Assembly: GCF_000155595.1 (NCBI RefSeq)
Contig: NZ_DS989904.1
Coordinates: forward strand, 1,875,175-1,939,174
DNA length: 64,000 nucleotides
Reading direction: 5' to 3'
Origin: Synechococcus sp. PCC 7335
GTDB lineage: Bacteria > Cyanobacteriota > Cyanobacteriia > Phormidesmidales > Phormidesmidaceae
The position numbers were made by a program, and so were the translations under genes. How positions within the stretch are numbered: position 1 is the stretch's first letter; the number at the start of each line of letters is the position of its first letter. Shown piece after piece: positions 1 through 64,000 of this stretch. Under the pieces are notes generated by a model, which worked only from the letters and a program-made list of their open reading frames with translations, did no database searches and had not been told where the DNA came from.

Positions 1-3000
1 GGAGACAGTGCATCTCGTGGCCTGGAATATAGCAGTACTGGGAACACAGGCGCTATTGAACCCAGCGCTGGTGATAAGCTAGCCCCTTTCTATGGAACAG
101 GTGGCAGTAGTGGCTACAAGGGCATGCTTTTGACCTTCGATGCCAATATCGACGGTGGCTACAGCAGCGGCGAAATTATTAAATTCGGCGTTGATATGGA
201 CTCCAACTCAATCATCGGACTTCCTAAAGACCCGGTTGACATTAATGGAGCCGACCCTAGAATAGCGTCTTGGGATATTGGAGGTGTTTCGGGCGCGGAA
301 CTAATCAATTCTAAGGTTCACATACTATTTACTGATGGAACGACTGCGGTTGGAGAGCTTGCTAGTGATGGTTCTCAAGGAGGGAGTGTCGCGGTTGCTT
401 CTCAAGTAGCATTAGATAAGCAAGTCAGCCTGACTGTCAACGGCGTTACAGAAGGTGGCTCTGGGCTGTATTCTCAATCTAACATTCAGGTGTTAGTTTC
501 TGGACAAGCTGGTGATACCGTCCGCGTTGTTCTATCAAAAGGGTTTATCCAACCTTTTGAATACACCGATCCCGACGGTAATGTGATCGATCTATCGAAC
601 CAGTTTGTAGGCTCTCCCTTCCCAGCCAACAATGCAGTTCAATTCCAAACAGTTGATGTACTCCTAGACGGTACATCGCAAGATATCACATCACTATTTG
701 ATTTTGGCGCTCCTAACGGTATCCCGGCATTTCCGGGTGACAGCGAGCTACCCATATCATTTGTTGCAAACGCAGTCGACAGCAGCGAACTACCAGCTGG
801 TCCAGTAACTGAGCCAATCTATCTACTTCATGATGCGACTCTTCCAGTCATAGATACGACCGCCCCTACGGCTAGTCTACAGACGACCTCACTGATCCTA
901 CCGATAGATGGTAGTGATGCAGCGCAGTTTGTCATCGAGTACAGCGACAACGCTGCCGTCGATGTCAGTACCTTAGATAGTCAGGACCTAGTCGTCACTG
1001 GACCGAACGGGGCACAGACACTCAGCTTCGTTAGCGCAGATGTCAACAGTAACGGCGCTATCAGACAGGCAACCTACGAGCTTGCTGCGCCCGCAGGCGG
1101 CTGGCAGAACGCGGATGCTGGTAGCTACAGCGTATCTCTTGCCGCTAATGAAGTCGCTGATACTAGCGGTAACGTAGCCGCTGCTGGCAGCATCGGTAGC
1201 TTCAACATCACCGTCAGCGAACCGCCTACGCTGGGTAATGGGCCCCTAAGGATAGAAGCCGAAGACTATAAAGCGGGTACAAACGGTGTCGAGTACTTCG
1301 ATACGACTGCGGGCAACGGCGGTGGCGAGTACCGCAGTGACGATGTTGACATCGCAGTCACAGGCGATGTTGAAGGCGACTTCAATATCGGCATCATCGC
1401 CGCAGGCGAGTACCTTACCTACGATGTGAACATCGCTACAGCAGGGACCTACGAGATCACCCTTCGACTCGCTTCTGGCAGAAGCAAAGATAGAGATGTA
1501 GACGTTTCTATTGGAGGTCAGACCTTCACCATCACCGTACCGACTACCGGCAGCTGGGGAACCTACCAAGACTTTACTATCACTGATGTCGACCTGGCAG
1601 CAGGGCTACAGGAGATCAAAGTTGCCTTCCCCGATGGCAAACTCAACTTCAACTACTTCGACATCACTCAAAAAGGTGTGGCTGCGCCTGATGACACCGC
1701 GCCGACCGCAGCGTTGCAGACCCCTACACTGATAGTTCCAGCACAAAGTAGTGACGATGCGCTGTTTGTGGTCGAGTATGCCGACAACGTTGCTGTCGAC
1801 ATAGACAGCCTAGGCGCTCAAGACCTCTCGGTAGTCGGTCCGTTTGGCGTTCAAGCAGTCACGTTCGTCAGCGCCGACGTGAACAGTGACGGTGCAGTTA
1901 GACAAGCTACCTATTCAATTGCCGCACCGACTGGTGGTTGGGAAACAACAGACTCAGGTTCTTACACTATCGCAGTAGTCGCTGGTGAAGTCGTAGATAC
2001 TAGCGGCAACGCTGTCGCAGCAGGCTCTCTAGGCGATATCACTCTCAGCGTCGAAGAACCGACGCCAGATACGACCGCCCCTACGGCTAGTCTGCAGACG
2101 ACCTCACTGATCCTACCGATAGATGGTAGTGATGCAGCGCAGTTTGTCATCGAGTACAGCGACAACGCTGCCGTCGATGTCAGTACCTTAGATAGTCAGG
2201 ACCTAGTCGTCACTGGACCGAACGGGGCACAGACACTCAGCTTCGTTAGCGCAGATGTCAACAGTAACGGCGCTATCAGACAGGCAACCTACGAGCTTGC
2301 TGCGCCCGCAGGCGGCTGGCAGAACGCGGATGCTGGTAGCTACAGCGTATCTCTTGCCGCTAATGAAGTCGCTGATACTAGCGGTAACTCGGTTGCCGCA
2401 GGCGCTATCGGTTCGTTTGAGGTTACTGTCGGTCAGCCCTCTCAACCTGAGGCCTTGCGTATCAATGCAGGTGGCGGTAACTACATAGACACTTTAGGAA
2501 ATCAATGGGTCGCTGGGGGAGATTACCTAACCAAAGGTAAAACTACCGACACCATTGCGCCTATCTTCAAAACAGAAGACGACACAATCTATCAAACTGC
2601 TGCTGTCAGTAGAAAGAAGAATGCACCTGCTAACTTTGTCATTCCCGTTGATAATGGGAACTACGCACTGAACCTGCACTTTGCTGAGATCGTCCACGAT
2701 GACTTTGGTCAAAGGCTGTTCGACATCATTTTGGAGGGAGAAACGGTTCTTAGCGATCTAGATATCTTCGAAAAATCCAAGAATGCCTTTTTCCCTGGCA
2801 AAGATTCAGCCCTCGTCCTCAACTTTCAAGATATCGATGTCTCCGATGGTGCATTGAATCTAACGGTCGAGTCTACCGTTGACAAATCAATCATCTCTGG
2901 AATTGAAGTGATTCCGATTGTGGGTCCTCAGGTGATTCTAAGACAGTCTGATCGAGAAACAAATGTTGCAGAAGCTGGTAACAATGATACTTACGAAATC

Positions 3001-4752
3001 GTTCTAAACACTCAGCCCACAGCAGATGTCGTCATTCAGATTCAGTCCGATACCCAGCAATTGGTTACCGATCAAACCACGCTGACCTTTACACCCGCTA
3101 ACTGGAATACTGCACAAACTGTACTGGTTACCGCTGTAGATGACGAGCTAAAAGAAGGTACAGAAACTTACCAAATCGCTCACACAGTCAGCAGTCAGGA
3201 CAGTAACTACAACAATCTAGCCGTTTCCGACGTTTCTACTACCATTTCTGACAACGATGTTCCAATCATCGGCTTCACTCAAAAGACAGTCGCTAATCCA
3301 GTACTGCCAACACGCGGTACCTGGGGACCAGACGGTCGACTATACGTCGGCACTTACTTAGGTGAAATCAATGCCTACACCTTTGATGATGATTACAACG
3401 TCATCGATACTCAAGTCATTAATACGCTAACCGGGCTGGATAATCCCAACATACTAGGCATTGCGTTCAACCCCTTTAGTACTGCTACGAATCCTGAAAT
3501 CTATGTAGCGCATAGCCAGCTTTACGCTAACGGCGGCAGCAGTTTTCCTGAGACAGAACTATCCCCGTATAGTGGACAAGTATCAATTCTTTCAGGCCCT
3601 AACTTTAGTACGCTGACCCCTCTAATTACAGGGTTGCCTGTCTCTAACCACGACCATGGCGTCAATGGCCTCGAATTTGACGACCAAGGCGACTTATTGA
3701 TTGCTATTGGTGGAAACACGAATGCAGGAGTTCCCAATGACAACATTGGTGGCATTCCAGAATCACCTTTTGCCGCTGCTATCATCAAAGCTGAAATTAC
3801 AAAGCCTGGTTTTAATGGCGCGGTAGAGTATGTTCTCCCACCCGATTTTGTTCCCCCAGCAGGACTAACTTTTGACCCAGAAGATAGCCAGACATGGGGA
3901 GAAATTGTAGATGTTGCGCCCGGCGTGGATGTTTCTCTGTATGGCGCTGGCCTCAGGAACCCATTCGACTTGGTGTGGACAACCCAAGGCAAGCTGTACG
4001 CAACTGACAATGGAGCAAACGCAGGTCTTGGGAATGTTTCTACATCGGCTACTACCGAAGCGCCTTTTACAGAAGACGTTCCAGACGAACTGAACTTGGT
4101 TGTAGAAGGCGGCTATTATGGTCATCCCAACCGTAACCTTGGCCGGTATGACAATCGCTTCAATCAGTACTATAGCTATCTAGATGAGAGCATTCCGGGC
4201 GTTTACAACGCACCGTTGGCGTTCACACCCGCTTCTACTAACGGCCTTGAAGAATACCGTGCGACCACCTTTGAAGGACAGCTAAAAGGTGATTTGCTTG
4301 CGCAGCAGTGGAATAATGAGCTTCATCGATACAAGCTATCCGAGGATGGACTATCTGTTGTTCAGCAGGAAGCGTTCACCGGGATTACCGATGCTCTAGA
4401 TATTGTCACAGGTCCTGGTGGCGCGATTGTCGGTGTCGATCTTAGCGACAACTCAATTACGGTTTCTCTACCTGACGACCTAACGGTTCGAGGATTGCAG
4501 GCATATGACATATTCCCATGGCGGGCACCTGCAATTGGAGGAAAGGAGTTTGTGGTTGGTGGCACAGGCTTTGGTGATATATCGGATACAACTGTCACAT
4601 TCGGTAGTACATCGGCGCAGCTTACGTACGTCTCAGATAATCGCATCAAGGGATTGTTCCCAGCGCTAACGCCTACAGGTAATCTGCTAGATATTACTGT
4701 TGCGAGTGCAGGAGATGTCTCTACTATTGAGGATGCCTTCCTAGCAGTTTAG
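1..4752 (+). CDS. Large multidomain surface/secreted protein, 5' end outside window
   Basis: The reading frame is open from base 1, so the first internal ATG (124) is not the real start and the protein exceeds 1,580 residues. From N to C there are: a beta-rich region; three Ig-like modules each opening with a TAPTA motif (852-1230, 1696-2060, 2067-2430); a CBM6-like sugar-binding module between the first two (about 1245-1665); a malectin-like module (about 2455-2920); a Calx-beta-like module (about 2930-3260); a beta-propeller like soluble PQQ/sugar dehydrogenases (about 3280-4450, with GLRNPFDL and YATDNGAN motifs); and a C-terminal IPT/TIG domain. No membrane anchor is seen. Inference: an exported, glycan-binding cell-surface or matrix protein. 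Whether the propeller is catalytic is unknown. Modules 1 and 3 are almost identical at DNA level. Confidence 0.85.
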   Translation, partial: GDSASRGLEYSSTGNTGAIEPSAGDKLAPFYGTGGSSGYKGMLLTFDANIDGGYSSGEIIKFGVDMDSNSIIGLPKDPVDINGADPRIASWDIGGVSGAELINSKVHILFTDGTTAVGELASDGSQGGSVAVASQVALDKQVSLTVNGVTEGGSGLYSQSNIQVLVSGQAGDTVRVVLSKGFIQPFEYTDPDGNVIDLSNQFVGSPFPANNAVQFQTVDVLLDGTSQDITSLFDFGAPNGIPAFPGDSELPISFVANAVDSSELPAGPVTEPIYLLHDATLPVIDTTAPTASLQTTSLILPIDGSDAAQFVIEYSDNAAVDVSTLDSQDLVVTGPNGAQTLSFVSADVNSNGAIRQATYELAAPAGGWQNADAGSYSVSLAANEVADTSGNVAAAGSIGSFNITVSEPPTLGNGPLRIEAEDYKAGTNGVEYFDTTAGNGGGEYRSDDVDIAVTGDVEGDFNIGIIAAGEYLTYDVNIATAGTYEITLRLASGRSKDRDVDVSIGGQTFTITVPTTGSWGTYQDFTITDVDLAAGLQEIKVAFPDGKLNFNYFDITQKGVAAPDDTAPTAALQTPTLIVPAQSSDDALFVVEYADNVAVDIDSLGAQDLSVVGPFGVQAVTFVSADVNSDGAVRQATYSIAAPTGGWETTDSGSYTIAVVAGEVVDTSGNAVAAGSLGDITLSVEEPTPDTTAPTASLQTTSLILPIDGSDAAQFVIEYSDNAAVDVSTLDSQDLVVTGPNGAQTLSFVSADVNSNGAIRQATYELAAPAGGWQNADAGSYSVSLAANEVADTSGNSVAAGAIGSFEVTVGQPSQPEALRINAGGGNYIDTLGNQWVAGGDYLTKGKTTDTIAPIFKTEDDTIYQTAAVSRKKNAPANFVIPVDNGNYALNLHFAEIVHDDFGQRLFDIILEGETVLSDLDIFEKSKNAFFPGKDSALVLNFQDIDVSDGALNLTVESTVDKSIISGIEVIPIVGPQVILRQSDRETNVAEAGNNDTYEIVLNTQPTADVVIQIQSDTQQLVTDQTTLTFTPANWNTAQTVLVTAVDDELKEGTETYQIAHTVSSQDSNYNNLAVSDVSTTISDNDVPIIGFTQKTVANPVLPTRGTWGPDGRLYVGTYLGEINAYTFDDDYNVIDTQVINTLTGLDNPNILGIAFNPFSTATNPEIYVAHSQLYANGGSSFPETELSPYSGQVSILSGPNFSTLTPLITGLPVSNHDHGVNGLEFDDQGDLLIAIGGNTNAGVPNDNIGGIPESPFAAAIIKAEITKPGFNGAVEYVLPPDFVPPAGLTFDPEDSQTWGEIVDVAPGVDVSLYGAGLRNPFDLVWTTQGKLYATDNGANAGLGNVSTSATTEAPFTEDVPDELNLVVEGGYYGHPNRNLGRYDNRFNQYYSYLDESIPGVYNAPLAFTPASTNGLEEYRATTFEGQLKGDLLAQQWNNELHRYKLSEDGLSVVQQEAFTGITDALDIVTGPGGAIVGVDLSDNSITVSLPDDLTVRGLQAYDIFPWRAPAIGGKEFVVGGTGFGDISDTTVTFGSTSAQLTYVSDNRIKGLFPALTPTGNLLDITVASAGDVSTIEDAFLAV
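852..1173 (+). repeat. 322-bp direct repeat, copy 1 (in surface protein gene)
   Basis: Aligned by eye with 2067-2388 at a constant offset of 1,215 bases (405 codons). The copies differ at one position (879 A versus 2094 G). It encodes an Ig-like module ending in DTSGN. Confidence 0.97.
2067..2388 (+). repeat. 322-bp direct repeat, copy 2 (in surface protein gene)
   Basis: Second copy of 852-1173, in the same frame, with one silent difference. A diverged third module lies between them at about 1696-2020, showing that the array is older than this near-identical pair. Confidence 0.97.
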
Positions 4753-4778
4753 TTGTTAGCGGATGCGAGCTTGTATAA

Positions 4779-4815
4779 GCATCCTCTTGCATCGGCTCAA
4801 TTGCAAAGAGGATGC
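4779..4815 (+). terminator. Stem-loop downstream of the surface protein gene
   Basis: GCATCCTCTTGCA (4779-4791) pairs with TGCAAAGAGGATGC (4802-4815) with one bulged A and a 10-nt loop. It begins 26 nt after the stop codon at 4752. There is no U-tract, so it may act as a terminator or a 3'-end stabiliser. Confidence 0.5.
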
Positions 4816-4899
4816 AGACGTTCCCAACGGAGAACCTACTGCTGAGTCCCAGGCTTTCTGGCTAGTCGTAAAGTATATTAGGTGAGATGACATCGGTCT

Positions 4900-5883
4900 A
4901 TGAAAACCACATGCCTGATCAACAATTACAACTATGCGTCGTACGTTTTAGAAGCGGTAGACAGCGCGTTGAATCAAACAGTCGGTTTTGACGAGATAGT
5001 AGTTGTAGACGATGGCTCGACTGATGGATCTGTCGAGCTGCTTGAGAAAAACTACGCCTCGCATCCGACTGTGAAGCTTGTTTTAAAGCAAAACGGCGGT
5101 CAGCTTTCCTGTTTTCACCAAGGTCTATTATCCTCATCTGGAGAAGTCATATTCTTTCTCGATGCTGATGACTTCTACTCATCTGGTTATTTGGAAAAGG
5201 CGCTTCAGTCTTATGAAGAGATTGGCTGTGACTTTCTGTTCTTCTCACACAAAGATGCTCAACCGCAGAAAGAGAGCGTGCATCACGTTTACAATAAGAG
5301 CATGGACCTAGGCTACTCTGTTATCCTCGCTACTTGGGCTAATGGCAATCATTATCTCGGTAATGTTACTTCAACGCTCTCCATCAAGAGAAATTTTTTA
5401 GAACAGATTTTTCCCTATCCATTTGTAGAGGACTGGCGTATTCAAGCGGATCTGTACCTTATCTTTGCTTCATCAATGGCAGGTGCTAGAAAGGCATATT
5501 GTGATCAACCACTTGTTACAAGACGCATACATGGCAAGAACTTATATGCTAAGGAAAACTACAGCAGTCATGCCAAGCCTTCATATTCTCGACGAAAGCT
5601 TTACTACAACAATCTTAGAAGGTCTCGAATGAAAAAGTTCCTGACTGATAAACTTGGAATTGGTGCTTCGTTTGTGAATTTTGTAGATACTGAGTTCAAA
5701 ACTATTGACGAGCCTACTTCAGATATGATGCAAACCTATATGAGGATCCTCAACAAAACGCATCTTTCATTGCTTGAAAAAACAAGAAAGAGATTGTCTA
5801 TGTACAGATACTATCTCTTGAAGAAAAGGAAGATCTCCAGCACAAACGGGGAGCCAGCGCAGTACATAGCAAACAAGATCTAG
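4900..5883 (+). CDS. Family 2 glycosyltransferase
   Basis: A 327-residue GT-A fold enzyme predicted to move a sugar from a nucleotide donor onto a glycan acceptor on the cytoplasmic side. The N-terminus has the GT2 start CLINNYNYASYVLEAVDS, then VVVDDGSTDGS (nucleotide binding) and FFLDADDFYSSGY, which holds the DxD metal-binding motif. The C-terminal about 100 residues are Lys/Arg-rich with no clear membrane segment. It is isolated between a surface protein gene and a decayed transporter gene, so its acceptor cannot be inferred. The ATG at 4900 places the GT2 motif at residue 4, as is usual. It could help glycosylate the neighbouring surface protein, but nothing in the sequence proves that. 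Confidence 0.85.
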   Translation: MKTTCLINNYNYASYVLEAVDSALNQTVGFDEIVVVDDGSTDGSVELLEKNYASHPTVKLVLKQNGGQLSCFHQGLLSSSGEVIFFLDADDFYSSGYLEKALQSYEEIGCDFLFFSHKDAQPQKESVHHVYNKSMDLGYSVILATWANGNHYLGNVTSTLSIKRNFLEQIFPYPFVEDWRIQADLYLIFASSMAGARKAYCDQPLVTRRIHGKNLYAKENYSSHAKPSYSRRKLYYNNLRRSRMKKFLTDKLGIGASFVNFVDTEFKTIDEPTSDMMQTYMRILNKTHLSLLEKTRKRLSMYRYYLLKKRKISSTNGEPAQYIANKI

Positions 5884-5953
5884 TCCTTAGTACAGGACAA
5901 AAGTTTGTGCAAAGATAGGAAGGTAGTTTTGTAGATTAACTACAAATCACGAA

Positions 5954-6333
5954 ACTTCCATATGTCCGTTTGCGATTAATTTTGCGGCAATTTCGATGGG
6001 GAGAGAGGTGCACGAAGATACTGAGAAGCGCTATGTAGCGGCAATCGCAGTTGGTGTCTTCTACATCATCGTGGGTATCTTTAGCGCCACGGTCAGTTTG
6101 TTTTTTAGGCGCTGCAGCGGGAGTTGGTGGTTGCGATCGCAGGTTTAGCGCTGTTTGGAACTATCAGCAAAGGCTTGGCTACCGCGCTTTCCAACGAAAA
6201 AGAAAGAGAAGCCGCCCTGATTACGCTCTTAGTCACCGCGTCAGGTATCTCTTTGTTTGGCATCGGTTCAGCCTTCTGGGGACTAGTATTGGGAGGAGTG
6301 GCCTACGTGATCGCTCGAAAGGGCACGTTCTAG
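5954..6333 (+). pseudogene. benE: Remnant of benzoate/H+ symporter gene (C-terminal part only)
   Basis: Frame 2 (5954-6106) reads NFAAISMGREVHED then YVAAIAVGVFYIIVGIF, as in the last third of BenE-family permeases. Just after a T6 run (6101-6106) the homology moves to frame 1, reading ELVVAIAGLALFGTI then EREAALITLLVTASGISL and GSAFWGLVLGG, to the stop at 6331-6333. Intact BenE proteins have about 400 residues; only about 120 are recognisable here and they are split over two frames. No start or N-terminal half is present. Inference: a decayed gene. A short product from the TTG at 6124 (69 residues) cannot be excluded but would lack most transmembrane helices. Confidence 0.75.
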
Positions 6334-7847
6334 AAATCTGGTTCAGATAAAAGCGCTTCAGCGCCAGGCGGCTCGGATGCAGGTGGCTCGGATTCAAGCG
6401 GCTCAGACGCGGGCGGCTCGGCAACTGCGGGAACCGGTGTCGGTTCAGGCTCCAGTTCTGTGGTGGGTGACGTAACTTCAAAGGATTCCGGCGCGGTCTC
6501 TAGATTTGTCGATGGAATATCAGCGAGATCTGCCGCGCCAGCGGTTGCATCCATCGATGCAGCAGTGCCTCGGATATCTGGCGGCTGGGTGTTGACAAGT
6601 TGCTGGTTGGAGGCTGGCCCTGTCGCTGATGCTGCGGTCGGTTTTACGGTCGGTTCTGCGGCTGGCTCTGAGGAGTTAACGCGCGTGGGTTCGTTCGACG
6701 GCGTTGCTGGGCTGGCGCCTGGACTAGTCTCCTGTGTGCTGGGCTGTGATTGACTGTTGCCGCCATTAATTTGAAAGTCAACGGCGATCGTACCGCTCTC
6801 GCCAGATGGATTATTAAACGCGAATGTAAGCGCAGCATTGACCGCGGCTCTGTCCACGCTGGCATCACCGCTTGAGCGCTCTATCCTAGCACCAACAACG
6901 TTGCCATCGCTGTCGTATTCTAGTCTGACCGAAGGCTCTACCCTTGCACCGCTGCTAGCCGTCTCGCCTAAAAGTGCCGTCGGATCGCAATATCGGCAGC
7001 TGATAGGTTCTTGTCTTCGTCTAGCAATACTGGGACCTAGCGCTGAAGCACCCGGTCGATCTATCCCGGATTCTGTCGTACTGGTCGGTTGATTAGTCGC
7101 AGAACTTCCTCTAGCTGCGATGTTCGAGCCTGATGCCTGACTGACTGCCGCTGTCGGTGTGCCTCTACTTTGTGGCTGAATCAAGGTTTGAGTAGGCGCT
7201 TGAGATTGAGTCGCTCTAGATGCTGTGGCTCTAGCAAAGGTGGATTCGGTGGTATCTGTGGCTCCAGCCGTGTTCAACTCAGTTGTGATTGCCTCATCTT
7301 CTATCAAACGACCTGATGCGTTTTCCTGCTCAGAGGCTGTATTATCTAAGGCCTCTGAAGTCGCATGCGCTTCTGTTCTATCTGCGGGCGCTCTATCTAA
7401 GGTTTCGGCGGCGGCTGACTCACTGTTTGAATTTGACCTATTTGAACTTGACCTATTTGAACTTGACCTATTTGAGCTTGACTCGCTGGTCTGAGTGGGA
7501 AGCGGCGCAGAGCGGATAGCGGTGGGGGACGTGATCGCTGAACCTGATTCTAAGGGGGCTGAATCAGTTGGCCGCTGGGTGGCAGTGGGTTCCGCTGTAT
7601 TGATGAAGTCAAATACCTCTTTTGGGGGCGAAGCTGCTTCGACAATTTCACCTTGCAAATCTGCTGGCCCGACTATAGAGATAGAAATTCGCGCCGATGG
7701 CTCAGACGTACCGGGCAAAACAAACCTGAGCAACGGCAGTAATCCTATAGGCGTGACTACCGCGATCACAAAGCCGACTAGCAGCCACTTTCTAGTGATC
7801 GCATTCTCTTTGGCATGTTGGGCTTGGCAGGCGGCAGAAAGACTCAT
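6330..7847 (-). CDS. TonB-family energy-transducer-like protein with low-complexity regions
   Basis: About 505 residues from the chosen ATG at 7847; an upstream in-frame start at 7937 would add 30 residues. A short basic N-terminus precedes one transmembrane helix (WLLVGFVIAVVTPIGLLPLL). A long Ser/Thr/Ala/Gln-rich periplasmic linker follows, containing repeated SNRSS units. Then comes a TonB C-terminal-like domain (EPSVRLEYDSDGNVVGARI, RSSGDASVDRAAVNAAL), preceded by a CRYC motif. TonB proteins normally end with this domain. Here about 150 more Pro/Glu/Ser/Thr-rich residues follow. Likely role: linking the inner membrane to outer-membrane receptors. No ExbB/ExbD or receptor gene is nearby. 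The 3' end overlaps the benE remnant by 4 nt. Confidence 0.7.
   Translation of the reverse strand: MSLSAACQAQHAKENAITRKWLLVGFVIAVVTPIGLLPLLRFVLPGTSEPSARISISIVGPADLQGEIVEAASPPKEVFDFINTAEPTATQRPTDSAPLESGSAITSPTAIRSAPLPTQTSESSSNRSSSNRSSSNRSNSNSESAAAETLDRAPADRTEAHATSEALDNTASEQENASGRLIEDEAITTELNTAGATDTTESTFARATASRATQSQAPTQTLIQPQSRGTPTAAVSQASGSNIAARGSSATNQPTSTTESGIDRPGASALGPSIARRRQEPISCRYCDPTALLGETASSGARVEPSVRLEYDSDGNVVGARIERSSGDASVDRAAVNAALTFAFNNPSGESGTIAVDFQINGGNSQSQPSTQETSPGASPATPSNEPTRVNSSEPAAEPTVKPTAASATGPASNQQLVNTQPPDIRGTAASMDATAGAADLADIPSTNLETAPESFEVTSPTTELEPEPTPVPAVAEPPASEPLESEPPASEPPGAEALLSEPDF
7427..7486. repeat. 15-bp tandem repeat in the linker of the TonB-like gene
   Basis: About four units of TTTGAACTTGACCTA on the plus strand, the first and last diverged, encode SNRSS repeats on the minus strand. 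The unit is a multiple of three, so copy-number change would keep the frame. Confidence 0.85.
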
Positions 7848-8029
7848 AGATAAAGCCAGGCAACGCGACTGAAGAATAAGGTGACTGAAATAGTCATAGA
7901 CTACAGAGGGCTGAAGCTCTTCAAAAAGCCGCAGCATACATCATATCGAAGCACAAGTTTCTGTGAATGCGATGAGACCACTGTGTCTTATCTGCTAATT
8001 AGCATTTGATTGACATTGACGGTCAACAA

Positions 8030-8069
8030 AAAGCCCTAAGTCGCTTGCTTCCAAGTGACTTAGGGCTTT
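8030..8069 (-). terminator. Rho-independent terminator of petF
   Basis: A perfect 13-bp stem, AAAGCCCTAAGTC (8030-8042) with GACTTAGGGCTTT (8057-8069), and a 14-nt loop. On the minus strand the stem is followed by TTTTTGTTG. It lies about 85 nt past the ferredoxin stop and may work in both directions. Confidence 0.88.
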
Positions 8070-8152
8070 CTTAAGTCAAGGAGAAGTCTCTCCTCTTATA
8101 CCAGTGCCTTATGCCGATATTAACAAGTCTGACCGGGACCCACTCAAAAAGA

Positions 8153-8452
8153 CTAGAGGAGCGCATCTTCTTGATGAGTTTGGATTGTGCAGTCAGAAGT
8201 CGCATAGGCCACGCAAGTAAGCACAAAACCTGCCTCCATCTGGTCGTCGTCTAGGAAGACCTGGTCTTCTTGATTAACAGAACCAGACACTAGCTTGCCA
8301 GTGCAGCTAGAGCAAGATCCGGCTCGGCAAGAAGCAGGCAAGTCGATACCCGCATCTTCAGCCGCTTCGATGATGTATTGGTCATCAGCAACTTCGATAG
8401 TTTCGTTGATGCCTTCATCTTCGTTGATCAGTGTGACGTTATAAGTCGCCAT
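8153..8452 (-). CDS. petF: Plant-type [2Fe-2S] ferredoxin
   Basis: A 99-residue soluble electron carrier, the usual length for cyanobacterial ferredoxin I. It takes electrons from photosystem I to FNR and other reductases. The cluster ligands are visible: three Cys in CRAGSCSSC, and the fourth in [13 protein letters not shown]. The N-terminus [14 protein letters not shown] is typical and the protein is acidic overall. It is monocistronic, with its own strong terminator at 8030-8069 and a 228-nt gap upstream to the divergent purL start. Which paralogue it is within the genome cannot be told from here. Confidence 0.95.
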
Positions 8453-8680
8453 GGAAAACCCTCAAGGTGAATCAATAGAGTATTTAGCGATCGCCAACAC
8501 TGCCTGCACTAGAAGCTTTGTTTAAGCTCTCGTAACACTCCCGTAACAATATATACCGATTGCTGCTTTGAACAAAGATTCGTAGGAATGAGTGCAGGCA
8601 AAAGGTTTAAGCAAAAGGTTTGAGAGATAGAATTGATAGCTGACAATCAACAGTCAATCCCCACTTCAAAGTTAGAACTT

Positions 8681-11074
8681 ATGGCAACCTCTGCGGCTAG
8701 CTCACCTGAAGCCTATTCGTCCGAAGCTCGCTCACCTGAAGCCTGCTCACCTGAAGACATCGCTTCAGAAGGGCTCAAGCCAGATGAGTACGATGAGATT
8801 GTTAACCGATTAGGCCGGCATCCCAATCGGGCTGAGCTAGGTATGTTTGGGGTGATGTGGTCAGAGCACTGCTGCTACAAAAACTCACGGCCGTTGCTGA
8901 GTCAGTTTCCCACTGAGGGCGATCGCATCCTAGTTGGCCCTGGCGAAAATGCAGGCGTGATTGACGTTGGCAATGGTATGCAGGTTGCCTTCAAAATCGA
9001 ATCTCATAATCACCCTTCTGCCATCGAACCTTTTCAGGGCGCTGCAACAGGGGTTGGCGGTATCTTGCGCGATATTTTCACTATGGGGGCGCGTCCGATT
9101 GCGGCGCTCAATTCTCTGCGGTTTGGCAGCTTGGAAGATGCGCGTACTCGGCAGATCTTTACAGGCGTTGTGTCAGGTATTGCCCACTATGGCAACTGCT
9201 TTGGCGTGCCTACGGTCGGTGGAGAAGTTGCTTTCGACCGCGCGTATAGCGGCAATCCTTTAGTGAATGCTATGGCGATTGGCCTGATGGAAACCGACGA
9301 GATTGTCAAGTCAGGCGCGGTGGGTGTGGGTAATCCCGTCCTTTATGTCGGCTCTACGACCGGGCGCGACGGTATGGGTGGGGCGAGTTTTGCTAGCGCA
9401 GAACTAAGCGATGAATCAGAGGCAAATCGACCCGCAGTACAGGTGGGCGATCCGTTTTTAGAAAAATCTCTGGTTGAAGCCTGCCTAGAAGCGTTTAAGA
9501 CAGGTGGGGTCGCGGCGGCTCAGGATATGGGCGCAGCGGGAATTACCTGCTCTACGGCGGAGATGGCGGCAAATGGGGATGTCGGTATTGAGTTAGATCT
9601 AGATCTGATTCCAGAGCGCGAGCCGGGAATGGTGCCCTATGAATATCTCCTCTCAGAATCACAGGAGAGAATGCTATTTGTGGCGCATGCAGGCCGTGAG
9701 CTAGAGCTAATTGATATCTTTCATCGGTGGGGCCTGCAGGCGGTAGTGGCAGGTTCTGTTATAGAAGAGCCCATAGTCAGAATTTTGTTTGAGGGGGGGG
9801 TGGCAGCAGAGATCCCGGCCAAGGCTCTCTCAGATAATACGCCGATCTATCGGCACAAGCTGATGGAACAGCCGCCTGAGTACGCCCGTCAGGCATGGGC
9901 TTGGCAGGAAGATAGTTTATTTAAGGCAACGGCTGAGGGCATTAGTGGCAAAAGCTGGAATCAAGTTTTGCTGGACTTGCTGGCAACGCCAACGATCGCC
10001 TCTAAGCGGTGGGTGTACCGACAGTATGACCATCAAGTGCAGAACAATACGGTAATCATGCCGGGTGGCGCAGATGCGGCAGTGATTCGACTACGATACC
10101 CCACAGGCGAGGCTCCGCCGACAGAAGCTCAACCAGGTTCAATAGCGAATACGGGCCTAGCTGCCACCGTTGATTGCAACGCTCGTTATGTCTATCTTGA
10201 TCCTTATGAAGGCGCATTGGCCGCCGTGGCTGAAGCCGCGCGAAATTTAAGCTGCGTTGGCGCAGAACCGATTGCTGTTACAGATAATCTCAACTTTGGT
10301 AGTCCTGAGAATCCAGTCGGCTACTGGCAGCTAGCTGAAGCTTGTCGGGGTCTATCAGCAGGTTGTCGAAAATTCTCTACGCCTGTGACTGGTGGCAACG
10401 TCTCTTTGTATAACGAAACGCTAGACAGCGAGGGCAAGCCGCAACCAATCTATCCAACGCCTGTGGTCGGCATGGTGGGGCTAATTCCAGATCTGTCTAA
10501 GGTGTGTGGTCAAGCCTGGCAGTCAGCGGGCGATCTAATCTATCTACTGGGTGTCCGCTGTGATCAGACTAGGGAAGGCGTGGTGAGCCTAGGTGGATCT
10601 GAATACTTAAAGCAGATTCATCAGACAGTCGCTGGAAAGCCTCCCAAAGTTGATATTGACTTGGAACTCGTAGTTCAAGCGGCCTGCCGTCACGGCATTC
10701 GACAAGGATGGATACGCTCGGCCCACGATTGCGCGGAAGGCGGACTGGCGATCGCGCTTGCAGAAGCTTGCGCCTGTGCCGCTAAAGGAGCAAAGATCAT
10801 CCTAGCCTCCGGTGAGCTGAGGCTAGACACCCTACTCTTTGGTGAGGGCGGCGCTAGAATTCTAGTCTCAGTGGCTACAGCCGATCAGGCTAACTGGGAA
10901 GCGTATTGCCAAGAAAATCTCATTGAGTCTTACCAGATCGGCATCGTCGGTGATACTGAGGAGACCTTAGAAATTAGGTTGGCGGAGGCAGACACTCCAT
11001 TAATTTCAATGGCGGTGGCAGAGATTGAAGAGCATTGGGGCAATGCAATCATTAACGCGCTCGATACCGTATGA
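8681..11074 (+). CDS. purL: Phosphoribosylformylglycinamidine synthase subunit PurL
   Basis: Catalyses the ATP- and glutamine-dependent conversion of FGAR to FGAM, step four of purine synthesis, with PurQ and PurS. About 797 residues, matching the small PurL type. Visible motifs: [19 protein letters not shown] with the catalytic His, [29 protein letters not shown], and in the second half ITGGN-type [10 protein letters not shown] and [16 protein letters not shown] chose the ATG at 8681; a TTG at 8633 would add 16 residues. The first 30 residues hold imperfect S-P-E-A repeats not seen in typical PurL, so they may be a lineage-specific tail. purF follows about 330 nt downstream on the same strand. 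Confidence 0.96.
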
Positions 11075-11400
11075 AGGCTTTAGGTAAAGCTTAGGTAAAA
11101 AATTGAACGTAAAGTACGGAAGTTGTAATGATTCCTATCAGACTTTTATACAGAGAGTGATAGGATTTGAGTGTGAGATTAAAGAAATGTTAAAGGCATT
11201 AAATACTCTTTAACAATCTGTCTTTGACGCTCAACCGGCAGGTCTTTCTCACCGCTCGCTACTCAGCCACTTACTATTCGTTTCTACCCAACAGCTCAGC
11301 TATTTTGCGGCTATCTCTGTTAGAAGGAAGTAAATAATCAATCGTAGGGTTCGCTTTGATAGAAGTTAGCCCTACTATTTCATTGGAGTTTGAACCCAGC
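11075..11400. other. purL-purF intergenic region, 326 bases
   Basis: No gene is seen. It is A/T-rich near 11090-11210, with a weak inverted repeat (TTAAAG around 11193, CTTTAA around 11210). It could hold the purF promoter, but I cannot assign boxes. Confidence 0.5.
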
Positions 11401-12954
11401 ATGTCCCAGTTTACTGATTCTGCTATCTCTGGTAATTCGCCTGCAAGTAGCCCTGATGATCATGCAACCGTACGGCAGGTAGAGGTAGTAGGCCGCTCTG
11501 ATAAACCAGAGGAAGCCTGTGGCGTCTTTGGGGTTCATGCACCTAACAATGACGTGGCCACACTGACTTACTTCGGTCTGTACGCTTTGCAGCACAGAGG
11601 TCAAGAGTCGGCTGGGATCGCCTCTTTTGAACAAGGCGAGGTTCACACTTTGAAAGGCATGGGACTCGTTTCCCAAGTTTTTACAGATAAAGATTTGCAC
11701 GAGATGCCCGGTGAATGGGCTGTAGGACACACGCGCTATTCCACCACTGGGTCTAGCCATGCGGCTAATGCGCAACCAGCTGTAGTCAATACCAGACTAG
11801 GCGCTCTAGCCTTGGCCCACAACGGCAACATTGTGAATGTCAATAGCTTACGGGCGGCTCTGTTGGAGCGAAACCACGATCTGGTCACCACCTCTGATTC
11901 TGAACTGATTGCGATCGCGCTAGCAGAAGCCGTCAACGACGGCAAAAGCTGGGAAGAAGGTGCAATCTCAGCCTTTAAACGCTGTGAAGGTGCCTTTAGC
12001 CTTGTGATTGGCACCCCCGAAGGCATCATCGCCGCGCGCGATCCTCACGGTATTCGGCCTTTAGTACTAGGCTATATCGGTTCTAAGGTGCCAGAGGAAA
12101 TCGGCTCAGGCTACGGTCCTGGCAAACTAGTTGTTGCTTCAGAAACCTGTGGCCTAGATATTGTGGGTGCCACTTATCTAAGAGATGTCGATCCCGGTGA
12201 GATGCTGGTGATTGACGATAGCGGTGTTAAATCCGTGCAGTGGGCGCAAGCAGAGCGCAGGCTGTGCGTGTTTGAAATGATTTATTTTGCTCGCCCGGAC
12301 AGTGTCTTCCATGGTGAGAGCCTGTATAGCTATCGCAAACGGATTGGCCAAAGACTTGCCCAAGAATCTCCCGCCGATGTGGATCTGATTATGGCTGTTC
12401 CAGATTCGGGTGTGCCTGCGGCTATTGGCTATTCAGAAGCATCTGGAATCCCATATGCTGAAGGGCTAATCAAGAACCGATATGTCGGACGTACTTTTAT
12501 TCAACCGACTCAGGCAATGCGTGAAACCGGTATTCGGATGAAGCTAAACCCGATGCGAGATGTGTTGGAGGGCAAGCGAATTCTCATCGTCGATGATTCA
12601 ATCGTGCGCGGAACGACTAGCCGCAAGCTGGTGCAAATGCTCTACGATGCTGGCGCAACCGAAGTCCATATGCGGATCTCTTCGCCGCCAGTCACTCACC
12701 CTTGCTTTTATGGTATTGACACAGACAATCAAGATCAGCTGATCGCGGCTACTAAGTCTGTTGAGGAAATTGAGCGGCAGTTGGGCGCTGATTCTCTGGC
12801 GTATTTGAGTTGGGAGGGCATGCTAGAAGAGACTCAGGTTGCAATAGGTAGCTTTTGTTCGGCTTGCTTTACTGGAAAATATCCAATTGAGATTCCTGAG
12901 CAGGTGAAAAGATCGAAGCTAATGCTAGAGAAGGTTCCAGCCGAGGTTGCGTAG
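11401..12954 (+). CDS. purF: Amidophosphoribosyltransferase
   Basis: First committed step of purine synthesis: PRPP plus glutamine gives phosphoribosylamine. 517 residues from the ATG at 11401; a TTG at 11356 in the same frame is less likely. The N-terminal propeptide should be cut before the Cys in EEACGVFGV (about residue 40), giving the Ntn-type class II glutaminase. Other motifs: ALQHRGQESAG, VGHTRYSTTG, LAHNGNIVN. The C-terminal phosphoribosyltransferase domain shows ILIVDDSIVRGTTSRKLV (PRPP loop). Cysteines near the C-terminus (GSFCSACFTGKYP) suit the Fe-S-containing B. subtilis-type enzyme. It follows purL. Confidence 0.97.
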   Translation: MSQFTDSAISGNSPASSPDDHATVRQVEVVGRSDKPEEACGVFGVHAPNNDVATLTYFGLYALQHRGQESAGIASFEQGEVHTLKGMGLVSQVFTDKDLHEMPGEWAVGHTRYSTTGSSHAANAQPAVVNTRLGALALAHNGNIVNVNSLRAALLERNHDLVTTSDSELIAIALAEAVNDGKSWEEGAISAFKRCEGAFSLVIGTPEGIIAARDPHGIRPLVLGYIGSKVPEEIGSGYGPGKLVVASETCGLDIVGATYLRDVDPGEMLVIDDSGVKSVQWAQAERRLCVFEMIYFARPDSVFHGESLYSYRKRIGQRLAQESPADVDLIMAVPDSGVPAAIGYSEASGIPYAEGLIKNRYVGRTFIQPTQAMRETGIRMKLNPMRDVLEGKRILIVDDSIVRGTTSRKLVQMLYDAGATEVHMRISSPPVTHPCFYGIDTDNQDQLIAATKSVEEIERQLGADSLAYLSWEGMLEETQVAIGSFCSACFTGKYPIEIPEQVKRSKLMLEKVPAEVA

Positions 12955-13089
12955 TTTGTCTATAGCCGCTTGGACTTTCTTAGACTTTATAGTTTCCCTG
13001 AGCCGTAGCCGAGGACAAAGCACCTAGACCAGGCTTGTATCTAGCGTAGGGATACTAGATCAAAAAGCTGATCTTAAGGCAGGCGAGGA

Positions 13090-14253
13090 TTAGCTGATGC
13101 CTTCAATCACTGGGTGAAAGTAGAAGGATAAAGCAATGACTACATAGGTCGCTAGCAGCAAGGTTCCTTCAAGCCAATTCGACTTGCCATCGCCGCTAAT
13201 TGAGTTGGCGACCAGAACTGCCACAACCACAGAAAGTAGCTCAAAATTGTTGAAATCTAGGTCCATTGGCTGACCCATGAAAGCGCCAATGATCACTAGC
13301 AGAGGGCCGACAAATAGAGCAATCTGCAAGCTAGAGCCTACCGCTACGTTCAAAGAGAGATCCATTTTATTCTTTAGGGCAACGGTCACAGCCGTGGCAT
13401 GTTCAGCGGCATTGCCAATTACGGGCAAGATAATGACGCCCGTGAACAGTTCTGAAAGACCAAGCTGTTTACTAGCGACTTCTAGCGTACCGACCAAAAA
13501 TTCTGATTCGACGGCAACGGCTAGAGTTGCCGCTAGCAGGACGCCTACCCACAGTTTAAGATTCGGCGTTTCGGCGTGTTCAGTGGTGCCTTTTTGCTCA
13601 ACCGCGATCGCATTCCCGTCGATCATCACAGTCTCAGCAGCGGCTTTACTGGCTGCTTCATCAGCTTCTTCTGCAACCCCCACGTCATAGAGATAAGCGT
13701 GGGTCTTCATAGAGAATAGTAAGGTAAGGCCGTAGACTAGCATCAGAACCACGGCTACGGCTATAGAGAGCTTCTGAAGTACAGGTTCTTCAATGCCTGT
13801 GGACGTAAAATCGACAGCAGTAGGGAGTAAAACGGCAATCACCGCCAAGTTCATTGAAGAGGCGTTTAGGCGGGCAATGGTGGGCTGAAAAGTTTGTTCT
13901 TTGAACTTAAGGCCACCTAGAAGCATCGAGAAACCCATCACCAGCAGAAGATTACCGATAATAGAGCCGGTGATGCTAGATTTGACCACGTTTACTAGAC
14001 CCGCTCTGAGTGCGAAAATCGCAATAATTAGCTCAGTGGCGTTGCCGAACGTGGCATTCATCAGTCCGCCCAGCGAAGGGCCGAGGACAACTGCAATCTC
14101 TTCGGTCGCTGTTCCCATCCAGCCTGCTAGCGGAATGATGGCAAAGGCCGCTGTGACAAATATAATCAAATCGCTCCAGCCAAGAAAGTGGGCAGCTATA
14201 GAGACAGGAATGAAGACCAACAGGCCGTAGAAGATTATATTGCGGGGCGACAT
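13090..14253 (-). CDS. cax: Ca2+/H+ exchanger, CaCA family
   Basis: A 387-residue inner-membrane antiporter with about 11 transmembrane helices, the typical microbial CAX size. The two signature repeats are present: GNATELIIAIFAL in the first half and GNAAEHATAVTVA in the second; their Glu residues bind the cation. An acidic, Ala-rich cytosolic loop (VAEEADEAASKAAAETV) sits between the halves. It exports cytosolic Ca2+ (possibly Mn2+) using the proton gradient. It is a single gene, convergent with purF and divergent from the endonuclease/phosphatase gene at 14396. Confidence 0.93.
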   Translation of the reverse strand: MSPRNIIFYGLLVFIPVSIAAHFLGWSDLIIFVTAAFAIIPLAGWMGTATEEIAVVLGPSLGGLMNATFGNATELIIAIFALRAGLVNVVKSSITGSIIGNLLLVMGFSMLLGGLKFKEQTFQPTIARLNASSMNLAVIAVLLPTAVDFTSTGIEEPVLQKLSIAVAVVLMLVYGLTLLFSMKTHAYLYDVGVAEEADEAASKAAAETVMIDGNAIAVEQKGTTEHAETPNLKLWVGVLLAATLAVAVESEFLVGTLEVASKQLGLSELFTGVIILPVIGNAAEHATAVTVALKNKMDLSLNVAVGSSLQIALFVGPLLVIIGAFMGQPMDLDFNNFELLSVVVAVLVANSISGDGKSNWLEGTLLLATYVVIALSFYFHPVIEGIS

Positions 14254-14395
14254 GTAGTTTAGGTAGGGAAATGTTTACAGTAGGTTACCCCCGGGTAGCA
14301 TTCCTATCAAGATATGTTGAAGTGAATATGCCGAAGTGGGCCAAGCGTTGGGGCGAGAGCGTCGAAAGCGTTGAAAGCGTTGAACTAGTGAGCGT

Positions 14396-15451
14396 ATGAA
14401 GATCTTATTGAAGCTACTGGGGCTAACAGTAGGGCTACCGACAGTCGCGATCGCACTTTTCTACTTCTGGGGCTCGTCTGGTGGCCATCGCCAGCAAAAC
14501 TATGCGGACACCGTTGTATACACAAAAGGCGGTGGACTAAACGATGGCGCAGTATTTGTTCCAGGCGAGACTATTCATAGCATTGTCAGCTACAACTTAG
14601 GCTATCTCTCAGGACTGACGAATAATACAACAACCAAGCTAGAATGCGCTGCTTTTGATGCCAATCAGCAGCAGGTGATCAGAGCACTCAAAGAACTCGA
14701 ACCAGATATCGTAGCCTTACAAGAAGTTGACTTTGGCTCGAAGCGCTCTTGCTACGTGGATCAGTCAAAGGCGATCGCCCAAGGGCTAGGACTCGATTTT
14801 GGGGCGATCGCCATCGGCTGGGATAAAAACTACGTTCCGTTTCCCTACTGGCCGCCCGCTGCCCACTTTGGCAAAATGCTGTCGGGTCAGTCAACCATCA
14901 GCCGCCATCCAATTCAAGAGAACAGCCGGATTGTTTTAGAAAAAGTAGCAGACAACCCTTTCTACTACAACGCGTTTTATCTTGATCGGCTAGCCCAGGT
15001 TACGCAGATTCAGTTTGGCGTTCAGCCGCTGATTGTCATCAACGTGCATTTAGAGGCCTTCAATGAGCCGACTCGGGTCAGTCAGACTCAGTTCGTGCGA
15101 TCGCTCGCGGAAGACTACGCTAAGACCTATCCGGTCATCCTCGTTGGTGACTTCAACAGCGCCCTCAATCGCGGTACTTTTATTGACGCTAGCGGTGCGA
15201 ACCACGGCGAAACCCAGTTTTCTATAAAAGAGATGCTAGCGTCTGAAGTGCTAGTTTCTGCCGTCCCTCAGTCAGACTGGATCAAGGATCTAACCTTTCC
15301 TAGCAATCAGCCTGAATACAAGCTCGACTATATTTTTTATACGCCCAACACGATTGAGATGGTGGAGACGCAAGTGGTAGCGGCTGCAGGCGAAGCCTCT
15401 GATCATCTACCGGTGATGATGCGCTTTCGACTTAGGCCAGACTCGCTGTAG
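14396..15451 (+). CDS. Endonuclease/exonuclease/phosphatase family protein, membrane-anchored
   Basis: 351 residues. An N-terminal hydrophobic segment (LLKLLGLTVGLPTVAIALF) acts as signal anchor, so the catalytic domain is probably extracytoplasmic. EEP-fold motifs in order: SYNLGY, DIVALQEVD, VINVHLEA, VILVGDFNS and SDHLPVMM, which supply the metal ligands and catalytic His. The family includes sphingomyelinase-like and inositol-phosphate phosphatases and nucleases; the substrate cannot be told. Upstream, around 14360-14385, the tandem GAAAGCGTT units may be chance or an operator. It converges with the HNH gene, with only 3 nt between stops. Confidence 0.85.
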   Translation: MKILLKLLGLTVGLPTVAIALFYFWGSSGGHRQQNYADTVVYTKGGGLNDGAVFVPGETIHSIVSYNLGYLSGLTNNTTTKLECAAFDANQQQVIRALKELEPDIVALQEVDFGSKRSCYVDQSKAIAQGLGLDFGAIAIGWDKNYVPFPYWPPAAHFGKMLSGQSTISRHPIQENSRIVLEKVADNPFYYNAFYLDRLAQVTQIQFGVQPLIVINVHLEAFNEPTRVSQTQFVRSLAEDYAKTYPVILVGDFNSALNRGTFIDASGANHGETQFSIKEMLASEVLVSAVPQSDWIKDLTFPSNQPEYKLDYIFYTPNTIEMVETQVVAAAGEASDHLPVMMRFRLRPDSL

Positions 15452-15454
15452 TCA

Positions 15455-15742
15455 CTATCGACGAGTGCGGACTTTTTTGTAGGGGTCTTGTTTGGCGATC
15501 CAGGCAAGGAATTTGATCATGTCTGGGTGTGATCGCAACCGATCAGCTGAATAGAGACCGGCCGCGAGTTCTTTATTTGTGAACAGTGTGTGAATTTGCT
15601 TGTGGCAGGGCGGACAGATACTGATGGTGGGTCCTAGATCGGCGCGGTTTTTCTTTTTCTTACGTTTGGTTTGCTGGCGAGGAACAAGATGATGTTCGGT
15701 GAGTTCGGGGCAGGTGCGATCGCATAATTTACAGTTTGACAT
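15455..15742 (-). CDS. HNH endonuclease-like protein
   Basis: A small 95-residue basic protein. A Zn-binding pair CKLCDRTC at the N-terminus is followed by LTEHHLVPRQ, the His-containing part of the HNH core, and CPPCHKQIHTLFTNKEL with the second CxxC and the terminal H/N motif. A Lys-rich stretch (TKRKKKKNR) lies between them. Such stand-alone HNH proteins are widespread in cyanobacteria; the target is unknown. It could be a restriction-like or DNA-repair nuclease. No methylase or mobile element flanks it, so it is probably a resident gene. Confidence 0.8.
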   Translation of the reverse strand: MSNCKLCDRTCPELTEHHLVPRQQTKRKKKKNRADLGPTISICPPCHKQIHTLFTNKELAAGLYSADRLRSHPDMIKFLAWIAKQDPYKKVRTRR

Positions 15743-15874
15743 TCGTAGATAGACTTATTCGCGGTTTGGGGTTTCGCGGTTTAAGGTAGGGTTAAAGACT
15801 ATTTCTATTAGGTCTTTTACTCACTCTGACCTTCTAGGGCGTCATTGCTCTACCTACACTATTTTAGTTTTTCT

Positions 15875-16516
15875 ATGCTTGGCCTTGCCATCCATACCAC
15901 CAGTCCCCAGCTTGGACTGATGTTACAAAGCGTCGAAGGCATAGACACAGCCATCTGGCGACATCAAATATGGGACTTGGGCCGTGAGGTTTCTAGCCAG
16001 CTCCACGTCAAGATGATGCGCTTTATATCGCCTTATACCTGGCGGAATTTGAGTTTTGTAGCAGTCGCAAAGGGCCCTGGTGGTTTTACCGGTACGCGGG
16101 TTGGTGTAGTGGCAGCTAGGACCTTGGCACAGCAGCTAGAGATTCCTCTATTTGGCGTGTCTACGTTAGCGGCTCTAGCGATGAACGCCACGATGGACGC
16201 CACGATATCTAAAGATATTGCGGTGATGATACCCGCCAAGCGCGGGGAGGTGTTTGGTGCGATCTATCGGCCTGACGAAACAGGTCAGTTGTTGAGCGTA
16301 CTAGAAGAGAGCGTGCTCGCTGAAGAAAAGTGGATAGAGAGGCTAACGCTCTGGGAAAGGCCCCTAGTTCAGATACAGACTGCCGCCGGAGAAGGGATTG
16401 CTAGTTCGGTGAGAGGGGTCAGTGCGATCGCTCATAGGCAGTATCAAGCCGGTCTACGTCCTGATTGGTCTTCAGTCATGCCCTTCTATGGGCAGCATCC
16501 AGTGGTTAATCGCTAG
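15875..16516 (+). CDS. tsaB: tRNA N6-threonylcarbamoyladenosine synthesis protein TsaB
   Basis: 214 residues from the ATG at 15875; the in-frame TTG at 15845 adds an unlikely leader. It is an ASKHA-fold partner of TsaD in t6A37 modification of ANN-decoding tRNAs. Diagnostic segments: GLAIHTTSPQLGLML at the start, VAVAKGPGGFTGTRVGV (the TsaB signature), then IPLFGVSTLAALA and MIPAKRGEVFGAIYR. The C-terminal half is diverged, as usual. It acts in the cytoplasm with TsaD, TsaE and TsaC, none of which is in this window. The 3' end overlaps the convergent DUF3598-type gene by 11 nt. Confidence 0.92.
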   Translation: MLGLAIHTTSPQLGLMLQSVEGIDTAIWRHQIWDLGREVSSQLHVKMMRFISPYTWRNLSFVAVAKGPGGFTGTRVGVVAARTLAQQLEIPLFGVSTLAALAMNATMDATISKDIAVMIPAKRGEVFGAIYRPDETGQLLSVLEESVLAEEKWIERLTLWERPLVQIQTAAGEGIASSVRGVSAIAHRQYQAGLRPDWSSVMPFYGQHPVVNR

Positions 16517-17402
16517 GGCTAATTTTGCTCTCTGTTACCAGCGTCAGGCTGATCCAGGCGCCTGACGCATCATAGCTACGGATCAAACGTTGCCGAGTTT
16601 GTGGCTCTAGTAGCCAGCCAACTTCTAAGAACAAAGGCTGGCGCGGCGTGATTTGGCTAGGGCAGGTCGAGGAAGCGCCATCTGGAAGCAGTAGCACTTG
16701 GACTGGCTGCGACCCATCAGAGAAGCTAATTTTTTGACCTTCGATGGTTCCTGTAGAGGTGATCGGAGCGGCAGCGGGACCAGGAGTGATGGTTTGCTGA
16801 ATCGTGCGGCCTATCTGTTCAACTGTGAGCTGAGTCTCGCTACGCTGTCTTGGCCGCAAATCAGCATATTCAGTGACCGCTTTGCCTTGCCAAGTGCCAA
16901 GTAACTCTGAGACGGTTAGAAGCGGACGTTCTGGTACCTCTGCTGAATCTGCAGTTGAACCTGCAGTTGAGCCTGCAGTTGAGTTTTGGCGCCGTTCGCG
17001 GATAAGCGTAATGCTTTTGAGTGCGTTGGCCTTATCGAATAGCTGCACCAGGCGAAGTCGGCGATCGCCAGCAATCAGACCTAGCTCTGCTCCAAAGGTA
17101 GAAAAAGGTCCCCACTGGATAGAGCCTTGCGAAAATGCGCCCGTTTCAAAAAAGCGTGTTGCCCGGTTGAGGGTACGATAGTCGAGCTTTTGAATTTGCG
17201 CTGGGGCATTAGCTGGGTATCGCCGGACTTCTTGATGCATGGCTTGGTCGTTGTCATAGGGCGATAGCTCTACTTCTGTTGGCGTATCAGATAGAATTTC
17301 GCCCTGGGGTGATAGTTGGGTAAAAGAGCCTTGCCAAGTGCCTACGTTCTGGAGTAGACACTGCCACTGGCTAGGGATAGAAGCGGAGTTGGAAACAGAC
17401 AT
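16506..17402 (-). CDS. DUF3598-like cyanobacterial protein
   Basis: About 298 residues from the ATG at 17402; an upstream start at 17462 adds 20. The first half opens with WQCLLQNVGTWQGSFTQLSPQGE, and the second half has a similar LLTVSELLGTWQGKAVTEY motif. This suggests two lipocalin-like beta-barrel halves, as in DUF3598/CpcS-related proteins. The halves are linked by a short tandem peptide repeat (STAG three times, nt about 16945-16985). No signal peptide. The function is not established for this family; ligand or bilin binding is only suggested by fold. It is monocistronic. Confidence 0.7.
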   Translation of the reverse strand: MSVSNSASIPSQWQCLLQNVGTWQGSFTQLSPQGEILSDTPTEVELSPYDNDQAMHQEVRRYPANAPAQIQKLDYRTLNRATRFFETGAFSQGSIQWGPFSTFGAELGLIAGDRRLRLVQLFDKANALKSITLIRERRQNSTAGSTAGSTADSAEVPERPLLTVSELLGTWQGKAVTEYADLRPRQRSETQLTVEQIGRTIQQTITPGPAAAPITSTGTIEGQKISFSDGSQPVQVLLLPDGASSTCPSQITPRQPLFLEVGWLLEPQTRQRLIRSYDASGAWISLTLVTESKISPSD

Positions 17403-17620
17403 AGGTAGCAAAAATGATACAGAAGAGATATCTAGTGTCAGATAGATTTGCGATCTACACACTCTGACCCTTTCTAAAGGCTAATGATTTGTCTAATAAA
17501 AGTGCATAGTCTAGAGCGTTCAGGGCAAAGTAGCCAAAGCTATAGTGGCAATATCAATGGCATGAGCCAAACCCTTCTAAACTGTAGAACGGTGCCACAG
17601 TAAATTTCTTTGAAACGCTG

Positions 17621-19900
17621 ATGACTTTACAATCACCCCATCCTTCTACGTTAGATACACAAGATGAGGCGATAGGCTTAGGGACGTTTGGCGGTGTATT
17701 TACGCCTTCGATCTTGACTATTCTCGGCGTGATTATGTATTTGCGCTTCGGTTGGGTCGTGGGCCAAGTCGGCCTCTATCCAACGATGGCAATTGTCACG
17801 ATTGCGACATCGATTACGTTCTTGACAGCGCTGTCAATTAGCGCGATCGCCACCGATCAAGTCGTTCGAGCTGGCGGTGCCTATTACATGATTAGCCGCT
17901 CTTTGGGCATCGAGACGGGTGGTGCCGTTGGCATTCCGCTCTACTTTGCTCAAGCACTCTCGGTGGCACTCTACACCATCGGTTTTGCTGAGAGCGTCAA
18001 AAATGTTTTCCCAAACGTTTCAATCGTTGTGGTGGCGCTAATTACGACGGTACTCGTCACCGCCTTGGCACTGGCTTCGGCTGATATCGCGATTAAAGCC
18101 CAGTATGTGATCATGGCAGCGATCGCCCTTTCTCTAGTCGCTCTTTTCTTTGGTCATGATGTCACGGTCGATCCGTCTGATGCAGTTGAAGCGGCCAAAA
18201 TCGAAAGGGTAGGCTTTTGGGCTGTATTCGCTGTCTTTTTCCCGGCGGTAACTGGGATTATGTCGGGCGTTAATATGTCTGGCGATCTCAAAGACCCTAT
18301 CCGTTCTATTCCAAGAGGAACGCTCGCTGCGGTAATCGTCGGCTACATCATCTATATGGCAATCCCCTTTGTATTAGTTAGCAGAACGCCTACTGCCTCT
18401 AATGCGTTGTTGAACCCAGAAATGATGGTGATGAAGCGGATCGCCATTGGGGGTCATCTTTTGATTGATTCGATTGTGTTAGGCGTATGGGGAGCAACGC
18501 TCTCTAGTGCGATTGGCAGCATCTTAGGCGCACCGCGAATCTTACAAGCACTGGCTCGCGATAATATTTTGCCTCGCAGTCTACGGTGGCTCGGGAAGGG
18601 GAATGGACCCACAGATGATCCAAGATTAGGAACACTGTTCACCCTAGGAATTGTGCTAGCGGTGGTGATGATGGGGAGTTTGGATGCGATCGCCCCTGTT
18701 CTCTCCATGTTTTTCCTCACGACCTACATGGTGCTAAACATTGCTGCTGGTCTCGAAGGGTTTTTGCAGAGTCCCTCTTTTCGACCGACTTTCAAAGTTC
18801 ACTGGTCACTTTCGGTGCTCGGTGCCATCGGCTGCATTGCGGTGATGTTTTTGATTAATCCCGTAGCTACGATCGCTGCTTTGGTGATTGTGGGCCTGAT
18901 CTACTTTTGGCTAGAGCGACGGCAAATCGAAAGCACTTGGGGGGATGTGCGCCAGGGTATCTGGATGACCGTCGTCCGCACTGCTCTGCTTAATATCGAT
19001 GACAATGCTGATCCCAAAAACTGGCGGCCTCACCTGCTGGTGCTTTCTGGGGCACCTTCTAAACGCTGGTATCTAATCGAAATGGCGAGAGCCCTCACCC
19101 ACAACCGCGGCTTAATTACGGTTGCAAGTATCATTCCAAGCGGATCACGCAGTATCGCCCAGCAGGAGAAAGCTGAAGTTGTTTTAAGGGAGTTTCTAGA
19201 CAAACGAGGTGTACAGGCCTTTGCCAAGATCGTCACCGCCGATGATCCCTTTATTGGTACAAAGCAGCTATTGGAAACCTATGGCATGGGGCCATTAATT
19301 CCTAATACAGTACTGCTAGGTGATTCTGACGATCCAGATATTGAAAGCATTGAGCGCTACTGCAACACGATTCGAGTCTGTCACGGCGCCAAGCGTAACG
19401 TGGTCATCTATCGAGATGAATCAGGAGCGGACGCACCCGACTCATTGCACCCGCCTATGTACGCTGATCAAGCGGATCAGAGGATCGATGTATGGTGGGG
19501 TGGTTTGCAGTCAAACGGTGGCCTGATGTTGATCCTAGCTTATCTACTGCGCACTAGCTGGCAGTGGCGCTCGGCGGAGATCAGACTGAAGTTGGTGGTC
19601 AGTGATGAAGAGGCACTAGAAGCTGCCGAGGTAAATCTAGAGAATCTCACCAACAGCTTAAGGATCGGTGCTAAGCCTGAGGTTATTCTGGCGAACAATC
19701 GACCTTTTGAAGAAATTTTACGAACCTCTTCAGCTAGTGCGGATTTGGTGTTTCTAGGGTTAGCGGTTCCTCACGAAGGAGGGTATCAGGCGTATTATCA
19801 GACTCTTCAAGATCGAGTGGTGGGTTTACCTGCGACTGTCATGGTACTAGCGTCCGAGAATCTGGACTTCTCTGAGCTTTTGCAGAAGGATGTGTCATAG
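17621..19900 (+). CDS. Cation-chloride cotransporter-like APC-superfamily permease
   Basis: 759 residues. The first about 450 form a 12-helix LeuT-type permease, starting LGTFGGVFTPSILTILGVIMYLRF, the conserved opening of the Na-K-Cl cotransporter group. GVNMSGDLKDPIRSIPRGTL is typical of the helix 6 region. The remaining about 300 residues are a soluble C-terminal domain, again as in eukaryotic NKCC/KCC-like proteins. It is thus a bacterial homologue of that family; transport of ions rather than amino acids is inferred, not shown. It is a single gene with a long upstream region, followed by a pentapeptide-repeat gene about 110 nt downstream. Confidence 0.85.
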   Translation: MTLQSPHPSTLDTQDEAIGLGTFGGVFTPSILTILGVIMYLRFGWVVGQVGLYPTMAIVTIATSITFLTALSISAIATDQVVRAGGAYYMISRSLGIETGGAVGIPLYFAQALSVALYTIGFAESVKNVFPNVSIVVVALITTVLVTALALASADIAIKAQYVIMAAIALSLVALFFGHDVTVDPSDAVEAAKIERVGFWAVFAVFFPAVTGIMSGVNMSGDLKDPIRSIPRGTLAAVIVGYIIYMAIPFVLVSRTPTASNALLNPEMMVMKRIAIGGHLLIDSIVLGVWGATLSSAIGSILGAPRILQALARDNILPRSLRWLGKGNGPTDDPRLGTLFTLGIVLAVVMMGSLDAIAPVLSMFFLTTYMVLNIAAGLEGFLQSPSFRPTFKVHWSLSVLGAIGCIAVMFLINPVATIAALVIVGLIYFWLERRQIESTWGDVRQGIWMTVVRTALLNIDDNADPKNWRPHLLVLSGAPSKRWYLIEMARALTHNRGLITVASIIPSGSRSIAQQEKAEVVLREFLDKRGVQAFAKIVTADDPFIGTKQLLETYGMGPLIPNTVLLGDSDDPDIESIERYCNTIRVCHGAKRNVVIYRDESGADAPDSLHPPMYADQADQRIDVWWGGLQSNGGLMLILAYLLRTSWQWRSAEIRLKLVVSDEEALEAAEVNLENLTNSLRIGAKPEVILANNRPFEEILRTSSASADLVFLGLAVPHEGGYQAYYQTLQDRVVGLPATVMVLASENLDFSELLQKDVS

Positions 19901-20011
19901 ATGTAAGTGCACGTGTATGTGAGGTGTATGGGTAAGGGCGATAAACCGTTCAGATATGATCCACAAGATATGCGACCAGTCGAGTTTATGCTTTTGTAAG
20001 GTAGGTAAGTG

Positions 20012-20575
20012 ATGAAGGTAGGGCTGATGAAGAGAGAACTGAAGGCGCTCGACAAAATAGCTTCCTTTGTTGTGGGTTTTTGTCCCAAACTCAGTACGCT
20101 ACTTAAGCTAGCGAGTTTGCTATTGATAGTTTTTATCTGGTCAACGCCTGTTCTTGCTCAAGACAATACGGTTGATTACACGCTGACAAATCAATCAAAT
20201 ATGGATTTTTCTGGGAAGAATCTCTCAGGCACTTCTTTTGCAGCGGCTGATGCCCGTGATGCTAATTTTGAAGGTGCTGATATGAGCGGCACGATCTTAA
20301 CGAAGGCAACTTTTTTGCGCACAAACCTGAAGGGGGCTGATTTTACGAAGACGTTTGCCGATCGGGTGCTGTTTGACGGTGCCGATCTGACCAATGCCAT
20401 CTTTGTAGAGGCGATCGCTACTAGCAGCTCATTCGGCGATACTATCATCACTGGCGCAGACTTCTCTGACGCCATCATTGATCGCTTCCAGGTGAAGAAG
20501 ATGTGCAAACGCGCCGACGGCATCAATCCTGTTACAGGCATCTCTACCCGAGAAAGCTTGGGCTGTCGCGACTAA
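20012..20575 (+). CDS. Secreted pentapeptide-repeat protein, probably thylakoid-lumenal
   Basis: 187 residues from the ATG at 20012; the preceding codon GTG could also start it. A signal peptide is clear: basic start, [19 protein letters not shown], then AQ at the cut. The mature part has A(D/N)LxX-type pentapeptide repeats ([20 protein letters not shown] and onward, [18 protein letters not shown]), which form a right-handed quadrilateral helix. It ends with a Cys-containing tail (MCKRADG ... SLGCRD), possibly a disulfide. The tail resembles lumenal pentapeptide proteins of cyanobacteria and chloroplasts. The function is unknown. Confidence 0.85.
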
Positions 20576-20854
20576 GTAGATGGCGCAGCTAGTAGGTGCC
20601 ATAGCTAGTAGCTGCCGTCGCTACCAGTGCTTTAGACTCAACGGACGAGGCTAGCGCTGTCTTGGAGCTAGCGTGTAGAAGCGATTGCCTAAGAAACTTC
20701 TACCGCTCTCCTTTGATTCGCTTTCCTTTAATTAGGATGTCTGTCTCACAGGCAATTTAAGTGGCTATCAGGGTTCATTCATTTTGTCGGCGTGGGCTAA
20801 CTCTATTCTGTTTTTAGAACATTTAATCAGTCACTTAAGACACAAGGTGAAATG

Positions 20855-21415
20855 AAGATCTTAAACAGACCTATTCCTTCTCAATTAGCTAATCGCTCCG
20901 CTAAAAAGCCTCTAACAAGCAGATCTTTGATCTTAGGCGTACTAGGATTGGCGATCGCGGTAACCGCCTGTACCAGCAGCCCAACTGTAGAACAGAGCAG
21001 TGCGGACGGCTCACCAACCACAGAAACGACGGCCTCAACGACGAAGACCTATGCCAAAGACGGTGTTGCCATTGGCGGTGCTGACCCGGTTGCCTACTTT
21101 ACTGAGGAGGCGTATGTTCCTGGTAGTGCTGATTACACGCATGAATGGCAAGGCGTAACCTGGCAGTTTTCTAGTGAGGAAAACCGCGATCTATTTGCTG
21201 AAAATCCTGAGCAGTACGCTCCTGAATATGGGGGCTTTTGCGCCTGGGCAGTGGCAGCAAAAAATTCGCTGGTTCCAATCGATCCAAACGCTTGGAGCGT
21301 CGTTGATGACAAGCTGTATTTAAACGCGAATCAAAAGGTACAAGCTGACTGGACGGAAGATATTCCAGGATTTATTGCAAAAGCAGACGACAATTGGCCA
21401 GCGTTGTCTCAGTAA
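20855..21415 (+). CDS. YHS-domain lipoprotein
   Basis: About 187 residues; the ATG at 20852/20855 follows a good ribosome site (AAGGTGAA). It has a lipoprotein signal, hydrophobic LILGVLGLAIAVTAC with a VTAC lipobox, then a Ser/Thr-rich linker. The C-terminal YHS-like domain includes VAIGGADPVAYFTEEAYVPG, WQFSSEENRDLFAENPEQYAP and YGGFCAWAVA. This domain is found in metal-handling proteins, and the Cys and Asp/His positions suggest metal binding. Secreted YHS proteins of this form are common in cyanobacteria without a known role. A hairpin follows the stop. Confidence 0.88.
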   Translation, partial: KILNRPIPSQLANRSAKKPLTSRSLILGVLGLAIAVTACTSSPTVEQSSADGSPTTETTASTTKTYAKDGVAIGGADPVAYFTEEAYVPGSADYTHEWQGVTWQFSSEENRDLFAENPEQYAPEYGGFCAWAVAAKNSLVPIDPNAWSVVDDKLYLNANQKVQADWTEDIPGFIAKADDNWPALSQ

Positions 21416-21430
21416 TTCCTATCACAATTC

Positions 21431-21487
21431 GCACTTAGCTTTTCTATCACCAGGAGCTACAGCTTTCGTATAGATAAAGCTAAGTGC
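21431..21487 (+). terminator. Stem-loop terminator after the YHS lipoprotein gene
   Basis: GCACTTAGCTTT (21431-21442) pairs perfectly with AAAGCTAAGTGC (21476-21487), extended by CTAT/ATAG; TTT follows. It starts 16 nt after the stop codon. Confidence 0.65.
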
Positions 21488-21623
21488 TTTGCCATCTGCT
21501 AACTGCGTTTAGTAGATGGCGATACGTACGCTAACAAACATATACGCTAACAAGGAGTTGTAAGGGTTCACTAATGGAAGTATTCTGCTTGAGGTAACCC
21601 ATTCATCGATCAAGCTGTAGCAC

Positions 21624-22496
21624 CTAGTGTCGAGAAGAAAACAGCAGTCCATTAGCAACAGCAGTTCCTAACAAAATTAGACAGCATCCTAGAACGATTG
21701 CAACGGTAAGGGTTTCGTGTAAGAAGATCGTTCCCCACAGCACCGCAAAGATGGGAACTAAATAAGCCACAGTCAGCGCTTTAGACGCTCCGATATTTTG
21801 AATCAGACGAAAGTACAGCAGATAAGCTAGCGAAGTAGAAAAGAGGGCAAGGACAAGAACGGCCAGCATCACCTTGATCGAAGGAATAGCATTGGGCGCT
21901 GTAAAAGGTAACAAAGGCAGCAGTGCTATAGCAGCACTCAGTTGACTAACTGGCGCAATAATCAGAGGGGGTATGCCTGAAAGGTGACGCTTGGTGTAGG
22001 GAGCTGCGATCGCATACATCATCGCGGCCATCAGACCCGCCGCAATCGAGCCGATTATCGTGGGCGTTATCGTCATCGGCTGTAGTCCAATCAACACAAC
22101 GACGCCAGCAAACCCTAAAAGCAGTCCTATAGTTCGAGCAATAGTTAGTTTTTCCTGGAACCAGGTTGCTGCTATCAACGTACCAAACAGAGGAGTCGTC
22201 GCGTTCACAATAGAGGTATAGCCCGCCGGCAATGAGAGCGAGGCAAAAGCTAGAAACAGGAAGGGCAAGGCCGAGTTGATACTGCCCACGATGAACAAGG
22301 GCACCAGACTCGGACGAATCACCGACCATGCGGGCGATCGTAATAGCAAAGGTAGTAGCGCTAAGCCAGCTAATAGCACCCGGCATTCGATCAGCCAAAC
22401 TGGACCTAATACAGGCGCAGCTATCCGCATAAATAAGAACGAACCACCCCACAAAGCAGATAGCAACAGCAGCTCAAGGACATCTGAAATCCGCAT
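21624..22496 (-). CDS. EamA/DMT-family transporter
   Basis: 290 residues with about ten hydrophobic helices in two EamA repeats. The first contains LLLSALWGGSFLFMRIAAP, the usual opening; the second begins GSIAAGLMAAMMYAIAAPYTKR and ends ILLGTAVANGLL. The family exports metabolites such as amino acids or nucleosides; the substrate cannot be read from sequence. The downstream Ada-like gene lies on the same strand, 38 nt upstream of this start, so 23407-to-21624 may be one transcript, linking export and alkylation repair only by position. Confidence 0.85.
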   Translation of the reverse strand: MRISDVLELLLLSALWGGSFLFMRIAAPVLGPVWLIECRVLLAGLALLPLLLRSPAWSVIRPSLVPLFIVGSINSALPFLFLAFASLSLPAGYTSIVNATTPLFGTLIAATWFQEKLTIARTIGLLLGFAGVVVLIGLQPMTITPTIIGSIAAGLMAAMMYAIAAPYTKRHLSGIPPLIIAPVSQLSAAIALLPLLPFTAPNAIPSIKVMLAVLVLALFSTSLAYLLYFRLIQNIGASKALTVAYLVPIFAVLWGTIFLHETLTVAIVLGCCLILLGTAVANGLLFSSRH

Positions 22497-22534
22497 TCGT
22501 TTTCCTTCCTGGCTCAGTTAAACTTCGCCCTAGT

Positions 22535-23407
22535 TCAGCGATTAGATTGAGCTGCTTCCCAACCCAAAATAGCCTGCTTGCGATCGCTTCCCCAACGATA
22601 GCCCCCTACTTCCCCTGAGCCGCGAATGACACGGTGACAAGGAATCAGATAGCCGATCGGGTTCTTGCCAATGGCAGTGCCAACCGCTCTAACGGCTTTT
22701 GGTCGCTCAATCATCTCAGCGATCGTTTTGTAAGTCGTCAGACTCCCTGATGGAATCTGCAACAATGCTCGCCAAACCTGAAGCTGAAAGTTGGTTCCTT
22801 TGACCAGCAGGGTTAGAGGCTGATGCGATTGAGCCATCGCTGGCGAAAAGATGCGATCGCACAGCGCTTGCGTCTGCTTCGGGTCCTCTACTAACCGAGC
22901 GCTAGGCCAAGTGCTGCTAAGTAACTTTTCCGCATCTAGCTCACTGCCGTCTTGAAAGTGGAGCGAACAAATGCCTCTGTTTGTGGTTGCGATCGCCACA
23001 GGTCCAAATAAAGTAGCGTGCGAACCATAGTGAATCTCTAGTCCTTTACCGCCGTTCTTGTATTCACCCGGCGACATCGCCTCTATAGAAACAAACAGAT
23101 CGTGCAGGCGGCTAGGACCGGAAAGCCCAAGATTTGTACTGAGCTCTAGTAGGCTATTTGTTCGCGCGATACTAGCTTTGGCTTGCTCGATCGTTAAATA
23201 CTGTAAAAACCGTTTTGGGCTGATACCCGCCCAGTGAGTGAAGAGCTTTTGAAAGTGATACTCACTTAGTCCGACATGCTGAGCAACCGCCGATAAATCT
23301 GGCTGCTTAGCCTGATGCTGTCGGATAAAAGCGATCGCCGCTGCAACCGTCTGGTAATGGTCTAACAGGTCATCTTCTAAATTAAGTCTAGGTAGACTCA
23401 TCTTCAC
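22535..23407 (-). CDS. ada: Ada-type AraC regulator fused to O6-methylguanine-DNA methyltransferase
   Basis: 290 residues. The N-terminal AraC HTH (VAQHVGLSEYHFQKLFTHWAGISPKRFLQ, about 35-110) is joined to an alkyltransferase domain. That domain carries the suicide Cys in IPCHRVIRGSG, the Arg finger and Asn hinge (TAIGKNPIGYLIPCHR) and the helix FQLQVWRALLQIPSG. It removes O6-alkyl groups from guanine in DNA. It lacks the N-terminal Cys-cluster Zn domain that senses methylphosphotriesters in E. coli Ada, so its inducibility may differ. It shares a strand with the EamA gene and ends 38 nt upstream of it. Confidence 0.9.
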   Translation of the reverse strand: MKMSLPRLNLEDDLLDHYQTVAAAIAFIRQHQAKQPDLSAVAQHVGLSEYHFQKLFTHWAGISPKRFLQYLTIEQAKASIARTNSLLELSTNLGLSGPSRLHDLFVSIEAMSPGEYKNGGKGLEIHYGSHATLFGPVAIATTNRGICSLHFQDGSELDAEKLLSSTWPSARLVEDPKQTQALCDRIFSPAMAQSHQPLTLLVKGTNFQLQVWRALLQIPSGSLTTYKTIAEMIERPKAVRAVGTAIGKNPIGYLIPCHRVIRGSGEVGGYRWGSDRKQAILGWEAAQSNR

Positions 23408-23557
23408 TTGCTCTTTGCTGTGCTCGCATCAGCTTACACAGGCCACGAGCGCAATAGCCACCCGATCCTTGCGACAGTTGCTACACCCGCCTTTTTACAC
23501 TTTGCTACAGAAGCGCCTCTACAAGCCTCTACAAGCTGTCTAATCTTTCCAGGTAAT

Positions 23558-24163
23558 CTAATTCACAGGCTCGGGGCGACTACCCACAGCGTGACGGTCG
23601 ATTACCTGATCGACTAAGCCATATTCCATCGCTTCTTGAGGAGACATAAAGAAGTCACGCTCAGTGTCTTCTTTAATCTTTTCCAACGGCTGACCTGTAT
23701 GCTTAGCTAGCGCCTCGTTCAGCATCGTCTTTAGATACAAGATCTCTTTGGCCTGAATCTCAATATCAGTCGCCTGTCCCTGCGCACCACCCGACGGTTG
23801 ATGAATCATCACGCGCCCATTGGGCAAAATCATCCGCTTACCTTTGGCGCCCGCGCTAAGCAGAAAAGCGCCCATACTAGCTGCTAAGCCCATACAGATC
23901 GTGGCCACGTCTGGGCGGATATGATTCATCGTGTCGTATAGGCCCAAGCCCGCAGAGACAGAACCACCAGGTGAGTTGATATAGAGATAGATATCCTTTT
24001 CTGGGTCTTCAGCTTCTAGGAAAAGCATCTGAGCAACGATCAGGTTCATCGAGTCGGCAGTGACCTGACCATGTAAGAAGATAATGCGCTCTCTGAGCAA
24101 GCGTGAATAGATGTCGAAAGCGCGCTCGCCGCGACCCGACTGCTCAATAACGGTTGGAATCAT
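23558..24163 (-). CDS. clpP: ATP-dependent Clp protease proteolytic subunit
   Basis: 201 residues, normal length. A serine peptidase that forms a tetradecameric barrel and degrades substrates delivered by ClpC or ClpX. The catalytic triad is visible: Ser in [16 protein letters not shown], His in [10 protein letters not shown] and Asp in TERDFFMSP. The start [20 protein letters not shown] is the conserved N-terminus, supporting the ATG at 24163. Cyanobacteria have several ClpP paralogues and this keeps the full triad, so it is a ClpP, not ClpR. It is monocistronic; clpX does not adjoin it. Confidence 0.96.
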
Positions 24164-24343
24164 TAGAAGCTCTAGAGATTAGATGTTCATTTCCCTAGAT
24201 TGTACAGACTTCGTACGCCTCCTGGTCGGAGCTAGCGAAGTGTGGATAACCCGAATCTTCCCTGAAAGGTCTATCTGTAGAGCGTAGATATAGACCGGCA
24301 GCTTCGATGTAATAGTTGAAGGGTTGTTCTAGTTCAAAATGCT

Positions 24344-25006
24344 ATGTCACATGTTTTTCTAGCTGGAGCCAGCCGAGGGGTTGGCCGTGAAGTTGCTAAG
24401 CAGTTAACCGCTAAAGGGCATCAGGTGGTGGCACTTCTAAGAAGCCAGGATGCTCAAGAAGCGCTATCAGAGATGAACATCACTACCGAAATTGGAGATG
24501 CCTTAGACGCGGACGCTGTAAAAGCAGCGATGAGTCCTCATAACGTTGATGTGGTGATCAGCACGATAGGTGGCGTTCCTGGTATGGAGGCTCGTGATCG
24601 CCCTGACTATCTTGGCAACAAAGATTTGATTGACGCTGCTGCCAAGGCTAAACGCTTTATCTTGATTAGCTCTATCGGCAGTGGTGATAGTGCGATCGCG
24701 CTCCCGCCAAACGTACTAGATACCCTCGGCCCTGTACTCAAAGAAAAAGCTCAGGCGGAAGATTATCTGGTTAACAGCGGATTGGACTACACTGTGATTC
24801 GTCCTGGCGGGCTGATATCAGAACCTGCGACTGGCCATGAGATTTTGAGCACCGACGTGTCTATAGCTGGATCGATTACAAGAGCTGGAGTTGCTCGGCT
24901 CGTAGTCGCCTGTATGGAGAGCGATCGCGCTAGAAACCAAATTCTTTCTGCCATCGATCTATCTATGCAGCGCACTGAAGGCGCGATTGATACTTTTGAG
25001 CTATAG
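24344..25006 (+). CDS. NAD(P)-binding SDR (NmrA-like) protein
   Basis: 220 residues with a Rossmann dinucleotide motif at the start (VFLAGASRGVGREVAKQL). It resembles atypical short-chain dehydrogenases: FILISSIGSGDSA, then DYTVIRPGGLISEPATG, with no clear YxxxK catalytic pair. Relatives act as quinone or NAD(P)H sensors or epimerase-like enzymes; some in cyanobacteria and plastids (Ycf39-like) handle photosystem assembly. The substrate is unknown. The stop codon abuts a 13-bp tandem repeat shared with the convergent membrane protein gene. Confidence 0.85.
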   Translation: MSHVFLAGASRGVGREVAKQLTAKGHQVVALLRSQDAQEALSEMNITTEIGDALDADAVKAAMSPHNVDVVISTIGGVPGMEARDRPDYLGNKDLIDAAAKAKRFILISSIGSGDSAIALPPNVLDTLGPVLKEKAQAEDYLVNSGLDYTVIRPGGLISEPATGHEILSTDVSIAGSITRAGVARLVVACMESDRARNQILSAIDLSMQRTEGAIDTFEL

Positions 25007-25084
25007 CTGGCTCAATCTACTGGCTCAATCTACTGGCTCAATCCATCAGCTCAATCCACCAGCCTAATCAATTGGCTTAATCCA
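25007..25084. repeat. Six 13-bp tandem repeats between two convergent genes
   Basis: Units beginning CTGGCTCAATCTA (two exact, then four diverging: CTGGCTCAATCCA, TCAGCTCAATCCA, CCAGCCTAATCAA, TTGGCTTAATCCA). The array starts at the stop of the SDR gene and runs into the last codons of the gene ending at 25064. Confidence 0.9.
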
Positions 25085-25498
25085 CTGGCGATTAAGCGCA
25101 AAATCTAGCGCGTAGCGAGCCGCGACAAACCACAAAAAGCTCTCGCCCGTGATCAAAAGCCAGGGAATGAAGCTGAAGCTATCGTCCCAAGTAGCTTCGA
25201 TCTGGGCAAGCGATCGTACCAAAGCAAATGCCCCTACCGCTCCGCCGCCCAAGTGCAGGTTGTCATCTTGCCTGACAATGTAACGATACGTAACGCCAAA
25301 AAAGAATCCTGATGCGATCGCCACTGCCAAATTCACTAACCAACTCAAAAGACTGTGGGGAATGGGTAAAGGCAGATCGGCGGTAGCTATGCCAAGCATC
25401 GTGATTACTGAAACCAAGCCGATCACTCCTGCTCCGACCAGGCCAGATTTAATCGACTCTAGCCGCGCTTCGGCAAGCGAAGCTTCTGTTGAGGTCAC
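25064..25498 (-). CDS. Conserved membrane protein of unknown function
   Basis: 144 residues, four hydrophobic segments: VGAGVIGLVSVITMLGIA, LLSWLVNLAVAIASGFFFGV, GGGAVGAFALVRSLA and FIPWLLITGESFLWFVAARY. No motif assigns a role. It is followed on the opposite strand by petN and its C-terminus is encoded in part by the tandem repeat at 25007-25084. Similar small membrane proteins are common in cyanobacteria. It is probably real because helix pattern and codon use match the neighbours. Confidence 0.65.
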   Translation of the reverse strand: MTSTEASLAEARLESIKSGLVGAGVIGLVSVITMLGIATADLPLPIPHSLLSWLVNLAVAIASGFFFGVTYRYIVRQDDNLHLGGGAVGAFALVRSLAQIEATWDDSFSFIPWLLITGESFLWFVAARYALDFALNRQWIKPID

Positions 25499-25604
25499 GT
25501 TTAATATCCTTGCTTCTCTAGTGAATCGTACTGTTTATTACCCTAGCGGTTCTAGCTTTACCGTATGATGGAAAGTGAAGAATTGATTCCCTTAGATTAA
25601 ATTT

Positions 25605-25694
25605 ATGGACATCTTGACACTTGGCTGGGTTTCTTTGTTTGCCTGCTTTACCTTCTCGATTTCTATGGTTGTTTGGGGTCGCAACGGTTTCTAG
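25605..25694 (+). CDS. petN: Cytochrome b6f complex subunit VIII
   Basis: A 29-codon gene: [15 protein letters not shown], then a single transmembrane helix ending MVVWGRNGF and stop. This matches PetN in length and at nearly every conserved position (MDILTLGW at the start, VVWGRNG at the end). PetN is a one-helix thylakoid subunit needed for stability of the cytochrome b6f complex. The Cys at residue 14 and Phe at residues 12, 15 and 17 are slightly unusual. It stands alone, as petN usually does. Confidence 0.95.
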
Positions 25695-25876
25695 TAGATT
25701 TCTAGTATCAGTGCTAGCTAGTAAGCGTTCAGCCTTGAAGTGCACGGATTAAAGTGCATGAATCAAAGCGCATAGCTCAAAGTACTCGAATCAGAAGAGC
25801 GAATCTATTGCTGGTACTAAGTGCGTGCTAAGACACAGGGAAACAGATCCCGAAATAGACAAGGATTGACAGCGAG

Positions 25877-26080
25877 ATGAGTGCTTTTATTAGCGAATTT
25901 CTAAGCATGGCATCACAAAATCAAGTACTGACGGTACTGGCTGTGATGTCCTTTGTATTGCTCATTGTCGTGACCGGCGGCGTGGTGTATCTTACCGCTA
26001 TTGAATGGCGAGATAAGAGACGCCGTGGCGATGAGGCGAGGGCAATGCCTGCTCGTGGTGTTCGCGGCAAGCGGCAATAG
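25877..26080 (+). CDS. Small single-helix membrane protein
   Basis: 67 residues with one transmembrane helix (VLAVMSFVLLIVVTGGVVYL), then a cytosolic basic tail (EWRDKRRRGDEARAMPARGVRGKRQ). The ATG follows AAGGATTGACAGCGAG, with an AAGGA ribosome site. It resembles small conserved membrane proteins of cyanobacteria. It lies between petN and rsmB on one strand, and its 3' end overlaps or touches the rsmB start. The role is unknown. Confidence 0.65.
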   Translation: MSAFISEFLSMASQNQVLTVLAVMSFVLLIVVTGGVVYLTAIEWRDKRRRGDEARAMPARGVRGKRQ

Positions 26081-27506
26081 TTTGAGTGAGCCTAAAGTCA
26101 CCCCCAAAATAGCTAAGTCTAAAACAGCTAAGCCTAAAACAGCCAGGCAGATCGCCTTTGAAGCGCTTCGAGCGATTGACCAGGGCGCTTTTGCTGATGT
26201 TGTTATAGATCGCAAACTTAAAGGTACCCAGACCGGCACTCAACTGGGTATTCAGCTTAGCTCTCAAGACAAAGGACTCGTTACTGAACTAGTATATGGC
26301 AGCGTCCGTAGACGGAGGACGCTAGATGCGCTAATCGATCAGTTCGGCAAGCGCCCTGCTTCAAAACAACATCGCGACCTACTGCAGATTCTTCGCCTAG
26401 GCTTCTATCAGCTCCGCTATCTAGACCATGTGCCCGTTCATGCGGTTGTTGATACAACTGTACAGCTAGCAAAGTCTCAACGCCTCGGTAAGCTAAGCGG
26501 TGTGGTCAACGCTATGCTGCGTCAATACGCCCGTGAAGCGATGCCTGCTGCGAACGTTATTGCTGATCCGCTAAAGCTTCCAGAAGAGCGCACTCGGCGC
26601 TTAGGCATTCTACATAGCTATCCAGATTGGATTATCGATGTTTGGCGCTCTATGCTACCAGATGATCAGGTGGAGGCGTTGTGTGAGTATTTCAATCGGT
26701 CGCCCTATCTAGAGCTAAGGATTAATCTTCAGCGGCAGTCTTTATCAGCAGCGATCGCCCTCTTTGCCGACGCTGGTATCGAGGCGCTGCCCATAGAAGG
26801 CGTTCCCTCCGCGCTCAGACTGACCACACACGCGGGTGCGGTGACTCAGCTGCCGGGCTATGCAGAAGGCTGGTGGGCGGTTCAAGATAGCAGTGCTCAG
26901 CTAGTGAGCTATCTATTAGACCCGCAGCCAGGAGAGGTCATTATTGATGCCTGTGCTGCGCCGGGAGGAAAAAGTCTGCATATTGCAGAGCTGATGAGGA
27001 ATGAAGGAACCGTCTGGAGCTGCGATCGCACCTCATCACGCACAAAAAAAATTCAGCAAAATATTGACCGTCTTGGCGCTACGATCGTCCGTCCGATCAT
27101 GGGCGATAGCCGCAATCAACCTACCTTTTTGGGTCAGGGCGATCGCGTCCTCCTAGATGTTCCATGTTCCGGGCTAGGTACGCTGAATCGTCATGCGGAT
27201 GCCCGCTGGCGACAGACGCCGGACTCGGTTGACTCTCTAGTCACTCTGCAGCAAGAGATATTGATGCACGCTTCAACCTGGGTAAAACCTGGCGGTGTCT
27301 TGGTTTATGCTACCTGCACGCTACATCCACAAGAAAACGAAGCCCAGATCAAAACGTTTCTTTCCCAGAACGCAGGTTGGACGATTGAGGCGCCGCCCCC
27401 TTCGTTTGGAATCGAACCTACTGAAGCAGGCTGGATTAAAGTGTGGCCCCACATTCAGCATATGGACGGCTTTTTCATAGTGAAGCTGCGCCGCGCCACC
27501 ACATAA
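26031..27506 (+). CDS. rsmB: 16S rRNA (cytosine-967-C5)-methyltransferase
   Basis: About 490 residues. The N-terminal NusB-like RNA-binding domain (RQIAFEALRAIDQGAFADVVID, LVTELVYGSVRRRRTLD) precedes a Rossmann methyltransferase: VIIDACAAPGGKSLHIAELM binds SAM, VLLDVPCSGLGTLNRHADAR holds the PCS motif with the release Cys, and VYATCTLHPQENE holds the nucleophile Cys. The start is uncertain: ATG 26031 (overlapping the upstream gene by 50 nt), TTG 26001 or TTG 26082 are all in frame. A Lys-rich leader follows. The end overlaps a convergent unknown gene by 32 nt. Confidence 0.93.
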   Translation: MRRGQCLLVVFAASGNSLSEPKVTPKIAKSKTAKPKTARQIAFEALRAIDQGAFADVVIDRKLKGTQTGTQLGIQLSSQDKGLVTELVYGSVRRRRTLDALIDQFGKRPASKQHRDLLQILRLGFYQLRYLDHVPVHAVVDTTVQLAKSQRLGKLSGVVNAMLRQYAREAMPAANVIADPLKLPEERTRRLGILHSYPDWIIDVWRSMLPDDQVEALCEYFNRSPYLELRINLQRQSLSAAIALFADAGIEALPIEGVPSALRLTTHAGAVTQLPGYAEGWWAVQDSSAQLVSYLLDPQPGEVIIDACAAPGGKSLHIAELMRNEGTVWSCDRTSSRTKKIQQNIDRLGATIVRPIMGDSRNQPTFLGQGDRVLLDVPCSGLGTLNRHADARWRQTPDSVDSLVTLQQEILMHASTWVKPGGVLVYATCTLHPQENEAQIKTFLSQNAGWTIEAPPPSFGIEPTEAGWIKVWPHIQHMDGFFIVKLRRATT

Positions 27507-27756
27507 ACGAATTCGCGTCATTCTGCATTGACGCTACCTCTGCCCGGTTCTGCTCAGCTAGCTTGTAATACCATTCACAATAGTCTGCAAACGCCTGTCG
27601 ATGCGCTGCTTCTCGTTGAAAGTCAATAGCAGCCTGATGTAGCTGTAGTGCTTCGCTAACCTCTCTGACTTCAGCAGAGCGCGGCACCAAATATTCAAAC
27701 ACAGCGCGTTGATGGATGCCTAGATGATTGACATCCGGCTTGATACTATCGGTCAT
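27475..27756 (-). CDS. Small conserved hypothetical protein
   Basis: 93 residues, soluble, mainly helical, with no recognised motif (HQRAVFEYLVPRSAEVREVSEAL, then WYYKLAEQNRAE). The start ATG overlaps the stop TGA of the upstream YdcF-like gene (ATGA at 27753-27756), so the two are likely translationally coupled. The 3' end overlaps rsmB by 32 nt in the opposite direction. No function can be given. Confidence 0.6.
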   Translation of the reverse strand: MTDSIKPDVNHLGIHQRAVFEYLVPRSAEVREVSEALQLHQAAIDFQREAAHRQAFADYCEWYYKLAEQNRAEVASMQNDANSFMWWRGAASL

Positions 27757-28544
27757 GCCCAGCCTCGAAGTCGATAAATTACAAACCCTACATATTCTTT
27801 CATCGCCCTTGTGAACCGCCCAGTCGCTTCAGCTCGGGGTAGCAAAGACAGAATCCGCCCTTCAATCGTAATCTCCCCCGACTCATCTGAGGGCGTTGTA
27901 ACGAGATAATCTGTGGGAGCTGGAATGACGTCAATATCGAGCTTTTGAAAGATGGCGACAGAGCGGGGCATATGCACTGCAGAAGTGACTAGCAACACAG
28001 AGTCGATTGATTGCGCGGCTAGAATCTTTTTGACGTTCACTGCATTTTGCCGGGTGTTGAGTGAAGTCTCCTCCAAAATGATGTCTGCTTCAGGTACGTT
28101 CATTGCCATCGCAAACGCTTTCATATCGTCTGCTTCAGACTCATCACTGCCGCCACGCCACTGCACCCGGCCGCCGCTGAGGATTAACTTTGGCGCTCGA
28201 CCCTGATTGTAAAGTCTAGCGGCATAGAGAATGCGATCGCCTGCTTCTGAGACTTCTACCCAAGGCCGTGGTGCGATCGCTGGTACAGTCGCTCCACCCA
28301 ATACCACAATCGCATCGGCTGTGGGCACTGGGTCGGGTGGAAAGTAGCGCCACTCTAATGAACTGAGCAGTTTGTTGCTGACGATAGGGTTGCTGCTGAA
28401 GAAAAGGATAAATAAGGCAAGCGCGATCGCGCCCGAGGCCCGCCGAGGATGACGCCACAGCCAGACTAGCCCTAGCATCATCAACAAGCTACTAAGCCCC
28501 ACAGGATAAACAAACAGAGGAAGCAGCTTAGACAGGAAAAACAT
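27753..28544 (-). CDS. YdcF/ElyC-family (DUF218) membrane protein
   Basis: 263 residues. Two N-terminal transmembrane helices (LLPLFVYPVGLSSLLMMLGL and GAIALALFILFFS) precede a DUF218 domain: DAIVVLGGATVPAI, LYNQGRAPKLILSGG, EETSLNTRQNAVNV, VLLVTSAVHMPRSVAIF. E. coli ElyC of this family affects envelope and peptidoglycan precursor metabolism, and vertebrate relatives include SanA. The exact reaction is unknown. It is the first gene of a two-gene unit with the 93-residue unknown (ATGA overlap). Confidence 0.85.
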   Translation of the reverse strand: MFFLSKLLPLFVYPVGLSSLLMMLGLVWLWRHPRRASGAIALALFILFFSSNPIVSNKLLSSLEWRYFPPDPVPTADAIVVLGGATVPAIAPRPWVEVSEAGDRILYAARLYNQGRAPKLILSGGRVQWRGGSDESEADDMKAFAMAMNVPEADIILEETSLNTRQNAVNVKKILAAQSIDSVLLVTSAVHMPRSVAIFQKLDIDVIPAPTDYLVTTPSDESGEITIEGRILSLLPRAEATGRFTRAMKEYVGFVIYRLRGWA

Positions 28545-28589
28545 AAAATTTGTGGAGTAATGGCAAATAGCGCTGCATGGGTAGACGAT

Positions 28590-29012
28590 CTACTTCCTCT
28601 GTCGCCGGGCTCGGGCCCGCTTCTGACGCTCTATATAGCGCCGATTGGCTTTGTTAGTCTTTAGAAAGGGCAGCTCCAAGTATGGATTGCCCGAGTCGTT
28701 TGGGTTCGGGCGTTTGAGCTTGTTGGTAGGCGGGAGTCCTGCTGGATCCTTTGGCGCTCCTCCCTTCATTTGCCACCAGCCGGTCGCGATGCCACCGGCT
28801 AAGCCACCGATTGCACCATATAAAATACTAAAGGGCACTGAATAGCCCAACAAGAAGATGATGATGAGAAAGATCAGCCAGGTTCTAACAGCTGCTGGAA
28901 TGATCAAATCAATCACGGCGGCAAATCCTGTATTGGGCGAAGGCAAGAGGGTGGTGGCGTGCCGATACATACTCAAAGCGAAGTCTATGCCTACATATGC
29001 CACCAGTCCCAC
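28590..29012 (-). CDS. Conserved membrane protein with basic C-terminus
   Basis: 140 residues. It has a hydrophobic N-terminal half with probable helices (VIDLIIPAAVRTWLIFLIII, then LGYSVPFSILYGAIGGLAGG) and a basic, Pro/Lys/Arg-rich cytosolic tail ending RQKRARARRQRK. Such an arrangement is seen in a group of cyanobacterial proteins of unknown role. The basic tail might bind nucleic acid or lipid head groups. The stop lies 45 nt upstream of the YdcF gene on the same strand, so co-transcription is possible. Confidence 0.65.
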   Translation of the reverse strand: MGLVAYVGIDFALSMYRHATTLLPSPNTGFAAVIDLIIPAAVRTWLIFLIIIFLLGYSVPFSILYGAIGGLAGGIATGWWQMKGGAPKDPAGLPPTNKLKRPNPNDSGNPYLELPFLKTNKANRRYIERQKRARARRQRK

Positions 29013-29122
29013 TTATTGTTTATGAGGTGGTTGAACAGTAGGGCAAAGTTCAGCCAAGTGCAATTCAGATAGGTGACAAGCGCTATAAAAGTCAGCGCTC
29101 CAAATATATCAGCTTTTTTCTA

Positions 29123-29659
29123 TCAGCTTTTTTTCTGGCCCTGATCCCATTCCAAAAGTGAATCGAAGACACGGCACAGTTGCTGCTGAATCTCAGCGAT
29201 TGGCTTGGTCGTATCAACTACTACTACCGGATCTGTTGGGTCGAAAGGTTCCATAGACTGCTTTGCTAGGATTGTCGCAGTCGCGTCGGCAATATCGCCA
29301 CACCGCTGTTCTACCCGCGCTTTCAAGACCTCAGGCGGCGCGGTGCAGTGCAAGAAAGTGAGCGGGAGATCTTGAGCAGCCGCTTTGGCGATCGCCTCTG
29401 TCCTTTTTGCCTGTCTATCAAACTTTGCATCCAATATCACCCGATAGCCCCGGGCTGCTAGCTGCACACCTAGATCGATGAGCCGAGTGTATGTCTTATT
29501 CGTCATCGCAGCGGTATAGATCTCATCGCTGCCTTTCTCATGCAAGCCAATTCCTGCGAGATGTTTACGCACCGCATCCGAGCGCAGACGAATAGCACTG
29601 GCTAGCTTTACTAGCTGATTAGCTGTCGTGCTTTTACCTGAGCCCGATAGCCCACACAT
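29123..29659 (-). CDS. P-loop kinase (COG0645-like), split partner of upstream gene
   Basis: 178 residues. MCGLSGSGKSTTANQL is a Walker A motif at the very N-terminus. The rest follows the gluconate-kinase-like fold (RLRSDAVRKHLAG, GYRVILDAKFDRQAKR, TAPPEVLKARVEQRC). In many bacteria this domain is fused C-terminally to an aminoglycoside-phosphotransferase-like domain. Here the upstream gene ends 5 nt before this ATG and in another frame. Adding one A to the A10 run at 29677-29686 would fuse them: the upstream frame would read through AAIVAM into CGLSG. It may therefore be one gene with a frameshift, or expressed by slippage. Confidence 0.8.
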   Translation of the reverse strand: MCGLSGSGKSTTANQLVKLASAIRLRSDAVRKHLAGIGLHEKGSDEIYTAAMTNKTYTRLIDLGVQLAARGYRVILDAKFDRQAKRTEAIAKAAAQDLPLTFLHCTAPPEVLKARVEQRCGDIADATATILAKQSMEPFDPTDPVVVVDTTKPIAEIQQQLCRVFDSLLEWDQGQKKS

Positions 29660-29664
29660 CGCGA

Positions 29665-30741
29665 CTATGGCCGCTCTTTTTTTTTTACATAGGACCAGGC
29701 TAGCTTATAGTACTTAGCCGCTTTCTCGCTAGCGGCCTTTTGATCTGCTTCAGATACAGAAGGATCGCCCAGCATAAAAGAAGTGACTTTTGCTCGCACG
29801 TAGGACTGACGACTGACATACAGGGGCAAAATCTCTAGCCCTTCGTAGTCGCCTGTTGCCTCAGCGTATTGATTCAAGAAGACTTGACTAAGGTCGTGTC
29901 GACCTGCGACTTCTAAGTCCATGACGATATAGGCAATATCGAACATCGTATCGACGAAGCGGAAAGGCTCATTGAATTCAATACAGTCAAAGAGTAAGAT
30001 CTTGCCTTCCCATTCGCAGATATTGCCAAGATGCAAATCGCCGTGGCAAGCGCGTATTTTATCGGCATCTAGCCGCTTTTGAAAAAGGGCTTGTTCAGTT
30101 TCAAAGAAGCTGTCTGTGTAGGCTTTAGTTTCGTCAAACTGCTGCTGGGTTTGAGGTTTGGTGATCTCGTTGCCGCCAATGTAGGCAGTGGTCTGTTCGT
30201 AGTTTTCATCAAATGCCTGACGAATAGCGGCTGGGGTACCATAGCTGCGGATATGGTCGCTAGTAGCGGTTTGGCTGTGAAACTCAGCGACGGTTTGGGC
30301 AAGCGATCGCACCTTCTCTTCATCCAACAGTCCCCTGGCGAACTGCTCGCTAAGCAGCGCTGACTGTGGAAACTGTTGCATCTTTACCGCATATTCGATC
30401 GGTTCACCATTGCCATCGATCTGTGCTCTACTCGTTTCTGGGCTACTTATTTCTGGGCTACCTGCCGCCTCAGTAATTGCCACGACCTCTAGATACAAAT
30501 CCCCCGCACCTCGCTGATTTAACCGCAGCTCTTCTTCACAAAAATGCTTGCGTTTCTCTAATGTGGAATAGTCTAGAAACCCAAAGTTGACCGGCTTTTT
30601 CAACTTGTAGACATAGTCCCCAGTCAGCAGCACATACGACACGTGAGTCTGCATTAGGCGAATAGGTTCAACCACCGGATGCTGATAGAAATCCGGCGCG
30701 AGCATTTGCTGAACTAGCGTGGGTAAAGTGGAATCAGGCAT
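29665..30741 (-). CDS. Aminoglycoside-phosphotransferase-like kinase (COG2187-like)
   Basis: About 358 residues from ATG 30741; the further upstream start at 30840 is unlikely because it lies in the rplY terminator. APH/choline-kinase fold: VSYVLLTGDYVYKLKKPVNFG near the N-terminus, ACHGDLHLGNICEWEGKILL with the catalytic Asp, FDCIEFNEPFRFVDTMFDIAYIVMDLE with the metal-binding Asp. The phosphate acceptor is unknown. The protein ends at a poly-Lys stretch read from the A10 tract, then ERP and stop. The kinase gene follows immediately; the pair normally forms one polypeptide. Confidence 0.8.
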   Translation of the reverse strand: MPDSTLPTLVQQMLAPDFYQHPVVEPIRLMQTHVSYVLLTGDYVYKLKKPVNFGFLDYSTLEKRKHFCEEELRLNQRGAGDLYLEVVAITEAAGSPEISSPETSRAQIDGNGEPIEYAVKMQQFPQSALLSEQFARGLLDEEKVRSLAQTVAEFHSQTATSDHIRSYGTPAAIRQAFDENYEQTTAYIGGNEITKPQTQQQFDETKAYTDSFFETEQALFQKRLDADKIRACHGDLHLGNICEWEGKILLFDCIEFNEPFRFVDTMFDIAYIVMDLEVAGRHDLSQVFLNQYAEATGDYEGLEILPLYVSRQSYVRAKVTSFMLGDPSVSEADQKAASEKAAKYYKLAWSYVKKKERP

Positions 30742-30815
30742 AGTTTCTAAAAGTAGGCAGAAATAGTTTCTACAAGTTAGGTAGATAAAGCTGTCAACTC
30801 CTAATAGCAAACAAA

Positions 30816-30845
30816 AGGGGCTAGGAATTTTATCTCCCAACCCCT
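30816..30845 (-). terminator. Rho-independent terminator of rplY
   Basis: On the minus strand AGGGGTTGGGA pairs with TTCCTAGCCCCT, followed by TTTGTTTGC. It lies about 60 nt past the rplY stop, and separates rplY from the APH-like gene. Confidence 0.82.
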
Positions 30846-30906
30846 CTTAATTTCCAAAAGCAAGCTGTTTAGAATTGGCCTACAGAGTAGGCTTTCATCG
30901 TAAGTC

Positions 30907-31557
30907 TCAATTAGCTGTGTTGATGTCTTCTTCAACATTGAGTGTTTCTGTCGGCGTTGCTTCAGGCACCTCTCCTGAGGCTGCTTCAACCGCGGCGGCA
31001 GTACGAGGTGCTAGCACTGATACTACCAACAGGCTAGGTTCTACTGTCACGGATGTACCTTTGGGCAACTTAATTTCACCGACATGTAGCGCATCGCCGA
31101 TCTTCAGCTCAGAAACATCTACATCTAGCGACTGAGGGATCGCATCAGGTGGACACTTTAGCTGGATTTCAGTCATCACGGTATCAAGCGTACCGCCTTC
31201 GTCAGTCACACCAACCGCGTCCCCAACGAAGTTGATTGGCATACTAACTTCAATTTCTGACTGCGAAGCAATTGAGAAAAAGCTGAGGTGGTGAAGCTTA
31301 TTTTTCCAAGGATGCTTTTGTACCTCGCGCAAAATCACTTTGCCGCTCCAGGGCACATCAGGTACGTTAACGGTAATCACTGACTTATTTACCGAGGCTT
31401 TGCGCAAAAGGGCTTCAGCGTCGTAGTTGCTGAGCTTCAACGGAAGAGAGTTGGCCCCATCATGTCCGTATAGGACGGCGGGTAGTGTGCCTTCTCTACG
31501 AAGTCTTTTGGGCTTGTCTTCCGGCGCGCGCTGAGCGCATTCAATTGATAGATCCAT
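30907..31557 (-). CDS. rplY: 50S ribosomal protein L25, long (CTC) form
   Basis: 216 residues. The N-terminal L25 domain (LRREGTLPAVLYGHDGANSLPL) binds 5S rRNA, and the C-terminal TL5-like beta domain (INFVGDAVGVTDEGGTLDTV, LHVGEIKLPKGTSV) is the usual extension. An Ala/Glu/Thr-rich tail ends the protein. It is a component of the large ribosomal subunit. It is monocistronic with its own terminator. The start MDLSIECAQRAPEDKPKRLR agrees with the family. Confidence 0.93.
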   Translation of the reverse strand: MDLSIECAQRAPEDKPKRLRREGTLPAVLYGHDGANSLPLKLSNYDAEALLRKASVNKSVITVNVPDVPWSGKVILREVQKHPWKNKLHHLSFFSIASQSEIEVSMPINFVGDAVGVTDEGGTLDTVMTEIQLKCPPDAIPQSLDVDVSELKIGDALHVGEIKLPKGTSVTVEPSLLVVSVLAPRTAAAVEAASGEVPEATPTETLNVEEDINTAN

Positions 31558-31824
31558 GAGAGTTCTGTTTGTTCAGGCGGTGTGTTCAGTCTGTAATGGG
31601 TTTAAAGCTAAGGCAGGTGTCAAAGGCCAGACAAGCCCGAGGATCTATAGTACCTGATTAGTGGGCGATCTCATGAGGTTGTTTTCTACTGATTCTCGCT
31701 GATACTTCCATCTGGGTAGACCATTTTCGTGCAGGCATTCCAGCTCTAGCAGAACTGCTGATACAAGAACAGGTGTTGATCCATCCATGCTTCGTCTGTT
31801 AGATACTCTATAAATTAGGCGACT

Positions 31825-33629
<1,805 letters not shown>

Positions 33630-34676
33630 ATGAGTTTATACGCAGAACTTCACCGCCATTTAGGCGGCTCTGTCGTGCCCAGAGTGCTATGGCGCTATTT
33701 CGAACGTAACCGACCAGACATCTCAGACCAATTTGATAGCTACGGCGACTTCGAACGGTTTTATACTCAGCCGAAAGACACGCTAGAAGAATATCTGAAG
33801 CTCCATACGCTAGTTGAAAGCGTACAGACTAGAGAAGCGCTGCCTTACTTCATCTATCGGTTAATTCGCGGTGCCTATATCTTTGAGAACTTGGCCTATC
33901 TAGAGCTGCGCTACACACCGTTCTATCGCACGCCTGAGCGATTAGGCCATGTGGAAAGGATCGATGCGATGGCTGAGATTATTGAGGTCGTCGGCCGTGC
34001 CAGCCAGCAAAGTGAATATCCGGTGGTGACTAAGCAAATCCTTTGTATGCATTCTAGGCTGCCCTATGAAATCAACCGCGCCACGCTAGAGCTAGCTGCT
34101 CAATACCCTGAGTATGTCTGTGGGGTAGACATTGCTGGTGGGGACGCTGCCTACAACCTAGAGGAGATCAAACGCCTGTATACGCATGCTCAAAATCTAG
34201 GGCTAAACACGACTGGCCATCTCTATGAAACCAAAGATGGCTGCTACCCAGAGCTATTGCCCTACCTCAAGCGCATCGGTCACGGTATTCAAATCCCATT
34301 GCACTACCCTGAACTGCTCAAGGATGTTGCAGCTAGAGGCCAGTGTCTAGAAGTGTGTCCAACGACCTACTTGCAAACCGGCACTCTAGAAGAAATCGCT
34401 CAGCTCAAAACGGTGTTCGATCGCTGCTTTGATGCGGGTGTAGATATTGCCATTTGTACAGACAACGCTGGCTTACACAATGTCCGGTTACCGTTTGAAT
34501 ATGAAAACTTGCTCACTCACGATGTGATTGGCTTCGATGGACTAAGGGCCTGTCAGGCAGCGGCCTTTCGCCATGCGTTTGCTTGGAGCCATCCTCATCA
34601 GCCAGCTTCTGTGATCTCTAACTTGCTCAATGAACAGAGAAAACGCCAAGCCGATAGAGAGTCAGTTACTCAGTGA
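33630..34676 (+). CDS. Adenosine deaminase-family amidohydrolase
   Basis: 348 residues. The N-terminal HxH zinc motif is in ELHRHLGGS (residues 7-15); TGHLYET holds a His-x-x-Glu corresponding to HAGE; RIGHG and CPTTYL follow as in the family; the last Asp is in ICTDNAGLHN. Adenosine deaminases have Asp-Asp at that place and here it is Asp-Asn. The enzyme is thus a purine-type deaminase whose substrate may be adenosine or a modified nucleoside. It lies divergent to purA, an AMP-forming enzyme, which suits purine recycling. Confidence 0.8.
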   Translation: MSLYAELHRHLGGSVVPRVLWRYFERNRPDISDQFDSYGDFERFYTQPKDTLEEYLKLHTLVESVQTREALPYFIYRLIRGAYIFENLAYLELRYTPFYRTPERLGHVERIDAMAEIIEVVGRASQQSEYPVVTKQILCMHSRLPYEINRATLELAAQYPEYVCGVDIAGGDAAYNLEEIKRLYTHAQNLGLNTTGHLYETKDGCYPELLPYLKRIGHGIQIPLHYPELLKDVAARGQCLEVCPTTYLQTGTLEEIAQLKTVFDRCFDAGVDIAICTDNAGLHNVRLPFEYENLLTHDVIGFDGLRACQAAAFRHAFAWSHPHQPASVISNLLNEQRKRQADRESVTQ

Positions 34677-34773
34677 TAGGCGCGGGAGTCCATCTCGTAT
34701 TTCTGTTGACGGTACTAGGTTGGCGAGACTATGTGCATATTTTGCACAGGTTTTCTAAATCGAATACTGATCA

Positions 34774-35268
34774 TCATTCAGCGGATATACCAAAGATTTC
34801 GTGCTGTAAGGTTTCATCTTGACTCGCAGCGTTTAGAATCTCCATGTATTCAGACAGCTTGAGTCCGCTAGCCTGGATGATCTCAATCGTATCGGTCTCG
34901 ATAGACTGCTGGACTGCTAGAGCGGTAGGGCTAGTCTCATCTTCGGGTAGTTCGGATTGGCGATCGCTTAGGAGCTGCAAAATTTGAACGTAGGCTCTAG
35001 CAAACTGATCGAGTTTGTCTGCGGATGGCTGTGCCGCCGCGCCTATAGTGACTAGTGGCGCCGACAGGCTGCTGCTTGGGAAAGTAAGCACTACTGAGCC
35101 TACTAGTAGTAGAACGACAAAGAGATTGAGTAGCGATAGTAGTGGAGCTTTGAGGCTTGTACTGATGGCTTGGGTAAAGCGATATGAGTCTTTCCCTCGA
35201 ATATCCGATGGATAAAAGAATATTCTATTAAGACTGAAAAAAACGGACATGTGACAAACTTCATTCAT
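34774..35268 (-). CDS. Secreted DUF4168-like protein
   Basis: 164 residues. A long N-terminal region holds a signal segment (LLNLFVVLLLVGSVVLTFP) and an SSLSAP cleavage area. The mature domain is helical: KLDQFARAYVQILQLLSDR, then SGLKLSEYMEILNAASQDE, as in DUF4168 proteins. Relatives are small periplasmic proteins of unknown role. It is divergent from the PedR-like gene; the two starts are only 39 nt apart, so they share a regulatory region. The start may be internal to the given ATG, for instance around residue 30. Confidence 0.7.
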   Translation of the reverse strand: MNEVCHMSVFFSLNRIFFYPSDIRGKDSYRFTQAISTSLKAPLLSLLNLFVVLLLVGSVVLTFPSSSLSAPLVTIGAAAQPSADKLDQFARAYVQILQLLSDRQSELPEDETSPTALAVQQSIETDTIEIIQASGLKLSEYMEILNAASQDETLQHEIFGISAE

Positions 35269-35307
35269 TACAATTGTTACTAAGCATAATTACAGATCAA
35301 GGACCCT

Positions 35308-35613
35308 ATGACAGGCAGCCCAGCCCCCGAAATCGACAGTCAAAATTTAACCGACGAGGTCATAGAAAGTGCTCAGCATGACTTGTCTAAGCGGGAGCTA
35401 GAGATTGTGGAGCTAGTAGCAGCAGGACTAACCAACCAAGAAATTTCTCAGCGGCTAGAAATTAGCAAGCGCACCGTCGACAATCATGTGAGCAACATTC
35501 TGAGTAAGACAGCAGCTGGCAATCGAGTTGCCTTAGTGCGCTGGGCCTTACAGTCTGGCAAAGTATGCATCGACGAGCTGAACTGCTGCCGTCTACCAGA
35601 TGCTCCTGTCTAG
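35308..35613 (+). CDS. pedR: LuxR-type small regulator, PedR-like
   Basis: 101 residues, a LuxR/NarL helix-turn-helix with little else: DLSKRELEIVELVAAGLTNQ then EISQRLEISKRTVDNHVSNI. The C-terminus WALQSGKVCIDELNCC resembles cyanobacterial PedR (Synechocystis Ssl0564), where a conserved Cys makes DNA binding respond to reduced thioredoxin and so to photosynthetic electron flow. I assign PedR on this tail and length, from memory of the family. It has no receiver domain. It is divergent from the secreted DUF4168-like gene, a possible target. Confidence 0.75.
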   Translation: MTGSPAPEIDSQNLTDEVIESAQHDLSKRELEIVELVAAGLTNQEISQRLEISKRTVDNHVSNILSKTAAGNRVALVRWALQSGKVCIDELNCCRLPDAPV

Positions 35614-35815
35614 GGAGATATCACTATTTCCCTTCCCTTGGTTTCACTCTTTGTCTCATAAATCGCTTTGTCCTAGCTTTGTCCTATAAGGCGGGTATCA
35701 AATACTTCTGTGATCTAGATAGCTGCTTTGCGGTCAAACATATTTGACGCGCTGACTCCTTGGGAGGTTAAACTTTCTGAGCGTAGAGAACTCGAAAGTG
35801 AAGAATTAAAGGACT

Positions 35816-37111
35816 ATGAGCAGCATTCAGGCCATCCGTGGAACCCGTGATATTCTGCCGTCAGAATCTCCTTTGTGGGTGGTGATAGAAGGTATTGCTC
35901 GCCAGGTACTCTCTCAGTCGGCCTATAGAGAGATTCGGACGCCTATCTTTGAGATGAGTGAGCTGTTTGCTCGTGGGATTGGAGAGGCGACAGATGCGGT
36001 TGGTAAGGAGATGTACAGCTTTGAAGATCGCGGTGGCCGTTCGATTGCTCTGCGGCCTGAAATCACTGCTGGATTGGTGCGAGCCTTCATTCAAAATAAG
36101 CTGTTTGCTCAAGGTGGTGTGCAGCGGTTGTGGCACCTTGGGCCAGCGTTTCGATATGAGCGGCCTCAAGCAGGACGGCAGCGGCAGTTTCACCAGCTTG
36201 ATGTAGAGATTCTAGGCAGCAGAGATGCGCGGGCGGATGTAGAGATTATCGCGATCGCTACCCAAATTCTCAACACCCTTGGTTTGAAGGCGCTCAGTCT
36301 GGATCTAAACTCTGTCGGCAGTGGGGAAGATCGCCGCAACTATAGAGATGCCTTAGTCGCCTATTTCACACCTTACAAGCTAGAGCTTGATACCGACTCG
36401 CGCGATCGCCTGGATCGTAATCCCCTTCGCATTCTAGATAGCAAAGACAAGCGCACCCAGGAGATCGTTACCGATGCGCCTAGTCTGCTCGACTTTCTCT
36501 CTGATGATTCCCGGCGCCACTTCGATGCCGTTCAACAGCACCTGACTAACATCGGCATTGACTTTACAATCAATCCCCGGCTTGTCCGCGGCCTAGACTA
36601 CTACACCCATACGGCCTTTGAGATTCAATCTTCTGATCTAGGCGCACAAGCGACTGTCTGTGGAGGCGGCCGCTACGACGGATTGGTCGCTCAGCTAGGT
36701 GGCCCAGACACTCCGGCTATTGGCTTTGGCATGGGTATGGAGCGGCTCGTTATCTTACTAGAGCAGATGGGGCAGTACACCACCGAGCCTCTGCTAGATA
36801 TTTATCTGATCTCACGGGGTAAGAAAGCAGAGCTGCAATCGGTAAAACTTGCTCATCAACTTCGGCAGAACGGTTATTCGGTCGAAGTTGACCTAAGTGG
36901 TAGTGCCTTTGGTAAGCAGTTCAAACGAGCCGATCGTAGCGGTGCGGTGCTAGGTCTAATCCTGGGCGATGCCGAGGTCGACGCTCAAAAAGTGCAGCTT
37001 AAATGGTTAGGCTCTAACGAGCAGTCAGAGCTCACCCAAGCAGAACTAGTTAAAAAGATGGACGAGATTAAATCTAAGATAGCTGCAGTTCGTGCCCAAT
37101 CTACTCTCTAG
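35816..37111 (+). CDS. hisS: Histidyl-tRNA synthetase
   Basis: 431 residues, normal length. A class II aminoacyl-tRNA synthetase that charges tRNA-His. Motifs: IRGTRDILPSESPLW at the start, FRYERPQAGRQRQFHQLDVE (motif 2), VRGLDYYTHTAFEIQ (histidine-binding), VCGGGRYDGLV and GFGMGMERLVIL (motif 3). The C-terminal anticodon-binding domain is intact. It is monocistronic. No HisZ-like deletion is seen. Confidence 0.97.
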   Translation: MSSIQAIRGTRDILPSESPLWVVIEGIARQVLSQSAYREIRTPIFEMSELFARGIGEATDAVGKEMYSFEDRGGRSIALRPEITAGLVRAFIQNKLFAQGGVQRLWHLGPAFRYERPQAGRQRQFHQLDVEILGSRDARADVEIIAIATQILNTLGLKALSLDLNSVGSGEDRRNYRDALVAYFTPYKLELDTDSRDRLDRNPLRILDSKDKRTQEIVTDAPSLLDFLSDDSRRHFDAVQQHLTNIGIDFTINPRLVRGLDYYTHTAFEIQSSDLGAQATVCGGGRYDGLVAQLGGPDTPAIGFGMGMERLVILLEQMGQYTTEPLLDIYLISRGKKAELQSVKLAHQLRQNGYSVEVDLSGSAFGKQFKRADRSGAVLGLILGDAEVDAQKVQLKWLGSNEQSELTQAELVKKMDEIKSKIAAVRAQSTL

Positions 37112-37201
37112 CGTTTACTGTCTATTCTCTGCTGCCGAATGGCGTGTCTGCCGTCAGATAGATCGAAGTTGGATAGATCGAGAAGAACGCCTAGTGGGCT
37201 T

Positions 37202-37435
37202 TCAATCATCGTAGGCCGGTAGCACCGGAATTTCTTCGGCTGCATTGAGCTGGCGACGAATTTTATTGGTTGCTTCTACGTAGATGGTAATTTCTTCGTC
37301 GCCTTCGGCTAATCGATGAAAGTCATCTGTTGTGAGCTTGTCTAGTAGATTCTGCAAGGCATCAGCTTCTGCAGCGGAAAGCAATGCGTTTAGTCTTATA
37401 CGAGGAGTGGAATCAGTAGAAGGAGGAATCTTCAT
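37202..37435 (-). CDS. Small conserved hypothetical protein
   Basis: 77 residues, acidic, soluble, probably helical (LNALLSAAEADALQNLLDKLTT ahead of VEATNKIRRQLNAAEEIPVL). There is no cofactor motif. The ATG at 37435 is plausible. Its role is unknown; it stands alone between hisS and a region of inverted repeats. Confidence 0.55.
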   Translation of the reverse strand: MKIPPSTDSTPRIRLNALLSAAEADALQNLLDKLTTDDFHRLAEGDEEITIYVEATNKIRRQLNAAEEIPVLPAYDD

Positions 37436-37820
37436 AGTTTGTTGTCTAGTCTGTGGTCTATGAGCAGTGGCGTCGATTACTCTATCGGTAACAGCGTCGG
37501 TTACTTTGCTATAGCTTTCGTAGCGTTGCTTGGGTCATGCTCATCGGCTAAATACCGTTACTGGGCAACGGGCAACTCTACTCATAAAGTAAGAATGCAT
37601 CCTATCCTTACTTTGCTATATGCAGCGCATTCACTCAACGCTTTATATAGCAGCGAAAAACTGCGTTTCCTGATCGGCGCTAGGGAATGCTTACAAGCTA
37701 GATAAAGTAACTAGCGTTGCTAAAACGTAGTTCTGGTAACGCTATATCTTCTCAGGGAAGCGGGCGATTGGCTAGTTTTCTAGGTTTTGTGCAAGATTAA
37801 CTGCCGGGGCTAAGGGGCGT
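37436..37820. other. Intergenic region with clustered inverted repeats
   Basis: About 385 bases without a convincing gene; an 88-codon open frame is present but has no ribosome site or recognisable motif. Inverted repeats: AAAGTAAG/CTTACTTT (37586-37614), GCTATAT-AGCG paired with CGCT-ATATAGC (37615-37651), TAGCGTT/AACGCTA (37712-37744). It may be a small RNA or a decayed mobile sequence. Confidence 0.5.
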
Positions 37821-38525
37821 TTATTGCTCCTCTAGATATAGCAGAAAGCTCATAAGTTCATCGTCTGTGAGCTGCTGGCGCGATCGCTTACCATAGGTTT
37901 TCTCTAGATAATCGCGGCCTTGAGCACTTGTCCAACCTAATCGTCTTAGCTCTACATCAGTCTGAGCAATCACGTCAGAAAGATCGACTGGTAGCGAACT
38001 GGTATTAAAGTTTTCTAAGGCAACTGCGGCGGCAGACACCGTCTGCGTAGACGTCTCTTGACTAGAGGCAAGTGGTTCTTCTGCAACCTCCAGGATGGGC
38101 GGTCCAAGGTCTTCTTCTAGCTCTGCTAGAGGCGATGCTGCCTCTGGCTCTACCTCTAGAGCTAAGCCTTCTTGCTCGTGACTTGTTGGCGTAGGTATCG
38201 GCGTAGGTGCTGACGACTCAATCACGCCGTTCTTTGCAGTTTCTCTTTTATGCGTCTTCTCTTGAGTCGTCTCAAAAGGATTAGGTTTCAATTGGTTAGA
38301 GCGTTGGCCATTTGCTGATAGACCCAGAACGGCTAGCGCGCGCTGACGGGCGCCATCCTCAGCCGCCTCTACTGACTGTCCCATCGCTAGCCCGGTTGCA
38401 ATGGGTTTGCCTTCGATTAAAACGCTCGCACGAACCACAAACTGATTGTCATAGATAGAGATAAGATCTGCAATCAGTGAGCCTTGGGGATATTGAGTTC
38501 TAAACGCTTGGAAGAGTGTAGTCAC
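37821..38525 (-). CDS. Conserved cyanobacterial hypothetical protein
   Basis: 234 residues in three parts. The N-terminal folded region (TLFQAFRTQYPQGSLIADLI, then YDNQFVVRASVLIEGKPIAT) ends in VEAAEDGARQRALAVLGL. This resembles the strand-annealing fold of Rad52-like domains only loosely. A disordered linker of about 90 residues, rich in Ser/Glu/Thr/Pro, follows. The conserved C-terminal helix pair is LRRLGWTSAQGRDYLEKTYG ahead of RSRQQLTDDELMSFLLYLEE. A role in nucleic acid binding is a guess from the first part. It is isolated. Confidence 0.65.
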   Translation of the reverse strand: MTTLFQAFRTQYPQGSLIADLISIYDNQFVVRASVLIEGKPIATGLAMGQSVEAAEDGARQRALAVLGLSANGQRSNQLKPNPFETTQEKTHKRETAKNGVIESSAPTPIPTPTSHEQEGLALEVEPEAASPLAELEEDLGPPILEVAEEPLASSQETSTQTVSAAAVALENFNTSSLPVDLSDVIAQTDVELRRLGWTSAQGRDYLEKTYGKRSRQQLTDDELMSFLLYLEEQ

Positions 38526-38658
38526 GAATTCTTCTACGCTTTTAACTAAAGCTTTCTAACTATTTCTAACTAAATGATAGACGGCAATCCGAAGCAGCAT
38601 GACTTTGGCTTTCGATCTATTCTAAAGAGGGGTGAGTGATCGCGCTTACTCTGATAAA

Positions 38659-38714
38659 AAGGACATAAGCCCTTAATCTTATGTCCTTAGCCTTTTGAAG
38701 GACTGACTCCTTCA
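38659..38714 (+). promoter_or_regulatory. Two stem-loops in the terC leader
   Basis: AAGGACATAAG (38659-38669) pairs with CTTATGTCCTT (38678-38688), 11 bp. TGAAGG (38696-38701) pairs with CCTTCA (38709-38714). The ATG of terC is at 38723, so the second hairpin can hide the ribosome site. On the minus strand the first stem is followed by TTTTTATC and could be an antisense terminator. Confidence 0.5.
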
Positions 38715-38722
38715 GCAAATAC

Positions 38723-39535
38723 ATGTTAGATCGCCTACTTGAAATGTCTCCCACTTTAGGAGGAGATACGCTGCTGCTGCTGCCTGTCCTAATTCTTTTA
38801 GAACTGGTGCTCTCTGCTGATAATGCGATTGCTCTTGCTGCGATCGCCAAAGGGCTTGAGACGCCTGCCCTTCAAAAAAAAGCACTCAACATCGGTCTTA
38901 TCGTTGCTTTTATCCTGAGAATATCCCTGATTTTAGCGGCTAGCTGGGTACTTAAATATTGGCAGTTTGAGATTGCGGGGGCGGTTTACTTACTTTGGCT
39001 GGTCTATCAGCACTTTCTTGCAGACGATGATGATGCTGATGAACATACTGGGCCAAGATTCAGTTCGCTGTGGAAAGCGATTCCTACGATTGCGCTTACT
39101 GACCTGGCTTTTTCTCTAGATAGTGTGACGACTGCGATCGCCCTCTCTAAAGATGTTCTTATTGTTCTACTAGGCGGCACGATTGGTATTATTGCTCTTC
39201 GCTTCATGGCTGGGCTTTTCATTCGCTGGCTATCTATTTATGTCCACCTAGAAGACGCTGGATTTGTTACGGTTGCCATTGTCGGTTTGCGTCTAATCGT
39301 CCGCGTTATCAACCCTGAGTGGGTTCCTCCAGAATGGGTAATGGTTAGCCTTATCTTTGGCCTCTTTGCCTGGGGATTTTCCGAAAGAGTCTCTATGCCC
39401 ACTATTGCTAAATCAGAAATCTCAGTCGCCATTCCTGATCTTTCTAGCGCAGTTGCTGATGAAGAAGAAGTAGCAGATACGTTACTGCTTACCAATGATG
39501 TAGATACGCTACTGCTTACTAATAAAGACCAGTAG
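38723..39535 (+). CDS. TerC-family integral membrane protein
   Basis: 270 residues with about seven helices. It has LELVLSADNAIALAAIAKGL, the TerC signature with the acidic pair, and the second repeat TDLAFSLDSVTTAIALSKDV. TerC/Alx proteins export Mn2+ or help load metals on secreted proteins; the cyanobacterial and plant homologues are linked to thylakoid biogenesis and Mn homeostasis. The C-terminus has a short tandem repeat (LLLTNDVDT, LLLTNKDQ). The structured leader just upstream may regulate it. It is monocistronic. Confidence 0.9.
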   Translation: MLDRLLEMSPTLGGDTLLLLPVLILLELVLSADNAIALAAIAKGLETPALQKKALNIGLIVAFILRISLILAASWVLKYWQFEIAGAVYLLWLVYQHFLADDDDADEHTGPRFSSLWKAIPTIALTDLAFSLDSVTTAIALSKDVLIVLLGGTIGIIALRFMAGLFIRWLSIYVHLEDAGFVTVAIVGLRLIVRVINPEWVPPEWVMVSLIFGLFAWGFSERVSMPTIAKSEISVAIPDLSSAVADEEEVADTLLLTNDVDTLLLTNKDQ

Positions 39536-39656
39536 TCGGAAGCAGTCTAGTCGCTCCCTAGTGGGGTTAATAAGGTGGTTGATAAGCGCGGTTAACAAGA
39601 GATTTGTCAGCTTCCAGCGATGTCGTGAGCATTTCTCTTTTGAGACCTATCTAATG

Positions 39657-41204
39657 CTACTTCTTAGTTAGACAGCGATCGCATTTTCCACACTGCATAG
39701 ACTTGGCCTCGTCTGCGAATCCAAATGCTTCTAATAAGATCTGCCAGCGGCAGCGTTTCGTAAACAGATAGCGCCGCATGATTGCCGTTGGTGAGGGAGC
39801 TTGTTCTATCTGTCTTCGGGGACTCGTTAGGATCTGATAGTTAAACGGATCTTTCCACTGTAGCTGCCCCGCCCGATGTAGAAGCGCAAGTGCTTGATCG
39901 CAGTCTTTGAACTGGCTGCGGACACTATCAATATTCCCTGAGCTAGGTATCTGCTTGACTATCTGCCGTGCGGATTGCCGCATCTGCTGAGCCTTCTGCT
40001 CAAAGAATTTCCACCGCCGCTGATCTTCTGGTGCAAACAAGCCAGAAGGCTCGCTGACTAGTGAAAGGGCGACAGCTGGCTGACCATCACGACCGCCGCG
40101 TCCGATTTCCTGTACATATTCAGAGATGAGGCTAGGGACTTCGTAGTGAACAACAAACCGACAGTCTGGCTTATTGATACCCATGCCAAATGCCGACGTA
40201 CAGACTACGAGCTCACAACTCCCTTTAATCCACTCCGATTCTATTTGCCGGCGCCGCGTAGCAGAAAGTCCGCCGTGATAGGCCTTGACTGAGTATCTTT
40301 TTGACGCCAGCCACTTAGCTAACGCCTCAGTGCCTCGTCTGGTGCGCGCATAGATTAATCCTGATTGTCTTTTTTGCTGCTGAACGAACTTGAGCAAGGC
40401 TTGCCTGCGACCTTTTGGGGTCCAAACTATCTGGACCCCAAGCTGAAGATTGCTGCGGTAGGGATTAAGGCAAACCAGTCTTGGCTTTCGTAGCTCAAGA
40501 ACGGTGTGTAGTGCTTGTTGAGTAGTGGGATCAGCAGTGGCAGTGAAAGTCGCGATCGCGATTTGATCTCCTTTAGGCTTAGCTGCTAGTAGCGCTGAAC
40601 GAACTGCACCCAGACGTCGATAGGCAGGACGAAAACTATCTCCCCATTGAGTCAGACAGTGTGCCTCATCTAGGACCAAAGCATTAATCTTGACTAAAGG
40701 CTGAACGAGGATTTCCCAGACAGGCTTACTTAAGAGGGTTTCAGGCGATAGATAGAGAAGACGAAGTCGATTTTGGGCGAGGAGCTGTAGGGTGCGTGAT
40801 CGCTCCCTTTTACCCAACTCACTGTGCAATGCCGCTGCTGATAGTCGCTTCTCTCTAAGCTCTTGTACTTGGTTCTCCATCAGTGCCACTAAAGGAGACA
40901 CCACCAAAGTCACCCCAGACTGCATTAATGCGGGTAGTTGGAAACAGACTGATTTTCCGCTACCTGTGGGTATTACGACGATGATGTCCTGCTTGTCTAA
41001 AATCGCCTGTGCAATCTCTCCTTGAGGGGCTCGAAAATCCGAATAGCCCCAGATATCTCGAAAGGCTTGGCGTAATCTAGCTAGATCATCCGATGATGTA
41101 TCGTTATTTTCGATAGCTGCAGTGCTCCTGTCATTGTTAGGTGAAACTCTATTTATAATTTCCCCAATAGCTAAAGAAGTGGACTTTTGCCAATCACTTG
41201 CCAA
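39657..41204 (-). CDS. recQ: RecQ-type ATP-dependent DNA helicase
   Basis: About 515 residues. Helicase motifs: FRAPQGEIAQAI (motif 0), VVIPTGSGKSVCFQLPAL (Walker A), VLDEAHCLTQWGDSFRPAYRR (motif II, DEAH), ATFTATADP (III), SGLIYARTRRGTEAL (IV), AYHGGLSATRR and VHYEVPSLISEYVQEIGRGG (VI). A C-terminal Zn cluster CGKCDRC is short and no HRDC domain is present, so it is the short RecQ form common in cyanobacteria. I prefer the TTG at 41204: the alternative GTG at 41228 sits inside the terminator hairpin of the upstream gene. It unwinds DNA in repair and recombination. Confidence 0.9.
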   Translation of the reverse strand: MASDWQKSTSLAIGEIINRVSPNNDRSTAAIENNDTSSDDLARLRQAFRDIWGYSDFRAPQGEIAQAILDKQDIIVVIPTGSGKSVCFQLPALMQSGVTLVVSPLVALMENQVQELREKRLSAAALHSELGKRERSRTLQLLAQNRLRLLYLSPETLLSKPVWEILVQPLVKINALVLDEAHCLTQWGDSFRPAYRRLGAVRSALLAAKPKGDQIAIATFTATADPTTQQALHTVLELRKPRLVCLNPYRSNLQLGVQIVWTPKGRRQALLKFVQQQKRQSGLIYARTRRGTEALAKWLASKRYSVKAYHGGLSATRRRQIESEWIKGSCELVVCTSAFGMGINKPDCRFVVHYEVPSLISEYVQEIGRGGRDGQPAVALSLVSEPSGLFAPEDQRRWKFFEQKAQQMRQSARQIVKQIPSSGNIDSVRSQFKDCDQALALLHRAGQLQWKDPFNYQILTSPRRQIEQAPSPTAIMRRYLFTKRCRWQILLEAFGFADEAKSMQCGKCDRCLTKK

Positions 41205-41210
41205 CCAAAA

Positions 41211-41246
41211 GTACCGAAGGAACCACACTATAGAATCCTTCGGTAC
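41211..41246 (-). terminator. Terminator of the outer-membrane protein gene, at the recQ start
   Basis: An 11-bp stem GTACCGAAGGA/TCCTTCGGTAC with a 14-nt loop; on the minus strand TTTTGG follows. It lies 100 nt past the stop of the gene at 41346 and overlaps the most distal possible recQ start. Confidence 0.8.
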
Positions 41247-41345
41247 TATTCCGTCACTATGGTAAACAGTCAGACTATCGAACTTAGTCTTGCTGATAGT
41301 TTCTGCTTGTGTGTATTTCTGCTTGTGTGTATTTCTGTTCGTGTA

Positions 41346-42137
41346 TTAGAAGAGATTACCGATGTTGTAGGCAGCACCAATAGTTACACCAAAATCAGTA
41401 TCATTAAAGACCCCCAAGTTGGCTTGAGCGTTGACTGTGATCTGACGAGCAACAGGGACGTCTACACCTGCCGAGAGCAGCAGATTTAACTCAGAGTCGT
41501 CATCAAAGCTATAAGCTGCGCCTAGTCCGCCGTATGGAATGAACTGGAACCCACCAGCCTCAGGTGCGTATTGCCTAAAGTCGTAAGTTACTGGAACAAG
41601 CAAAGCTACATCATCGCCAATCAAGACGGACGGACGAACAGCTATCCTGTCAGCGAAAGCGATTTTGCTAATAACTGCAAAAGAGATATCGTCCACATAG
41701 CCAATATCTAAACCAATACCAACAAAGCTAGAGTTAGCTGCGCCACTGGTACGGCGACGAGAAAACTGGGCTATTAGCGGCTCCTCCGCTTCTAAAGGTT
41801 CTTCTGTAGAGGAGGTCAACGCAGCAGCTTGGGTTTCAACAGGAGCCGTTTCTACTAGTGTGGACTGAAGAGCTACGGCTTCAGATTGGGTCTCTTCAGT
41901 GATTTGAATTTCTTCAGTCGCTTGGATATCTTCAGTGACTTGAGTCTCTTCAGTAGCCTGAGTCTCTTCAGTAAATTGAGTTTCTTCAATGACCAGGATG
42001 TTTTCAGCTATATCTTCAACTGCCAGATTTTCAACGGTCAGACCTTCAACATTAGCTTGAGCCTGTGCAGGTGACTGAGCAGCCGCAAATAGTGCTAGCA
42101 TGCCGAGCGTTCCAAAAATGCCTTTTCTAACGAACAT
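41346..42137 (-). CDS. Predicted outer-membrane beta-barrel protein with Thr/Glu/Gln repeats
   Basis: 263 residues. A signal peptide is clear (GIFGTLGMLALFAAAQSPAQA). An acidic 6-residue repeat of the type TEETQ(A/V/I) follows (about seven units, nt 41886-42000). The C-terminal about 140 residues alternate in beta strands (FVGIGLDIGYVDDISFAVIS, VALLVPVTYDFRQY, NAQANLGVFNDTDFGVTI) and end in Phe, typical of a BamA-inserted barrel. The repeat could vary in number by slippage. The family is unknown. It is followed by a strong terminator. Confidence 0.8.
   Translation of the reverse strand: MFVRKGIFGTLGMLALFAAAQSPAQAQANVEGLTVENLAVEDIAENILVIEETQFTEETQATEETQVTEDIQATEEIQITEETQSEAVALQSTLVETAPVETQAAALTSSTEEPLEAEEPLIAQFSRRRTSGAANSSFVGIGLDIGYVDDISFAVISKIAFADRIAVRPSVLIGDDVALLVPVTYDFRQYAPEAGGFQFIPYGGLGAAYSFDDDSELNLLLSAGVDVPVARQITVNAQANLGVFNDTDFGVTIGAAYNIGNLF
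41886..42000. repeat. 18-bp tandem repeat coding for TEETQ-type hexapeptides
   Basis: Imperfect 18-base units (pattern CTTCAGT..CTTGG on the plus strand) inside the outer-membrane protein gene. The period is in frame. Confidence 0.85.
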
Positions 42138-42330
42138 GTTAATAACTCCTCTACGAGCTTCAGAAGTTGAAACTCTAAATTGTGTATAGCCATAGGCTAT
42201 GACTACCTATGATAGAGGATAAGTATGTTCCGAGATCCATCACTTCTGGCTGATAGAATGAGGCTCTAGCAAGTGAAAAGTGCACCTTCGATATAGAGGG
42301 TCCAAGCTATTAGAAACCAAGCTGTAGATA

Positions 42331-43860
42331 TTACTGCATTCTATCGATAGTTCTATACTGAATGGCCTCTGCTACGTGGTGCGATTCTATTTTGGGTACA
42401 TTTCCCAAGTCGGCTATGGTTCTAGCTACTTTGAGAATGCGATCTGTCGCTCTAGCAGAAAGTCCTAGTTTACGAACGGCTCCTTCGATTAACAGACGAG
42501 TCGCATCGTCGAACTGACACCATTGACGAATATGGCGACTTTCCATATCAGCGTTACACTGCAGCGTGGGTGAGTCTTTGAACCTAGCTTGTGCCTGTTT
42601 GCGAGCTGCTTCAACTCGAGTTCTGACGGCTGCCGAATCTTCACCTTCGGGTTGACTGGTGACCTCCTTTGGCTTCAAGCGTCCAACGATGACTTGCAAG
42701 TCAATTCGATCCATCAGCGGACCTGACAGCTTGGCCCAATACTGTTCTCGGTGGCGAGGTGTGCAGGTGCAGGGCTGAACTGTATCGCCAAAGTAGCCAC
42801 AGGGGCAAGGGTTGGTGCTAGAAACGAGGGTAAACTGAGCGGGGAATTCAACGGATTGACGCGTACGAGTAATGGTGACTTTGCCGTCTTCAAGTGGCTG
42901 CCGTAGAAATTCGAGGACGCTGCGCTTGAATTCCGTGAGTTCATCTAGAAAAAGAACCCCGCGATGAGCTAGAGAAATTTCGCCTGGTTTTGGAAAGCTG
43001 CCGCCACCGACTAAGGAAGGACCAGAAGCGGAATGATGCGGGGTTCGAAAAGGTCGCTGGTTGACTAGATGGCCTTTTTCTTTGAGTAAGCCTGCAACAG
43101 AATGAATTTGCGTGACTTCGAGTGCCTCGGGAAAAGTAAGCGGTGGCAAAATGCCAGGAAGCCTTTGAGCAAGCATGGTCTTGCCGCTTCCAGGGGGACC
43201 AATCAGTATAATATTGTGGCCTCCGGCAGCAGCGATTTCTAAGGCGCGCCGGGCCTGGGCTTGGCCTTTGATGTCACAGAGATCTAGGGCGGGGATAGGC
43301 GATTGCAGCACCGCCTTAGGTTCACTTACTCGCATGGGCTGATAATTTTCTGGGCCATTAAGAAAGTCCACCACTTCACTTAAGTGCTTGAAGCCATAGA
43401 CTTCTAAGTCAGGAACAACGGCCGCTTCATAGGCATTGTCTTCAGGAAGAACAATCCCTTTTAGTCCAACCTTTTTCGCCGCTGCAGCGATCGCTACCAC
43501 ACCTGCTACTGGCCTAAGGGTTCCATCCAAAGACATTTCACCTAAAAACAGATAGTCATCTAGGCGGGTCTGCTTGAGCGTTTCGGAAGCTGCCAAAATT
43601 CCAATCGCGATTGGTAGATCGTAGATCGGGCCTTCTTTGCGGACATCTGCTGGTGTTAGGTTGATCACCACCTTCCGCATTGGAAACGCGAAGCCAGCAT
43701 TCTTGAGCGCTGCTCGTACTCGCTCTCGAGACTCCTGCACCGCCGTATCGGGCAGTCCCACTACTACCACACCTGGCAAGCCACCTGAGAGATCGACTTC
43801 CACACCCACTTTAAGCGCATCAATTCCAATGAGTGAAGCACTCCAAACTCTTGCTAACAT
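42331..43860 (-). CDS. comM: YifB/ComM-type Mg-chelatase-like AAA+ ATPase
   Basis: 509 residues. The N-terminal Lon-protease-like domain (VDLSGGLPGVVVVGLPDTAV) precedes the AAA+ core: IILIGPPGSGKTMLAQRLPG (Walker A), GVLFLDELTEF (Walker B). A Zn-binding region NPCPCGYFGDTVQPCTCTPR and a C-terminal Mg-chelatase-like domain with ARATDRILKVARTIADL follow. The V. cholerae homologue ComM is a branch-migration helicase for integrating transformed DNA. The gene stands alone. Cyanobacteria of this type are often naturally competent, so a role in recombination is plausible. Confidence 0.95.
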   Translation of the reverse strand: MLARVWSASLIGIDALKVGVEVDLSGGLPGVVVVGLPDTAVQESRERVRAALKNAGFAFPMRKVVINLTPADVRKEGPIYDLPIAIGILAASETLKQTRLDDYLFLGEMSLDGTLRPVAGVVAIAAAAKKVGLKGIVLPEDNAYEAAVVPDLEVYGFKHLSEVVDFLNGPENYQPMRVSEPKAVLQSPIPALDLCDIKGQAQARRALEIAAAGGHNIILIGPPGSGKTMLAQRLPGILPPLTFPEALEVTQIHSVAGLLKEKGHLVNQRPFRTPHHSASGPSLVGGGSFPKPGEISLAHRGVLFLDELTEFKRSVLEFLRQPLEDGKVTITRTRQSVEFPAQFTLVSSTNPCPCGYFGDTVQPCTCTPRHREQYWAKLSGPLMDRIDLQVIVGRLKPKEVTSQPEGEDSAAVRTRVEAARKQAQARFKDSPTLQCNADMESRHIRQWCQFDDATRLLIEGAVRKLGLSARATDRILKVARTIADLGNVPKIESHHVAEAIQYRTIDRMQ

Positions 43861-44372
43861 GGTGTGTCAACTCCTCATCAGTGAGCGCTGTCGGTTTATT
43901 TTGCCCTACAATTCCAAGAGATCGTCACAATTGAAGTTCGTCGGAAAGGAAGAGGTAAACACCTGCCCTTTCCTCCTGCCCTAAAGCGCTCCCTAAGCGA
44001 TACACTTACAGTTGGTAGCTGATTTAGAACAAGTCAGTTATCACAACAATCGCACCATTGCATGATACGGAAAGCGGTCATGCGTGGTTTACGTGGTCAT
44101 GTGTTGGTTTATGTGGTCATGTGTGGTTTATAAGGGCAATTGGAAAATTCCTACAGGGCAACTCGCTGGTCGTCTACCCTCTCTCAAGCGCAATTTCGAA
44201 AGCAGGTGGGTCTTTGTAAGGAGACTTAACTAGCCAAGCGCAGCACCCCGTTTAGCTGAATGACTTACCTGTGTATATCTTGTCCCAACAGCTACTGCGT
44301 TAGTAGTCTTTTCCGCTAGCACGTCCACATTTTCTAGCTTAACCGTAGCAGAAGAACTACTAGCTTCTTCTG
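43861..44372. other. Intergenic region with short tandem repeat
   Basis: 512 bases with no gene. A 19-20-bp tandem repeat GGTCATG(C/T)GTGGTTTA.. occurs three times at 44076-44133. It marks the boundary between housekeeping DNA and the polysaccharide locus. Confidence 0.55.
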
Positions 44373-44375
44373 CTA
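44346..44375. repeat. 11-bp inverted repeat covering a stop codon
   Basis: TAGCAGAAGAA (44346-44356) and TTCTTCTGCTA (44365-44375) flank an 8-nt loop. The outer arm contains the stop of the sulfotransferase gene ending at 44373. No U-tract follows on either strand. Confidence 0.75.
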
Positions 44376-45212
44376 GCTGACCAAAGAGTAGCCATAGTTT
44401 GCCATCAGCTCTGCAAAATATGTTGTGAGTTTTGAAGTCGTCTCAGCAGATAGCTTTTCTCTATAATCTCCAGGCGTTCCTTTACGGATATGCTTACTCC
44501 AATCTTCTTCATCAGGTCGAATATCATTTTGCTTAGCAACAGCTTCTACTACTGTTTGATCAATAGGAATTGAGAACCATTCCAGCATATCGATTAGAAA
44601 GCTTAGCTTGTCAAAGTAGATATCCTCGTACCTAAAAACTCGGATATTCGGATTATTAATAACTACAGCAAGATAGTTTTCGAATTTAGTAAAAAGCCAC
44701 TCACAATTGACTAATGCATAGTCATCTATAGTATTCGTTGCTTGCTTGCGACAGAATTCAAGCCATGCTTCAGTATTTTTCTTAGGTGATACATGACTTG
44801 AATCCTCAGACCTACCCATGGAGTAATACTGGGAGACAAGACAGTCGCGAGGATCTCTTACCAGCAAACAAGCACGGTAATCACGAGGATTCACTACCAT
44901 GTGCTCAGAGTTGGGATTGAGGATCTCCGGCAGGGCCCGAAATCCTAGATGTAAATAGCCTTCATTGATAACTTCTCTCAACTCAGTCAGTTGGAACCAG
45001 TCTCGATCAAAAATTCCTTCATTAAACATCACTTCGGAGATATTGATACTCGGAAAGTTGATTGCTTTGCAATATTGAGTCAGCAAGCTCATCATCAGGC
45101 TGCTGCCCGCTTTGTGTATCGAGAATGCAAAGGCCTTTGAAAAATTTGGATGTGGAGCCGGCAGCGTAGAGAAAAGCTGGGAAATTTCCAAGGATGGATT
45201 TGACATTGACAT
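44373..45212 (-). CDS. Sulfotransferase-family protein 1
   Basis: 279 residues. The 5'-phosphosulfate loop (HKAGSSLMMSLL) lies near residue 33, and the 3'-phosphate region CLLVRDPRDCLVSQYYS about the middle; RYEDIYFD and the C-terminal HIRKGTPGDYREKL complete the set. The PAPS-dependent transferase family modifies sugars, lipids and proteins. The domain order and the neighbours suggest a carbohydrate target. It is the first gene of the polysaccharide locus, divergent from the DegT and GT cluster. The other two sulfotransferases at 52137 and 52886 share its motif set but are clearly diverged. Confidence 0.85.
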   Translation of the reverse strand: MSMSNPSLEISQLFSTLPAPHPNFSKAFAFSIHKAGSSLMMSLLTQYCKAINFPSINISEVMFNEGIFDRDWFQLTELREVINEGYLHLGFRALPEILNPNSEHMVVNPRDYRACLLVRDPRDCLVSQYYSMGRSEDSSHVSPKKNTEAWLEFCRKQATNTIDDYALVNCEWLFTKFENYLAVVINNPNIRVFRYEDIYFDKLSFLIDMLEWFSIPIDQTVVEAVAKQNDIRPDEEDWSKHIRKGTPGDYREKLSAETTSKLTTYFAELMANYGYSLVS

Positions 45213-45674
45213 TTCTTATAAAGACCTAACCATCGCTAACTGGGTGGCTGACAAAAATTCATCAGTTTGAGGTGGAAAAGAGCCTATCTCAAACTCACTC
45301 AATAGCTGGGTTGTGCATTTGTGATGTTTTTGAGAAGTTGTTATTGGTGCAAGAAACTGATGCTCCAGCAGAATTGTACATGGTAAGTCAATTTTTATCT
45401 ATTTTTTAAAGCGTTTAGCGAGATAAGTAAATGGAGCAAACTATTCAGCGTCCCTAAAACGGTTCCGTTGAAAATGTGCGTTATCTTATGTTGCCGGTGT
45501 TCAACCCTTAGCCAGATGGCCTTCACCGCTCCATTCTACTCAAGCTGTTTTCGTGGCGCTAGCAAGGTCACCGCATCCTAAGCACCAAGAATTTTTCTTT
45601 AGATAGACCCAGACTAAGAGTTCAGGCGGTAAGTTGGTAGCAATAAGGTTTTCATTACTTTTAGCAAATTGACT
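45213..45674. other. Intergenic region
   Basis: 462 bases without a recognised gene; A/T-rich with no long repeat. Likely divergent promoters for the sulfotransferase and the 45675 gene. Confidence 0.5.
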
Positions 45675-46046
45675 ATGCTAAGTCTCTTCAAATCGCAAAA
45701 AACTTCTGCTGTGGTTCGTGAACAGCAGATAGAAGATGATCGCATGCGAGATGTAGAGCTCTTGTTAGAAAGTCTTTTTTTAAGAGAGGAAGTGACGCTG
45801 CGGCTGATTGTGGACTGTCTGTATGATGTCGGTTCGATGAATCTAGTGAATCGACGGGTGCGGTCGCGCCCACTAAACCGAATCATGAAGCTGATTGCTC
45901 GCCACTCTAAGCCAGTATTTCGCCCATTTATGCTGCGCTGGAGTCGTAAGAACTGTCCTCGTATGATTGCAGACTGGCTGCATTCACAAGTTAGATTTAG
46001 ACCGAAAGAAGTCGTCTTGCCAGAAGTTTACGAGCCTCAGAAGTAA
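45675..46046 (+). CDS. Conserved hypothetical protein
   Basis: 123 residues from ATG 45675; a TTG at 45669 is also in frame. Highly helical and basic (RLIVDCLYDVGSMNLVNRRV, then RPLNRIMKLIARHSKPVFRP). There is no signal peptide or membrane helix. Such proteins recur next to cyanobacterial glycan loci, but I know no function. It lies 150 nt upstream of the sugar aminotransferase gene and on the same strand. Confidence 0.6.
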   Translation: MLSLFKSQKTSAVVREQQIEDDRMRDVELLLESLFLREEVTLRLIVDCLYDVGSMNLVNRRVRSRPLNRIMKLIARHSKPVFRPFMLRWSRKNCPRMIADWLHSQVRFRPKEVVLPEVYEPQK

Positions 46047-46198
46047 GCGATGCATTTGGGTGTTGTCGATTTAGATGAGTGCAAGTGGGCGTGATAGAGT
46101 TTGAGACGAATGATTGACGATTGTGTCGGGTCGTTTGTGTAGTGCGATTACCCTGACGCCTATCTAATCTGACTGCCTACGAGAGAGAAAAAGCCAAC

Positions 46199-47356
46199 GT
46201 GAGCTCAATTAAGATTCCAATCTTAGATCTTAAGCCTCAGTATCAAGCGATCAAATCAGAAATCCAATCCGCTATCGATGCGGTGCTTGAATCGGGTCAG
46301 TTTGTCCTCGGACCGACAGTTGCAAACTTTGAATCTAAGATTGCCCAATACCTAGGGGTTAAGCATGCCATTGGCGTGAACTCAGGTACGGATGCTTTGA
46401 TCATTGGTCTAAGAGCCTTAGGTATTGGGCCCGGTGATGAGGTGATCACAACGTGCTTTAGCTTTTTTGCTACCGCAGAATCGATTAGTAACGTTGGGGC
46501 CAAACCAGTGTTCGTTGATATCCAAGCCAGTAGCTTCAATATCGATCCTGTTCTGATTGAAGCGGCAATCACGCCAAAGACCAAGGCAATTATGCCGGTG
46601 CATTTGTATGGCAATCCTGCGGCAATGGCGCAAATCAAGGCGATCGCAGCCAAGCACAATCTCAAAATCATCGAGGATTGTGCTCAGTCGTTTGGCGCGG
46701 TTTATAAAGGTAATTGCAGCGGCTGTGAGGGGACTTGTAATAATACGATCCGTCAGCCACTGATGGGAAAACACACGGGTAGTCTTGGCAACATCGGTGC
46801 CTTTTCGTTCTTTCCAACTAAGAATTTAGGAGCCTATGGTGATGGGGGGCTAATTACAACTGATGATGATCGGCTTGCAGAACTCGCCGTGATGCTTAGA
46901 ATGCATGGATCTAAGCAAAAGTACTGCAACGAAATGCTGGGCTACAACTCGCGTCTCGACGCTATTCAAGCCGCTATCTTACAAGTCAAGCTCAACTATA
47001 TTGACCTCTGGAATCAGCAGCGTAGGCAGGTTGCCAAAACGTACAGCCAGTTGTTAGAGGACGTAGCTAACGTGATCACTCCAGAGTTGACCGATGGTCA
47101 TGTGTTCCATCAATACACCATTCGAGTCCTGGAGGATAAACGCGATCACGTACAGCGGTCCTTGGCAGATGCAGGCGTAGGTAGCATGATTTACTATCCT
47201 TTCCCCCAAGACCGCTTACCAATCTATGCCAAGCAATATCCAGCAAACCCAGTGAGTGATGAGCTAGGTAGGCAAGTTCTAAGCCTGCCGATGTGGCCAG
47301 AGCTTTCTCCGGAGACTAGCCGGTTTATCGTCAAAACGTTACGGGACAGTTTGTAG
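46199..47356 (+). CDS. DegT/DnrJ/EryC1-family sugar aminotransferase
   Basis: 385 residues from a GTG. PLP-dependent enzyme that adds an amino group to a keto-deoxy-sugar nucleotide. Motifs: GVNSGTDALIIGLRALGIGPGDEV, DCAQSFGAVYKG and FSFFPTKNLGAYGDGGLI with the PLP lysine; HVFHQYTIRV near the end. A loop of about 20 residues containing CSGCEGTC lies just before the PLP-Lys region and is not typical of the family. It makes an amino sugar for the polysaccharide; the keto-sugar made by the GMD gene nearby is one possible substrate, though not proven. Confidence 0.9.
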   Translation: MSSIKIPILDLKPQYQAIKSEIQSAIDAVLESGQFVLGPTVANFESKIAQYLGVKHAIGVNSGTDALIIGLRALGIGPGDEVITTCFSFFATAESISNVGAKPVFVDIQASSFNIDPVLIEAAITPKTKAIMPVHLYGNPAAMAQIKAIAAKHNLKIIEDCAQSFGAVYKGNCSGCEGTCNNTIRQPLMGKHTGSLGNIGAFSFFPTKNLGAYGDGGLITTDDDRLAELAVMLRMHGSKQKYCNEMLGYNSRLDAIQAAILQVKLNYIDLWNQQRRQVAKTYSQLLEDVANVITPELTDGHVFHQYTIRVLEDKRDHVQRSLADAGVGSMIYYPFPQDRLPIYAKQYPANPVSDELGRQVLSLPMWPELSPETSRFIVKTLRDSL

Positions 47357-47431
47357 CTCTGCCTAAATCGGGACACATCCTAGGTGCTAGGCTACAGAGT
47401 AGTCTATTCCTCTGTCTCGGTTTGTTATCAG

Positions 47432-48403
47432 CTAAGATTGTTGCTGGGTAAGCTCTTGTAGATCGTGCTCTACCATCGACTCGACTAGTTGAGCAAAAGA
47501 GTATTGAGGCTGCCATCTAAGCGCTTGTCTGATGGCGTCGATAGAGCCTACCAGTTGCACAGGCTCATCGGGCCGATAGAAGGTGGGATCGACAGAGACA
47601 TAGTCTTTCCAGTTGAGTCCAACATAGGAGAAAGCGCAATCGACTAAATCCTTGACAGAATGAGTCTGTCCGCTGGCAATGATGTAGTCATCCGGGGTTT
47701 CTTGCTGAAGCATAAGCCACATAGCCGCAACAGCATCTTTAGCATGGCACCAGTCCCGACGAGCATCTAAGTTGCCGAGCTTAAGTTCTTTGGATAGGCC
47801 TAGTTTGATCATGGCTGCTCCGTGTGTAATTTTGCGAAACACAAATTCTGTGCCGCGTCTGGGCGATTCGTGGGTGTAGGTGATACCGCAGCAAGCATAC
47901 AGGTCATACTTTTGCCGGTAGTTGATTGTCATCCAATGGGCGTAGCCTTTAGCCACACCATAGGGGTTGCGCGGCCGAAAGGCGGTACGTTCAGTTTGGG
48001 GAGATTCGTCAGGTTGGCCAAACACTTCACTACTAGAGGCCTGATAGAGTCGGGTATCAGGCTTCTCTCGACGGATAGCCTCTAAGAGTCTCGAGACTCC
48101 GATAGCGGTGTACTCCGCAGTGAGAGCGGGTTGACTCCAAGAGAGCGGTACGTAGCTCTGAGAGGCCAGATTGTAAACTTCGTCGGGCTGAGCTTGATCG
48201 ATGGCATCCATTAGCGAAAACTGATCGAGCAGATCGCCGGAAATAATCCGAACGTTATCGGCAAAATGGCTAATGCGTTCTAAGCTACTGGAGCTAGAAC
48301 GGCGAACCATTCCGTAAACCTCATAGCCTTTGTCCAACAGAAGCTCTGCGAGATAGGAACCATCTTGTCCGGTAAGTCCTGTAATCAGCGCTCTTTTTAC
48401 CAT
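47432..48403 (-). CDS. gmd: GDP-mannose 4,6-dehydratase
   Basis: 323 residues. It turns GDP-D-mannose into GDP-4-keto-6-deoxy-D-mannose, the precursor of GDP-rhamnose, fucose and perosamine. Rossmann motif TGLTGQDGSYLAELLL; MVRRSSSSSLERI is the NADP-binding region typical of GMD; SSSEVFG and YGVAKGYAHW hold catalytic Glu/Tyr/Lys; THESPRRG is the GDP-sugar site. No reductase for the next step is in the window. The gene is convergent with the aminotransferase and co-directional with the GT4 upstream, 43 nt from it. Confidence 0.94.
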   Translation of the reverse strand: MVKRALITGLTGQDGSYLAELLLDKGYEVYGMVRRSSSSSLERISHFADNVRIISGDLLDQFSLMDAIDQAQPDEVYNLASQSYVPLSWSQPALTAEYTAIGVSRLLEAIRREKPDTRLYQASSSEVFGQPDESPQTERTAFRPRNPYGVAKGYAHWMTINYRQKYDLYACCGITYTHESPRRGTEFVFRKITHGAAMIKLGLSKELKLGNLDARRDWCHAKDAVAAMWLMLQQETPDDYIIASGQTHSVKDLVDCAFSYVGLNWKDYVSVDPTFYRPDEPVQLVGSIDAIRQALRWQPQYSFAQLVESMVEHDLQELTQQQS

Positions 48404-48446
48404 AGGCCCTACGAGGTCGTGAAAACTGCATAACCCACCATACCAG

Positions 48447-49547
48447 CTACAGGAATTGTTGCAGCACTTCGACAGTTTGTTGGCCAGTGGCTTCCCAGCT
48501 AAAGTGCTTAGCCCTATCTAAGCCAGCTTGGCTGAGCTTTTGTCTGAGCTGAGTATCGGTGGCCACGATCTTCATCGCATCGGCCAGCTCATCGACATTA
48601 TACGGATCGATCAACAGAGCGGCGTCGCCAACAACTTCAGGCAAGGAGGACAGGTTGGAGGTGATGACCGGGGTACCGCAGGCCATAGCTTCTAAGACTG
48701 GAAGTCCAAAGCCTTCCCACAGGCTGGGAAAGGTAAGTGCGATCGCCTCGCTCAAAAGCTTTGGCAACTGATCGTCGGCAACGTAGTCTAAGAAATGGAC
48801 CTGATGGGCTATTGCTAGGAACTGGGTCTGCGCGACTAGGGCAGGAGTATAGCGCCGGTCTTTAGGCCCTACCAGCCATAGCTCGAGGTCAGGATGAACC
48901 TGATGCACCCGGTGAAATGCCGATATCAATCTAGCTAGGTTTTTGTAGGTGTTCTGCCGACCTACATATATAAAATAGTGGCTGGCTGGCATCCTAGCGG
49001 CCGCTTGATAGGGTCGAAACCTTTTCTTGTCATAAGCCAGCGGAATGGAGGTGAGCTTACGCTCAGGCACGCCATAGAACTCTGCAACGTCACGAGCGGT
49101 TGATACAGAATTGCAAAAGACGTGCTCTGCCTGGGCTAGCACACGGCGAACGTAATGTCGAAAATAGCCTACCAACGGGGCCGAAAAGTCCTTTGAAAAT
49201 CTGAGTGGAATGGTGTCGTGGGCCGTAACCACGAAGCGACAGTCCGTGTACAACGGTGCCTCTGGTGAAGGTGACCATAATAAGCTGCCACCCTGCTGAG
49301 CGCCCAACTCTCGCGCATAGGGAGGAATGTCTTTTTGTAGCCAAAACAAGCGTTTGAGATGTCCCCAGTTGCCAAACCCAGGCGATATTCCATAGGGAAT
49401 AGTTTGGCACTCAAACTCTGAGATAGCACGGCTGGCTAAGAGCACCGGGTCTAAAGCTTTTAATGCCGGCAGCAGATTTCGAGCATAGACGCTTATCCCG
49501 GTGGGCCGAGCTAGCAAGACTGATAGATTGACTAATAGTGCAGACAC
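48447..49547 (-). CDS. Family 4 glycosyltransferase
   Basis: 366 residues of GT-B type. The N-terminus MSALLVNLSVLLARPTGISV carries the acceptor-side domain; the C-terminal has YFIYVGRQNTYKNLARLISA and LTFPSLWEGFGLPVLEAMAC, with the E-x7-E motif for the nucleotide-sugar. It resembles mannosyl/rhamnosyl transferases. Near gmd, so it may use a GDP-linked sugar. Divergent from the ABC permease gene at 49753. Confidence 0.92.
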   Translation of the reverse strand: MSALLVNLSVLLARPTGISVYARNLLPALKALDPVLLASRAISEFECQTIPYGISPGFGNWGHLKRLFWLQKDIPPYARELGAQQGGSLLWSPSPEAPLYTDCRFVVTAHDTIPLRFSKDFSAPLVGYFRHYVRRVLAQAEHVFCNSVSTARDVAEFYGVPERKLTSIPLAYDKKRFRPYQAAARMPASHYFIYVGRQNTYKNLARLISAFHRVHQVHPDLELWLVGPKDRRYTPALVAQTQFLAIAHQVHFLDYVADDQLPKLLSEAIALTFPSLWEGFGLPVLEAMACGTPVITSNLSSLPEVVGDAALLIDPYNVDELADAMKIVATDTQLRQKLSQAGLDRAKHFSWEATGQQTVEVLQQFL

Positions 49548-49752
49548 CAGTTTTCTTTTGCCTTATCAGCTGAATGTAGTAGGTTAGATGAATTTGAGGA
49601 TAGTATCTAATTTTGCTGTGCCCAAGATTCATAGGCTTAATTTTTATTGGCCTAAATACTTCGTGACTTTGGTCCTAGCGCGATAACATAATTGTCTTCT
49701 GTGGCCTCAGCTTTCTATGGCTTTAGCCCTGTGGTTCGTTAGGACACTGCTA

Positions 49753-50613
49753 ATGAAAACGACTCGTCAGTTTTGGCAACCGTTGGCTAAGTTGAAATTC
49801 TTATTGCCTTTAACCAGCAAGCAGTGGGCTCACTTAGATTTGCTTAAAACGCTGGTTCAGCGAGATATGAATGCCCGCTACAAAGGTTCTATTCTCGGTA
49901 ACTTGTGGCCGCTGACCAAGCAGATAGCTCAACTGCTCATTTACACCTATGTCTTCGCCATCGTGCTTCAAGTAAAGCTAAGTATGAAAGGTATTTCCTC
50001 AGATAATTCTTTTGTCTTTGGCCTATGGCTCTTTGCAGGACTCCTCCCTTGGTTGGCCTTTAGTGGAGGGTTGATTCAGGCTTCTACCTCGTTGGTGCGG
50101 CAGCCTAACCTGATCAAGAAAGTCGTATTTCCCTTGAGCTTACTTCCACTAGTCCCTGTGCTGTCTAGTTTTTTGGAAAGTACCTTTGGCTTGGTGGCGT
50201 TAATTACCTTCTCGGGTTTTTTCGTCAGTCATACGCTACACCCAACGGTTTTGCTACTGCCTTTGGCGTGGATTCCTCAACTCTTGATCACCGCCGGATT
50301 GAGCTATTTCGCAGCTGGGCTGACTGTGTTTATTCGCGATATTCCGCAAACGCTGGGCGTACTGCTTAATCTATGGTTTTATGCCACCCCATTGATCTAT
50401 CCAGTGGATATGGTGCCAGCCGCCTTGCGCCCGTGGGTATTTTGGCTTAACCCGCTTACGGCTATTAGCCAAATGTATCGGGATACGATTTTAGTAGGTA
50501 GCGTCACCCACTGGGCTGAATGGGGCGTAGCCACCGCTATCTCTGTGATCATATCTGTCACTGGCTTTAGCTGCTACAAAAAGCTGCGTCCTGCGTTTGC
50601 AGATGTGCTGTAG
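49753..50613 (+). CDS. wzm: ABC-2 type polysaccharide export permease (Wzm-like)
   Basis: About 286 residues from ATG 49753, which follows AGGACACTGCTA; the upstream start at 49717 adds 12 residues. The conserved N-terminal amphipathic part DLLKTLVQRDMNARYKGSILG and six helices of the ABC2 membrane family are present, with NLWPLTKQIAQLLIYTYVF and WFYATPLIYPVDMVP. It forms the membrane channel for an undecaprenyl-linked glycan, with Wzt at 50665. Confidence 0.93.
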   Translation: MKTTRQFWQPLAKLKFLLPLTSKQWAHLDLLKTLVQRDMNARYKGSILGNLWPLTKQIAQLLIYTYVFAIVLQVKLSMKGISSDNSFVFGLWLFAGLLPWLAFSGGLIQASTSLVRQPNLIKKVVFPLSLLPLVPVLSSFLESTFGLVALITFSGFFVSHTLHPTVLLLPLAWIPQLLITAGLSYFAAGLTVFIRDIPQTLGVLLNLWFYATPLIYPVDMVPAALRPWVFWLNPLTAISQMYRDTILVGSVTHWAEWGVATAISVIISVTGFSCYKKLRPAFADVL

Positions 50614-50664
50614 GTAGCGATAGAGTAGACAGGCTGTTTTTTTCCTTGCTGTTTTCTTTTCCTT

Positions 50665-52140
50665 ATGGCTGACGATATTGTCATTTCATTAAAGAACGTC
50701 TCCAAGGTCTTTAAGCAATATCCCAGGCCGGTAGATCGCCTGAAAGAGGTTTTCTTACCAGGGCGACAAAAAACACCCGAATTCTGGGCTCTGCAAGATA
50801 TCAATGTAGATGTCTTTAAAGGGGAAACGTTTGGCATTATTGGCCGCAATGGGGCCGGAAAAAGTACGCTGCTGCAAATTATTGCTGGTACGCTGCAGCC
50901 CACGACTGGGGAGACAATGGTTAGCAGTAGAGTGGCTGCTTTGCTAGAGCTAGGCAGCGGGTTCAACCCTAATTTTACCGGGCATCAAAATATTTTTTTC
51001 AATGGGCGAATTTTAGGTCTTACCCAGGCCGATATAGAATCACGCTACGACAAAATACTAGCGTTCGCGGACATTGGTGACTTTATTCACAAGCCTGTAA
51101 GAACCTACTCCAGCGGCATGTTTGTCCGGCTGGCCTTTGCGGTGCAGGCTAATATCGATGCCGACATTGTCATTATTGACGAAGCGCTCTCTGTGGGCGA
51201 CGTTTTTTTTCGACAAAAGTGCTACGCTCGGCTCGAATATTTGAGAAGCCAGGGCGCTGCTATCTTGTTGGTGTCACATTCAATGGGTGATGTCCAGCAA
51301 CTTTGTCAGCGGGCAATTTTATTGAACAAAGGCGTTCAGACGTTTTTAGGATCTTCCTCTGAAGCGGTTAAGCTTTACTACTTGCTGCATCAGTCCGATG
51401 GCACTGCCCTTCAGACGGCTTCAGAAGCGAATGGAGCTAAGGTGGATAGAGCAGAGGCAAATGGAGCAGGGGCAAATAAACCAAAGGCGGATGAATCGCC
51501 AGAAAAGAGCGCAGAACCTTTGCCCTTAAAAAAACGCTACGCCCACAAGATATCAGCAGCGGCCTGGCTAGATATTTCACAAACGCCTCAAACGAGCAAT
51601 GGGCAAGCGACCTGTTTGGGAGTGGCGTTGTGCCGAGCAGACGGCCAGCCCTGCAATATTTTTCGACAGGGCGATCGCGCTATCATCTGCTACACATTTG
51701 TGCTCAACAGCCCGCTTGACGTCCCCATCTTTGGTCTTGTGCTAAAAAACGAGCGCGGAATCATTGTGCATGGGAAAAACAGCTGGCAGCGTCTAGATAG
51801 TGAGGTGCCCACTCAACTAGCTGCTGGGGACGAGTTACTCTGCCAACAGGAAATTGATCTCAATCTGGAGCCCGGTGACTATACTTTTGATCTAGGCTTA
51901 GCCTCAGTTCCGATAGATATTTGGCAAAACAGAGATCAAGTTTCTCACCAGCAGGTATCGGTGAGTCGAACCCGGCTGTGTCATCTAACAGACGTGAGTA
52001 CTTTTTCGATCACCCTGGCGCTGCATGATCAGGTTGAGCGGTTAACGCACTATGGTGTAGCTAATTTACCTGGTACGCTTGCTTTGAGTCACTTCCCTCA
52101 GTCACTGGCTGCAAAATCATCCACTGGAAGAGAATTGTGA
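50665..52140 (+). CDS. wzt: ABC exporter ATPase with C-terminal sugar-binding domain (Wzt-like)
   Basis: 491 residues. ABC motifs: FGIIGRNGAGKSTLLQIIAG (Walker A), TYSSGMFVRLAFAVQ (signature), DADIVIIDEALSVGD (Walker B). A low-complexity linker (about 245-290, Ala/Asn/Lys) joins it to a C-terminal beta domain of about 190 residues, including FGLVLKNERGIIVHGKNSW and LEPGDYTFDLGLASVP, matching the Wzt C-terminal fold. That domain recognises the modified non-reducing end of the glycan in O9a-type systems. The following sulfotransferase start overlaps the stop. Confidence 0.93.
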   Translation: MADDIVISLKNVSKVFKQYPRPVDRLKEVFLPGRQKTPEFWALQDINVDVFKGETFGIIGRNGAGKSTLLQIIAGTLQPTTGETMVSSRVAALLELGSGFNPNFTGHQNIFFNGRILGLTQADIESRYDKILAFADIGDFIHKPVRTYSSGMFVRLAFAVQANIDADIVIIDEALSVGDVFFRQKCYARLEYLRSQGAAILLVSHSMGDVQQLCQRAILLNKGVQTFLGSSSEAVKLYYLLHQSDGTALQTASEANGAKVDRAEANGAGANKPKADESPEKSAEPLPLKKRYAHKISAAAWLDISQTPQTSNGQATCLGVALCRADGQPCNIFRQGDRAIICYTFVLNSPLDVPIFGLVLKNERGIIVHGKNSWQRLDSEVPTQLAAGDELLCQQEIDLNLEPGDYTFDLGLASVPIDIWQNRDQVSHQQVSVSRTRLCHLTDVSTFSITLALHDQVERLTHYGVANLPGTLALSHFPQSLAAKSSTGREL

Positions 52141-52889
52141 GAGCTTCAAAACGTATCTTGAAAGGTGAACCGCCAGAACCCACGGTATTTCACATTACGC
52201 ATTGGAAAGCTGGCTCTCAGTGGATATATGGCATGCTACGAGCACTAGTCCCTGAGCGAGTAGTCACCCCAGAACTATACGTCAGCCATTTTTTTAAAAA
52301 ACCGCTTAGCCCGGGCGGCGTTTATCCGACACTGTATCTAACTAGAGATCAGTTTTTGTCTATAGAGACGCCTAAAAATAGTCGTAGGTTTGTAATCGTT
52401 AGAGACTTGAGAGATACCCTAGTCTCAGGATATTTTAGTATTCGCTATAGCCATCCGCTGCTTGATGGTACGCTAGCGCTTTGGCGCGCCAAGTTGAATA
52501 CACTGACTGTAGAAGAGGGCCTTTTATTTTTGATGGATGAATGGCTACCAAAGTCTGCCAATATTCAATCTTCCTGGGTAAATTCTGAAGAACAAATTAT
52601 TCGGTATGAAGATCTGCTGAGTCAGGACCTGACCATTTTAGAAAGTCTTTTAATCGATCATTGTGGCTTGAACATATCTACCGAGAATATTAAGTGTGTG
52701 GTAGAAAAAAACAGATTTAAACGGCTGAGCGCAGGTCGAAAAAATGGAGAAGAAGATCTGCTATCTCATCGGCGCAAGGGCGTTGCCGGCGACTGGAAAA
52801 ATCACTTTACTTCTCTAGTAACAGAAAGGTTTGAATCTCGCTATGGCAAGCTTTTGACAACAATGGGATATGAGAGAATAACCTTATGA
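52137..52889 (+). CDS. Sulfotransferase-family protein 2
   Basis: 250 residues, GTG start overlapping the wzt stop (GTGA at 52137-52140). PAPS loop THWKAGSQWIYGML; RRFVIVRDLRDTLVSGYFS with the 3'-phosphate site; RYEDLL; C-terminal HRRKGVAGDWKNHF, which binds the adenosine phosphate. It is placed between exporter and second sulfotransferase in a probable operon. A glycan or lipid-linked sugar is the likely acceptor. Confidence 0.88.
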   Translation: MRASKRILKGEPPEPTVFHITHWKAGSQWIYGMLRALVPERVVTPELYVSHFFKKPLSPGGVYPTLYLTRDQFLSIETPKNSRRFVIVRDLRDTLVSGYFSIRYSHPLLDGTLALWRAKLNTLTVEEGLLFLMDEWLPKSANIQSSWVNSEEQIIRYEDLLSQDLTILESLLIDHCGLNISTENIKCVVEKNRFKRLSAGRKNGEEDLLSHRRKGVAGDWKNHFTSLVTERFESRYGKLLTTMGYERITL

Positions 52890-53641
52890 ATTCATCCGCT
52901 GCAGCCCACCTGACAAACCACTCCGACCAACCCATCGTTGTCACTGAGTTTCCCAAATCTGGTGGCTCCTGGATTTCGTCAATGCTAGGTGAGGTGCTGT
53001 CTCTACCTAACAGAGATATTTATGTTCAGCCAGGGTTTGATTTGTTTGATATTGCATCTCACCCCTGGTATAGCCAGGCTGATGCACTAGATATTCCGCC
53101 ACAGTGTGTAGTGAAAAGTCATGAGCTACCCCACTCATCCCTTATCAACTTCGATGCAACGTATATCCATTTGATCCGAGATGGTCGAGATGTGGCGGTC
53201 TCTAAATGGTTTTTTGATCAGAAGTTTTGTGTAGACAATGGCATTAGGACGGCTTTACCTACAAACTTTTACGAGTATGTGATAAAGACGGCTGCTGAGT
53301 GGTCAAGCTATGTCAATTCCTGGCTTCAACAGTCGGTGATTACGGTTCGGTACGAGGACTTCTTGGCTGCGCCGGTTCAAAGCTTAGGAAATTTGTTGGC
53401 CCAGATGGGGTATGAAGAACGTCCTTTGGTCACGCTAGAAGCCTGCGTTGCTAAATTTAGTAAAAAAAACTTCTCAGCATCTTTTGATAAAACGTTTAAA
53501 CACAATACGTTCGTGCGCAAGGGTATTGCAGGTGACTGGGTTAATCACTTTAATCATCACCATGTCGACGGGTTTAAGTCCGTTGCCAATGATACTTTAT
53601 TGTTATTAGAGTATGAGTCCACGTCAGCGTGGTCTATCTAA
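52886..53641 (+). CDS. Sulfotransferase-family protein 3
   Basis: 251 residues. ATGA overlap with the previous gene (52886-52889). PAPS loop TEFPKSGGSWISSMLGEV; TYIHLIRDGRDVAVSKWFF; VRYEDFLAAP; FVRKGIAGDWVNHF. The motif set equals sulfotransferase 2, yet the two are diverged along their length. They may sulfate different positions on one glycan. The following methyltransferase's first possible start overlaps its stop. Confidence 0.88.
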   Translation: MNSSAAAHLTNHSDQPIVVTEFPKSGGSWISSMLGEVLSLPNRDIYVQPGFDLFDIASHPWYSQADALDIPPQCVVKSHELPHSSLINFDATYIHLIRDGRDVAVSKWFFDQKFCVDNGIRTALPTNFYEYVIKTAAEWSSYVNSWLQQSVITVRYEDFLAAPVQSLGNLLAQMGYEERPLVTLEACVAKFSKKNFSASFDKTFKHNTFVRKGIAGDWVNHFNHHHVDGFKSVANDTLLLLEYESTSAWSI

Positions 53642-53658
53642 AAGATCATGATGAAGCC

Positions 53659-54501
53659 ATGATAGGAAACAAACTGAAGCCCTTAGAACCGTCGGATGTA
53701 CTAGCTGGCTATGATGCTGTTTGTCAGCTCTATGCCTACATTCCGCCGCTAAGCCACTGGCGAGCGTGGGAATATGCCGCATATAGGGGATTTAAACTCG
53801 AGGGTAAGGTACTGGACTTAGGCTGTGGTAATGGTCGATATTTCAATCTTTTGTGGCCGAAGGTGAAAGATGCTGTAGGGGTAGATATTGATGCTGGGGC
53901 GGCAGCTCGAGGGAAAGAGAGTGGCATTTACCAGGCTGTTCATGTCACCCTTGCTCATAAGATTCCTGAGGCTGATGCGACCTTTGATTATGTTTTTGCC
54001 AACTGTTCTTTAGAGCATATGGATGATATTCAGCTGGTTTTGGCTGAGTCTTATCGATGCTTAAAGCCAGGAGGAAAGATTCTGTGTAGCGTAGTGACAG
54101 ATCGGTACTTGCAGTGGGCGCTACTGGAAAATTTGGTGGTAATGGCCGGCTTTGATCAAGCCGCAGCAGATTTGAAGCGAAAGTTCTTAGACTTTCACCA
54201 CGTGGTTAATCCGCTCTCGGTCACGGCTTGGGAAGAGCAGTTCTTACAAGCTGGATTTCAGCTAGATGTGCATATTCCAATTGTGCCGAAATACAACAGT
54301 GGCATCTTCATGTTGATGGATCAGCTCTGGCATGTGGAGCGTCCAGACGGAGGTGAAATTGGTAACAAGATTTTTCCATTTCTTTCAAAGAATCCTAAGT
54401 TTCCAGCAGCGTTTCGTAAGGTGCTAGATGGTTTGCTCGCCATGGAGACCGATTGGGAAGACTGTAGCGGTGCGGTTTTCCAGTTCAGAAAGCCGGTCTG
54501 A
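53659..54501 (+). CDS. SAM-dependent methyltransferase 1
   Basis: About 280 residues from ATG 53659 (a GTG at 53629 overlaps the sulfotransferase). Class I Rossmann core: KVLDLGCGNGRYFNLLW (SAM binding), VGVDIDAGAAARGKESG, FDYVFANCSLEHMDDIQLVL, ESYRCLKPGGKILCSV. It resembles type 11 methyltransferases. A C-terminal helical region of about 100 residues completes it. The substrate is unknown, but its place in the exporter operon favours a sugar O-methyl transfer. Confidence 0.88.
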   Translation: MIGNKLKPLEPSDVLAGYDAVCQLYAYIPPLSHWRAWEYAAYRGFKLEGKVLDLGCGNGRYFNLLWPKVKDAVGVDIDAGAAARGKESGIYQAVHVTLAHKIPEADATFDYVFANCSLEHMDDIQLVLAESYRCLKPGGKILCSVVTDRYLQWALLENLVVMAGFDQAAADLKRKFLDFHHVVNPLSVTAWEEQFLQAGFQLDVHIPIVPKYNSGIFMLMDQLWHVERPDGGEIGNKIFPFLSKNPKFPAAFRKVLDGLLAMETDWEDCSGAVFQFRKPV

Positions 54502-54572
54502 AAAGCTCGTCTGAAAAGCTCGATAAAGCCCTATTATTTGAAGTCAACCGTAGGAAAAATCACTCAATACCG

Positions 54573-56135
54573 ATGCTCAACTGTTGGTGCGGCAATACTG
54601 ATTTATCTGTGTTTAGTGATGACTACGCAAAGTGCTCTGCCTGTGAAACATTAGTCTCGCGTTTGGACCCACCGATGGCACAAGAAACGGTGAGTGATGA
54701 TGAGACAGACTTTTATGGTAAGCAGTACTGGCTAGGTCACCAGCAGCAAGAGTTGGGCTATCCCGATATCTACGCGCGCGCGCGCAGCGACCTAAAAGAA
54801 CGAAATATTCACTGGCTAAAGGCGCTGTTGAAGTATAGTTTGCCACCGGATAAAATTCTGGAGCTGGGCTGTGGTCATGGCAGTTTTGTGGCTCTGATGA
54901 GTCAGGCCGGATATGACGTGGCTGGGGTAGAAATGAGCCCTTGGGTGGTAGAATTCGGTCGGAAAACGTTTGAGGTGCCCATTTTAGTGGGGCCGGTGGA
55001 AGATTTAGAGATTGCGCCTCAGAGCTTGGATGTGATTGTACTCATGGATGTTCTAGAACATCTCAGTAATCCGCTTGCTACTATAGAGCGCTGCTTGCCC
55101 CTACTCAAGCCTAGTGGATTCTTGCTTATACAAACTCCCGAATTTCAATCGACGATGCGCTACGAAGCCTTAGTCGCCCAAGGCGATCCGTTCTTGAGCC
55201 TATTAGAGCCCAGAGAGCACCTGTATCTTTTTAGTCGTCAGTCTGTGACACAGCTTTTGCATCAGTTGGATGTCAAACATCTCTATTTTGAGCCTGCTAT
55301 TTTTAGTCATTACGATATGTTTTTGGTAGCTGCTAAAACGCCACTGGTGATACATAGCGTTGAGACTGGATCTGCTGCCCTACAAAAGACTGTCGGAGGT
55401 CGCATGGCGCTGTCCATGATAGATTTGCGAGACATTCAGCTCGAATGCCAGCGTAAGCTCGAGATTGCTGATGCGGATAGGACCGCACGTTTGAAGCAAG
55501 TTCATATTTTAACTGACCAGCTAGAGCAGCAACGGCTAGCGCAACAAGAGCTAGCGCAACGGCTAGAGCAGCAGCAGCTAGAGCAGCAAAAGCTACAACA
55601 GCAAAGGCTAGAGCAGCAGCGGCTAGAGCAGAAGGTAGAGCAGCGGCTAGAGCAACAACAGCTACAGCAGCAACGGCTGGAGCAGAAGGTAGAGCAACGG
55701 CTAGAGCAGCAACGGCTAGAGCAGCAGCAGAAGTTACAGCAGCAAAAGTTACAGCAGCAGCAGCTACAGCAGCAATGGTTAGAGCAGCAAAAGTTACAGC
55801 AGCAAAAGCTACAGCAGCAATGGCTAGAGCAGCAGAAGCTGCAGCAGCAGAAGCTGCAGCAGCAGAAGCTAGAGCAGCAGAGGCAACAGCAGCAGAAGCT
55901 AGAGCAGCAAAGGCAACAGCAGCAAAAGCTACAGCAGCAATGGCTAGACCAAAGGTTAGACCAAAGGCTAGAGCAGCAAAGACTAGAACAACAAAAGCTA
56001 GAGCAAAGCTTAGCGCAACAAAGGTTGGTGCAACAGAGGTTAGACCAAAGGCTAGAGCAGCAAAGACTAGAGCAACAAAAGACTTTTTTTAACAGGGTAA
56101 AGAAGGTAGTGAAGCGGCTAGTAGGAAAATCATGA
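54573..56135 (+). CDS. Methyltransferase with long Gln/Leu/Glu-rich rod and basic C-terminus
   Basis: 520 residues. A Zn-ribbon at residues 4-24 (C4, C6, C21, C24) is followed by a class I methyltransferase core: ILELGCGHGSFVALM (about 95-110), VILMDVLEHLSNPL and CLPLLKPSGFLLIQTPE. From about residue 290 the chain is a rod of (L/R)xQQ(R/K) pentads for about 200 residues, nearly all Gln, Leu, Glu, Arg, Lys. The last 18 residues (FFNRVKKVVKRLV) are basic and amphipathic, fit for membrane binding. In O9a E. coli, WbdD has methyltransferase plus coiled coil plus membrane-binding tail and sets chain length. Same idea here is inference; no kinase domain is present. The next GT overlaps by ATGA. Confidence 0.9.
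   Translation: MLNCWCGNTDLSVFSDDYAKCSACETLVSRLDPPMAQETVSDDETDFYGKQYWLGHQQQELGYPDIYARARSDLKERNIHWLKALLKYSLPPDKILELGCGHGSFVALMSQAGYDVAGVEMSPWVVEFGRKTFEVPILVGPVEDLEIAPQSLDVIVLMDVLEHLSNPLATIERCLPLLKPSGFLLIQTPEFQSTMRYEALVAQGDPFLSLLEPREHLYLFSRQSVTQLLHQLDVKHLYFEPAIFSHYDMFLVAAKTPLVIHSVETGSAALQKTVGGRMALSMIDLRDIQLECQRKLEIADADRTARLKQVHILTDQLEQQRLAQQELAQRLEQQQLEQQKLQQQRLEQQRLEQKVEQRLEQQQLQQQRLEQKVEQRLEQQRLEQQQKLQQQKLQQQQLQQQWLEQQKLQQQKLQQQWLEQQKLQQQKLQQQKLEQQRQQQQKLEQQRQQQQKLQQQWLDQRLDQRLEQQRLEQQKLEQSLAQQRLVQQRLDQRLEQQRLEQQKTFFNRVKKVVKRLVGKS
55515..56079 (+). repeat. Degenerate CAG/CAA-rich coding repeat (Gln-rich rod)
   Basis: About 565 bases of 15-base units such as CTAGAGCAGCAACGG, with variants in each position and some longer repeated blocks. 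The frame is kept throughout. A shifted-frame Ala-rich open frame (55775-56092) is a shadow of it. Confidence 0.95.
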
Positions 56136-57508
56136 TAGGTGCCTCGCGTAGGATAAGAGTTGCAGTTGATCTAACGCCGCTGAGAGGAGGTGGAGAGAAC
56201 GGTGGCGCGAAAACATTGGTAATAACGCTGCTCCAAGAATTTGCTCGCTATCGTACGGATGATTTTGAGTATCTGCTAATTGCTGAGCCTTGGAATTATG
56301 AGGAGCTGAAGAACTATCAGTCCGATAATATTGTTTGCCAACTTAAAAGTGAGATTTATGGGGGGGGGACACAATCTTCCTCGAAAGGGGCTTTGCCATC
56401 GTCAACGCTCCGAGGAAAGACAAAGCCAGGTGCTGCGTTGTCCACGGCAAAGCTCAAGGGCCGAGTTGTCCGCTTCGCAAAAAGAGTGATAGCTAAGCTG
56501 GCTTACTTTATAGATAAGGTGGCTAGTAAGGTGCTGAACACCCAAAACCCAGTGAGCAATCTGTTCGATAGGCTAGTACGCACGACCAGCGCACGAACTA
56601 GATCTGGAATATTGCAGGGAAAGCACCGTGTAGATCTTTTGTTCTGTCCGTTTTCTGCGCCTACGCTAGCTGAACATGGGCTGCCTTTAGTCGCGATTGG
56701 CTACGACTTTCAGCATTTTGATTTGCCCTTCTTTTTTGACGACATCGAACGTGCCCACCGCACCCGGTTTCTCAATGCACTGAACTATCAATCTCAAAAA
56801 ATAATCTGCATTTCTGACTTCACGCGTCAGTCGTTCATCAAGCATCTCAATACACCCCTTGATAAGTTGACCGCTATTCCTATTTGCATCCATGAGCGGT
56901 TAGAGAAGAAATCGGATGCCTATGTAGAATCAGTTTTAGCCTCACAGGGCCTGCAGCGCGATTGCTATCTGTTCTTCCCAGCTAACTTCTGGCCACACAA
57001 AAATCATTCACTACTGCTTGCGGCCTACTCAATCTATCAGCAAAAATTTACAGATCAGGCGCTAGATTTGGTCTTTACTGGGGCCTTGCAGTCATCACAA
57101 GAAACATTGGAATCGCTAGTCCATAAGATGGGCCTCTCGGGCCGCATTCATTTTCTGGGGTTCTTAAACCAAGACGAACTGATTGCAATTTGGCAGGGGA
57201 CAAAAGGGTTGATTTTCCCGTCTCTATACGAAGGATTCGGCATTCCAGTACTAGAAGCTTTTTGGTTTGACAAGCCGGTAGCCTGTAGTAACATCGGTAG
57301 CCTACCGGAAGTAGGTGGCGATGCGGTAATCTACTTTAATCCTCGCAAACCTGAGGCGGTGGCTAAGGCAATGGGCCAGTTAGCGCATGATCAGGATGCC
57401 TGTTCTCGGCTACAGGTTTTGGCGAAAGACCGGCTTCAGCACTTTAAGAAGCAGCGGATGACATCTGAGTATTTGTCTGTTTTCGAAGCCGTAATTGCTA
57501 AGAAATAA
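56132..57508 (+). CDS. Family 4 glycosyltransferase (458 aa)
   Basis: ATGA overlap with the ruler-like methyltransferase. The N-terminal domain begins IRVAVDLTPLRGGGENGGAK; a basic insert of about 70 residues (RGKTKPGAALSTAKLKGRV onward) follows and is not typical. The C-terminal half has YLFFPANFWPHKNHSLLLAA and LIFPSLYEGFGIPVLEAFWF, the E-x7-E site, then SLPEVGGDAV. It resembles mannosyltransferases of glycan assembly. The tight coupling to the methyltransferase suggests they act on the same chain. Confidence 0.9.
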   Translation: MIGASRRIRVAVDLTPLRGGGENGGAKTLVITLLQEFARYRTDDFEYLLIAEPWNYEELKNYQSDNIVCQLKSEIYGGGTQSSSKGALPSSTLRGKTKPGAALSTAKLKGRVVRFAKRVIAKLAYFIDKVASKVLNTQNPVSNLFDRLVRTTSARTRSGILQGKHRVDLLFCPFSAPTLAEHGLPLVAIGYDFQHFDLPFFFDDIERAHRTRFLNALNYQSQKIICISDFTRQSFIKHLNTPLDKLTAIPICIHERLEKKSDAYVESVLASQGLQRDCYLFFPANFWPHKNHSLLLAAYSIYQQKFTDQALDLVFTGALQSSQETLESLVHKMGLSGRIHFLGFLNQDELIAIWQGTKGLIFPSLYEGFGIPVLEAFWFDKPVACSNIGSLPEVGGDAVIYFNPRKPEAVAKAMGQLAHDQDACSRLQVLAKDRLQHFKKQRMTSEYLSVFEAVIAKK

Positions 57509-57573
57509 TGGCTGGTAGAATAATCAGCCTTGAGCTGCCACGTTGCGTACTTCTAACTTATGATGCCTAACTT

Positions 57574-58503
57574 ATGAGTCTTACGTTTAGTGTAATTACG
57601 CCTTCATACAATCAAGGCCAGTTTATTGAGCGAACTATCCAAAGTGTTTTGGCGCAAGAAGCAGTGACGATAGATTATATGGTGTGTGATGGTGGCAGTA
57701 CCGATAGCACAGTAGATATTCTGAAGCAATATCAGGACAAACTACGATGGGTAAGTGAGGCCGATGATGGACAGGCCGACGCCGTTAACAAAGGCATAGC
57801 AGCAACTAACGGTGAAATCATCGCCTGGATTAATTCCGATGATATCTACTACGCGAATGCATTCCAAAAAGTAAGCCAGTTGTTTGCTACCTATCCTGAT
57901 ATTCAGGTGGTTTACGGCAATGCGAATAATATTGATTTGGCAGACAGTGTGATCGAGCCATACCCTACTGAAAAATGGAACTACAAGCGACTAAAAGAGA
58001 CCTGTTTTATTTCTCAGCCTGCGACTTTTTTTAGACGCCGTTTAGTAGAAAGGTTAGGGAACCTTAACGCCAGCCTACAATTTTGTATGGATTATGAGCT
58101 GTGGTTGCGATATGGTCAGCATACCAACTTCTACTATCTTTCCGACATGCTAGCGGGCTCACGTATTTATGGAGATACCAAAACGCTAGGACAGCGAGCG
58201 GCCGTTCATTACGAAATCAACGAGATGCTCAAAGAGAAATTTTCAATCTCACCAGAGAAATGGGTACTTGCCTACGCATCGATCGTTGCAGCAGAGCAGG
58301 TTGAGTCCGTGCGTAAAGATTCTCCTCTACCGATACTCCAATCTAAGCAAGTCAATACTTTCTTGGCAGAATCGTTTCGCGGCTATCTACGCTGGCGTAG
58401 CTTGCGTGTCTCGTGGCCTACACTACTAGTGATTTTACGGATGATAGCGTTAGCTGCCTATCGCTACGTTAATACGCATCTACTTAAGAAAGCAAAATTT
58501 TGA
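57574..58503 (+). CDS. Family 2 glycosyltransferase
   Basis: 309 residues, GT-A type. SVITPSYNQGQFIERTIQSV is the family start; CDGGSTDSTVDIL holds the diphosphate site; WINSDDIYY is the metal-binding DxD-type position; FCMDYELWLRYG is typical of the glycan-assembly group. The C-terminal about 90 residues are helical. It is followed with only a 3-nt gap by the next GT4. A single transfer is inferred within the repeat-unit pathway. Confidence 0.92.
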   Translation: MSLTFSVITPSYNQGQFIERTIQSVLAQEAVTIDYMVCDGGSTDSTVDILKQYQDKLRWVSEADDGQADAVNKGIAATNGEIIAWINSDDIYYANAFQKVSQLFATYPDIQVVYGNANNIDLADSVIEPYPTEKWNYKRLKETCFISQPATFFRRRLVERLGNLNASLQFCMDYELWLRYGQHTNFYYLSDMLAGSRIYGDTKTLGQRAAVHYEINEMLKEKFSISPEKWVLAYASIVAAEQVESVRKDSPLPILQSKQVNTFLAESFRGYLRWRSLRVSWPTLLVILRMIALAAYRYVNTHLLKKAKF

Positions 58504-58506
58504 GCA

Positions 58507-59685
58507 ATGAAAATTGGATTTGACATTAGCCAAACCGGTGGAAAAAAAACAGGCTGTGGCTACTATGCGGATGCGCTAGTTCGTCAGCTGCTAGCTCAGT
58601 ATACACAGGATGCTTTTTTATTATACCCGGCCTTCGGCGATACCTATTGGGATCCCACCCATGTAGCCAGTGCTGAAAGGATAAGTCTCCATAATACCGA
58701 TTATCCATTTCTTATAGATAGCAAAGACGCTTCTTTTAACTACTGGCGTAGTCCGAAAGGCGTGGATGAACAGGTGATTGGTACTCCTGATGTTGTCCAT
58801 TCCAACAACTTTTCGAGCCCACATCTGCGTTACGCTAGGCTCGTTTGCACTGTTTACGACCTCAGCTTTGTGGACGTGCCAGAATGCACAACAGAGGAAA
58901 ATCGCTATTTGTGCTTCAATGGCACCTTTCTGGCATCAGTGATGGCAGATATGGTGATTGCGATTTCCCACTATACAAAGAAGCGTTTTTTAGAGAACTT
59001 TCCTCATGTTCCTGCGGAGAGAGTGGTGGTGAGCCATCTAGGTAATCGGCTGCCTGTGAGCGGGCCAGAAGAGGCTCCTTCAACCATGCTAGAAGATCGT
59101 CCTTTTCTATTAGCGGTCGGTACCCTAGAGCCTCGAAAGAATTTGCGCCGTTTGTTGCTCGCTTACAAAGAATATCTCGCAACAAGTGAGAACCCGAAAG
59201 ACTTAGCCCTGGTAGGACCTCAAGGATGGCTTGAGTCTGATCTCGATCAGTACATTAGTAAGCTAGGGCTAACTCATCAGGTTCACATTCTGGGCTATGC
59301 TAGCGATGCAGCACTCAGATGGCTGTATAAGCACTGCTGGGCATTTGTCTATCCTTCTCTTTATGAAGGCTTTGGGCTACCTGTGTTAGAAGCAATGGCT
59401 GCTGGCGCGGCGACGATTACGTCTAATACGACCAGCCTGCCGGAAGTTGGTGGCGATGCGGTGGTTTATATTGAGCCGTTAGATAAGACAAGTATTACCT
59501 CAGCACTGCTCTTGATGGATAATGACTATTATCGACGATCGCTGCAAGTACAGTGCGTGCAGCAGGCAAAAAAATTTGACTGGGCAACAACCGCTTCTGT
59601 TGTTCATGAGGCGTACGAAGAGGCCATGAGACTACCGCGTCGTCGAACTTCTACTAGCTTGGTGAATACTAGCTCGGTAAGATAG
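58507..59685 (+). CDS. Family 4 glycosyltransferase
   Basis: 392 residues. Starts MKIGFDISQTGGKKTGCGYY; a full GT-B fold with LLAVGTLEPRKNLRRLLLAY and FVYPSLYEGFGLPVLEAMAA, and SLPEVGGDAVVYIEP. It is the last gene of the plus-strand operon; the 3' end overlaps the convergent two-domain GT by 17 nt. The sugar is unknown. Confidence 0.92.
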   Translation: MKIGFDISQTGGKKTGCGYYADALVRQLLAQYTQDAFLLYPAFGDTYWDPTHVASAERISLHNTDYPFLIDSKDASFNYWRSPKGVDEQVIGTPDVVHSNNFSSPHLRYARLVCTVYDLSFVDVPECTTEENRYLCFNGTFLASVMADMVIAISHYTKKRFLENFPHVPAERVVVSHLGNRLPVSGPEEAPSTMLEDRPFLLAVGTLEPRKNLRRLLLAYKEYLATSENPKDLALVGPQGWLESDLDQYISKLGLTHQVHILGYASDAALRWLYKHCWAFVYPSLYEGFGLPVLEAMAAGAATITSNTTSLPEVGGDAVVYIEPLDKTSITSALLLMDNDYYRRSLQVQCVQQAKKFDWATTASVVHEAYEEAMRLPRRRTSTSLVNTSSVR

Positions 59686-61735
59686 CATCTACTAGCTGCT
59701 GTGTGCTTTCTGCCCAAGTAAGATAAGGCATGTTTTTGGAACTAGGCGCTTTCCCTGCGTCATAAAGGCTCAGCCATGTTTTGATGGCTTCAGCAAGCGG
59801 CTCGGGCTGATTGCCTTCAAAGTAAAATGCATAGTCGCCAGCGACTTCTTTATAGACTGGTAGGCTACGCGCGATAATCGGTAGATGGTGCTGAGCTGCT
59901 TCGATGAGCGGCAGGCCGAACCCTTCTCCTTCTGACGGCGAAAGCAGCGCAGTGCTAGCCAAGTAGATTTGGCTTAAGTATTCATCACTGATGCCCTGCA
60001 GCCAAAATAGCTGTTTATCTTTCTCAGGATGATGGTTTAGCTGCGCGATTAACGGCTTGACCTGCCAACCCTCTCTACCAACAATCACTAAATTGATCTT
60101 TAATCCGGATTGCCAAAGTAAGTTGAACGCTTCTAGGGCCTGGCTATGACCTTTTCGGGGTTCGAGGGTAGACACGATCAATAGGCTAGGGGCGGACTGT
60201 AGGGTTTGTAGTATGAATTCAGCATCTTGAGGGAGTCCCTTGGAGGGGAGGCTTTGACTAATGTCTGCACCCAAATGAAATGAAATTATTCTAAGGGCGT
60301 CAACTCGCTGGGGTGGCGTGTGGAGCAGCCAGTCTTTGATGTCATGAGCAGTTGCCTCTGAAATACATACTAGGCCGGTCGATATTTCAGCGATAATCTT
60401 TAACCAACGGTGAAAGGTGGTACTAAATTCTCTAGCCCACCATTCGGGATGGCGTACCAGCAAAATATCGTAAATGACGAAGTAGATCTCTGCGCCTAAG
60501 TCTCTAAAGTGCTGTAGCGTTTCTTGCGTATTTGGTGCTAGGTGGGCGCTGTGGTCAAGACCTAAAAAAATATCATTACAGTTGACATCAACGACAGGAT
60601 CTGACGTCGTTTCATTCATTTGTATAGAGGTTTGCTTAGAACCCAACTTAGGTAGCATTTGCGAAATGAATTCTCTTGCTTGGCGATATTGCCACCCGTC
60701 CCAATAAACCGGTATGACACGGTAGTCATTCGGCGGAGCCTGTAAGAGATGGACTAAGATGCTGCGAACGACCCTTTGAATGCCCGATTTTTCGTCGAGT
60801 AGTACTAGCTGGGAAATATCTACAAGCAGCTGTTTTTCATATATACCCAAGTTTGTTGAGATGCAGGTTGCTAATATTCTGAGGTCACTTTCTTTTTGAT
60901 TCTGTAGCGCTGTCTCATCTGATAGTTTTGCTATGAAGTGGGCGTATAGCTGTTCGCTAGTGGCATAGGTATTAGCTTCGGTTGATACCCTTTCAAAGGC
61001 GGCTATAGCTTGCCTTGCGGCCTGATCCCAGGTGGATAAAGAGTATTCGTTTGGATAACAATAATCATCTATGTTTTTGGATGGCGTCTGTAGTTTGATC
61101 TGTGAATGAAACTGTGGCCCCTCTGCTGTTGAAAGATTGATGACGCTTGTCGGTGCAATGTCCAGCAGCTCGATGGCTTCGCGGCGCAAGCTTTCAGAGA
61201 CGGTCAGCAGCAGTTGACTTCTTCTTAGGGATTCAACTTTGCGGCGGTAATAGCGCCTAATGGCTTCGTTAGGTGAATAAACTTCAGGCTGGGTAAGGGG
61301 GCGCAGATCGTAAAGGGTGATAGACGTTGGCGTACGTGCATTGACTAGACTATTGGCCGAACTGCTGATAGAGACAACAACATCGTCTTCCCAACCTTCA
61401 AATAGATTGGAAATGTGAACAATGTCAGGCTGAAGGGTAGAAATAAAAAGTTCTCTTACTTGCTCGCTTACTCTAGTGAGGGCGTTTTTCTTAGGATTGT
61501 TTTCACGGGTGTCTGGAGGAATTGAGAAAACAACAATATGCTCTCTTGGTACTAGAGGGTTAAACCACTGCCGGATAGCAGGCACTGACCGAGGAAATCT
61601 GTCGTTTAGTAGAATCCAAACTTCATGACTAGCGGCGTTGCGGGCGATCGCAAGTGCTAAAGACATGGAATAACGACCAATGTCTAGAGATTTGCTCTTA
61701 GACTGGCAGGACTGTAAGTCGATGAGTATGCGCAT
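59669..61735 (-). CDS. Two-part GT4 protein: one half-domain fused to a full GT4
   Basis: 688 residues. Residues 1-220 match the acceptor-side domain of a GT4 (MRILIDLQSCQSKSKSLDIG, LQPDIVHISNLFEGWEDDVV), ending LLTVSESLRREAIELLDI. About 30 residues later the sequence jumps to the C-terminal end of such an enzyme (YSLSTWDQAARQAIAAFERV), so the donor-binding Rossmann domain of the first GT is missing. A complete GT4 follows (about 305-688) with LLIVSTLEPRKGHSQALEAF and LLSPSEGEGFGLPLIEAAQH. Only the second unit can be active. Tandem GT4 pairs occur in glycan loci; this is a shortened version. Confidence 0.85.
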   Translation of the reverse strand: MRILIDLQSCQSKSKSLDIGRYSMSLALAIARNAASHEVWILLNDRFPRSVPAIRQWFNPLVPREHIVVFSIPPDTRENNPKKNALTRVSEQVRELFISTLQPDIVHISNLFEGWEDDVVVSISSSANSLVNARTPTSITLYDLRPLTQPEVYSPNEAIRRYYRRKVESLRRSQLLLTVSESLRREAIELLDIAPTSVINLSTAEGPQFHSQIKLQTPSKNIDDYCYPNEYSLSTWDQAARQAIAAFERVSTEANTYATSEQLYAHFIAKLSDETALQNQKESDLRILATCISTNLGIYEKQLLVDISQLVLLDEKSGIQRVVRSILVHLLQAPPNDYRVIPVYWDGWQYRQAREFISQMLPKLGSKQTSIQMNETTSDPVVDVNCNDIFLGLDHSAHLAPNTQETLQHFRDLGAEIYFVIYDILLVRHPEWWAREFSTTFHRWLKIIAEISTGLVCISEATAHDIKDWLLHTPPQRVDALRIISFHLGADISQSLPSKGLPQDAEFILQTLQSAPSLLIVSTLEPRKGHSQALEAFNLLWQSGLKINLVIVGREGWQVKPLIAQLNHHPEKDKQLFWLQGISDEYLSQIYLASTALLSPSEGEGFGLPLIEAAQHHLPIIARSLPVYKEVAGDYAFYFEGNQPEPLAEAIKTWLSLYDAGKAPSSKNMPYLTWAESTQQLVDAILPS

Positions 61736-61742
61736 GGGCAGC

Positions 61743-61976
61743 CTAGTGCTTTTCCATAGCTTGCTGAATATCGTGAAACACTTTCGACGCGCGGGGTGAT
61801 AGCTCAGTTTTTGTCCGCTTCAAGCTAGGAAGCTGCCCCGTGTGTACCAACTGTCTGAGCTGGTATCTTAAAACGGGCGATCGCTCTAAAAATCGCATTG
61901 CCAAACCTTTTAGCCAGCTTTGCTTCATAGCAAAAAACGCACAGTGGATAAAACCCTTTTTGATTGAGTTGGCCAT
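61743..61976 (-). CDS. Small hypothetical protein
   Basis: 77 residues, basic: MANSIKKGFIHCAFFAMKQS then RFLERSPVLRYQLRQLVHTG. It ends 7 nt upstream of the two-part GT start, so it probably shares the transcript. It may be membrane-associated by its amphipathic helices. No function assigned. Confidence 0.55.
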   Translation of the reverse strand: MANSIKKGFIHCAFFAMKQSWLKGLAMRFLERSPVLRYQLRQLVHTGQLPSLKRTKTELSPRASKVFHDIQQAMEKH

Positions 61977-62411
61977 AGCTGGATGGGACGGCTTGTGATA
62001 TCTATAGTATGCTCGCAGGGGTCCGGGCTTCGCTATGCTACCTTATTCACTACCGCTTAAGCTATGGCAATTGAAGCCTTGAGCACTAGCGTTCTTGGGT
62101 GCCTTCATTATGCCGCTAGAAGAGTCCGTTTCCTCGCTAATGGCTCGAGTAGGAGAACTAGAAACATCGGGTGCTTTTCAGATATCTCGCTTGTCTATCT
62201 GGCTATAGTTAGGTGGTGTTTCTCTACTATCGATTACGGTGCTACAGCTAGATCTTAGAGCGGTTCTACAGAGCATTGATTATTTTATCGGCGACTTCTT
62301 AGTAGCAATCAGTAGTTTTGACAGAATTCAGGTAACTAATCGGTGAATTCCGCATTACATTCCGTGTTCTTGCGGGGGTAGTCTATACTTACTTATCAAT
62401 TCCTCATTCTT
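61977..62411. other. Intergenic region with a possible broken small ORF
   Basis: 435 bases. A frame from ATG 62110 reads MPLEESVSSLMARVGELE to a TAG at 62206-62208 and stays open for 45 more codons (LGGVSLLSITVLQL, IDYFIGDFLVAISS) to TGA 62344-62346. The second half is hydrophobic. It could be a decayed gene or chance; no homologue known to me. Confidence 0.35.
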
Positions 62412-62804
62412 ATGCGCTTCCAATCGTTTGTTGGCCGTTTGACTTTGAGTGTTTTTAGCACCGGATTAGTTGGACTATTTGCTGATGTAGAGACGGTACA
62501 TGCAGAACCGATACTCGTGGAGGCAGTTTCTCTATCACCGGCAGAGTCTAGTCACTTTGAAGCGCAGCGCTTGGAGATCGGTCTAAGTGCGATCGCCCAA
62601 GATATCAATACGGTTGTCGAAGTCCGTCGGCAGCAGGCAGAAGATGCCGCCAAAGAGGGCACGCTCGATTTTGCTGACTTGCCGCTGATTGGTCCTTTAC
62701 TAGAAAACGGCGGCAAACTGAGCGCTGGTAGCAACTCGCCAATGTCCTTTAGTGTGGGTAGCGTGCTGGGTTCCTATGGCGTAGTGATGAATGCTGATTT
62801 CTAA
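62412..62804 (+). CDS. Small secreted protein of unknown function
   Basis: 130 residues. A signal peptide (LTLSVFSTGLVGLFADVETV with an HAEP cut site) is followed by a helical domain (FEAQRLEIGLSAIAQDINTV, VRRQQAEDAAKEG) and a Gly/Ser-rich end (ENGGKLSAGSNSP) that closes in NADF. No motif. It lies 85 nt upstream of the HIT gene. Confidence 0.65.
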   Translation: MRFQSFVGRLTLSVFSTGLVGLFADVETVHAEPILVEAVSLSPAESSHFEAQRLEIGLSAIAQDINTVVEVRRQQAEDAAKEGTLDFADLPLIGPLLENGGKLSAGSNSPMSFSVGSVLGSYGVVMNADF

Positions 62805-62876
62805 AGATATCTGAAGCGAAGCGGCAGGTATTATAAGCTAGGGCTGCTATTTTAAAGAACCCTTTAGCTGTAATAG

Positions 62877-63233
<357 letters not shown>

Positions 63234-63353
63234 CTGAGCGCAAACCGGTGTTGCTATTGACGGCTGATAATTATCTACTGGTGACTATTCCGCGATTATC
63301 CCCTAGTGACCAAACCGGCAGTGATCAAACCGACTGCCTGGTGCGTTTAATCA

Positions 63354-64000
63354 CTATTCGTCAATGCGCTCTAGCTGCCAAAGAATTTGGTTTCCTTCAC
63401 GGCGAATCCGAGAGACGCTCCAGTTTCGCCAAGCCCAATAGTCGCCTCGGCTAGTAACAGCGCTAGCATTGACATCCATCAAATCAGCAAGCTCAGCGCT
63501 GGTAATAAGATAGCCTTGTTTCGCTAGCTCATCGGTGACTTGAAGCGTTTCTAATGTATTCCTGATTCTGTTGACTCTAGACGTTTCTGAAAGATCTTCA
63601 GCAACTTGCTTTTTGGAGGAGGCTGTAACTGCCATAGCACCTAGTTCTTCCTGATTGTTCTCGTCAAATGTTAGCGTTGGTGCGCCATATGGATCTTTCT
63701 CAGTGAGAAAAATCTGAGTGGAGGTATCAGATGTCACACTTTCACCATCCGTTACACCGACCGACTGACTAGCTGATGGAGATTTTGATGAGGTGGCTAC
63801 GCTTTTGACCTGTTTTAGTGAAATGGGCTGAGAGTGGGCGTAGGCTCTGGCTATCTCATCACAGCGTTCGTTGCCTAGATTACCTGTATGGCCTCGTACG
63901 TAACGCCAGTCGATGTTGATTTGTTCGGTGGTTAAAGTTTGACTGAGCTGATCGAGCTGCTGCCAAAGATCTTTGTTGAGAACAGGCTTGCCTGAGGAGG
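63354..64000 (-). CDS. rnhA: Ribonuclease HI with long C-terminal extension, 5' end outside window
   Basis: The frame is open to the window edge, so the start lies beyond base 64000. The visible N-terminal part is the end of RNase [22 protein letters not shown] then [20 protein letters not shown], with the conserved His and last Asp. After it comes a Ser/Gln-rich linker and an additional domain of about 70 residues ([20 protein letters not shown], then [15 protein letters not shown]). This extension is known in some cyanobacterial RNase HI proteins; its winged-helix-like look suggests a nucleic-acid-binding role. Confidence 0.85.

What the first reader, a model, noticed from the sequence alone, without database searches (positions are those of the whole stretch)
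29123..30741. Normally fused kinase pair split by an A10 tract
On the minus strand the APH-like frame reads through an A10 run (29677-29686) then hits TAG; one extra A would continue as AAIVAM into the P-loop kinase. The two domains are commonly one protein in bacteria. This is either a sequencing or true frameshift, or transcriptional slippage making both split and fused products.
Basis: partly seen in the sequence, partly recalled or inferred. Interest (0 to 1): 0.65.

Follow-up and report, generated by a model that had tools for sequence, protein, structure and literature searches.

The report
Conserved A-tract splits a fused kinase
In one group of cyanobacteria, a gene for a two-part kinase is interrupted at the joint between its parts by a run of nine or ten A's, a kind of site that copying machinery is known to slip on; the interruption is kept in five species, so it looks like a built-in way to make both a short and a full-length protein rather than a sequencing error.

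Summary
In detail: an A10 run (29677-29686, minus strand) separates an APH-like ORF (29665-30741) from a P-loop kinase in the -1 frame. It is very unlikely to be a sequencing error or decay. All 7 held genomes of the genus carry the gene. Five have A9/A10 in the same inter-domain linker with the kinase out of frame; two are fused in frame without a run. Outside the genus, 46 of 48 matching family genomes have one open frame of 500+ aa and 2 are cut by contig ends. The five form one clade (99/98), so a fused ancestor probably gained the run once. Synonymous sites are mostly near saturation, yet the out-of-frame kinase stays under purifying selection. Two other A9/T9 runs of this genome are only 4-8 long in relatives. 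In four of five species one extra A restores fusion and a TAG follows the run by 7-9 nt; RL_2_1 departs, on a contig with a second frameshift in rplY. Best explanation: programmed transcriptional slippage making APH-only plus fused kinase; -1 ribosomal frameshifting may contribute or replace it. No RNA or protein data were available. New member of a known kind.

The parts
29665..30741 (-). APH-like (phosphotransferase-fold) ORF, zero frame, ends at TAG just after the A10 run; the predicted short product
   Evidence: Pfam APH E 1.8e-4, 21.8 bits, below the 23.2 cut-off; N-terminal part of the fused BC1307 homologue's model matches mycobacterial maltokinase, Z 17.8, rmsd 3.8, 277 aligned
29677..29686 (-). 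A10 run, proposed slippage site in the inter-domain linker
   Evidence: orthologous A9/A10 in four other species
29665..29667 (-). zero-frame TAG, 9 nt after the run; TAG lies at the same aligned position in all five species although the overlapping kinase-frame codon differs (ATA, ATA, TTA, TTA, CTA). In RL_2_1 as deposited this TAG is not in the zero frame
29123..29680 (-). P-loop kinase (AAA_33) coding region in the -1 frame; reached by +1 A in the transcript or -1 ribosomal shift
   Evidence: Pfam AAA_33 E 4.3e-25; kinase part of the BC1307 model closest to gluconate kinase, Z 18.5, rmsd 2.4, 156 aligned, tied with APS kinases
29657..29659 (-). ATG inside strand beta-1 of the kinase; unlikely to be a real separate start
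   Evidence: equivalent of M355 in the BC1307 model, where beta-1 is residues 351-356

Best explanation
A bifunctional enzyme (APH-fold kinase fused to a GntK/APS-kinase-like P-loop kinase) acquired a poly-A run in its inter-domain linker, out of frame, in the ancestor of one clade of Phormidesmis-type cyanobacteria. RNA polymerase slipping on the A9-A10 run adds A's to a fraction of transcripts. Unslipped mRNA makes the APH domain alone, ending at the TAG just past the run; mRNA with one extra A makes the full fused enzyme. The gene therefore has two outputs in a set ratio. Shown: the run, the offset (4 of 5 species alike), the stop, single-clade conservation, and constraint on the kinase frame. 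Inferred: that RNA polymerase (rather than mainly the ribosome) slips, that both products are made, and that the ratio matters.
For: Same-position A9/A10 in 5 of 7 genus genomes, none of the five in frame. One clade, 99/98, in 100% of 200 bootstrap trees. Within the tract clade the kinase has pS 0.62-0.84 and pN/pS 0.21-0.37, against 0.24 for the two fused genus members, so the out-of-frame part is still selected as a protein. No second copy in the genome. The run is the longest homopolymer of the gene in all five; in the two fused relatives none exceeds 6. 85 distinct junctions without the tract have at most 7 A's in a row. Two other runs of this genome, ruvC T9 and bioD A9, are in frame and kept at 9 in 0 of 6 and 0 of 5 relatives with an orthologue. 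Indels in such a run could easily put the fusion back in frame, yet 0 of 5 species have that. TAG is retained at the aligned position in 5 of 5. No Shine-Dalgarno-like element or stem-loop is seen to be common to the five (by eye), as reported for the proven poly-A slippage gene tssM1 (PMC4256274, passages). A9 or T9 runs suffice for slippage in bacteria (PMC5009743, passages).
Against: No RNA-seq, proteomics or reporter data. The five are one clade, so the retention is one phylogenetic event, not five; with only 5 tract and 2 fused labels, 78 of 500 label shuffles are as clustered. Some short A runs also persist: two A5-level sites are shared by 4 of 5 tract species, and A7 matches are in excess in the window, 27 against 12.6 expected. 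RL_2_1 has A9 with the other offset (-1 or +2 A) and a zero frame open for 107 nt more; its rplY also breaks frame at a T run, so an assembly error is likely but not shown. All-A runs also contain -1 ribosomal slippery heptamers, so sequence alone cannot separate the two mechanisms.
Confidence: 0.65

Rival explanations
1. Programmed -1 ribosomal frameshifting: tandem Lys-tRNA slippage on A_AAA_AAA/G within the run moves a share of ribosomes into the kinase frame; transcript length is unchanged.
For: My reading of the junctions: A_AAA_AAA is in phase in all five, and a -1 shift leads into the kinase in four. LEGE 11477 has an AGGA-type purine stretch before the run. E. coli dnaX uses A_AAA_AAG (passages in PMC3711429 and PMC5009743).
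Against: No internal Shine-Dalgarno or stem-loop common to the five is seen (no formal covariance test). A run of 9-10 is longer than a heptamer needs, and long runs are what RNA polymerase slips on. RL_2_1 as deposited cannot be served by -1 shifting.
Confidence: 0.22
2. Phase variation: replication slippage changes the run length so that lineages switch between fused (on) and split (off).
For: Poly-A runs mutate in length; 9 and 10 are both seen, and RL_2_1 has another offset.
Against: 0 of 5 species are in frame (chance 0.13 if three phases were equal and independent) and 4 of 5 share one offset (chance 0.045 for four or more in that named phase; own arithmetic, after the fact, ignoring relatedness). 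Enzyme without obvious surface role, unlike typical phase-variable genes.
Confidence: 0.07
3. The two halves are now separate proteins: translation ends at TAG and restarts at the kinase ATG a few bases on.
For: In the window the kinase ATG is 5 nt past the TAG.
Against: That ATG is a Met also present in nearly all the fused homologues printed; starting there drops 4 of 6 beta-1 residues. No Shine-Dalgarno is evident by eye in front of it. It would not explain conservation of the run.
Confidence: 0.04
4. Sequencing/assembly error or a decaying gene.
For: Homopolymers are error-prone; RL_2_1's contig shows a second frameshift in rplY; coverage labels in the record titles are low for RL_2_1 (3.07) and LEGE 11477 (4.52).
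Against: Five separate assemblies share the run at the same linker with different flanks, and the two fused genus members do not have it; the kinase keeps low pN/pS.
Confidence: 0.02

Closest known systems
Citrobacter rodentium tssM1 (A11; PMC4256274, passages seen)
   Same: poly-A run upstream of a zero-frame stop; extra A's give the full-length protein; short and long forms; no accessory signals reported
   Different: A11, a type VI secretion gene, with 20-25% frameshifting measured; here a chromosomal two-kinase enzyme, nothing measured, but conserved in a clade of five species
Thermus thermophilus dnaX (run of nine; passages in PMC5009743, PMC3711429)
   Same: homopolymer slippage yields two protein lengths from one gene
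   Different: there the longer product is the zero frame; here the longer product needs the slip. The two-ORF dnaX genes, nine of them with 10 A's, predicted in PMC3711429 have a layout like this one
IS-element transposases with A8-A10 (incl. Nostoc PCC 7120; PMC1088944, passages)
   Same: A8-A10 run in a cyanobacterium, in genes commonly made of two ORFs
   Different: mobile element; here an enzyme gene with neighbours partly conserved (rplY, YdcF/ElyC-like)
Fused APH / P-loop kinase ('bifunctional aminoglycoside phosphotransferase/ATP-binding protein'; this link, COG2187 plus COG0645 and Rv2004c are recalled names)
   Same: domain order, linker, P-loop GLSGSGKS; one frame in the family relatives
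   Different: linker carries an out-of-frame A9/A10 run in this clade only, as far as searched
chlD programmed frameshift (PMC9227772, abstract only)
   Same: one gene gives two subunits by frameshifting, in a chlorophyll gene
   Different: translational signal and another protein

Membership tests
genes with programmed transcriptional realignment (slippage) | A/T homopolymer of about 8-9 or more at the frame junction | tested here: met
   A9 or A10 in 5 of 5 split genes
genes with programmed transcriptional realignment (slippage) | conserved protein on both sides in different frames, retained across species | tested here: met
   one clade of five species; kinase pN/pS 0.21-0.37
genes with programmed transcriptional realignment (slippage) | same frame offset in all members | tested here: inconclusive
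   4 of 5 need +1 A (or -2); RL_2_1 needs -1 or +2, on a suspect contig
genes with programmed transcriptional realignment (slippage) | transcripts of heterogeneous A-run length | not testable with these tools
   no RNA data held
-1 programmed ribosomal frameshifting | slippery X_XXY_YYZ in the zero frame leading into the second ORF | tested here: inconclusive
   heptamer in phase in 5 of 5 by direct reading, but a -1 shift reaches the kinase in 4 of 5
-1 programmed ribosomal frameshifting | stimulatory Shine-Dalgarno or downstream structure | tested here: inconclusive
   window z-score -1.19; five single-sequence folds look unlike each other; AGGA-type stretch in LEGE 11477 only; no covariance test
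phase-variable homopolymer locus | on and off lengths among strains | tested here: inconclusive
   0 of 5 in frame; one genome per species only
fused APH / P-loop kinase family | P-loop kinase domain (AAA_33) | tested here: met
   E 4.3e-25, 89.1 bits against cut-off 27
fused APH / P-loop kinase family | APH-fold N-terminal domain | tested here: inconclusive
   Pfam APH 21.8 bits, under the 23.2 cut-off; fused BC1307 homologue gives 19.5 bits; but its model's N-terminal part matches maltokinase (Z 17.8, rmsd 3.8, 277 aligned) and glucosamine kinase (Z 17.1, rmsd 3.6, 260 aligned)
fused APH / P-loop kinase family | both domains in one open frame | tested here: not met
   split by frame in the window and in 5 of 7 genus members in all

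The most novel reading that the evidence does not exclude
Slippage at the run is conditional: the share of full-length bifunctional kinase depends on the state of RNA polymerase (temperature, NTP levels), so that these cyanobacteria, some of them from polar or cold habitats (recalled), use a homopolymer as a sensor that sets the ratio of a one-kinase to a two-kinase enzyme.
Probability: 0.12. Interest if true: 0.78.

Novelty: new member of a known kind. Interest (0 to 1): 0.5.

Why it matters
The bacterial poly-A slippage genes met in the passages seen here are secretion genes, dnaX, IS elements and endosymbiont genes; a clade-conserved site in an ordinary chromosomal enzyme would add to a short list. 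Fused sister species without the run serve as natural controls, and the test (RNA reads over ten bases) is simple. It also warns that annotation may call such genes pseudogenes or two genes (inference; annotations were not looked at). It gives a handle on an uncharacterised two-kinase family: if the reading is right, the clade gains something from making the APH half alone.

Tried and rejected
Reading the whole gene with a four-letter code was useless, because the word matched many in-frame AAA codons. Downstream RNA structure as a -1 frameshift stimulator: window z-score -1.19 and no visible common fold in five species; not favoured, not formally tested. Looking for other slippage genes among the A9+ sites of this genome: of the five other sites, three lie in frame inside ORFs (ruvC-like, bioD-like, a 182-aa ORF; names from my reading), one near the 5' end of an ExbB/MotA-like frame and one in an 86-aa frame; none splits a gene visibly. 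The five A8 runs in the window each lie in one frame of over 100 aa that stays open across the run, so no second case. The shorter frames in G012 and G080 were checked and are contig ends. Short stand-alone matches were left aside as remote paralogues: G044 (31% identity, E 1.4e-4) and five second matches (26-29% identity). Sequence searches of the PDB gave one weak hit for the kinase and none for the APH part. Functional literature: search listings only; no title on enzymatic activity of the fused family was seen, one on Rv2004c as an antigen.

Full report
What is there. On the minus strand an APH-like ORF (30741-29665) reads through an A10 run at 29677-29686 and stops at a TAG that begins nine bases after it; a P-loop kinase follows in the -1 frame to 29123. 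The kinase half matches Pfam AAA_33 (E 4.3e-25); the first half matches APH just under the curated cut-off. There is one match to the kinase in the genome (6.0 Mb in 11 contigs). The run is the only A9+ site in the window, which by itself is within chance.

Relatives. Of 58 genomes drawn as relatives, 50 matched the kinase half. In the family 55 of 63 matched: 5 have a short kinase frame (176-233 aa), 48 (2 in the genus, 46 outside it) have an open frame of 500 aa or more, and 2 (G012 386, G080 423) are cut by contig ends. A search with the full fused protein over the same 63 genomes agrees: the five give two separate matches each. All five are in the window's genus, where 7 of 7 genomes match. 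By identical junction DNA G001-G005 correspond to the named records P. priestleyi Ana, LEGE 11477, Leptolyngbya BC1307, RL_2_1 and ULC027bin1; G003 (BC1307) and G006 are fused. A sample of 388 genomes of the class gave 294 with matches at E <= 1e-15; in the part of the match table that was printed the only split genes are the same five (the rest of the table was not listed; frames of 386 aa in G012 and 426 aa in G295 are long enough to reach well into the APH part, G295 not followed up).

The junction. All five split genes have A9 or A10 in the linker just before the P-loop, with different flanking sequence. The scripted frame check shows that the window, LEGE 11477, ULC027bin1 (A10 each) and P. 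priestleyi Ana (A9) all need one extra A (or two fewer), with the zero-frame TAG 9, 7, 7 and 8 nt past the run. RL_2_1 has A9, needs one fewer or two more, and its zero frame runs on 107 nt. Its record title gives coverage 3.07, though LEGE 11477's gives only 4.52, and its rplY, about 1.8 kb away, changes frame at a T run, so I suspect a short homopolymer call but cannot show it. In the alignment TAG sits at the same position in all five while the kinase-frame codon it overlaps is ATA, ATA, TTA, TTA or CTA; the fused relatives have no TAG there. In the window's long open frames ATA is 12% of Ile codons and TTA and CTA 13% and 26% of Leu codons, so this is only modest extra evidence that the stop is kept.

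Age and selection. A maximum-likelihood gene tree of 42 rows puts the five in one clade (support 99/98; 100% of 200 bootstrap trees), inside a family of fused genes: one gain from a fused ancestor is the simplest history. The fork joining the clade with the two fused genus members is open, and 78 of 500 label shuffles among the seven are as clustered. Pairwise synonymous differences within the tract clade are 0.56-0.84 per site over both halves (the window against LEGE 11477 is the closest pair; the rest are 0.67 or more), while the kinase has pN/pS 0.21-0.37, overlapping the fused pair's 0.24. The kinase half therefore still works as a protein, although plain reading of the DNA does not join it to a start other than the ATG inside beta-1.

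Is the run itself kept? It is the longest homopolymer of the gene in all five species, and the two fused relatives have none above 6; two A5-level sites are shared by 4 of 5 tract species, so short runs can persist too. In 85 distinct junctions without the tract (tract loci, exact duplicates and two loci without the motif dropped) the longest A run is 2-7. As a control I followed two other runs of this genome. A T9 in ruvC is 5, 5, 7, 5, 4 and 4 in the six relatives (lengths read), and an A9 in bioD is 8, 6, 6, 6 and 4 in the five relatives with an orthologue (ULC027 gave only a weak match). A9+ sites number six in the whole genome (8 overlapping matches), against about 87 matches if the window's shuffles are scaled up (rough arithmetic); A7, by contrast, is in excess in the window (27 against 12.6). 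Homopolymers change length easily, and a change of one or two A's would give an ordinary in-frame fusion; none of five species has it. This is the strongest argument that the out-of-frame state is favoured.

Structure. A model of the fused BC1307 protein (26-row alignment; mean pLDDT 92.6, pTM 0.91) has an APH-like part ending in a helix at 343 and kinase strand beta-1 at 351-356; the run falls in the linker between. The kinase's in-frame ATG corresponds to M355, so an independent start there would lose four of six beta-1 residues. Closest folds are gluconate kinase (Z 18.5, rmsd 2.4, 156 aligned), tied with APS kinases, for the second part, and mycobacterial maltokinase (Z 17.8, rmsd 3.8, 277 aligned) and glucosamine kinase (Z 17.1, rmsd 3.6, 260 aligned) for the first (a shared fold does not give the substrate). 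The enzyme may phosphorylate a sugar-like metabolite; this is a guess.

Mechanism. A run of nine A's or T's is enough for RNA polymerase slippage in bacteria (PMC5009743, passages); in tssM1 an A11 run gives 20-25% frameshifting with no accessory signal found (PMC4256274, passages). The arrangement here is alike, and no Shine-Dalgarno or stem-loop common to the five was visible. The run also holds A_AAA_AAA in phase in all five, and a -1 shift reaches the kinase in four, so ribosomal shifting could add to or replace it. I put transcriptional slippage first at 0.65, and the two forms of programmed shift together at about 0.87. That two products are made, and that the ratio matters, is inference.

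Novelty. The kind is known (poly-A slippage making two lengths of a protein). In the searches named under Tried and rejected I found no report for this gene family or genus. The clade-wide conservation in a chromosomal enzyme, with fused sister species as natural controls, is the point of interest.

Noticed in passing
L034 about 1166 (RL_2_1, JAAUPS010000100.1): rplY (ribosomal protein L25) of this MAG is read in two frames, changing at a T run; probably an assembly error, and it bears on the odd A9 offset of the same contig.
   Followed up: partly
G000:C1:1244404-1244412 and G000:C1:2782828-2782836: ruvC-like and bioD-like genes of this genome hold in-frame T9 and A9 runs that are shorter in the six and five relatives with an orthologue; possible unprogrammed slippage sites.
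   Followed up: yes
genus-wide (G000-G006): The number of A9 matches differs sharply within the genus: 8 in the window's genome, 56 in G001 of about the same size.
   Followed up: no
window 27753-31557: The order rplY - kinase gene - 140-aa protein - YdcF/ElyC-like gene is kept in three tract-bearing relatives (LEGE 11477, RL_2_1, Ana) and, on a shorter contig without rplY, in ULC027; in fused BC1307 only rplY was found within the 3 kb flanks.
   Followed up: partly
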